Shown here in pieces: positions 1 to 34,564 of a stretch of 34,564 nt of DNA. This DNA comes from Flavobacteriaceae bacterium. Its GTDB lineage: Bacteria; Bacteroidota; Bacteroidia; Flavobacteriales; Flavobacteriaceae. The notes beneath the pieces were generated by a model. It did no database searches. It was not told the origin of the DNA and was given only the letters and a program-made list of their open reading frames with translations. The position numbers and the translations under genes were made by a program. How positions within the stretch are numbered: the first letter of the stretch is position 1; the number at the start of each line of letters is the position of its first letter. The DNA lies in NCBI GenBank assembly GCA_022425505.1, contig JAKMFI010000115.1, positions 1 through 34,564 of the forward strand. Direction: 5' to 3'.

Positions 1-824
1 ATGGATGTAGGCACATAATCCGCTACGTCCTTGATTCTTTCAAGAAATCGATGCTTAAAAATCGAGATATTTCGGTCATTTGCACTTGGTCGAGCAAACA
101 TAAACATCACTTTAGTTGGTATGTTGTACTTTTGGTGTAAGTCAATCCATGCGTTGTAAATATCAAAGGGATCTGGTCGAAATGATAGCCGAACAGCAAA
201 ACGTTCAAAAAGTTTAACAAAACGGAAGTTAAAAAAATCGAATCCACTTTCAACGAGAGTTCGAAGCATACTTTTCGATTTATAGGCATAGGCCTCTGGA
301 ACCTCAAGTATTGTTTGAAGTCTTCGTGTTGGGGGTTTGGCAAGTATTTCTGGAAAAACCTCTGAGAAGAAATTCAAAAATTGTCGTGCCCACATATCAA
401 CAACAGGTTTGTTTGTAAACTTATATTTCCCCGCTAGAGACCCACTGGTATAAAATCGATTCATATCGTCTTTCAAGTGCGGGATATGTTCTTCGTAGCG
501 AGATAACATATAGAAAGTTGCTGCAAAAATATCATAGGGGATAGAACTCTCTCCATCACAAGGAAAAAAGACAGGCGTTGTTTGCCAACGACTGATTTTA
601 ATATCTTGATCCCTTACCCCCTGCTCAAATAATAAAGAGTTTGCCTGAACAAAAAATTCGTTACCCAGCTTTTGATTCGTGTATGAAAACTTTGGCCCAT
701 TATGCGCAATAAACGTTTCCAGCACATTCGTGATTTGAATCGGATTCTTTGTGAAAGTCTCAAAAAAATGTGTAAACACATAGCGTACACGAGCATTCAA
801 TTGATGGGTATAGATCAGTATCAT
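1..824 (-). CDS. Polysaccharide deacetylase family protein, N-terminal part (runs off left edge)
   Basis: This frame is absent from the ORF track because its stop lies outside the window. Read on the minus strand from the ATG at 822-824 it stays open for 274 codons to base 1. Recognisable stretches are FIAHNGPKFSYT, LGNEFFVQANSLLFEQGV and IFAATFYMLSRYEEHIPH. From memory, these match the N-terminal domain of flavobacterial proteins annotated as polysaccharide deacetylases, which are often found next to radC. The NodB-type catalytic domain, if present, lies left of the window, so enzymatic activity cannot be confirmed here. The start directly abuts the radC stop (TAA then ATG), which indicates co-transcription and probably translational coupling. 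Because radC is interrupted upstream, expression of this gene may now depend on read-through or on a promoter inside the insert. ORFs 107..343 and 614..796 in the track are shadows of this frame. Confidence 0.8.
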   Translation of the reverse strand, partial: MILIYTHQLNARVRYVFTHFFETFTKNPIQITNVLETFIAHNGPKFSYTNQKLGNEFFVQANSLLFEQGVRDQDIKISRWQTTPVFFPCDGESSIPYDIFAATFYMLSRYEEHIPHLKDDMNRFYTSGSLAGKYKFTNKPVVDMWARQFLNFFSEVFPEILAKPPTRRLQTILEVPEAYAYKSKSMLRTLVESGFDFFNFRFVKLFERFAVRLSFRPDPFDIYNAWIDLHQKYNIPTKVMFMFARPSANDRNISIFKHRFLERIKDVADYVPTS

Positions 825-1069
825 TTACAGCTGTCCTTCATCGGCAAAGCTAAAATACGTGTTTTCTGTAATGATGAGGTGGTCTAGGAGCCGGATGTCA
901 AGATTTTTTCCAGCTTTTACAAATTTTTTGGTCAAGGAATGATCCGACTGACTTGGTTTCGGATGACCCGAAGGGTGGTTGTGCGCAAGTATCATGGCAA
1001 CAGCATGTAGTGCAAGTGCTCGCTTAAAGGCAAGTCGCATATCAACTGAAGTTTGCGTAATGCCGCCAC
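825..1069 (-). pseudogene. radC: radC, C-terminal half (JAMM domain), separated by insertion
   Basis: This is the C-terminal half of a RadC/YeeS-family protein. It carries the JAMM/MPN metal-binding signature ILAHNHPSG followed by QSD, and the typical ending ITENTYFSFADEGQL. The frame stays open upstream of the track's Met (1040) through GGITQTSVDM, the conserved RadC segment, and then leaves homology at about 1067 where the inserted DNA begins. The piece has no natural start: the Met at 1040 is internal to the domain. Joining 825-1067 to 2066-2509 gives 687 bases, exactly 229 codons, reading QLSRGGITQT across the join. This shows one ancestral gene. RadC function is poorly defined: the family was long linked to DNA repair, but that role is disputed. 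The stop abuts the start of the deacetylase gene. Confidence 0.88.
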
Positions 1070-1081
1070 CGTAGAGTAATC

Positions 1082-1095
1082 TTTTCCAACCCCAA
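1082..1095 (+). repeat. Left terminal inverted repeat of the radC insert
   Basis: TTTTCCAACCCCAA lies 12 bases inside the left border of the inserted segment. It is the exact reverse complement of 2039-2052. A 14-of-14 match at mirrored positions near both ends of the insert is unlikely to be chance. Confidence 0.8.
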
Positions 1096-1151
1096 TATTC
1101 TTAGGATTTAAGGTTGTATTAGTTCCACTAAAAAATATGTAATTTTACACT

Positions 1152-1700
1152 ATGTCATCTACTTTTTTAAATTCGTGTTTACTTCAGTTTAGATACTACA
1201 AAGAACTAGGTGAAAAAACAATTGAACAAGTACCGGAGATTAAATTGTCATTTCAAATAAATAATGAAACAAATAGTATAAATACGATTGTAAAACACCT
1301 TAGTGGTAATATGGTCTCTAGATGGACAGATTTTTTAATTTCAGATGGAGAAAAAGAATCTAGAAATAGAGATGATGAATTCGAAGACAATATCAAATCT
1401 AAAAAGGAATTGATGGAAATTTGGGAAAAAGGATGGAAGGTTTTGTTTGACACTCTTGAGAAACTTAATTTTCAAGATTTAGAAAAAATTATATACATAA
1501 GGAACGAAGGTCATACAGTAACCGAGTCTATTAATAGACAACTTTGTCATTATTCATACCACGTAGGACAGATAGTAATGATTGGAAAAATCATTTGTGG
1601 AAACAAATGGAACTCGTTATCAATCCCTAAAGGAGAAAGTCAATCCTTCAATATGAAAAAGTTTTCAAAAGAAAGAGACAGAAGACATTTCTTGAAGTAA
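1152..1700 (+). CDS. DUF1572 / DinB-fold protein, cargo of the radC insert
   Basis: This 182-residue protein belongs to the DUF1572 branch of the DinB/YfiT four-helix-bundle superfamily. Recognisable segments are NTIVKHLSGNMVSRWTDFL near residues 45-63, a DGEK..RNRDDEFE segment near 65-80, and LCHYSYHVGQ near 131-140. The histidines at about 49, 133 and 137 occupy the positions expected for the DinB metal site. Members of this superfamily include metal-dependent thiol transferases and many proteins of unknown role, so substrate and reaction cannot be named. It is the only intact gene inside the radC insert and is oriented opposite to radC. Its AT-rich composition and A-rich codons differ from the neighbouring core, which supports acquisition. 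No clear Shine-Dalgarno or TAnnTTTG element was seen upstream. Confidence 0.85.
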   Translation: MSSTFLNSCLLQFRYYKELGEKTIEQVPEIKLSFQINNETNSINTIVKHLSGNMVSRWTDFLISDGEKESRNRDDEFEDNIKSKKELMEIWEKGWKVLFDTLEKLNFQDLEKIIYIRNEGHTVTESINRQLCHYSYHVGQIVMIGKIICGNKWNSLSIPKGESQSFNMKKFSKERDRRHFLK

Positions 1701-1733
1701 TATTTTTAAGGGTTATATACCATTTTTTAGAAC

Positions 1734-2060
1734 TCACTTATATATTCGAATCAATTCAATATCAAAATCTGAATATTCTATAACCTCAGGTTGGTTCAAA
1801 ATCCTTTGTTTTTTCTCTATTTTCTTCCAAATAACAGAAACTAAAGAGGGATAGAAATCTTTTCCCAATGAACTCTTAAATCCTAACCTATTTAATTCTT
1901 TTGAAATACTTCTGTACCCTAACCCTTTGTTTTTAAGTTGAAGGATTTTATTATGTGTTTTTTGATGTGATTTATCTAACTTTCTTCGGTAAACGAATTT
2001 GTTGGTAAGAACACTAAGATTGAATGTTAGAAATGGTGTTGGGGTTGGAAAACCAAAAAC
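1734..2060 (-). pseudogene. Start-less ORF with recombinase-like helix-turn-helix segment
   Basis: This minus-strand frame is open for 108 codons between in-frame TAA TAG stops at the right end of the insert and a TGA at 1734-1736. It has no ATG, GTG or TTG start, so the ORF track missed it. The translation contains KILQLKNKGLGYRSISKEL and LGFKSSLGKDFYPSLVS. This is the pattern I-L..G.GYR.IS..LN..G..S..GK...P..V found in helix-turn-helix regions of Hin/resolvase-type recombinases and in short flavobacterial HTH proteins. It lies on the radC coding strand, just inside the right inverted repeat, and overlaps the fused tail of the radC N-terminal ORF in another frame. It may be the relic of the protein that mobilised the element, or a gene whose 5' part was lost. 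Family assignment is by motif only. Confidence 0.45.
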
Positions 2061-2509
2061 CTATTACGGCTGAGTTGCTCATGGGTAAGGACCGCATGTT
2101 GTTGGTTGAGGTAGATCACCCAAAATTCTTCGTGCTGTAGATTTCCGAGATGAGGTTGGAGAAATTCAAAAACCGATTGACTGCTGCTGAGTTGAATGCG
2201 ATTGAGTGGAGTCTGCTTATGACGGCGCACCAATTCAAAAGCCGCTGCAAGTCGAGTGGCCTTGGCGAGTCCAACTCCATGAAATTCGCACAACTCTTCT
2301 ACACTACATTGTGCCAACCTATCGAGATGATTGTCGTACTGAGCCAACATGCGTTGAGCGAGCATAACCGCAGATTCATTGGGTGTACCTGAACCGAGTA
2401 AAATTGCTAATAATTCGGAGTTAGTTAAGCTTTTATGGCCATATTTCACCAGCTTTTCTCTTGGTCGATCATCGGGAGCCCATCGATTGATGGGAAAACG
2501 TGTACTCAT
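2027..2509 (-). pseudogene. radC: radC, N-terminal half, truncated by insertion
   Basis: This is the N-terminal half of RadC: the start INRWAPDDRPREKLVKYG, then the helix-hairpin-helix-like region around ELCEFHGVGLAKATRLAAAF, then the beginning of the JPD domain, EEFWVIYLNQQHAVLTHEQL. Native sequence ends at the Arg codon at 2066-2068. The last 13 codons (NRFLVFQPQHHF plus stop) are encoded by the insert. The surviving piece therefore lacks the whole JAMM active-site motif, which lies in the fragment at 825-1069. The gene follows mpl on the same strand with a 39-base gap and was probably co-transcribed with it. If both halves are translated they would be separate, probably non-functional polypeptides. 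Confidence 0.88.
2039..2052 (-). repeat. Right terminal inverted repeat of the radC insert
   Basis: TTGGGGTTGGAAAA on the plus strand is the exact complement of the left repeat at 1082-1095. It lies 13 bases inside the right border of the inserted DNA. Confidence 0.8.
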
Positions 2510-2548
2510 TGGGGACTTGCTTTGGATAAAGATAGGAAAAAACCGCTG

Positions 2549-3889
2549 TCAATCAACCAAACTGTGAAGATCAAGACCTCCAAAATGTCCCGAACTCATC
2601 ATTAATACGATTGATGCAGGTTGTTGTTGAAGCCAGTTTGATAGCGTTTCTTTATCGTAGAAAACATATAGTGACTGATGGGAAAAAGCATTGCGGATTG
2701 TATCCTCATCAAGCGGATTCTTTCCCTTGGCTTTTCGAGCCTCATCATCGATAAAAACAACTGCAATATCTGCAAGGGCAAGACAATTAGCGTAGGTATG
2801 GATAAAACTGGTATCCAAACTACTAAATGTATGAAGCTCCGAACAAGCTAAAAAAAGATCGTTTGGAAATTGTTCGCGCACGGCTTGCGTCGTTGCTTGA
2901 ACCTTACTCGGAGCATGTGCAAAATCACGGTAGATGCGCTTTCCAGGACGATCAGCAAAAAGCTCTAACCGTTTGGAAGCGCCAGTAAAGGATGGAATGG
3001 CTTCGTAAAACATTACTGGCTCAACCCCCATTTGGGTACACACAAGAAGTGCCCCAGAGAGATTGCTCATATTGTGTTGCCCAAAAATTTGCAACGGTAT
3101 TGGCCCCTCCTCTGATTCCAGTTGAGTTTGACCATTGTCTGTAGTATATGGGTGCGTCTGATAAGGAATCTTTCGAATCGGATGTTCAGTAGTGGCAACC
3201 AACTCTTCAAGGATTTCATCTTCTTGGTTGTAAATCAAAATTCCTCCCGCCGTCATCGTCTCAATAAACAACTTAAACTGCTCAACATAGTCTGCTTTGG
3301 TGGGAAATACATTGACATGATCCCAAGCAATTCCACTTATTAAAGCAATATTGGGTTTGTAAAGATGAAATTTTGGCCGGCGATCAATCGCCGAGCAGAG
3401 ATATTCATCTCCCTCTAAAACAACAAAATCGTTATCCTCTGTGAGATGTGTCATGATATCAAATCCCTCGAGCTGGGCACCAACCATAAAGTCCACAGAC
3501 AAATCCCAATAATCGAGCACATGAAGAATCATGGCGGTAATGCTTGTTTTGCCATGACTGCCTCCAATGACAACTCTTGTTTTCTCTTTGGTCGCTTCGT
3601 AAAGATATTCAGGATAGGAGTAAACAGGAATAGACAGGGCCTTGGCTGCCAGAAGTTCTGGGTTATCTGCTTTGGCGTGCATCCCTAAAATTATGGCCTC
3701 AATACTCGCATCAATCCGACTTGGATTCCAACCGAAAGATTGCGGAAGTAGCCCTTCTTTTTCAAGACGTGACCTAGAGGGTTCATAAATCGCATCATCA
3801 CTTCCTGTAACTTGATTTCCTTTTCGGTGTAATGCAATGGCCAAATTGTGCATGGCACTACCCCCTATCGCAATAAAATGTATCCGCAT
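2549..3889 (-). CDS. mpl: UDP-N-acetylmuramate--L-Ala-D-Glu-meso-DAP ligase (Mpl type)
   Basis: A Mur-ligase-fold enzyme of 446 residues, the usual size for Mpl. It probably joins recycled murein tripeptide to UDP-N-acetylmuramate in the cytoplasm. The N-terminal nucleotide-binding fold starts HFIAIGGSAMHNLAIAL, the ATP-binding P-loop is VIGGSHGKTSITAMI near residue 108, and the central domain contains FVVLEGDEY and AWDHVNVFP. The opening IAIGGSAM instead of the MurC-type GIGG.GMS, and the GSHGKTS P-loop, favour Mpl over MurC. Its neighbours are a TPR protein upstream (1-base overlap at 3889) and radC downstream. The C-terminal ligase domain includes YRDFAHAPSKVQATTQAVRE, which fits a complete protein. 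Flavobacterial homologues are sometimes labelled simply peptidoglycan synthetase. Confidence 0.88.
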   Translation of the reverse strand: MRIHFIAIGGSAMHNLAIALHRKGNQVTGSDDAIYEPSRSRLEKEGLLPQSFGWNPSRIDASIEAIILGMHAKADNPELLAAKALSIPVYSYPEYLYEATKEKTRVVIGGSHGKTSITAMILHVLDYWDLSVDFMVGAQLEGFDIMTHLTEDNDFVVLEGDEYLCSAIDRRPKFHLYKPNIALISGIAWDHVNVFPTKADYVEQFKLFIETMTAGGILIYNQEDEILEELVATTEHPIRKIPYQTHPYTTDNGQTQLESEEGPIPLQIFGQHNMSNLSGALLVCTQMGVEPVMFYEAIPSFTGASKRLELFADRPGKRIYRDFAHAPSKVQATTQAVREQFPNDLFLACSELHTFSSLDTSFIHTYANCLALADIAVVFIDDEARKAKGKNPLDEDTIRNAFSHQSLYVFYDKETLSNWLQQQPASIVLMMSSGHFGGLDLHSLVD

Positions 3890-4761
3890 TAGTTTGGCTT
3901 TATGTTACGAATATAGGTAGATAAAGGGTCATAGGTTTCCAGAAAAGTATCGAGTTCAGGGACTTCTTCTTTCATGAGGTTTAGCAACTGTGGGTTGTTG
4001 TTAAGCTCAGCAAGACGATAGCGGGCAAATACAGGTGGGTATTGGTCTCCAATGTTGGCGTTGTCTAAAAAGTCATTCAATAATTGAATTGCTCGTTGGG
4101 AGTCACCAAAAAAATAACTCGTAATCATAGCAAGATCATACCGACTGTCATTGACTGCAAATTGATGTTTGTAATCGGTATAGGCCATTTGTGCTTGATG
4201 AGCGAAAGCAGGTTGATCGTTTTTATTCTTTGCGTAGATTGCTCCTGCCAAAGCACCCTCAAGTGGGTTGATCGATTGAATGGCTTTTAACTGTTGCTCT
4301 GCTTTGGTTTGGCTACCGCCAAGTAAACGAGGAAGCCCAAGATAGATGTTGAGCAATGCGCGTCTAACGACAAGAGAGTTTGGCTGCAGTCGAACAGCCG
4401 CTTCAAAACTCGATCGGAGCTGTACAACATAACGCAAAGAGCGAAAGCTTGGCCTACCCGATAACAAAAACCCAGCAGATGCACCCCGTCCAAATTGATA
4501 CGCAAATCGATTTGGATTTCGTTCACAGAGTTTATTGTAAAAAGACAGTGCTTCGGTGTATCTGCGATCATGAAGATAGATATTGGCCAAGGTGAATGTT
4601 TCTGATTCAGAAAGTGTAGAAACAGACCGATTGGAAAGTTTGTCTAAAACCATTTGCTGCTCGTGATTTAAAGGAGTTAGCGGAAACAGTTCATTAGGTG
4701 GTCGCTGCGCACAAAGCACCATAGTCCACAATAGAAACCCTATGTATTTAGAGCGTCCCAT
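3889..4761 (-). CDS. Exported tetratricopeptide-repeat-like protein
   Basis: A 290-residue protein with a short hydrophobic N-terminus ([14 protein letters not shown]) that looks like a Sec signal peptide. Helical repeats with TPR character follow, for example [20 protein letters not shown] and [23 protein letters not shown] proteins usually act as scaffolds, and no catalytic motif was seen. Its start overlaps the end of obgE by 22 bases and its stop overlaps the start of mpl by one base, so it is firmly part of the adk-obgE-mpl operon. A specific function cannot be assigned. The operon position next to a murein ligase suggests a possible envelope role, but that is inference only. Confidence 0.7.
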
Positions 4762-5738
4762 AAACGGTCTTTGAGTTGTATTAAACCCTTTTGAGCGACT
4801 GATGAAATAAATAAAACGTCATCATCAGGAAATGTTTTTTCGGCAAGGGTTTTCATTTCCTGTTGAAGTTCATCATCTAAAAGATCACTCTTCGAAATCG
4901 CAATAACATAATTTTTATCTAGCAATTCTGGATTATAGTTTTTAAGCTCTCCACGAAGTATGGAAAACTGCTCAAACAGGTCGTCAGCGTCGGCAGGGAT
5001 CAGATAAAGTAAAACTGAATTTCGTTCGATATGTCGTAAAAAATAGTGTCCAAGACCTTTACCTTCCGAAGCGCCCTCAATGATTCCAGGGATATCAGCC
5101 ATCACAAAAGAACTGTAATCGCGTTGTCTAACGATTCCCAGGTTGGGTTTGAGCGTGGTAAACTCATAATCTGCAATTTTTGGTTTGGCTGCAGTGAGTG
5201 CCGCCAAAAGTGTGGATTTTCCCGCATTGGGAAAGCCAACAAGTCCCACGTCAGCCAGAACCTTAAGTTCTAACGTAAAATTGCACTCCTCACCTGACAA
5301 TCCCGACTGGGCATAGCGAGGAGTTTGATTGGTTGGACTCTTAAAATGCCAATTTCCACGTCCACCTTTACCACCTCGAATTGCCACAAACTCATCTTCG
5401 TCTACAATTTCGGTTAGCTTTTCTCCACTATCGTTATCGACAATGACGGTTCCTAAAGGTACGCGAATCACGCAATCTTGCCCATCAGCGCCTGTGCTTC
5501 TATTCTTGCTGCCGTCTTTTCCGTGTTCGGCCTTAAAGTGACGATTAAATTTAAAATCCAAAAGAGTCCACAAGTTTGGATCTCCTTTGAAAATGACATG
5601 GCCACCTCGTCCGCCATCTCCTCCGTCAGGTCCGCCTTTGGTGATGTATTTTTCTCGGTGTAGGTGTGTCGACCCCTTTCCACCCTTGCCTGAGGAAGCG
5701 TGAATTTTTACATAATCGACAAAATTACCCTCCGTCAT
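4740..5738 (-). CDS. obgE: GTPase ObgE/CgtA
   Basis: A 332-residue Obg GTPase. The glycine-rich Obg fold occupies about residues 1-160 ([27 protein letters not shown]). The G domain follows, with G1 [11 protein letters not shown], the switch region [12 protein letters not shown]3 [17 protein letters not shown]4 SKSD and G5 ISSVAQKG. The family binds the 50S subunit and acts in ribosome maturation and stress signalling. The long variable C-terminal OCT domain of some homologues is absent, as is common in Bacteroidota. It begins one base after the adk stop and overlaps the TPR gene, so the operon is tight. Confidence 0.96.
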
Positions 5739-5739
5739 T

Positions 5740-6315
5740 TTATAGTGAATCTAGCAATTCAATGAGTTGTTCAGATATTTCTGTCACTGTTCCTACTCCT
5801 TTAATGCTGTGGAATTTGTTTAGTGTTTTGTAGTAGTTGATCAAGGGGGCTGTTTTATTATTGTACTCTTCAAAGCGATTGCGAATCTTTTCCTCATCTT
5901 GATCGTCTACACGACCGCTATCTTTTCCTCTGTTCAAAAGGCGTTTGATCAGAACTTCCTCATCCACTTCTAGAGCAATTGTTGCCTGAATGTTCATGTC
6001 TTTACCATGCAAAAACTCGTCGAGTGCCTCCGCTTGCTTGGCAGTACGAGGGAAGCCGTCAAAAATAAAACCCCCTGCATCTGGGTTCGCATCAACTTCT
6101 GCTTCCAACATCTTGATTGTCAACTCATCAGGGACAAGATCACCTTGATCCATATAGGATTTGGCCAAGGCACCCAAGGAGGTATTATTGCCAATATTGT
6201 AGCGAAACAAATCACCTGTTGAAATATGAACCAATTGAAAAGCATCACGCAGCAAAGCGGCTTGTGTTCCTTTTCCAGCACCGGGTTTTCCGAAAAGTAT
6301 TATATTTTTCATCAT
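5740..6315 (-). CDS. adk: Adenylate kinase
   Basis: Cytoplasmic nucleoside monophosphate kinase catalysing ATP + AMP = 2 ADP, 191 residues. The P-loop is [14 protein letters not shown], the AMP-binding segment is [12 protein letters not shown], then [16 protein letters not shown] and the LID-side [19 protein letters not shown]. The LID is the short form without zinc cysteines. Two consecutive Met codons occur at the start; the second (6312) gives the more usual MKNIILFG. It is the first gene of the minus-strand operon adk-obgE-TPR-mpl-radC-deacetylase, and a TATCTTTG promoter element lies 15 bases upstream of the first ATG. Confidence 0.96.
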
Positions 6316-6329
6316 CAGTTTTAGACAGG

Positions 6330-6337
6330 CAAAGATA
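6330..6337 (-). promoter_or_regulatory. -7 element (TATCTTTG) for the adk operon
   Basis: The minus strand reads TATCTTTGCC, a perfect match to the Bacteroidota -7 consensus TAnnTTTG, ending 15 bases before the adk ATG. No convincing -33 TTTG was found at the expected distance. Confidence 0.65.
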
Positions 6338-6414
6338 CCATAATATCAATTTGATAAGATATAAAATCCCCAAATATGATCAAACAGAAGGGTTTAGCAT
6401 ATTATGAAAAACCC

Positions 6415-6422
6415 TACTTTTG
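6415..6422 (+). promoter_or_regulatory. -7 element (TACTTTTG) for purK
   Basis: TACTTTTGCAC matches TAnnTTTG and lies five bases before the ATG at 6428. Transcription would begin almost at the start codon, giving a leaderless or nearly leaderless mRNA. It lies within the ORF track's upstream extension of purK, which argues against the ATG at 6404 being the start. Confidence 0.6.
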
Positions 6423-6427
6423 CACGC

Positions 6428-7576
6428 ATGGGGAACGACGTTTTTTCGTCCAAGCAAAAGCTAGCCATATTGGGAGGTGGTCAATTGGGGAAAATGATGC
6501 TCGCCAAATGTCGGCAGTGGGATGTGTTTACCAAGGTTTTAGACCCGAGTCCAACAGCCCCTTCACGCCTTCTAGCAGATGATTTTATTGTTGGAGACTT
6601 AATGGATTATCAAACTGTCGTTGACTTTGGACAACAGGCAGATGTAGTCACCATCGAAATTGAAAATGTCAATATCGAGGCCTTGTACACCCTAGAGAAG
6701 CAAGGAAAAAAGGTTTATCCAAAACCTGCTACACTCGAAATTATACAAAGCAAAGCCAAACAAAAGCAATTTTATGCTGACAACCAATTCCCAACCTCAC
6801 CGCATAAAATGTTTGCGCATAAACCTGACTGGAAGGATATTGAAACCCCATGTATATGGAAAGCCAGCCGATTTGGTTATGACGGTTTTGGTGTGAAAAA
6901 AATTGAAACCCAATCAGAATGGGAATCCATTCCAGATGTACCTTGTATCTTAGAAGACTGTGTCTCCATAGCAAAAGAGATTGCAGTTATCGTTTCGCGA
7001 AATGATAAAGGAGAATCTGTGAGTTACCGTCCAGTTGAAATGGAGTTCCATCCACAAGCTAATCAGGTAGAATTTGTGTTTACACCCTCGACCTTGAATG
7101 AAAAGCAATTGGCGGATTCGCAGAAATTGGCAGAGCAAGTCGCTCACGGACTTGAGCATGTTGGACTTTTAGCCGTTGAGCTCTTTCTCAACGACGAAGG
7201 TACGCTGCTAATCAACGAGGTTGCCCCTCGCCCACACAACAGTGGTCACCTCACAATTGAAGCTGCTACGACGTCCCAATTTGAACAACATCTACGAACC
7301 ATACTTGGCTTGCCTTTTGGTGACTGCCGTTTTTTCCATGATGCGATTATGATAAACTTAGTAGGCGCAATAGGTTTTCAAGGTCCTGTTGTATATCAAG
7401 GCATGGATGATTTGTTGAATATTTCTGGACTTCATGTTCATTTGTATGGCAAAGCGGAAACAAGACCAATGCGAAAAATGGGACATATTACCTTGTTAGG
7501 GTCCGGTATTGATGCGCTGCGTAAAACAGCAAAAAATGTCAAACAGCAGGTTACAGTTCGCTCTGACCAGTCATAA
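6428..7576 (+). CDS. purK: N5-carboxyaminoimidazole ribonucleotide synthase
   Basis: ATP-grasp enzyme that converts AIR, ATP and bicarbonate to N5-CAIR in purine synthesis. The N-terminal fold begins KLAILGGGQLGKMMLAKC. The ATP-grasp core includes IWKASRFGYDGFGVKKI and LLINEVAPRPHNSGHLTIEA, and the C-terminal domain contains VHLYGKAETRPMRKMGHIT. I place the start at 6428 (MGNDVFSSKQKLAIL), which gives 382 residues. The ATG at 6404 in the track would put eight extra residues across the apparent promoter. The mutase purE follows 41 bases downstream with its own TATCTTTG element, so the two genes are functionally paired. Confidence 0.95.
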   Translation: MGNDVFSSKQKLAILGGGQLGKMMLAKCRQWDVFTKVLDPSPTAPSRLLADDFIVGDLMDYQTVVDFGQQADVVTIEIENVNIEALYTLEKQGKKVYPKPATLEIIQSKAKQKQFYADNQFPTSPHKMFAHKPDWKDIETPCIWKASRFGYDGFGVKKIETQSEWESIPDVPCILEDCVSIAKEIAVIVSRNDKGESVSYRPVEMEFHPQANQVEFVFTPSTLNEKQLADSQKLAEQVAHGLEHVGLLAVELFLNDEGTLLINEVAPRPHNSGHLTIEAATTSQFEQHLRTILGLPFGDCRFFHDAIMINLVGAIGFQGPVVYQGMDDLLNISGLHVHLYGKAETRPMRKMGHITLLGSGIDALRKTAKNVKQQVTVRSDQS

Positions 7577-7596
7577 ATGGATAATCCCCTTTTCGT

Positions 7597-7604
7597 TATC
7601 TTTG
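7597..7604 (+). promoter_or_regulatory. -7 element (TATCTTTG) for purE
   Basis: TATCTTTG lies between the purK stop and the purE ATG, 13 bases before the latter. It matches the Bacteroidota -7 consensus, so purE may be transcribed independently as well as from purK. Confidence 0.6.
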
Positions 7605-7617
7605 TCAAAAGTAACTT

Positions 7618-8100
7618 ATGAAAGTAGCCATCATTATGGGAAGTGCCTCCGACATGCCTGTCATGGAAGGCGCGATTAAAATCTTACAAGATTTTGGTGT
7701 AGAAACACAAGTGGATATCGTTTCTGCTCATCGAACACCATCCTATATGATGCGCTTTGCGACCTCTGCCCACCAAATCGATATCGGCGTAATTATTGCT
7801 GGAGCTGGTGGTGCTGCTCACCTTCCTGGTATGGTCGCTGCTGTAAGTCCTCTTCCTGTAATTGGGGTTCCTGTCAAATCGAGAAATTCGATTGATGGTT
7901 GGGACTCTGTGCTATCGATTTTACAAATGCCAAGTGGTGTTCCCGTGGCGACTGTGGCGTTGAATGGCGCAGAAAATGCTGGGATTCTTGCTGCTCAGAT
8001 TCTTGCAACCACTGATAAAGAGCTCCAAAAAAAAATCGTTGCGTATAAAGATGGGCTTGCTGAAAAAGTAGAGGCATCTCGAAAGGATATCAAATCTTAA
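7618..8100 (+). CDS. purE: N5-carboxyaminoimidazole ribonucleotide mutase
   Basis: Class I PurE of 160 residues, which converts N5-CAIR to CAIR, the step after PurK. Motifs are IIMGSASDMPVMEGA at the N-terminus, VSAHRTPSYM with the conserved His-Arg, and IIAGAGGAAHLPGMVAA, followed by GVPVKS. Length and start (MKVAIIMGS) are standard. Its last four bases overlap the 3' end of the convergent UbiA-like gene at 8097-8100. Confidence 0.96.
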   Translation: MKVAIIMGSASDMPVMEGAIKILQDFGVETQVDIVSAHRTPSYMMRFATSAHQIDIGVIIAGAGGAAHLPGMVAAVSPLPVIGVPVKSRNSIDGWDSVLSILQMPSGVPVATVALNGAENAGILAAQILATTDKELQKKIVAYKDGLAEKVEASRKDIKS

Positions 8101-8918
8101 ATCCATTCCCAAACAACAACCATCAACAACCAGACCATAGGAAGTGCCTCCACCCAAAACGAAGCATAATAAGTGCTTTGATCAACGGTTGACACCCATA
8201 AACAGACGAGTGCCAAAACAGAAGCGATTAAGGTTGGAATCATATCATAGCTCTGTAGCGACAAAAAATAGGACAGGACAACAACCCCAAATAACATTAA
8301 GATACCAAATATTTTAGCACCTCGAACACCTAATACCTGCGGGATCGTTTTCATGCTTTCGCAATCATTGGAGATATCACGGATTTCAAATGGAATCATG
8401 GTGGAAAAAGTCCACAATGCCATTTGCAACCATATAAGCCAAGCCGCTCGGTCAAATTCGATTTGATGATTGAGTAATGGCAAGATCACAACCACTGAAG
8501 CCCAACAAGCTGCTACAATAAACGACTTGAGGTAAGGCAAGTAGCGTAATCCCCTAAAAAAACGATTACTGGGAAGTACGTAGGTTAAACTCATCATTCC
8601 CAACAGAAAAGCAACTAAGAGCGTTTGAGAAGTGAGTTTAGTTGCTGATAAGCCCATGCCCAAGACAGACAGGAATGAAAAAAACAAAAACGGTATATTG
8701 AAGCTGGCCGTTATGCTAAGAGAAGCATAGTAACGAATAAAGTTGTAAGTTCCAACAGTCGCACAGAAGATAAAGACAAACAAATCTGTTTGCCACGATA
8801 TATCAAAGTGTAAATGAGTTAAATACGATAGTGAAAGTACGGCAAGGGCAACATGAGAACTCGACAGAATATAAAATCGAAAAAGTTTTGTAATCAATGA
8901 GACAAGCTTTATTGACAA
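8097..8918 (-). CDS. UbiA-prenyltransferase-like integral membrane protein
   Basis: About 273 residues, almost entirely hydrophobic, with roughly eight or nine membrane-spanning stretches. The arrangement resembles the UbiA prenyltransferase fold. A second acidic-type motif FEIRDISND sits at the usual position in the second half, but the first Asp-rich motif (NDxxD) appears as YNFIRYY and lacks the aspartates. The protein may therefore be a divergent or non-catalytic member. The start is uncertain: the track begins at a TTG (8918) that lies inside a TATATTTG promoter-like element, and another in-frame TTG occurs at 8897 with no early ATG. It is convergent with purE and divergent from gcvP. 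No substrate can be assigned. Confidence 0.62.
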   Translation of the reverse strand: MSIKLVSLITKLFRFYILSSSHVALAVLSLSYLTHLHFDISWQTDLFVFIFCATVGTYNFIRYYASLSITASFNIPFLFFSFLSVLGMGLSATKLTSQTLLVAFLLGMMSLTYVLPSNRFFRGLRYLPYLKSFIVAACWASVVVILPLLNHQIEFDRAAWLIWLQMALWTFSTMIPFEIRDISNDCESMKTIPQVLGVRGAKIFGILMLFGVVVLSYFLSLQSYDMIPTLIASVLALVCLWVSTVDQSTYYASFWVEALPMVWLLMVVVWEWI

Positions 8919-8923
8919 ATATA
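8916..8923 (-). promoter_or_regulatory. -7-like element (TATATTTG) at the UbiA-like gene start
   Basis: The minus strand reads TATATTTG, matching TAnnTTTG. It overlaps the TTG used as start in the ORF track, so either the start lies downstream (TTG at 8897) or the match is fortuitous. Confidence 0.45.
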
Positions 8924-8991
8924 GGGATATGATGGTTAAAAACTTTGTGAATATCCAGCTTAGAAAAACATAAAAGCTGTGTAGTTAACAT

Positions 8992-8999
8992 TAAATTTG
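8992..8999 (+). promoter_or_regulatory. -7 element (TAAATTTG) for gcvP
   Basis: TAAATTTG ends 19 bases before the TTG start of gcvP and matches the Bacteroidota -7 consensus. The -33 region is not clear. No glycine-riboswitch-like sequence fits in the short leader. Confidence 0.5.
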
Positions 9000-9018
9000 T
9001 AGGGTTAAGAATTTTGCA

Positions 9019-11859
9019 TTGAAAACCGAAAACTTTGCTTACCGTCATATTGGGCCAAGAGTAGATGAGGTAGAAGATATGCTCCAAACCATCAAAGCAA
9101 ATTCATTGGACGAGCTTTGTGCGGAGACGATTCCTGCCAATATTCGACTCCAAGGTCAAATGAATCTTCCCGATGCAATGAGTGAGGCCAATTGTATCCA
9201 ACACATTGCTGCATTGGGATCAAAAAACAAAGTTCACAAAAGCTATATCGGCATGGGGTATCACCCTACCCATCTTCCTGCTGCAATCCAGCGTAATATT
9301 CTTGAAAACCCTGGATGGTACACTGCCTATACACCCTATCAAGCCGAAATCGCACAAGGACGGCTTGAGGCCGTTCTCAACTTCCAAACAATGGTTTGTG
9401 AATTGACAGCCATGCCCCTTGCAAATGCCTCCTTGTTGGATGAGAGTACAGCGGCAGCTGAGGCGATGAGCATGCTCTATAGTCTCCGAACATCTACACA
9501 AAAAAAAGCGGAAGCAAATCAGTTTTTTGTTGACATCAATATTTTACCTCAAACCCTTGCTGTTTTACAAAGCCGAGCGACCCCTTTCGGAATCGAATTG
9601 ATCCAAGGAGAAGTTGATGACTGGCAACCAACGTCTGATTGTTTTGGTGCAATCTTTCAATACCCTGGCAAATACGGGCAACTCATCGACTTGCAAGCTG
9701 CAATTGACAAAGCAAAGAGTCTGGACATTAAAACCACAGTAGCCGCTGATATTATGAGCTTAGCAATTCTTGAAGCGCCTGGGACTTATGGTGCAGATGT
9801 GGTTGTTGGAAGCACTCAACGCTTTGGTATTCCGATGGGTTATGGCGGTCCACATGCTGGTTATTTTGCAACCAAAACAGAGTATAAACGAAGTGTTTCT
9901 GGTCGTATTATTGGCGTTACGCAGGACAAGCAGGGAAATCGTGCCTTGCGAATGGCATTGCAGACTCGTGAGCAACATATTAAACGAGATCGTGCAACCT
10001 CAAACATCTGTACCGCGCAAGTCCTTTTGGCTGTGATGGCTGGGATGTATGCGGTTCATCATGGACCTGAAGGTCTTCGTCAACTCGCGAGACGCATACA
10101 CAATCACACCCTTACACTCTATAACGGCTTGGTTAAACTGGGCGTTGATGTGAGCAACACTACCTTTTTTGATACTTTGCAGATCAATTGTTCGACTGGA
10201 GTCGTTCAAAAGAAAGCGCTTAGCCGAGGGGTGAATCTGAATATCATTGATGATTATCGTCTGACCATATCGATCAGTGAGCTCACAACCGATTCTGATA
10301 TTGAGGAGCTAATTGACATTTTTAGCAGTAGTAAAACAACCCCCTTGACAGTTCACACAGAACCAGTAGGAATCCCAGCTTCCTTGCAGCGTTCTACCCC
10401 CTACCTCACGCAAGAGGTGTTTTATAACTATCAGTCCGAGTCAGCTTTGATGCGCTATATCAAACAACTCGAAAGAAAAGATTTATCCCTTACCCATAGT
10501 ATGATCGCTTTGGGTTCTTGCACAATGAAACTGAATGCAGCTGCAGAATTGCTGCCGCTCAGTAGACCAGAATGGGGAAATATTCATCCTTTTGCTCCCT
10601 TGGATCAGGTGCAGGGCTATCAGCATATTTTGAAGGAGCTCGAAAACGATTTGTCTGAAATTACTGGCTTTGCTGCTACTTCACTCCAGCCCAACTCAGG
10701 TGCCCAAGGGGAATTTAGCGGTTTGATGGTCATTCGGTCATATCACAAGGCACGTGGTGATCAACATCGAAATATTTGTTTGATTCCTTCCTCGGCTCAC
10801 GGAACCAATCCAGCCTCAGCTGTCATGGCAGGTATGCGTGTTATTGTTGTAGGCACCGACAAACACGGGAATATCAATGAGGATGAGTTACGCGAAAAGG
10901 CCATGGAATATGCCGAAAATCTGGCTGCTTTGATGATTACCTACCCCTCAACCCATGGGGTGTTTGAATCCTCCATCCAGCGGATTACCAAAGTGATTCA
11001 CGACTGTGGTGGACAAGTGTACATGGATGGTGCAAATATGAATGCGCAAGTGGGACTCACAAACCCCGCGTTGATTGGAGCGGATGTCTGTCATCTCAAC
11101 TTGCACAAGACATTTGCCATTCCGCACGGCGGTGGCGGTCCTGGGGTTGGACCGATTTGCGTGGCAAAACACTTAACACCATTTTTACCTTCACATCCTT
11201 TTCTCTCAAAAGTTGAACAATCCGTCACAATTTCTGGTGCTCCTTGGGGATCAGCTATGATATGTCTCATCTCTTATGCCTATATTCGAATGCTTGGTGC
11301 AAAGGGTTTGAAAAGAGCGACAGAAATTGCGATTCTCAATGCAAATTATATCAAAGCAAGATTGAATAAACACTATGAGATTTTGTACAAAGGAGAATCT
11401 GGACGAGCAGCGCATGAGTTTATCATTGACTGCAGACCATTTAAGGAGAAGGGCATCGAAGTCGTAGATATCGCGAAACGATTGATGGACTATGGGTTCC
11501 ATTCTCCTACAGTTTCGTTTCCAGTGGTTGGTACGATGATGATAGAACCAACTGAAAGCGAAGACAAGTCCGAATTGGATCGATTCTGCGATGCAATGAT
11601 TTCGATTCGTTTCGAGATTGAAGGAAGTGATACTGACCAAAAAAATAATATTTTGCACAATGCTCCGCACACAATGGGACTCCTCACAGCCGATGAGTGG
11701 GATCTTCCCTACAGTCGTAGTGAGGCAGCATATCCGCTTGACTTTGTGAGGCAAAATAAATTTTGGCCAAGTGTAAGGCGAACGGACGAGGCCTTTGGGG
11801 ATCGTAATTTAATCTGTACCTGTACTCCTATTGAAGAATATCAAACTACAGAAAAATAA
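9019..11859 (+). CDS. gcvP: Glycine dehydrogenase (decarboxylating), single-chain P protein
   Basis: Pyridoxal-phosphate enzyme that decarboxylates glycine and passes the aminomethyl group to lipoyl-GcvH. At 946 residues it is the single-chain form, with both ancestral halves fused. The start FAYRHIGPRVDEVEDML is typical of the family. The PLP lysine is in NLHKTFAIPHGGGGPG (Lys at about residue 697), preceded by the glycine-rich and SAHGTNPASAVMAG segments. The start is a TTG at 9019: the upstream frame reaches a stop within a few codons, and TTG gives the canonical MKTENFAYRHIGP. No gcvT or gcvH lies nearby. A TAAATTTG element gives a very short leader. Confidence 0.96.
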   Translation: MKTENFAYRHIGPRVDEVEDMLQTIKANSLDELCAETIPANIRLQGQMNLPDAMSEANCIQHIAALGSKNKVHKSYIGMGYHPTHLPAAIQRNILENPGWYTAYTPYQAEIAQGRLEAVLNFQTMVCELTAMPLANASLLDESTAAAEAMSMLYSLRTSTQKKAEANQFFVDINILPQTLAVLQSRATPFGIELIQGEVDDWQPTSDCFGAIFQYPGKYGQLIDLQAAIDKAKSLDIKTTVAADIMSLAILEAPGTYGADVVVGSTQRFGIPMGYGGPHAGYFATKTEYKRSVSGRIIGVTQDKQGNRALRMALQTREQHIKRDRATSNICTAQVLLAVMAGMYAVHHGPEGLRQLARRIHNHTLTLYNGLVKLGVDVSNTTFFDTLQINCSTGVVQKKALSRGVNLNIIDDYRLTISISELTTDSDIEELIDIFSSSKTTPLTVHTEPVGIPASLQRSTPYLTQEVFYNYQSESALMRYIKQLERKDLSLTHSMIALGSCTMKLNAAAELLPLSRPEWGNIHPFAPLDQVQGYQHILKELENDLSEITGFAATSLQPNSGAQGEFSGLMVIRSYHKARGDQHRNICLIPSSAHGTNPASAVMAGMRVIVVGTDKHGNINEDELREKAMEYAENLAALMITYPSTHGVFESSIQRITKVIHDCGGQVYMDGANMNAQVGLTNPALIGADVCHLNLHKTFAIPHGGGGPGVGPICVAKHLTPFLPSHPFLSKVEQSVTISGAPWGSAMICLISYAYIRMLGAKGLKRATEIAILNANYIKARLNKHYEILYKGESGRAAHEFIIDCRPFKEKGIEVVDIAKRLMDYGFHSPTVSFPVVGTMMIEPTESEDKSELDRFCDAMISIRFEIEGSDTDQKNNILHNAPHTMGLLTADEWDLPYSRSEAAYPLDFVRQNKFWPSVRRTDEAFGDRNLICTCTPIEEYQTTEK

Positions 11860-11964
11860 ATTTAAACAACTGGTTAACAATTATTTATAAATTTAATTTT
11901 CAATATCCATTGTTCCCTTCGAATTCTTGTGTTATTTTTGGACGTCGTAGTATTTTTATTATTA

Positions 11965-11997
11965 TTTGACATGGCCGTTAGAATGTATTTAGCTTTG
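11965..11997 (+). promoter_or_regulatory. Promoter for the KAS III-like gene (TTTG ... TAGCTTTG)
   Basis: TTTG at 11965-11968 and TAGCTTTG at 11990-11997 are separated by 21 bases, close to the Bacteroidota -33/-7 arrangement. The start codon follows 16 bases later. This is the best two-part promoter in the window. Confidence 0.6.
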
Positions 11998-12013
11998 AAT
12001 AAAACCATGAATC

Positions 12014-13072
12014 ATGGCCATTAAAATTACAGGCACAGGATGTTATATTCCCGAAAATGTTACTTCGAATCGGGACTTTTTGGAACATGAGTTTTTTCAA
12101 GCTGATGGCTCCCCCTTTACGACTGAAAATGAAGCGATTATCGAGAAGTTTCAGTCAATTACGGGGATATCGGAGCGGAAGTACGCAAAAAATCATCACA
12201 ATGCGAGTGACCTCGCAACTTTTGCTGCCGAACGAGCCATAGATGATGCAAATATCGATCCAGAGCAACTGGACTATATTATTGTTGGTCACAATTTTGG
12301 GGATGTTGGACACGGTCACAACCAATCTGACATGTTACCAGCTCTTGCCGCGCGAGTCAAGCATCAACTCGGAATACAGAACCCAAGCTGTGTCGCTTAT
12401 GATTTGATTTTCGGTTGCCCAGGTTGGGTTGAAGGGTTTATCCAGGCTCAAGCTTTTATCAAAGCGGGCATGGCAAAACGTTGTCTTGTTATCGGTGCAG
12501 AGACCTTATCGCGGGTGGTGGATCACAACGATCGGGATTCCATGATTTTTGCCGACGGAGCAGGTGCAACGATCATCGAAGAAAAAGAAGGAGATGGAGG
12601 ACTATTGTCTCATAATACCGCGTCCTACACAACTGATGAAACCTATTATATATATGCAGGTGGTTCTTACTGCAATCCCAAAAATGACAACACCCAGTAC
12701 ATCAAAATGGAAGGGCGAAAGGTTTATGAGTTTGCACTAAGCCATGTTCCCCAAGCAATGAAAGACTGTTTTGATGCTTCTGGACACCAAATTGAAGACC
12801 TAAAAAAAGTATTTATCCACCAAGCCAACGAAAAAATGGATGAGGCAATTCTGAAGCGTTTCTATCGATTATACCGAACCCAAATGCCAGAAGGTGTTTT
12901 GCCAATGAATATTCAAACCTATGGAAACAGCTCAGTGGCTACTGTACCAACTTTACTAGATTTGGTCCGTAAAGGTCAACTCAAAGATCACAAACTCAAT
13001 AAAGGAGACGTAATCTTGTTTGCCAGCGTTGGTGCTGGAATGAATATCAATGCGATTACTTATCAGCTTTAA
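12014..13072 (+). CDS. 3-oxoacyl-ACP synthase III family (KAS III-like) protein
   Basis: Thiolase-fold condensing enzyme of 352 residues. All three expected KAS III catalytic residues are visible: Cys at about 135 in LIFGCPGWVEG, His at about 269 in VFIHQANEKM, and Asn at about 305 in TYGNSSVATVP. A decarboxylating Claisen condensation is therefore likely. It differs from housekeeping FabH (ACAGF around the Cys; about 320 residues) and carries insertions such as TYYIYAGGSYCNPKND. It is probably a second, specialised KAS III common in Flavobacteriia, with unknown acyl substrate. It stands alone with its own promoter and overlaps the convergent phosphatase gene by 17 bases. An ATG at 12007 is out of frame. 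Confidence 0.85.
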   Translation: MAIKITGTGCYIPENVTSNRDFLEHEFFQADGSPFTTENEAIIEKFQSITGISERKYAKNHHNASDLATFAAERAIDDANIDPEQLDYIIVGHNFGDVGHGHNQSDMLPALAARVKHQLGIQNPSCVAYDLIFGCPGWVEGFIQAQAFIKAGMAKRCLVIGAETLSRVVDHNDRDSMIFADGAGATIIEEKEGDGGLLSHNTASYTTDETYYIYAGGSYCNPKNDNTQYIKMEGRKVYEFALSHVPQAMKDCFDASGHQIEDLKKVFIHQANEKMDEAILKRFYRLYRTQMPEGVLPMNIQTYGNSSVATVPTLLDLVRKGQLKDHKLNKGDVILFASVGAGMNINAITYQL

Positions 13073-14711
13073 GCAGGGCATCCGAAATCACACTTCCTGT
13101 CATCCCGTTCGGAAAAGCAGTGCCCAACAAAGCGCACATTGTCGGGGCTATATCCGTAATCGATGTCTCTTTATACGTGTGACCTGCTTTGATACCACGA
13201 CCCATCATCAGTAGCGGAGCATGGGTGTCATACGAAAAGCCCGTACCATGAGTTGTTCCCGTATGACCATAATCGATATGACCAGGTTTGGGTATCATAT
13301 AAATATCTCCCGCTCTTTTGACATGGTTGCCACGAAGCAAGAGGTTATGCAGTTTTTCAGATGGACTCAATTGCGGTACATTGACAGTTTCAAATGCCTT
13401 TTCAATGGTCGAAAAGCGGAGAATTACACGGATTGCTTCATCTGCCAATTCATCTAGATCAAGTCTGTTTTTGTTTATTTGATCATGATCCAAATACATC
13501 TGATCATTGCCAATATGCAACACCAAATTATCGACACCTGTTTTCGAAAACAAAACTTGATTGACTTGGTCTTTTATCCCCTTACTTTTATCATGCCCAC
13601 CGGGAAACTTATGATCATTGAGGTATTTGGGAACATGGACAGCGCCATGGTCTGAGGTCAAAAATAGGGTAACATCATCCATTCCAACCATTTGATCGAT
13701 TTCAGAGAACAATCGTTCCAATTCCAAATCCAAACGAAGGTAGGTGTCTTGGGTTTCGATCGCAGTCAATCCAAACTGGTGTCCAATATGGTCAGTTGAA
13801 GAATAGCTGATCATCAATACATCGGTTTCTGCATCTTTGCCTAAACCTTCATGTTTCAGGGCAAGAAGAGCCATATCGGTTACCATGGTGTTTCCAAAAG
13901 GAGTATTGCGAACGATGTCCAAGCCCTTATCTTTGTAATAGCCTGGCGATAGGGTCGATAAATCATAGGGGAATGTCGGTCGGTCTGCGCCCTTAAAAAT
14001 CCCTTCATAGGGTGTATCATCAGGTCCACTAGCGGTATAAGTTTCTATTGGTCGTAAGGTGTTCCACACCAATGAAGCGTATTGGTGAGGATATTTCTTG
14101 GCGTTGTATTCAGATACCCAATTTGGCAGAGAATCCATATAGTGCGTGCTTGTCGTAAACACGCCTTCATTCCCTCCTGCAAACCAGTAGGCCGCATTGG
14201 CAGAATGTCCAGTTGACAAAACAGCCGAGCGGTCCTTGAGGGAAATACCAATCACCTTGTTTCTAAACTGTGTATGCAGTCGAAGTTGATCTGCAAAAGT
14301 GGTTGTAATGAGGTGTTTCGGGGATTTTTTCCCTTTTGTAGTAGACCCCAATCCTTCCACATCATTGTCTTCAACACAGTATACCTCTCTTTGTGATGTA
14401 CGGTCATACCACTCATTTCCGATAATTCCATGGACAGAAGGTGTTGTTCCAGTTGAAATGGAAGCATGTCCGGGACCCGTTAGGGTTTGGTAATAATTAA
14501 AATGGTGGTTGTGAGCCACAAAACCCTCCTTATAAAAGCGTTTAAAGCCATTTGGACTTAAGTCGTCCCAATAGCGAGTGAGGTAATCGTAACGCATTTG
14601 ATCGACCACGATTCCGATTACGAGCTTCGGTGGCTTTTCTGAATTGATTGGGGAACAGGCCAGCACACTGAGCAATACAATGCAAATAGGTAAGATTTTA
14701 TTCATGCACAT
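13056..14711 (-). CDS. PafA-like alkaline phosphatase, probable lipoprotein
   Basis: Alkaline-phosphatase-superfamily enzyme of about 550 residues related to flavobacterial PafA phosphomonoesterases. Visible motifs are the metal-binding start VIGIVVDQMRYDYLTRY, the nucleophile loop YQTLTGPGHASIS (Thr at about 78), the GIIGNEWY asparagine, and SLKDRSAVLSTG, whose Lys-x-Arg pair is the PafA substrate clamp. Metal ligands appear in SSTDHIGHQFG and LTSDHGAVHVP, with a final histidine in the HIDYGHTGTTHG segment. The N-terminus NKILPICIVLLSVLACS has a lipobox-like VLAC, so membrane anchoring and periplasmic or surface location are likely. The start may be the second Met (14705). No phosphate-regulon site was recognised. 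It overlaps the KAS III-like gene tail-to-tail. Confidence 0.88.
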   Translation of the reverse strand: MCMNKILPICIVLLSVLACSPINSEKPPKLVIGIVVDQMRYDYLTRYWDDLSPNGFKRFYKEGFVAHNHHFNYYQTLTGPGHASISTGTTPSVHGIIGNEWYDRTSQREVYCVEDNDVEGLGSTTKGKKSPKHLITTTFADQLRLHTQFRNKVIGISLKDRSAVLSTGHSANAAYWFAGGNEGVFTTSTHYMDSLPNWVSEYNAKKYPHQYASLVWNTLRPIETYTASGPDDTPYEGIFKGADRPTFPYDLSTLSPGYYKDKGLDIVRNTPFGNTMVTDMALLALKHEGLGKDAETDVLMISYSSTDHIGHQFGLTAIETQDTYLRLDLELERLFSEIDQMVGMDDVTLFLTSDHGAVHVPKYLNDHKFPGGHDKSKGIKDQVNQVLFSKTGVDNLVLHIGNDQMYLDHDQINKNRLDLDELADEAIRVILRFSTIEKAFETVNVPQLSPSEKLHNLLLRGNHVKRAGDIYMIPKPGHIDYGHTGTTHGTGFSYDTHAPLLMMGRGIKAGHTYKETSITDIAPTMCALLGTAFPNGMTGSVISDALLKADK

Positions 14712-14724
14712 GGATTGAAAGTTT

Positions 14725-14732
14725 CAAATATA
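14725..14732 (-). promoter_or_regulatory. -7 element (TATATTTG) for the PafA-like gene
   Basis: The minus strand reads TATATTTGAAAC, ending 13 bases before the ATG at 14711. It matches TAnnTTTG. An upstream TTTG exists, but at a shorter spacing than the consensus. Confidence 0.55.
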
Positions 14733-14773
14733 ATTTTTTTGAGAGACAAACCCTGTAAGCAAACATTATTTTT

Positions 14774-14781
14774 TACTTTCG
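14774..14781 (+). promoter_or_regulatory. -7-like element (TACTTTCG) for mlaE-mlaF
   Basis: TACTTTCG differs from TAnnTTTG at one position and lies ten bases before the ATG at 14792. It abuts or overlaps the alternative GTG start, favouring the ATG. Confidence 0.45.
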
Positions 14782-14791
14782 TCAGGTGAAT

Positions 14792-15523
14792 ATGCTCAAA
14801 CACGTCGGTGCCTATTTTTTGATGATTCGGTTGGTGTTTATCAAACCCACCAAACGATCAATTATGTATGGGCTTGTTCTGAAAGAAATTCAGGATTTGA
14901 TACTGGGTTCACTGGGTATTGTATGTTTTCTTTCTTTTTTTGTGGGCGGTGTTGTCTCGATTCAAACAGCTTTGAATATCGACAGCACTTTTATTCCAGA
15001 AAATCTGGTTGGTTTTGCAACGCGACAGTCAATTATTCTTGAATTTGCACCCACCTTTATGGCGATTATTTTAGCTGGAAAAGTGGGGTCCTATATCACA
15101 TCTAGTATCGGAACCATGCGGGTAACCGAACAAATCGATGCCTTGGAAGTTATGGGCATTAATTCGGTAAACTTTTTGGTGTTCCCCAAACTTATGGCCA
15201 TGACCTTATTACCCATCGTCATTATCTTTTCGATGTTTTTAGGTATTTTTGGTGGCTGGGCTGCCACCATATATGGGGGCTTTTCGAGCAGTGCCTCATT
15301 TATTGAGGGCATTCAATTGGAGTTTAATTCATTTCATGTCGTATATGCTTTTGTAAAAACCTTTTTATTCGCCATCATTTTGGCTACAATCCCCTCCTAT
15401 CATGGCTATTATATGAAAGGGGGAGCACTAGATGTTGGTCGTGCCAGCACGGTTTCCTTTGTTTGGTGCTCTGTTGTAATTATTGTTGTAAACTATTTTA
15501 TAACCCAACTCTTTTTCTCATAA
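14792..15523 (+). CDS. mlaE: MlaE-family ABC transporter permease
   Basis: Integral membrane permease of the MlaE/Ttg2B (DUF140) family, 243 residues from the ATG. It contains the conserved IGTMRVTEQIDALEVMGIN coupling region, FLVFPKLMAMTLLPI, and an N-terminal interfacial helix before four or five membrane spans. The family moves glycerophospholipids between inner and outer membranes as part of an MCE system. The track begins at a GTG (14786), but the ATG two codons later gives the usual MLKHVGAYFLM and sits better after the promoter. The cognate ATPase follows one base downstream. The MCE substrate-binding subunit (MlaD) is not in this window. Confidence 0.9.
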   Translation: MLKHVGAYFLMIRLVFIKPTKRSIMYGLVLKEIQDLILGSLGIVCFLSFFVGGVVSIQTALNIDSTFIPENLVGFATRQSIILEFAPTFMAIILAGKVGSYITSSIGTMRVTEQIDALEVMGINSVNFLVFPKLMAMTLLPIVIIFSMFLGIFGGWAATIYGGFSSSASFIEGIQLEFNSFHVVYAFVKTFLFAIILATIPSYHGYYMKGGALDVGRASTVSFVWCSVVIIVVNYFITQLFFS

Positions 15524-15524
15524 G

Positions 15525-16286
15525 ATGATCCAGCTAAAAGACATACATAAAGAGTTTGACAATACGCCAATTTTGAAGGGGATTACAACGGAATTTAAAA
15601 GAGGGAAAACAAATCTGGTGATTGGTCAAAGTGGTTCTGGAAAAACCGTTTTACTCAAAATTCTTCTTGGCCTTTTTACTCCTAATCAAGGTGAAATCTA
15701 TTTTGACGGCATTCCTTTTTCTTCAATGACAGAGGACGAGCATAGAATCCTTCGTAGAGAAATCGGAATGGTGTTTCAAGGGAGTGCATTATTTGATTCG
15801 ATGAGTGTGGTTGAAAATGTATTGTTTCCCATGCGTATGCTAACGAAATTATCAGAAGCAGAAATGATTGAGCAAGCCGAGACCGTCATTGAGCGTGTCA
15901 ACCTCATCGATGCGAAACACAAGCTTCCCAATGAAATTTCAGGTGGGATGCAAAAGCGGGTTGCAATTGCGCGGGCGGTTGTTATGCGACCCAAATACCT
16001 TTTTTGCGACGAACCGAACTCTGGGTTGGATCCAAAAACAGCAATCGTGATTGACAACCTGATTCAGGAATTAACTAAGGAGTACAATATCACTACCGTC
16101 ATCAACTCTCATGACATGAACTCGGTCATGGAAATCGGAGAGACCATTCTCTTTTTAAAGGATGGAAACAAAGAATGGGAAGGGTCAAACCAAAATATAT
16201 TTAAAACCGATAACGAAGCCGTTACAGACTTTGTGTATTCCTCAAACTTGTTCAAAAAAATAAGAAAACTTTATCTAGAGGATTAA
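15525..16286 (+). CDS. mlaF: MlaF-family ABC transporter ATP-binding protein
   Basis: ABC ATPase of 253 residues paired with the MlaE permease. Walker A is IGQSGSGKTVLLKIL, the signature is ISGGMQKRVAIARA, and Walker B with its Glu is KYLFCDEPNSGLDP. The DEPN-SGLDP D-loop and the Q-loop MVFQGSALFDSMSVVENV are typical of the MlaF/Ttg2A branch. It should energise lipid transport at the inner membrane. The gene starts one base after the mlaE stop, so the two form an operon. Its last four bases overlap the end of the convergent DUF389 gene. Confidence 0.92.
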   Translation: MIQLKDIHKEFDNTPILKGITTEFKRGKTNLVIGQSGSGKTVLLKILLGLFTPNQGEIYFDGIPFSSMTEDEHRILRREIGMVFQGSALFDSMSVVENVLFPMRMLTKLSEAEMIEQAETVIERVNLIDAKHKLPNEISGGMQKRVAIARAVVMRPKYLFCDEPNSGLDPKTAIVIDNLIQELTKEYNITTVINSHDMNSVMEIGETILFLKDGNKEWEGSNQNIFKTDNEAVTDFVYSSNLFKKIRKLYLED

Positions 16287-17719
16287 TCGCTTTCGAGAAT
16301 AAAGATGCGATTAGGAAGTTGAATTGTCAACCAATTTCGCAAACGTTCTTCTTCGGATGTTATTGCTAAGGAGTCCAAAGAAGAATCCCACTGCACACGA
16401 AAGACTGTGACAGTATCTATTGTATCAAAGTTTGAAATATAGGTTTGTGCATAGCGAACTTCACGAGCAAAAGGGCTAATCACCCTCATTTCGGTCAGTA
16501 TTTCATCGAACGAGATTTGGGGTATTGATTGATGATTCAGTTCACCAATACGTGTTTGTAGTGCTTGTATTTTGGCTTGTTGACGTATAAGTTCCAATGA
16601 GTCGCGTTTTCGCAATTCAATCAAATAACGCTGCTGGTCAAAACGCTTGGTCTCTTGTTCCAATTGGTTGATAATTAGTGCTGTATTTTCAAGAGATTCA
16701 TAGGATGCGATTCGATCCCTTAACAAGCGTTCAACGGCTGGTTCTAAAGGGGCCACACCAAAGGTATTGATAATCACTTTTGGTTGGGAGTCATCAAAAA
16801 CGATGCGTGCTGTTTGACGCAAGTAATCGGCGTTGTCAATCCCTTGAAGCTCACTGTCCAAAAACAATTGTGCAGCCGCTTGAAAACGACTCTTTTGCAA
16901 AACATCAACAAAGGTAAATCCAGCAGGGATCGCCATAAGTAAAGCCAATAAAGTTGCCACACGTGAAATACGACGACGACTTTTGGGGTTGGCATACTCT
17001 GTCATCGGAAATCGCAAAAGTTTAACGACGAGATAAGCAGCAAGGGCGATAAAACTGGCATTAATCGCAAACAAATAAAATGCCCCCAGCGCATAGGGAA
17101 TGTTCGAATGCGCAAGTGCATACCCAACCGTACAAAGGGGTGGCATAAGAGCAGTGGCAATAGCAACTCCAAAAATCACGGAAGCAATGGTTCCCTTTTT
17201 GGTTCGGGCAATAATCAAAGCCAAACCACCAAAAAAAGCGATCAATACATCCCGAATGTCAGGGCTGACACGAGCCAAAAGCTCACTGGACTCCTCGCGA
17301 AGCGGAAAAAGAGCGAAAAAAAGAAATGCTGTAAGTACGCTGAGCAACACCATGACGCCAAAATTGACCAAAGAACGACGCAATGTGGCCAGGTCGTTGA
17401 TCGCCAAAGAGACCCCAACACCAAGAACAGGACCCATTAAAGGTGCAATCAACATCGCACCAATGACCACTGCAGTCGAGTTGGCATTCAAACCAATGGA
17501 GGCAAGGAAAATTGAACAAATCAATACCCAAGCGGTGGCGCCTCGAAAAGAAATATCATCTTGTATGGCCTGAATTGTTGCTCGATAATCTGTGTCTTTG
17601 CGGATGGACAGCAGGGTTGATATAAACCGAAGAAGACTTTTTAAAAACCCTTTCCCTTTCTGTTCAACCTCTGCATTAGCAGCATTGGTTTCTTCTGCAA
17701 AGTCAAATTTAGATTCCAT
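16283..17719 (-). CDS. DUF389 integral membrane protein
   Basis: A 478-residue membrane protein of the DUF389 family. The conserved core is ATAWVLICSIFLASIGLNAN followed by STAVVIGAMLIAPLMGPVLG, then further hydrophobic segments to about residue 250. The C-terminal 220 residues are soluble and partly coiled-coil (KRFDQQRYLIELRKRDSLEL). The function of the family is unknown, and no transporter substrate should be inferred. It is the last gene of the long minus-strand run from porU, 13 bases after the SprT-like gene. The plus-strand ORFs 17100..17573 and 17108..17440 are shadows of this gene. Confidence 0.85.
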   Translation of the reverse strand: MESKFDFAEETNAANAEVEQKGKGFLKSLLRFISTLLSIRKDTDYRATIQAIQDDISFRGATAWVLICSIFLASIGLNANSTAVVIGAMLIAPLMGPVLGVGVSLAINDLATLRRSLVNFGVMVLLSVLTAFLFFALFPLREESSELLARVSPDIRDVLIAFFGGLALIIARTKKGTIASVIFGVAIATALMPPLCTVGYALAHSNIPYALGAFYLFAINASFIALAAYLVVKLLRFPMTEYANPKSRRRISRVATLLALLMAIPAGFTFVDVLQKSRFQAAAQLFLDSELQGIDNADYLRQTARIVFDDSQPKVIINTFGVAPLEPAVERLLRDRIASYESLENTALIINQLEQETKRFDQQRYLIELRKRDSLELIRQQAKIQALQTRIGELNHQSIPQISFDEILTEMRVISPFAREVRYAQTYISNFDTIDTVTVFRVQWDSSLDSLAITSEEERLRNWLTIQLPNRIFILESD

Positions 17720-17732
17720 TACTCAGATATCT

Positions 17733-18329
17733 TTAGTTCTCAACCATTTGAACTTCACTGTGTGCAGCGAAGAGATAGGTCCTATTTGTGGCAAGCTCAA
17801 CACAAGCATAGCGTGTTCTACGCAACTGTCCCAGTTCGTAGATTTTCCCATTGTTAGCTTGAAAGCGTGTACCGGTTTCTAACTTAAAAATAAAAGATTT
17901 ATCGTTAGCAGGGTCATAGCGCTTGAGTGCAAGAGCCAATGGAGGGTCTGCATCAAGAGTAGCTTTTGGGTTTTTCATGTGTTTTGCCACTAGGCCAAGT
18001 AGATCTTCAGGAAAGATTTGATCTTGAAGAAATGGAAGCATTTGTTGCTTAAACGTTTGCCTCCATAATGTGCCATGTGGTTGGGTTCTAAACGGCTGAG
18101 CTTGTATAACCAACCAATGCGCCCACTCATGAATAAATGTAATTAAAAACCGATAGGGGTTTTCCATTTTGTTCAAGGTAATCTGAGATCGGCCATCTGG
18201 AAATTTTCGAAAATCTCCATGTTTTGTACGCCTTGGGTTGACAACCCGAATGGTAACAGGGTGGTTTTGAATCAAGTCGAGACATTGAGAACGCGCATTG
18301 ACAGGCAAATACGTCGTAAAAGTATTCAT
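17733..18329 (-). CDS. SprT-like zinc-dependent protease-family protein
   Basis: A 198-residue SprT-like protein. The HExxH zinc signature is in LITFIHEWAHWLVIQ, followed by HGTLWRQTFKQQM in the place of the third-ligand region. In eukaryotes the SprT/Spartan domain cleaves DNA-protein crosslinks; bacterial members are largely uncharacterised, so proteolysis is a family-level expectation. The beginning FTTYLPVNARSQCLDLIQ and the Arg-rich strand with TIRVVNPRRTKHGDF are typical of flavobacterial members. Its ATG overlaps the SDR stop by four bases, indicating coupling. Confidence 0.82.
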   Translation of the reverse strand: MNTFTTYLPVNARSQCLDLIQNHPVTIRVVNPRRTKHGDFRKFPDGRSQITLNKMENPYRFLITFIHEWAHWLVIQAQPFRTQPHGTLWRQTFKQQMLPFLQDQIFPEDLLGLVAKHMKNPKATLDADPPLALALKRYDPANDKSFIFKLETGTRFQANNGKIYELGQLRRTRYACVELATNRTYLFAAHSEVQMVEN

Positions 18330-19006
18330 GGTGTAGATTGACTAATCGGGAGAACTTTGCCGTTGTACAAGCGGTGGCCATTGAGCGAAAAATCTGCGAT
18401 ATAGGATGCCATTTCTGTGGCTGAAATAGGGGCTTCATAGTCTGGGAAAGCTTCGGCAAGCATTTCCGTTTGAACCGCTCCCAAAGCCAAGGCATTACAT
18501 CGCGGGCCATTGTCTTTAAATTCCTCCGCTAATAGTTCGGTCAAAATTCCAAGAGCCCCTTTGCTACTGCTATAAGCAGCAAGTCCAGGAAATTTGGCAG
18601 ACCCATTTACACCACCCATACTACTGATGTTGAGAATATGGCTGTCCACAGAAAGTAAAGGTAGTAAGTGTCTTATCAGTTGCGCCGCACCAAAAACATT
18701 GACACGATAGACCGATTCAAAATCTGCAGAAGTGGTCTCAGAAAATGGTTTATTGATCAGCATACCAGCATTGTTTATTAGTACATCAAAATGATCAACC
18801 ACGCAGGATCCAACCCAATCTGATATTTGTTGTTCATCGGATAAATCAATAGAAACCGCATGAATCCCCTTTATGTGTTTGAGTTCATCTATGTTGCGAG
18901 ATAAAGCCCAAACGTCATGTCCTGAATTTTGAAAGGTATCAACCAAAGCACGTCCAATCCCGCGACTGGCACCCGTTACGATAACACGTTTTGGTGAGTG
19001 CATCAT
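18326..19006 (-). CDS. Short-chain dehydrogenase/reductase
   Basis: Classical SDR of 226 residues with a Rossmann fold. The cofactor motif is VIVTGASRGIGRALVDTF, the NNAG motif is VLINNAGMLINKPF, and the catalytic Tyr-Lys pair is in AAYSSSKGALGIL, with Ser in ILNISSMGG. It should perform NAD(P)H-dependent oxidoreduction, but the substrate cannot be read from sequence. Two adjacent Met codons start the protein. It lies between pdhC (1-base gap) and the SprT-like gene (4-base overlap), so it is co-transcribed with the pyruvate dehydrogenase genes, though nothing ties it to that complex. Confidence 0.9.
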   Translation of the reverse strand: MMHSPKRVIVTGASRGIGRALVDTFQNSGHDVWALSRNIDELKHIKGIHAVSIDLSDEQQISDWVGSCVVDHFDVLINNAGMLINKPFSETTSADFESVYRVNVFGAAQLIRHLLPLLSVDSHILNISSMGGVNGSAKFPGLAAYSSSKGALGILTELLAEEFKDNGPRCNALALGAVQTEMLAEAFPDYEAPISATEMASYIADFSLNGHRLYNGKVLPISQSTP

Positions 19007-19007
19007 C

Positions 19008-20624
19008 TTAAATTACCAAGCGCAAAGGTTGTTCGATATATTCCCGTAGTGTTTGAAGGAATTGCGCGCCAGTAGCTCCATCAACAGTGCGATGATCACA
19101 GGCAAGTGTAAGCTTCATTGTACTACCAACTACAATTTCTCCGTCTTTCACCACTGGTTTTTGTACAATCGCGCCGACGGAAAGAATGGCAGAATTGGGT
19201 TGATTGATAATGGATGTAAATTCATCGATTCCAAACATACCAAGATTGGAGATGGTAAACGTACTTCCTTCCATTTCGTCTGGTGCAAGCTTTTTGTCAC
19301 GAGCTCGAACTGCATAGTCTTTGACTTGCGAACCGATTTGAGGCAATGCCATTTCATCGGCAAATCGCACAACAGGAACGACCAGTCCATCCGGAACAGC
19401 CACTGCAACTCCGATGTGTACGTGGTGATTGAGTTGCATGCGATCGTCAAACCAACGCGAATTGACTTGTGGATGTTTTTTAAGCGCCAAAGCTGTTGCT
19501 TTTACAACGATATCATTAAATGATATTTTGGTGTCGGGCAGCTCATTGTATTGTTTACGGAATGCTATTGCTGCATCCATATCAAATTCTACAGACAGAT
19601 AATAATGAGGAGCACTAAACTTGGACTCGGCAAGTCGTTTGGCGATTACTTTTCGCATTTGTGAGTTTGGAATATCTTCCGATGATTCCTGACCCTTCGG
19701 CACAAAAGCTTGTACACTCGCAGCTGTTGAACCGGGAACAAACTGTTCAATATCACGCTTCACAATTCTTCCATGCTCACCCGTTCCCTGAACTTGGCTA
19801 AGGTCAATTCCTTTTTCAGCAGCCATTTTTTTGGCTAGAGGGGATGCCATGATCCTTTCGTTTGTATTGGCAGAAGACACTATCGGTGTAGCAGTTGCTG
19901 GAGCGGAAGGTTCCATAGCAGCTGTGGGTGGTGGGGTGTCAACTGTCGTTGTTTCTTTCTCAACTGTCGGAGAACTATCTGAACTCGAACTTGAAGAGGC
20001 AGCCAAAACAGAGGCAACATCCGTTCCGCTGGGTCCAATGATCGCAAGTAAACTATCGACAGCGGCAGATTCTCCAACTTGAACTCCTATGTGCAATAAT
20101 TCCCCTGCATAAAAAGATTCAAATTCCATGGTGGCTTTGTCGGTTTCAATTTCAGCGAGAATTTCGCCTTCCTCAACAGCATCTCCAACATTTTTGAGCC
20201 ACGAGGCGACTGTTCCTTCTTCCATGGTGTCGCTCAATCGTGGCATTTTAACCACCTCCACTCCCTCAGGAATAGCGGTAGATTGTGTTTTTGTTGTGGG
20301 CTCTGGCTGATTTTCTTCTGTTTCAGAAGTTTCTTCTGTAGCAGGAGTCGCTGAATCTCCGTTTATAAGCGCATTGACATCTTCCCCCTCATCACCAATA
20401 ATGGCAAGTAAGCTATCTACAGCAGCACTTTCACCCTCTGCAATTCCGATGTGAAGAAGAAAGCCCTCATTAAAAGACTCAAACTCCATGGTGGCTTTAT
20501 CTGTTTCAATTTCAGCAAGTATATCGCCTTCCTCAACTTTATCTCCAACTTTTTTGAGCCATGAAGAGACCGTTCCTTCTTCCATGGTGTCGCTCAATCG
20601 TGGCATATTTACTACAATCGCCAT
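19008..20624 (-). CDS. pdhC: Pyruvate dehydrogenase E2, dihydrolipoamide acetyltransferase
   Basis: E2 core of the pyruvate dehydrogenase complex, 538 residues. Two near-identical lipoyl domains are visible, each with MPRLSDTMEEGT and the lipoylated-lysine motif EIETDKATMEFESF (about residues 1-80 and 125-205). They are separated by Glu/Thr-rich linkers. A Ser/Thr/Ala/Pro-rich linker follows, then the E1/E3-binding domain ASPLAKKMAAEKGIDLSQV. The C-terminal acetyltransferase domain has the active site LACDHRTVDGATGAQFL. The two lipoyl copies are similar at DNA level (the ATGGTGTCGCTCAATCGTGG stretch recurs), so recombination between them is possible. It starts one base after pdhA. Confidence 0.95.
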   Translation of the reverse strand: MAIVVNMPRLSDTMEEGTVSSWLKKVGDKVEEGDILAEIETDKATMEFESFNEGFLLHIGIAEGESAAVDSLLAIIGDEGEDVNALINGDSATPATEETSETEENQPEPTTKTQSTAIPEGVEVVKMPRLSDTMEEGTVASWLKNVGDAVEEGEILAEIETDKATMEFESFYAGELLHIGVQVGESAAVDSLLAIIGPSGTDVASVLAASSSSSSDSSPTVEKETTTVDTPPPTAAMEPSAPATATPIVSSANTNERIMASPLAKKMAAEKGIDLSQVQGTGEHGRIVKRDIEQFVPGSTAASVQAFVPKGQESSEDIPNSQMRKVIAKRLAESKFSAPHYYLSVEFDMDAAIAFRKQYNELPDTKISFNDIVVKATALALKKHPQVNSRWFDDRMQLNHHVHIGVAVAVPDGLVVPVVRFADEMALPQIGSQVKDYAVRARDKKLAPDEMEGSTFTISNLGMFGIDEFTSIINQPNSAILSVGAIVQKPVVKDGEIVVGSTMKLTLACDHRTVDGATGAQFLQTLREYIEQPLRLVI

Positions 20625-20625
20625 A

Positions 20626-21624
20626 TTATAATTTATGTGCTAAAAATGGATAATCGCTTTGTTCGTATACAGCATCGTACATCACCGACTTTTCTGGGTA
20701 AGGAGAAGATTCTGCAAAATCTGCACATTCCTGCACCCGAATTTTTACGTCTGCATCAATGCTTCCGAGTTCTTCCTCGGTAGCGAATTCGCTTTTCAAA
20801 ATAAGCTCGCGAACTTGGGTGATCGGATCAATTTTTCGGTATTCATTGACCTCATCTTTGGTGCGGTAATGCTGTGCGTCTGACATCGAATGTCCACGAT
20901 ATCTGTATGTTTTTGCTTCCAAGAACGTGGGACCATCCCCTTTTCTCGCTCTGTTGATGGCTTCAGAAATACCTTCTGCCACTTTCACAGGATCCATTCC
21001 GTCAATGGGTCCACATGGCATTTCATAGCCAAGTCCTAATTTCCAGATATCCGTATGATTGGCTGTGCGCTCAACAGAAGTTCCCATTGCGTAGCCGTTA
21101 TTCTCTACGATAAACACAACTGGAAGTTTCCAGAGCATGGCGAGATTGAGTGTTTCGTGGAGTGACCCCTGACGAACTGCTCCGTCACCCATGTAACAGA
21201 GTGTCACGGCGTCGCTTCCGTGGTATTTATCTCCAAATGCCATTCCAGCACCCAAAGGAATTTGACCTCCGACAATTCCGTGTCCGCCATGAAAGCGGTG
21301 TTCTTTTGAAAAAATATGCATTGAGCCCCCAAGACCCTGCGAAGTTCCTGTCGCTTTACCGAATAGTTCGGCCATCACTCGCTTGGGATCAACACCCATC
21401 CCAATCGGCTGAACATGGTTGCGATAGGCTGTGATCATGCGGTCTTTGGTAAGATCCATCGCATGGAGAGATCCTGCGAGAACGGCTTCTTGCCCGTTGT
21501 AGAGATGTAAAAATCCACGTACTTTTTGTTGGATATAGACAGCAGCGAGCTTGTCCTCAAACTTTCGCCAGAAAAGCATATTCTTGTACCAGCTCAGATA
21601 AGTTTCTTTGGTTACTTCTTTCAT
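20626..21624 (-). CDS. pdhA: Pyruvate dehydrogenase E1 component, alpha subunit
   Basis: Thiamine-diphosphate-dependent E1 alpha subunit, 332 residues from my chosen start. The TPP-binding motif is YMGDGAVRQGSLHETLNLAM ending before ENNGYAMGT. The family start WYKNMLFWRKFEDKLAAVY and the phosphorylation-loop-like YRYRGHSMSDAQHYR are clear. The track start at 21681 adds MGKHYLCSQISLETKDIDS, whose codons overlap a TACCTTTG promoter element. The ATG at 21622-21624 (MKEVTKETYLSWY) is the usual flavobacterial start. An E1 beta gene is not in this window. pdhC follows directly. Confidence 0.93.
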   Translation of the reverse strand: MKEVTKETYLSWYKNMLFWRKFEDKLAAVYIQQKVRGFLHLYNGQEAVLAGSLHAMDLTKDRMITAYRNHVQPIGMGVDPKRVMAELFGKATGTSQGLGGSMHIFSKEHRFHGGHGIVGGQIPLGAGMAFGDKYHGSDAVTLCYMGDGAVRQGSLHETLNLAMLWKLPVVFIVENNGYAMGTSVERTANHTDIWKLGLGYEMPCGPIDGMDPVKVAEGISEAINRARKGDGPTFLEAKTYRYRGHSMSDAQHYRTKDEVNEYRKIDPITQVRELILKSEFATEEELGSIDADVKIRVQECADFAESSPYPEKSVMYDAVYEQSDYPFLAHKL

Positions 21625-21661
21625 AGAATCAATATCTTTTGTTTCCAATGATATTTGACTG

Positions 21662-21669
21662 CAAAGGTA
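21662..21669 (-). promoter_or_regulatory. -7 element (TACCTTTG) for pdhA-pdhC
   Basis: The minus strand reads TACCTTTGCAGTC, matching TAnnTTTG, 37 bases before the preferred pdhA ATG. It lies inside the ORF track's N-terminal extension of pdhA and gives the pdh genes a promoter separate from porU-porV. Confidence 0.65.
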
Positions 21670-21729
21670 ATGCTTTCCCACTTTGTGTAAAAACGGGAAA
21701 TGGGATTATTCAAACAATGTTGATAATTG

Positions 21730-22881
21730 CTAGTTCTCTAGAGAATCCCCAAAATTAAATGTCAGCGAAAATCGGAGTGTGTTCTCGAGAGGATTAATCA
21801 CTTTTGTCGCCGATATTAAATACGAAAGATCGATATCTACAACATTATACTTGAAACCAGCACCAAGAGTAATGAATTTTCGCGCGCCCTTATCTTCATG
21901 TTCATTGAAATATCCAGCACGCAAGGCGAAGGCATTGTTGTAATTGAATTCGGCACCTAGAGCCCAAGTAAACTCTTGCAACTCTTCACTAAATCCATCT
22001 GGTGCATCTCCAAATGACTTAAAAATTCCGCTGAGAAAGCTCACATCTGGTTGGACATAGCCAGTGATGATCTCTTCCCCTTCGGGATTGGTTGTTGTTA
22101 TGGGTTCACTTGGCGTAGGCACAAGTAGTTTGTTGATTTCTAATCCCAAACTAAGGGTGTTGTAACTGTCTAAGACAAAGTCAAAACCGCCACCGAGCTT
22201 TAAATTCGTTGGTAGATAATCGGCATACCCGTCGGTTTCGTAAGTGAGTTTTGGACCAAGATTGCTGATGTTAAACCCTCCACGCCATTTGCCTTCAAAA
22301 TTGCTAAAGTCACGCTGTTCAGACTGATAATAACCAGAAATCCCAAAAGCGACTGTACTCGCTGCTGATGCATCACTAGATGAGGAGTCAAGTTTAAGAT
22401 CAGAATTGATAAAAGCACCCGTTACTCCTAAAGAAAACGATTCATTGAGTTTTAGTGCATAGGAGAAATCCAGCACAAATTCGTTTGGACGTTCGATGAG
22501 TGGATTGATAAAGTCCGCTGGTGTTTGTCCGATCTCTATTTCGCCCAAGCTAAAATATTTTAAGCTTGTCGCCCAAGCTGCTCGTTCTGAAACAACCCTG
22601 TAATAAGATACATTCGCGAGGAAAATATCATTGACCAATTGACTCAGATAGGGCGTATAACTCACACCGATTCCTGATTCGCTTGGTGCAAAACTATACT
22701 TGGACGGATTCCAATTTTGGGAAAAAGCATCTGGTGTGGTAGCAACCCCTTGTTCACCCATGCCTGCTGATCTCGCGTCAGAGGTGATCAAAAGAAATGG
22801 AACACCAGTGGTGATCACTCGATTTTGTCCGTATAAAGCGATTGCAATGAATACTAATACAACTGAAAAAAAACTTCTCAT
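21730..22881 (-). CDS. porV: Type IX secretion outer-membrane protein PorV
   Basis: Outer-membrane beta-barrel protein of 383 residues with an N-terminal signal peptide (VVLVFIAIALYGQ). The PorV start GVPFLLITSDARSAGMGEQG and TTPDAFSQNWNPSKY are diagnostic, followed by alternating beta-strand segments and a terminal strand NTLRFSLTFNFGD. PorV shuttles T9SS cargo from the translocon to the attachment complex containing PorU. It is five bases downstream of porU on the same strand, the conserved arrangement. Confidence 0.95.
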   Translation of the reverse strand: MRSFFSVVLVFIAIALYGQNRVITTGVPFLLITSDARSAGMGEQGVATTPDAFSQNWNPSKYSFAPSESGIGVSYTPYLSQLVNDIFLANVSYYRVVSERAAWATSLKYFSLGEIEIGQTPADFINPLIERPNEFVLDFSYALKLNESFSLGVTGAFINSDLKLDSSSSDASAASTVAFGISGYYQSEQRDFSNFEGKWRGGFNISNLGPKLTYETDGYADYLPTNLKLGGGFDFVLDSYNTLSLGLEINKLLVPTPSEPITTTNPEGEEIITGYVQPDVSFLSGIFKSFGDAPDGFSEELQEFTWALGAEFNYNNAFALRAGYFNEHEDKGARKFITLGAGFKYNVVDIDLSYLISATKVINPLENTLRFSLTFNFGDSLEN

Positions 22882-22886
22882 CTTAA

Positions 22887-25427
22887 TTAATTCCTTATTA
22901 TTATGTGTGTCTTAGTGTGTTTTGTATTGGATAACGTTGAATTTAACGTAATCGCACACAAATATACTCCCTTATTTACTAATGTGCCGTCAATAGACTG
23001 ACCATTCCACACAATCTCACTATTTGTGTTTGTGCCAGAGTATAATGTTTTATTTTGCTCCCATATTTTTTTCCCGTTAATGTCATGAACGATGATGTTT
23101 GCTTGAATAAGCTCGCGGGGTTTGTTGTGACTTACCCAAAATGTAGTTTGGGTTTCGAAAGGATTGGGCACGTTATAAATCGCATTGATTAAAATGTTAT
23201 TTTCACTTGAAACCACAAAATCAATAGCTTGAGTAGATGGGTTGTTATGAGTATCCCAAGCTGTCACAGATAGCGTGTGGGGACCTGGAGAAAGATTGTT
23301 GAGTAAGTAGTTGAGATAGCCCGACTGGTAGTCACCGAGATTTGTGCGATAAAAATTATTTAAAACGATTGGGTTTTGCGTCATTCCATCCAAAACAGCC
23401 AATAGCTCATGACCATATCCGCCAGAGGTGTTGATGCCATTTTCATCTGAAAATCTAGCGATTAAAATCGGGTTAGTGCCCGTCATATCTCCGCTTACAA
23501 ATGATTCGTCATCCAAAAAAATTTCTATGAGTGGACCTTGGGTATCCATTTCTGGATTCGGATTGATCCCTCCAATAAAAACGTCGTTGAATAGGCCCGT
23601 CTTTTTACTCGTTTTATCATTCGAAACGGCATACATGCTAATACGAGCTTGACCCAGTGGAAGTGAAATATCTTTAGGAATGACCAGTTCGATGTTCCAA
23701 AACCCATTATTCACTTCCGCATTTCCCTTAAACACGACATTGCCAAGCGTATTGAAAGTGAATACCCCGTTGCCGTCATTGCCAAGGGTTGTTTTCTCAA
23801 GTTCTTTGTCAAAGATTGTCAGTACAACCTCTCCTGAAAAATCATCTAGGAGTTCTCCATTTTTATCTGAAACTTGACCAGCAAGATTCACACGATCAAG
23901 GGCGCGTAGTTGTTTATTTTCATCATCTAGTCCTTCAAGTTCATTGCCATTGAGATGTGTCAGATCGACACGGCCTTGTGGAATTGCGAGTTTGAGAGCT
24001 GGATCGCCAATAAAAAATATAATCCGCTTCTGGAATGTGCCAAAAAAGTCATTCTTTGACAAGCGCAAGGCCTCTGAAATTGTTGGATAATCATCCAAGC
24101 CATAGCCAAATAAATACTCTGCCATGATTTTATTATAGGTGATCCCATTTCCCACATAAATTTGTCTGGTGGTTGAGAGCAATCCAATCACTCCACCAGC
24201 TGGATTGGCAAAACTTGCCTCTCCTGCTGTGTACACTTCAGGGTTGTCAAACCGACTGAATTCGCAAGTTGATGTGACAAAGAGAGGGAATCTTCCAGGA
24301 TTGTAGAGACGATCAGCAAGTTCTTTATCAAATATTCTCTCAGAAGCGAGGCCGCTTTCTCCACCATGACCAAAATAATTGATGGCAAGCGTACCCTGAA
24401 TAAATTGATTTTCCAAAGCTTGATTGACCCCAGGGTAACGGTCGCCTGAAGCAGATATGACCTGCTCGAAAGCATCAGAATGCACCTTCTGTAAGTTTAA
24501 GAATGGTTTATTGGCAATCACTTCCTCTCCCAATTCATCTAGGCGTTCTTGAATGACGCTTTCCCAGTCTTCATCTGGGTCGTCAGATAATATCGTAAAT
24601 GTGTTTTGCCAGTCACCATTGGCCAAACTGTAATCAATCGATTTATCGACCATTGCGAGAGCACCCTCCTTAGTGTCGAAAAGAATTCGGCCAACTGCCA
24701 AATCCATACGATCATAAAAACCGAGTTCTCCTTCGTTGGAATCCATGACTGCATAAAAGTCGTCAGACATATAGCTATTGGCCAAGTGGAAGCTATTCAA
24801 GGAATGATAGGTTGGCACAATCATATTGTTGTTTGGGATCCGATCTTTGTAGTCGTAGCTTGTGTCTCCAAACAAACAAATATACTTGGGTTTGTTGTCA
24901 TCAGAATTGTTGAGGTATGCATAGCGAATGGCATTGCGAATGGCCATGATATCGATATTACCCACACTAAAATCATCGTAAATTTCAGATAAGGTCAAGA
25001 CCGAAGATTTTAATCCCGTGTGCGTACGGTGGTGTGCAGCTAGCTTGTTGGCCTCCTCTGCAAAGTCGTCGTGTGTGATAATGATATATTCTGCTTCATT
25101 AGAAAGTCGTTCCCGCAATTGGGGCGAGGTAAATGTATCTCCATATTCACTGCGCTTCGGGCTGTAAACATCATCTGCACTGTATACATGATAGTGATCG
25201 GCATTTTCATTTGATGTAAAATATACCTCCCGATTAGAGTTGGGCCCGAGTACCTGAATCGTACCATTGGGCAGCAATTCCCAAATTGCATCAACGCCAG
25301 ATGCATAATAAGCATTTGAATTCGTTGTTGTAAACCCAAACTGTCCGAGATCTCCATATAGAATCCGCTCATAAGATACTCGTATGTAATCCAGATAACC
25401 AACCGCAGAACTAAATCCCGAAGCATC
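22887..25427 (-). CDS. porU: PorU C-terminal part with gingipain-type peptidase domain
   Basis: This is the same frame after the TAA. The first available Met is at 25277, but homologous sequence begins at 25427 (DASGFSSAVGYLDYIRV). The peptidase C25 domain carries the catalytic His in LAINYFGHGGESG and the catalytic Cys in FVTSTCEFSRFDN. A C-terminal region with YNVPNPFETQTTFWVSH and NKGVYLCAITLN resembles a T9SS-type C-terminal domain. Started at 25277 the product would have no signal peptide, so it would not be exported. Confidence 0.85.
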   Translation of the reverse strand, partial: DASGFSSAVGYLDYIRVSYERILYGDLGQFGFTTTNSNAYYASGVDAIWELLPNGTIQVLGPNSNREVYFTSNENADHYHVYSADDVYSPKRSEYGDTFTSPQLRERLSNEAEYIIITHDDFAEEANKLAAHHRTHTGLKSSVLTLSEIYDDFSVGNIDIMAIRNAIRYAYLNNSDDNKPKYICLFGDTSYDYKDRIPNNNMIVPTYHSLNSFHLANSYMSDDFYAVMDSNEGELGFYDRMDLAVGRILFDTKEGALAMVDKSIDYSLANGDWQNTFTILSDDPDEDWESVIQERLDELGEEVIANKPFLNLQKVHSDAFEQVISASGDRYPGVNQALENQFIQGTLAINYFGHGGESGLASERIFDKELADRLYNPGRFPLFVTSTCEFSRFDNPEVYTAGEASFANPAGGVIGLLSTTRQIYVGNGITYNKIMAEYLFGYGLDDYPTISEALRLSKNDFFGTFQKRIIFFIGDPALKLAIPQGRVDLTHLNGNELEGLDDENKQLRALDRVNLAGQVSDKNGELLDDFSGEVVLTIFDKELEKTTLGNDGNGVFTFNTLGNVVFKGNAEVNNGFWNIELVIPKDISLPLGQARISMYAVSNDKTSKKTGLFNDVFIGGINPNPEMDTQGPLIEIFLDDESFVSGDMTGTNPILIARFSDENGINTSGGYGHELLAVLDGMTQNPIVLNNFYRTNLGDYQSGYLNYLLNNLSPGPHTLSVTAWDTHNNPSTQAIDFVVSSENNILINAIYNVPNPFETQTTFWVSHNKPRELIQANIIVHDINGKKIWEQNKTLYSGTNTNSEIVWNGQSIDGTLVNKGVYLCAITLNSTLSNTKHTKTHIIIRN

Positions 25428-26633
25428 TTAGCGCAATTGTACATCTAACTCATTTGAAGCCGTAGTTGTCGAAAAACTTATTGTCCCCTCCGATGCTCTT
25501 GTAAGGGTTTGTGTTGCTGCTAGATTAAGGGACATACTAGCATTTTCTACATTTAAATCAAAATAGCTGCCACCTGTAGCTGAAGCCGCTGCGGCAAGCT
25601 TAATATCGATAGCGGTTGCTGCCTTTCGGTTGGTCAATTGAAAGCTGTAATTTTTGGAGGAGTTGTGGAGAAAACTATCTCCTAACCACTTCCGTCCCAT
25701 TTGTGCAATATTGACCAGATCTTCTTCAGTGTGAAGACTCACAGATGCGCTCGTTTGCGGATTATCAATAATCGCTGATGATTGTTGGACATTTACCCGA
25801 AGTCCATTTTCTCCGCCGTAAGAAATGATATAATGTGCTTGGTCATGATAAAGATTCACTGCAGTTTGACTATCATCATTCCATTCGGTAGAGCCATAAG
25901 CATAAAACAGGATATAATCCTCATCATCTATGCTTCCATCGTCCATACCTACGAGATGGAGATGGTTTTCTGAAAACCCATAATTGACTCCTTCGTTTTC
26001 CGAATTGATCAAGGAAAGCATTTTTCCTCCTCTACCAAAGATTTTCAGAGTTTCTGGATTGATGGTGGATATTGGCATTCCCAAGTCACGTAAAAACGCA
26101 GCTGTTATTTTATGAATACCTGTCTGATTGACTTCAAATCTATAGCCAGACTGCGGGGGCATTGAGTTGATTGATGTAAGATGCTGAACACGCTGTGCGA
26201 CTAACTGTTTAACTGCATGTCGTACAATGGTAAATCCAGAAACCGCATGTAGCTTGTTATTTTTTACAATAAAGGGTTCGATTTGAACAACAACTTGGTG
26301 AACATCTCTTCCTTTGGTTTTGTACACCATTGTATGGGGACGAGCAGCGAATTGATCCAAATCAAAATCTACTTCCAGATCAGATTGAAATTCTTGCGTT
26401 TGTACATTCTCAACAGAGTATTGTATGTTTGGATTGTCCCCCAGCTGTTTTGAAATGCTAATAGCAAAGCGCTGATGTTCTTCTTCGTAAAAAACAGTAT
26501 GACCTATCGCTTTAGGTACTCTTTTTAACAGATCTCCAACATGTATCTTTTCGGTACCTTGCCAATTCCATTGCACATCAATCTGTTGAGACCATAGGCA
26601 AACAGGTAAAAAGAAAAGGGTTAATAATCGCAT
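25428..26633 (-). CDS. porU: PorU N-terminal part, up to the in-frame stop
   Basis: This part is 401 residues. It has a signal peptide (LLTLFFLPVCLWSQ), then the PorU N-terminal beta-rich domains including SGYRFEVNQTGIHKITAAFL and YILFYAYGSTEWNDD. It ends at TAA 25428-25430. On its own it lacks the entire C25 peptidase domain and could not act as a sortase. Confidence 0.85.
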   Translation of the reverse strand: MRLLTLFFLPVCLWSQQIDVQWNWQGTEKIHVGDLLKRVPKAIGHTVFYEEEHQRFAISISKQLGDNPNIQYSVENVQTQEFQSDLEVDFDLDQFAARPHTMVYKTKGRDVHQVVVQIEPFIVKNNKLHAVSGFTIVRHAVKQLVAQRVQHLTSINSMPPQSGYRFEVNQTGIHKITAAFLRDLGMPISTINPETLKIFGRGGKMLSLINSENEGVNYGFSENHLHLVGMDDGSIDDEDYILFYAYGSTEWNDDSQTAVNLYHDQAHYIISYGGENGLRVNVQQSSAIIDNPQTSASVSLHTEEDLVNIAQMGRKWLGDSFLHNSSKNYSFQLTNRKAATAIDIKLAAAASATGGSYFDLNVENASMSLNLAATQTLTRASEGTISFSTTTASNELDVQLR

Positions 26634-26787
26634 ACTAAATCAATAACGAAAAAGTTTGTAAGATAGTGTTTGAAATGAAAAATTATAATAAAAAGGGCTT
26701 TATAATCGTTTTTAGGAATATAAATTGTTGATGTTAAAAGCCAAATTTACACATATTTACTATCTTGCAGTCCAAAATAGAATCTGT

Positions 26788-28464
26788 ATGTTGCGCAAAT
26801 GCATATTCACATTGGCTGTTTTGTCTTCAATCTCCATTGTTTTCACTGGATGTAGCCGAAACGGATCTGTTAAAAGTGGTCAGTCTTCCGCTACAGGTTG
26901 GAAGATCGGTGAAGATGGTGGTTTTGACTACAAAGGCAAAGACTATAAAGACCAAATCCAAGGACCTAATTTAATCCTTATTCACGGCGGTACTTATACC
27001 AAAGGCCGCGTCCAAGATGATGTCATGAAAGATTGGAACAATGCTCCGGCAAGGATGCAAGTTCGATCTTTTTATATGGACGAAACGGAGGTTACAAACC
27101 TAATGTATATTGAATATTTGGATTGGCTAAAGCGTGTTTTTGTCGGTCAACCAGAAATTTACTTTTCTGCTTTACCAGATACCCTTGTGTGGAGAAACCA
27201 ACTCGGTTACTACGATGACATGGTTAACAACTACCTACGTCATCCTGCTTTTCGCACACACCCTGTAGTTGGGGTAAGTTGGCAACAAGCGAGCAATTTT
27301 GCCAAATGGAGAACAAACCGGGTAAACGAATTGATTTTAGAAGAAAAAGATTGGATCTCCAAAGGCGCAAGAACTTCGGGTGACATCCAAGGAATCACCA
27401 ATTTTGATACAGAGACCTATCTCAAACGACCCGATCTTGTATATGGCGGAAATTATACTGCTGACAACGTAAGAGCAGCTGAAAACGACACAGAAGATCA
27501 AACACAATCATTTGTTGGTCGTCGTGCCCAAATCACCGTACGTGGAGAGGGTACAGAGGAAGACGACGTTAAAGTAACCAATGCCAGTGTAGAATATGGT
27601 ATCGTTTTACCAGAATACAGATTGCCAACTGAAACCGAATGGGAATACGCGGCTCTCGGGCTTGCTGGGATTCGTGAATACAACTCATACCAAGGGAAAA
27701 AGAAATATCCTTGGTCGGGTGACACCTCAAGGGTCACACAAAGTCGAAACGCTGGTGATCAACTCGCCAACTTTAAGCAAGGACGTGGGGATTACAGTGG
27801 AGTTGCAGGTTGGTCAAATGACGATGCTGAAATCACTGCTGATGTTCGCCAATATCCACCAAACGATTTTGGTTTGTACGGAATGGCAGGTAATGTTTCC
27901 GAATGGGTGGCTGATGTCTTTCGACCTCTTACAAATAATGAGGTGAGTGATATGAACTATTTCCGTGGTAATTTATTTCAGACTTATATCACTGAGGACG
28001 GGAAAGCCTCTGTAAATAATGATGTTGTGAATTATGATGACGGTCCCAATGGGCGAACTGTGTACAGCCAGCTACCGGGGTCTATCCAAAAAGAAAATAT
28101 CGTTCCAAATGATTTTGACTCTGAATTCACAAGTCAAGACTTGTTAAATTCAAATGGATTGGTTGCCAACAACCTTGCCTATGCAGATGGCGATAAGCTC
28201 TTTCAACGTGACGATGAAGAAATGTATACCAATGCTTTTGACGAAACGCGGAAGAGAGAAGAAAAACGTCTCACTCTTGTATCCAATACCACACGAGTTA
28301 TCAAAGGAGCATCTTGGAAAGACCGCGCCTATTGGCTCGACCCAGCGCAACGCCGTTATATGCCTGAATTTTTGGCTGCGGACTATATCGGTTTCCGATG
28401 TGCAATGTCCTACCTCGGAAGTACAAGCAGTGACCGAAAGCCAAAGGGTATTCCGAAAAACTAA
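26788..28464 (+). CDS. gldJ: Gliding motility / T9SS lipoprotein GldJ
   Basis: Lipoprotein of 558 residues with a formylglycine-generating-enzyme (sulfatase-modifying factor) fold. From the ATG at 26788 the N-terminus is MLRKCIFTLAVLSSISIVFTGCSRNG, a lipoprotein signal with Cys after TG. The track's TTG start at 26725 adds about 21 residues ahead of the signal peptide and is unlikely. Domain landmarks are LILIHGGTYTKGR, MDETEVTNLMYIEYLDW, YRLPTETEWEYAALGL, YGMAGNVSEWVADVF and RVIKGASWKDRAYWLDP. GldJ is needed for gliding and T9SS stability in studied flavobacteria. It is divergent from porU and followed by murF, a conserved order. TATCTTGC about 20 bases upstream may be a weak -7 element. Confidence 0.95.
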   Translation: MLRKCIFTLAVLSSISIVFTGCSRNGSVKSGQSSATGWKIGEDGGFDYKGKDYKDQIQGPNLILIHGGTYTKGRVQDDVMKDWNNAPARMQVRSFYMDETEVTNLMYIEYLDWLKRVFVGQPEIYFSALPDTLVWRNQLGYYDDMVNNYLRHPAFRTHPVVGVSWQQASNFAKWRTNRVNELILEEKDWISKGARTSGDIQGITNFDTETYLKRPDLVYGGNYTADNVRAAENDTEDQTQSFVGRRAQITVRGEGTEEDDVKVTNASVEYGIVLPEYRLPTETEWEYAALGLAGIREYNSYQGKKKYPWSGDTSRVTQSRNAGDQLANFKQGRGDYSGVAGWSNDDAEITADVRQYPPNDFGLYGMAGNVSEWVADVFRPLTNNEVSDMNYFRGNLFQTYITEDGKASVNNDVVNYDDGPNGRTVYSQLPGSIQKENIVPNDFDSEFTSQDLLNSNGLVANNLAYADGDKLFQRDDEEMYTNAFDETRKREEKRLTLVSNTTRVIKGASWKDRAYWLDPAQRRYMPEFLAADYIGFRCAMSYLGSTSSDRKPKGIPKN

Positions 28465-28489
28465 GTACACAATTTTTTAACCAACTGTG

Positions 28490-29755
28490 ATGTCAGCGCT
28501 TTACAACATCTTTAGAGACGCTGCGGGAGTCAGTACTGACAGCAGGAACCTCCAAGCTGGTCAACTTTTTTTTGCCCTTAGTGGGCCAAACTTTAACGGA
28601 AATCTGTTTGCAAAACAAGCACTTGACAAAGGGGCGATTGCCGTGGTTGTCGATGAAGATATCTTGATTACTGACAATCGAGTGATTCGCGTTGAAAACA
28701 CCTTAGAATCACTCCAAACGCTTTCGACAGAACATCGAAAAACACTAGGAACAACTATCATTGCTTTGACTGGAAGCAATGGAAAAACCACCACTAAAGA
28801 ACTCATTCATTCGGTACTCAGCACGACCTTCACGACCGTAGCCACGCAAGGAAACCTCAATAATCACATTGGCGTTCCTCTCACCTTGCTTTCACTAAAA
28901 GAAGACACCGAAATCGGCGTCGTCGAAATGGGTGCCAATCACCCAGGAGAGGTTGCGTTGTTGGCCAATATCGCTCAACCAGATGCTGGGCTGATTACCA
29001 ATTTCGGAAAGGCCCATCTTGAGGGATTTGGTAGCTTGGAAGGGGTTGTAAAAGCCAAGTCAGAACTCTATGACTATCTCATAAAATCAAACGGTCTGAT
29101 CTTTGCCAATGCCGACGATTCAAAAATCATGGCACAGCTAAAAAGTGAAGATCCCATCACCTACGGAACAGAAACAACGGCAAGGGTATCTGCAACTCTT
29201 TTAACGGAAGAAGATGCGATTCGCATTGAGGTTGATCAACAAGAGATACAAACCCAACTCAGCGGGGCTTATAATGGCTACAATGCCTTGGCTGCCTACG
29301 CTATCGGTCGCCACTTTGGAGTATCACCACAAAACGCTAAAAGGGCACTAGAGTCCTATATTTCAGAGAACAACCGTTCCCAACTTATTCGAAAAAAAGA
29401 TCTTCATATTACCCTTGATGCTTACAATGCCAATCCAACGAGTATGCATGCTGCCCTAGCGAGTTTCTCTAAAAAAGAAGGGAAGAAGATTGCGGTTCTT
29501 GGGCAAATGAATGAACTCGGAAAGCACACAGAAACCGAACACAAACAACTCGTAGATTGGATAAAAATCTCTTCGATTGATGATTGCTATTGGGTTGGCT
29601 CTGCTTTTGAGCAATTTGTATCCGCTGATAAATATTTCACAAATTTAGATCAAGCTATGGATTATTTCTCAAAAACTCCTCTTGGACAAGCATCGCTGCT
29701 CGTAAAAGGATCTCGCAGCTTTACCCTCGAAAAATTAGTAGCCGTTTTTCACTAA
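28490..29755 (+). CDS. murF: UDP-MurNAc-tripeptide--D-Ala-D-Ala ligase
   Basis: Cytoplasmic Mur ligase adding D-Ala-D-Ala to the UDP-MurNAc tripeptide, 421 residues. The N-terminal substrate domain is VSTDSRNLQAGQLFFALSG, the P-loop is ALTGSNGKTTTKELI, then VEMGANHPGEVALL, and the C-terminal domain has LDAYNANPTSMHAAL. The GTG at 28487 directly precedes the ATG at 28490, which I prefer. It lies 25 bases after gldJ and its TAA overlaps the ATG of the next gene. Confidence 0.96.
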   Translation: MSALYNIFRDAAGVSTDSRNLQAGQLFFALSGPNFNGNLFAKQALDKGAIAVVVDEDILITDNRVIRVENTLESLQTLSTEHRKTLGTTIIALTGSNGKTTTKELIHSVLSTTFTTVATQGNLNNHIGVPLTLLSLKEDTEIGVVEMGANHPGEVALLANIAQPDAGLITNFGKAHLEGFGSLEGVVKAKSELYDYLIKSNGLIFANADDSKIMAQLKSEDPITYGTETTARVSATLLTEEDAIRIEVDQQEIQTQLSGAYNGYNALAAYAIGRHFGVSPQNAKRALESYISENNRSQLIRKKDLHITLDAYNANPTSMHAALASFSKKEGKKIAVLGQMNELGKHTETEHKQLVDWIKISSIDDCYWVGSAFEQFVSADKYFTNLDQAMDYFSKTPLGQASLLVKGSRSFTLEKLVAVFH

Positions 29756-29952
29756 TGGGGCGCACCATTCTATTTCTCGGACTGGTTCTTGTTCTCATCG
29801 GAGGCGTACTACTATTGGGAGAAAAGTATGGCGTTAAAAATCCACTTGACTTTCGATTTGGAGGAGAAAATTGGACGTTTTACTTCCCGCTCGGCACTTC
29901 CATACTGGTCAGTATTGTTTTGAGCTTATTGATTTACTTCTTTAAAAAGTAA
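29755..29952 (+). CDS. DUF2905-family small membrane protein
   Basis: A 65-residue protein with two hydrophobic segments, ILFLGLVLVLIGGVLLL and GTSILVSIVLSLLIYFF, flanking the short loop NPLDFRFGGENWTFYFPLG. This is the DUF2905 arrangement. Function is unknown. The start codon overlaps the murF stop (TAATG), so translation is probably coupled to murF. It ends eight bases before the stop of convergent yjbQ. Confidence 0.8.
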   Translation: MGRTILFLGLVLVLIGGVLLLGEKYGVKNPLDFRFGGENWTFYFPLGTSILVSIVLSLLIYFFKK

Positions 29953-29960
29953 AAAAGATG

Positions 29961-30365
29961 CTATCCGATGCAGGTGATAAAAATGGTTCTACCACTTGCT
30001 TGGTTTCTGTGTTCGCATAAATACACCCCTTGCCAGATTCCGAGTTGAGGAACCCCATTTTTGATTGGAAAGGACACCGATGAACCTAAAATACTACTTT
30101 TAATGTGGGACGTCATATCGTCTTTTCCTTCCAAAGTGTGGGTATAGTGATCGTCAGATTCTGATACCATTTTGTTGAAATGGGTTTCAAAATCAACGCG
30201 CACGCTTGGGTCAGCATTTTCGTTGATTGTCAGACTTGCGGAAGTGTGTTTGATAAAGACATGCACAATTCCCGTCAGATTAGGTAGTGCAGCAATGATA
30301 TCATCAGTGATCAAATGAAACCCTCTTGAAAAGGGTTTTAGGGTGATTTCAACTTGATAAGTCAT
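29961..30365 (-). CDS. yjbQ: YjbQ / UPF0047 family protein
   Basis: A 134-residue member of the YjbQ/UPF0047 family, with the hallmark VFIKHTSASLTINENADPSV, HYTHTLEGKDDMTSHIKSS and LGIWQGVYLCEHR. Members were reported to have weak thiamine-phosphate synthase activity; the physiological role is unclear. The gene starts only nine bases from a tRNA 3' fragment on the same strand, so before any insertion it probably lay directly downstream of that tRNA gene. Confidence 0.92.
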   Translation of the reverse strand: MTYQVEITLKPFSRGFHLITDDIIAALPNLTGIVHVFIKHTSASLTINENADPSVRVDFETHFNKMVSESDDHYTHTLEGKDDMTSHIKSSILGSSVSFPIKNGVPQLGIWQGVYLCEHRNQASGRTIFITCIG

Positions 30366-30373
30366 CTTAATTG

Positions 30374-30398
30374 TGGGTCATACTGGATTCGAACCAAT
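30374..30398 (-). other. tRNA 3'-end fragment (T arm and acceptor strand), candidate att half-site
   Basis: The minus strand reads GGTTCGAATCCAGTATGACC followed by CA. It can be read as a T stem ATTGG/CCAGT around the loop TTCGAAT, then an acceptor strand ATGACCC and discriminator A. The matching 5' acceptor GGGTCAT, the D arm and the anticodon arm are absent from the next several hundred bases upstream on that strand. This pattern, a tRNA 3' end stranded beside AT-rich foreign-looking DNA, is what remains when an element integrates into a tRNA gene by tyrosine-recombinase action. The intact tRNA would then lie at the other end, outside the window. tRNA-Lys is one possibility from the GGGTC/GACCC acceptor, but I cannot confirm identity. 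Confidence 0.68.
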
Positions 30399-30456
30399 AA
30401 AATTTTTATTATTAATTAACTGATAATCAATTTTATATATTTATTTTTTTTTGTCT

Positions 30457-30502
30457 TATCCACAATTGGCGGATAAAGTTGTCCCTATTTGGTGGATAGT
30501 TG
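30457..30502. repeat. Cluster of TTG(G)YGGATA repeats beside the tRNA fragment
   Basis: Three related copies lie within 46 bases: TATCCACAA at 30457-30465 (complement TTGTGGATA), TTGGCGGATAAAGTTG at 30466-30481, and TTGGTGGATAGTTG at 30489-30502. The first is inverted relative to the others. Short repeats of this kind near an attachment core resemble arm-type integrase or excisionase binding sites, but no protein assignment is possible here. Confidence 0.5.
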
Positions 30503-30780
30503 AAAAAATAAAACCAAAGAATATTTTATCAGTTGATTATTACATCTAATATAAAAAAGTGAAGAGTAATACTAACCAACATTTTTATTTATCGTTCTTT
30601 AATTATAATTTAAAAATCTGATTACTTCTAACTTCTGTTAGATTTGGCAGAAATTATTTTCTTGTTTTTTCTCATATTTCCTTTACGTTTTCTAAAGTTT
30701 CTAATACTTATAAATAGAACCAATTGTTCTACTGAGTTGTAGATTACTTTAAGAAATACTTAATCTACCGAGATACTACA

Positions 30781-30970
30781 CCTGACACATGGGGGAAGTA
30801 CCCAATAATGACCAACACTCACCGATAGGTAAAACCAGTCATTAGTGTTCCGAGAGGTAAAGAAGAAAGGTCTGAACTCGTTAAAATGCAGATAGGTTGA
30901 ATTCTTGTTTGAGTGTTTGTTAGATTCAACTGAAAAATGGAAACAGTTTTTAAAAGGGAATTTCCCTTAA
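30781..30970 (+). ncRNA. Candidate structured RNA (stems visible; strand uncertain)
   Basis: Several complementary pairs lie in order. GGG/CCC closes a small loop at 30793-30803. ATGAC (30808-30812) pairs with GTCAT (30838-30842), and AACACT (30814-30819) with AGTGTT (30844-30849); these two cross, as in an H-type pseudoknot. GTTGAAT (30896-30902) pairs with ATTCAAC (30924-30930). The perfect hairpin AAGGGAA-T-TTCCCTT spans 30954-30968. The 30790-30850 part is visibly richer in G+C than its AT-rich surroundings, a common sign of functional RNA in such DNA. Strand and ends are guesses, and it matches no RNA family I recognise. Confidence 0.35.
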
Positions 30971-31115
30971 TGGACTCACTATATCTAATTGTGAAGTATT
31001 AGATGAGTTTTAAATATTGTAAAAGTTTAAAATAAAGAGTGTCAACCTTGAACTGATTAAGTATTTAGAGTACGAGGTTATTACTGTTTTTTAAAATACT
31101 CTGAAAGGAAATAAT

Positions 31116-31307
31116 ATGATAGAATTAACAGATGAACAAGCAAGACATATGGTAGAACTATTAAAGAAGAAGTCTGTGTTGATTAAAAACTTTTCTCATA
31201 AACTTGAGAAGTACAGAATATCAGGAGATAGAGATAACTATAACAAGAAGTTCAAAGAACTATTAGAGAAAGAAGAGATTAAAGTATATGGAAAGAAGAT
31301 TGAGTAA
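31116..31307 (+). CDS. Small hypothetical protein, island ORF 1
   Basis: A 63-residue, highly charged, probably all-helical protein (MIELTDEQARHMVELLKKK, then FKELLEKEEIKVYGKK). I do not recognise a family. It has a strong purine-rich ribosome site, GAAAGGAAAT, just ahead of ATG, unlike the core genes here, which show little Shine-Dalgarno sequence. Composition is very AT-rich (one line counts to 28% GC). Its last 20 bases overlap the start of the HTH ORF at 31288, so the two are probably translated together. It could be a partner or antagonist of the HTH protein, but that is speculation. Confidence 0.55.
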   Translation: MIELTDEQARHMVELLKKKSVLIKNFSHKLEKYRISGDRDNYNKKFKELLEKEEIKVYGKKIE

Positions 31308-31500
31308 AAAGGATTTAATGGAACTCTATGGAGTAGATAGAGTAACCATAGAAGATTGGAGGAGAAATAGAGGATTAAAAATGATAGAAGTGTCTACTCA
31401 TTCAAAATACATCACAGAAAAGGATTTATTAGAGTGGGAAGAGGGTTTGAAAGAAAATTTTTCAGTTAAGAGGTTAAATAATCAAAGTGTATCAGAATGA
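31288..31500 (+). CDS. Small helix-turn-helix protein, excisionase/MerR-like
   Basis: A 70-residue protein with a winged-helix/HTH_17-like pattern: LSKKDLMELYGVDRVTIEDW (helix-turn-helix), RRNRGLKMIEVSTHSKYITE (wing), then KDLLEWEEGL. This resembles excisionases and AlpA/MerR-type small DNA-binding proteins of phages and integrative elements, and is consistent with the tRNA-type att half-site about 0.9 kb away. It overlaps the preceding ORF by 20 bases. The family call rests on the pattern alone. It may regulate transcription rather than excision. Confidence 0.6.
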   Translation: MERRLSKKDLMELYGVDRVTIEDWRRNRGLKMIEVSTHSKYITEKDLLEWEEGLKENFSVKRLNNQSVSE

Positions 31501-31515
31501 ATAGAGGTGAAGGGT

Positions 31516-31556
31516 TGATATACTCTCTAAAATCTTCTGATTTGATTAGTATATCA
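31516..31556. repeat. 9-bp perfect inverted repeat downstream of the HTH ORF
   Basis: TGATATACT (31516-31524) and AGTATATCA (31548-31556) are perfect complements separated by 23 bases, 16 bases after the HTH stop. No T run follows, so it is not a standard terminator; an operator or RNA stem is possible. Confidence 0.5.
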
Positions 31557-31706
31557 GTATTTACAGGTTGAGGTTTCTTGTAACTGGAGAAAAACTATTT
31601 ACCTAAACCCTAATCGGAGTGGTTTTTATATCGGAGGTAGTTTTTTTATCAATGAATTTTTAAAAAATCGAATGATTATATATTATGATTATAAAATGTA
31701 TTCCAA

Positions 31707-32162
31707 CTATTGATCTATAATCTTGTGCCTCATATTTATATCTAGGTTTAATTTATAAACCTTATTCCTTTTATCAGTTTTAGATTTAGTAACAACCAGA
31801 CTATCTGTTTTTTTGTCCAATAAATACCTAAGAACATGATTCAAATTTTCAATGATTGATTTACGTGTTCTAGTTAATTGGCTGTAGGTTATTTGGTTAT
31901 TCTCAATCAGATCAATGATTTCAGTACCTGACATCTCATTTTTAATTAATAAACTCTTCAACACTTTCAATTCATTAGAGTTAAGTAACATCATTTTATT
32001 CATATATCTAATTGAATCATTGTTAACCAATATTATTTTTTTTCTTTGATTCTTGTAAATGAAAATAAAGACAAATAATAAAAATAGTATTGGTAATAAT
32101 GGTCTCCAATTAAATGGTTCGTTGATGAATTTCTCTTCATCTATTGGATTATTTAAGTTCAA
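31707..32162 (-). CDS. Single-span membrane protein with C-terminal winged-helix-like domain, possibly 5'-truncated
   Basis: The ORF is 151 residues from a TTG. A short N-terminal segment is followed by one hydrophobic span, LLPILFLLFVFIFIY, then about 110 cytoplasm-like residues. These have a helix-turn-helix character: LNSNELKVLKSLLIKN, then YSQLTRTRKSIIENLNHVL, then a wing-like DSLVVTKSKTDKRNKVYKL. It looks like the tail of a membrane-anchored regulator. The frame is open upstream to 32216 without an ATG, meets a TGA at 32217-32219, and continues in the same frame to ATGs at 32243 and 32261. That suggests an in-frame stop or a non-ATG start. It is divergent from the large secreted-protein gene at 32282, so it might regulate that gene, but this is inference. 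Confidence 0.5.
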   Translation of the reverse strand: MNLNNPIDEEKFINEPFNWRPLLPILFLLFVFIFIYKNQRKKIILVNNDSIRYMNKMMLLNSNELKVLKSLLIKNEMSGTEIIDLIENNQITYSQLTRTRKSIIENLNHVLRYLLDKKTDSLVVTKSKTDKRNKVYKLNLDINMRHKIIDQ

Positions 32163-32281
32163 TTCAAATGTTGAACTTGACTTTAATGACCTTACTTTGT
32201 TGTTATTAAAAACAAGTCATTTGTCTTTTTTATTGTAATTCATATTATGTAAATAAATCATAAATTTGAAAAAAAAATAAA

Positions 32282-34564
32282 ATGCTTAACAACTTTAAAT
32301 CGTTACCGATTTATTTGATTTTATTGTTAAATATATGTGTATACTCTCAAAAAAACTTTACTTATTCGACCTATACCAGTAACAATAATTTCAATCAAAA
32401 CCAGTGGAATTGTTATCCCGAAAATTTATATCTACATGATTTGGTTTCTGAAGATAATTTTGAGGAAGGAGAACTTTGGGGTATAGGAGATACTATCATA
32501 AAAGATTTTAATTCGGATGGACATTGTGATGTGTATGTTTCTCTATGGTGTGAGAACGAAACATTAAAAAGACCATTTATATTATATCTGTATGATCCAG
32601 AAACAGGAACTTTAGTTAACAGTTCAGACCTTATATCCAATAACGTTGGTCAACCCTATACTAGAAAATCATTATCAGCAGATTTCAATAATGATGGAAA
32701 GTTAGATATCATTAATGTTTCACATCCAGAATTGTTTCTTTATCACAAATCATATCTAGATCTGGTTTTATCCAACGAGAATGGTTGGGTTCAGATTACT
32801 TTAGACTCCTTAAGTAGAGCAAACTCAGTTGAAGACATGATGGGAATGGATTCCGGGTACCTTCATGGAATTTCAATTGGTGATTTGGACAATGATGGGG
32901 ATGTCGACTTTATTACTACTGCATGGCATGATGATGTAATGAGTTCATATCTCAATAATGGAAATGCTACATTCGAGAAATTACCATCAATAGTTGGTGA
33001 AATTAACAATCAATCTTTTACAAACGAATTATATGATGTTAATAATGATGGTTGTTTGGATATGATTTATGGTTATCCAGAATTGTATTTGGCTTATGGT
33101 AACTGCGACGGAACTTTTGGACCTATGAATAATAATTTTTCTTCAAGTTTTCCAGCAAACTTCAGTAGTGATCCATCTAATGAAAGATTAGATTTTATGG
33201 ATTATGAATTCTATGACCTAGATAATGACGGTGATGAAGATCTAGTTATCAATACTGGAGAAAACATAAATGTTTACGATGATGGATATTGGAGGTTATT
33301 TTTTTTTAGGAATGATGGACAAACATCCGATGGTACTATAAATTTTCAGGATATTTCTACACAAATCAATCAGTCATTATTATCACAGGGATTTTACGTT
33401 GATAAAAATGTTAGAGAGGGTGTTAATTACACCCAATTTATGGATGTCAATAATGATGGAATAGTCGATCTAATACCGAAAACCATACCAGGAGGTAATA
33501 GGGATGACGATTATTATCATCCCAGGTGGGTTCTTTATGGAACTAATAATTGGGAGTTCAATTATTCATTTTACCCCCAATTTATGGATGTCGTACAATT
33601 TGATGTAATTGAAAATAGTTCAAATAGGATAGCATGGGAAATAATTGTGCCAGAAATAAAACAATGTTTTAAAGATTTAGAACTAGGGTATGACACGTGT
33701 GAACATATACTTTATACTGAAACACGAGCTGGTACTGAGTGGATAATATATTTTTCGAATAATTCATTTACAAACAAATACGATACATCAGTTTCAAGTA
33801 CAGTGATATCATCATTTGAAGAAGAAACAATTGATGATAACCCAAGTAATTATGTAAAACGATATCAATCCGACATACCTACAAGCATTTCCTCAGGTAA
33901 TTATTATTTTAGAATTACACACAGGGATGAGTTTAATCTGGAGTCATCTCTTTCAGATGAATTTCAATTAATTATTAGAAGAGATTCAGATATAGATGGT
34001 GTTTTGGATGAGGAAGACCAATGTCCTGACACGCCTACTGGTGCTGTTGTAGATGTAAATGGATGTGAAGTGTTCACTTTACCAGTCCAGAACTTTAAAG
34101 TTGAGGTAGGTAGCGCTACTTGTGTAGGTAATAGTGATGGTATTATTAATTTGAGCATTGAAGATGTTTCTTATGATTACTCGGTTACAATTACGGGAAG
34201 AGACGATGTAACAATTGTTGGGGACTCTAAAACAGCTTCTATAACTGGCCTTTCAAAGGGGACATATACAGTATGCTTTAAAGTAGATGGGGAAGACGAT
34301 TTTGAGCAGTGCTTTGAAGTTGAAGTTAACGAACCTCAAGCTTTGAGTGCATTTATGGAGGTTAATGGTCAGAACTTGAATATCACGATGAGTGGTTCAT
34401 CTCAATATAACATAGATGTGAATGGGAATACCCAAACAACATCTTCTAATAATTTTGAAACCGTATTATCTTCTGGTTTAAATATTATTAAAGTGTACAC
34501 ATCGTTAAAATGCCAAGGATTTGTAGAGGAACAGATTTTAATCTCAGAAGAGGTTTATTACTAC
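32282..34564 (+). CDS. Secreted FG-GAP/VCBS-repeat protein with thrombospondin type-3 motif (runs off right edge)
   Basis: A frame of 761 codons, open to the last base and missing from the track because it has no stop. The N-terminus MLNNFKSLPIYLILLLNICV ending at YSQ is a signal peptide. At least six calcium-binding-type DxNxDGxxD repeats follow: DFNSDGHCD, DFNNDGKLD, DLDNDGDVD, DVNNDGCLD, DLDNDGDED and DVNNDGIVD, at about residues 76, 134, 201, 252, 313 and 388. These are typical of FG-GAP beta-propellers. Near residue 569 a thrombospondin type-3 segment reads DSDIDGVLDEEDQCPDTPTG. The end reaches ISEEVYYY, the style of sequence that often precedes a T9SS sorting domain, which would lie outside the window. 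It is likely a surface or secreted protein, possibly an adhesin. Composition is AT-rich, like the rest of the island edge. Confidence 0.82.
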   Translation, partial: MLNNFKSLPIYLILLLNICVYSQKNFTYSTYTSNNNFNQNQWNCYPENLYLHDLVSEDNFEEGELWGIGDTIIKDFNSDGHCDVYVSLWCENETLKRPFILYLYDPETGTLVNSSDLISNNVGQPYTRKSLSADFNNDGKLDIINVSHPELFLYHKSYLDLVLSNENGWVQITLDSLSRANSVEDMMGMDSGYLHGISIGDLDNDGDVDFITTAWHDDVMSSYLNNGNATFEKLPSIVGEINNQSFTNELYDVNNDGCLDMIYGYPELYLAYGNCDGTFGPMNNNFSSSFPANFSSDPSNERLDFMDYEFYDLDNDGDEDLVINTGENINVYDDGYWRLFFFRNDGQTSDGTINFQDISTQINQSLLSQGFYVDKNVREGVNYTQFMDVNNDGIVDLIPKTIPGGNRDDDYYHPRWVLYGTNNWEFNYSFYPQFMDVVQFDVIENSSNRIAWEIIVPEIKQCFKDLELGYDTCEHILYTETRAGTEWIIYFSNNSFTNKYDTSVSSTVISSFEEETIDDNPSNYVKRYQSDIPTSISSGNYYFRITHRDEFNLESSLSDEFQLIIRRDSDIDGVLDEEDQCPDTPTGAVVDVNGCEVFTLPVQNFKVEVGSATCVGNSDGIINLSIEDVSYDYSVTITGRDDVTIVGDSKTASITGLSKGTYTVCFKVDGEDDFEQCFEVEVNEPQALSAFMEVNGQNLNITMSGSSQYNIDVNGNTQTTSSNNFETVLSSGLNIIKVYTSLKCQGFVEEQILISEEVYYY

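Follow-up and report, generated by a model that had tools for sequence, protein, structure and literature searches.

The 998-bp insert that splits radC in the window (the whole stretch of DNA analysed, 34,564 nucleotides) is best read as a non-autonomous mobile cassette, a member of a Flavobacteriales family anchored at glmS and moved by site-specific recombination at the dinucleotide AC. We give this reading a probability of roughly three in four. The cassette has moved recently, and the copy in radC is an off-site insertion.

radC is encoded on the minus strand and is split into a 5′ part at 2066–2509 and a 3′ part, with the JAB-domain motif HNHPSG, at 825–1067. Joining 1067 to 2066 gives 687 bases in one frame, encoding a single RadC of 228 residues that reads QLSRGGITQT across the join and matches the Pfam families RadC (E = 2e-44) and UPF0758_N (E = 7e-29); this agrees with the preliminary description of the locus. 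An empty site in relatives, proposed there as a check, is found in two genomes of the same genus, where radC is uninterrupted (G008, the closest, with 97% amino acid identity, and G012, with 94%). The empty site of G008 reads GCCGCC-AC-GGCTGAG and the filled site GCCGCC-AC-CGTAGAG...CCTATT-AC-GGCTGAG. The only sequence common to the empty site and both borders of the filled site is the AC (left copy 1068–1069, right copy 2066–2067). The unit, core to core, therefore occupies 1068–2065 and measures 998 bp rather than the ~996 bp first given. The AC had been taken for a possible 2-bp target duplication; it is present at both ends as described, but a reading as the crossover dinucleotide in a site-specific exchange fits better. 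In some other genomes of the genus, radC is frameshifted, contains stops or is recovered in part. In one of these (L025/L027 in G005:C24), a frameshift splits the gene, and loss of radC may thus be tolerated in the genus.

The left AC core is followed by a glmS-like end, CGTAGAGTAATC (1070–1081, plus strand), and by the left inverted arm, TTTTCCAACCCCAA (1082–1095, plus strand). The right arm (2039–2052, minus strand) is a perfect copy of the left and is separated from the right AC core by a spacer (2053–2065, minus strand) that is one base longer than the corresponding spacer of the L231 and L232 copies described below. In L231 the glmS-like end adjoins glmS; placed after the AC of glmS, CGTAGAGTAATC restores the last codons and the stop of that gene. 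The perfect 14-bp subterminal inverted repeat and the AT-richness of the insert (G+C 0.29, as compared to 0.46 for radC) had both been reported correctly. The inverted pair of TTTTCCAACCCCAA occurs once in the whole assembly. An Rfam search of the window and of the element gave no RNA match.

The insert had been credited with a single passenger gene. The plus-strand DUF1572 gene (DinB-like; 1152–1700) matches PF07609 with E = 8.5e-71 and differs from its homologue in the same-genus genome G012 by 12, 13 and 49 changes at codon positions 1, 2 and 3. Beside it lies a second conserved ORF of 99 amino acids with a helix-turn-helix (HTH), which reads inwards from the right cassette end (1737–2033, minus strand) and is the signature of the family. 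This ORF has no ATG or other start codon. Its differences from L234 are distributed 14/3/27 over codon positions 1/2/3, and those among the HTH ORFs of a related group 168/55/394; judged from these alignments, the start-less ORF is under coding selection. Across groups of the family, the coding sequence is kept and a start codon is not conserved. A weak match to the PF07508 'Recombinase' domain (E = 0.002) falls below the cut-off. The AlphaFold2 model (pLDDT 79) predicts a three-helix fold resembling DNA-binding domains; a Foldseek search with this model returned only weak HTH matches, none with E below 0.001; they include Pax-6, Bxb1 on att DNA and a Hsmar1-type domain. Homologues of the DUF1572 gene with 84–86% DNA identity are located outside recognised cassettes (L002/L227 in G012:C16 and L004/L228 in G011:C135), where the neighbouring lipoprotein, GNAT and NTF2-like genes recall the cargo of the arrays.

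A scan of GTDB genomes with the HTH ORF of the window gave four loci. The window cassette itself is found at the end of glmS in Flavobacteriaceae MED604 (L231, 99.0% identical) and as one of three units beside glmS in an uncultured member of the Flavobacteriales (L232, genome G769; 98.8% identical). The glmS genes of these two hosts and of the same-genus G008 are only 68–69% identical to one another at the DNA level. Over 546 bases, the DUF1572 gene of the window shows one difference from L232 and three from L231, as against 74 from the G012 homologue, which sits outside any recognised cassette. Identity of 99% between cassettes whose hosts are so divergent in glmS demonstrates recent horizontal movement between hosts. 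All three copies begin and finish at identical bases, sharing the AC with radC, glmS or a neighbouring cassette. The same ends also carry different cargo: in a Formosa sp. locus (L233), a membrane protein and PadR accompany ends and an HTH gene of the window type, and L232/L264 contains another cassette with window-type ends and other contents. The suggestion of a small mobile unit that lacks a transposase is thus borne out. The glmS gene of the window's genus is free of cassettes wherever it is assembled; in the fragmented assembly of the window's own genome, no clear glmS was found.

In an order-wide search, relatives of the HTH ORF are present in 32 of 398 genomes, some of the matches being weak. 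Distant relatives, found within the window's own taxonomic family as well as across the order, are placed non-randomly beside the 3′ end of glmS, singly or in tandem, with an HTH ORF or an array abutting glmS in 24 Flavobacteriales genomes. The core is ACNGT, within the glmS end that encodes S-V-T-V-E-stop, and can be read on either strand. It precedes 35 of the 36 HTH ORFs (0.2% in shuffled sequence); the one HTH ORF without a canonical core is that of the window, because its flank is radC. Membership of the family was defined by the ACNGT core, the inward HTH ORF and a cargo gene, and not by location at glmS. The window copy, located in radC and not at the glmS 3′ end, has the AC core at both ends together with the HTH ORF and DUF1572, and its counterparts in L231 and L232 have canonical cores at glmS. 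The usual target at the glmS 3′ end, the tandem family and the second ORF that defines it had all escaped the preliminary description.

Cores also border whole arrays, as in G487, where units of 2506, 1997 and 2152 bp lie next to glmS. G450, G769 and MED604 have arrays of three units each, and single units bounded on both sides are found in G100, G304 and G135; the HTH locus of G426 is not at glmS. The cargo of the family comprises a type II restriction–modification pair, an HNH nuclease, the candidate defence protein PDC-S18, PadR, the DinB-like DUF1569, MORN proteins and lipoproteins. A unit holds one or a few cargo genes, and inverted arms are present in many units. In G594 (C1; L266, approximately 7840–7880), the array end keeps a glmS 3′ fragment of roughly 40 bp and the stretch examined has no glmS gene, as if the array and the half-site had moved together. 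The MED604 array has a further HTH variant (L231, 753–1052 and 1909–2208) with about 30% identity to the window ORF; the diversity of the HTH family thus exceeds that of the profile used. No relatives of the window HTH ORF were found in phages, plasmids or IMG/VR, and a scan of viral contigs for the TTTTCCAACCCCAA 14-mer gave only single matches, as expected by chance, and no inverted pairs. We found no description of the glmS cassettes, or of anything like the window unit, in the open-access literature; the family is apparently undescribed, as had been thought possible for the unit.

The crossover lies within the AC. When the two ends of the L231 copy are joined, the AC forms the centre of a dyad in which 19 of 28 positions are paired, 14 of them contiguous, a value reached by none of 20000 shuffles. 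The joined ends of L284, a larger element at the same site (see below), pair at 20 of 28 positions around the AC (2 of 20000 shuffles), those of G100 at 24 of 32 and those of G304 at 23 of 32. The dyad is weak in G135 (7/32) and in a type-B junction (8/32). In the window copy, which has one extra spacer base, it is shifted by one base and 14 of 28 positions pair (184 of 20000 shuffles). Serine recombinases characteristically exchange 2 bp at the centre of a dyad, and an exchange of this kind implies such an enzyme; the AC as dyad centre in several copies points to serine-recombinase chemistry for the cassettes.

Among the ORFs and Pfam matches of the window unit, there is no serine recombinase gene and no transposase. 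The serine recombinase domain PF00239 was not found in G100, G450 and G487, which are 98–99% complete, nor in the genomes of L231 and L232, which have only tyrosine-type recombinases in common. As some nearly complete carriers lack a serine recombinase, the enzyme that moves the cassettes probably acts in trans. Two candidates for a resident enzyme were rejected. One, the L203-type serine recombinase, is present in only 4 of the 32 genomes with HTH ORFs and linked to cassettes in only two. The other, a large serine recombinase close to the G050 array, is not part of the array and is separated from the distal core by several kilobases.

A scan of viral contigs for the glmS end identified three IMG/VR contigs (L284, L301 and L291) with 10–15-kb elements at the exact cassette point of three different glmS genes. 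For the L284 and L301 elements both borders are defined, and serine recombinases lie inside each end. In L301, the AC is followed by element sequence AGTGG on one side and by host sequence TGTCGAG on the other, which places the crossover at the AC. Directly inside the core, L284-type elements have an HTH ORF of roughly 95 amino acids followed by the gene of a small serine recombinase (PF00239, E = 5e-43), the stop of the former overlapping the start of the latter; a large serine recombinase is located at the other end. The profile match between this HTH ORF and that of the cassettes (hhalign E = 1e-4, probability 57%) is suggestive of homology. The elements and the cassettes are linked by their common site, their exchange point and this moderate profile match. 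L284, L301 and L291 also encode DNA methyltransferases and a weakly matching G2P-like replication protein, with a type I restriction system in L291.

We propose that a site-specific recombinase joins both cassette ends at the central AC, which would release a circle, and that this circle would then recombine with a target site, again at AC. Cassettes usually enter the last glmS codons (S-V-T-V-E-stop), which are restored by the incoming end, and repeated insertion would let arrays grow. In the window, the target was GCCGCC-AC-GGCTGAG of radC, with the gene split in two as a result. A serine recombinase is probably supplied in trans by a transient element such as those at glmS in L284, L301 and L291, and the HTH protein would be its DNA-binding partner. 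A wider proposal, to which we give slightly less than an even chance, is that the glmS arrays form a second natural cassette-array system, independent of integrons and built by serine-recombinase exchange at AC. The recombinase would be divided in such a system: the HTH protein of each cassette, possibly translated without a regular start codon, would be its separate DNA-binding subunit, and visiting elements would bring the catalytic one.

The strongest competing explanation is an integron-type cassette, in which a tyrosine integrase (IntI or Xer-like) recombines folded attC-like sites and stacks the cassettes. Arrays of varied cargo without a resident dedicated recombinase fit this explanation, and 19 of the 20 genomes tested have tyrosine recombinases (PF00589, with IntI not separated from Xer). 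However, none of the four joints tested has the paired attC boxes RYYYAAC/GTTRRRY, although a single box stands in one of them, and exchange takes place at the dyad centre with a 2-bp overlap and not at a GTT box, so we regard an integron origin as unlikely. A little less probable again is a non-autonomous transposon, in the form of a MITE that carries a passenger gene, is mobilised by a DDE or DEDD transposase and makes a 2-bp target duplication. It would account for the subterminal inverted repeats, the AT-rich insert and the two bases AC at both ends, but not for the use of the same glmS codons as target throughout 24 genomes, for copies stacked core to core or for the AC at a dyad centre; moreover, the IS110 transposase (DEDD, PF01548) is absent from all 20 genomes tested, with positive controls.

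That the cassette was wrongly joined into radC during assembly is very improbable. The assembly is fragmented (146 contigs, 79% complete) and contains the end pair once, but the two junctions coincide exactly with the ends that the cassette has in two other hosts, and the 2 bp of common sequence at the radC junctions are too short for a misjoin. Least probable of all is a mini Tn7-like element steered to glmS by TnsD/TniQ: Tn7 is known to target the 3′ end of glmS and insertion there is the rule here, but Tn7 inserts downstream of the glmS stop with a 5-bp duplication, as compared to exchange inside the last codons with a 2-bp overlap, and TniQ gave no match in 20 genomes, a weak result since the control genomes were equally silent.

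If the recombination of glmS cassettes at AC is as proposed, cassette-array exchange of genes takes place outside integrons and is common in Flavobacteriales, and it would explain the accessory genes next to glmS. That one cassette has recently moved between distant hosts can be seen directly. The defined target, the crossover point and the candidate enzyme modules make the proposal testable, and the AC site, which is short and defined, also holds interest for use as a recombination tool.

The glmS cassettes resemble several known systems. Like integron arrays and integrase-less CALIN, they are small, mostly one-cargo cassettes that each bring a recombination site and follow one another head to tail at one fixed place in the chromosome, in arrays without an enzyme and with adaptive and defence cargo. 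Unlike integrons, they have a glmS anchor, an HTH ORF in each cassette and a 2-bp overlap exchanged at an AC dyad centre, with neither paired attC boxes nor an integrase beside the array. Tn7 and Tn7-like elements also use the glmS 3′ end; the cassettes differ in having no tns genes that we could find, in exchange within the coding end and in an overlap of 2 bp as against 5 bp. IS110/IS1111 (bridge-RNA recombinases) and IS607 likewise share a two-base core between donor and target; subterminal inverted repeats occur in IS1111, as in the cassette, and IS607 uses a small serine recombinase. The cassettes are set apart from these elements by the lack of an IS110 transposase in the genomes, the strict glmS site, the HTH ORF, the varied cargo and the arrays. 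SCC and other large-serine-recombinase elements integrate by a 2-bp crossover at a conserved gene, whose 3′ end is made good by the incoming end, and are known to form tandem composites, features that the cassettes have in common with them. The cassettes differ in size (about 1–2.5 kb), in their long arrays, in the glmS target and in having an HTH ORF instead of a recombinase gene of their own. The 2-bp crossover at a dyad centre, a trait of serine elements, is seen in the L231 copy, L284, G100 and G304 and is weaker in other members; the window unit, having no serine recombinase gene, could only be a non-autonomous relative of such elements.
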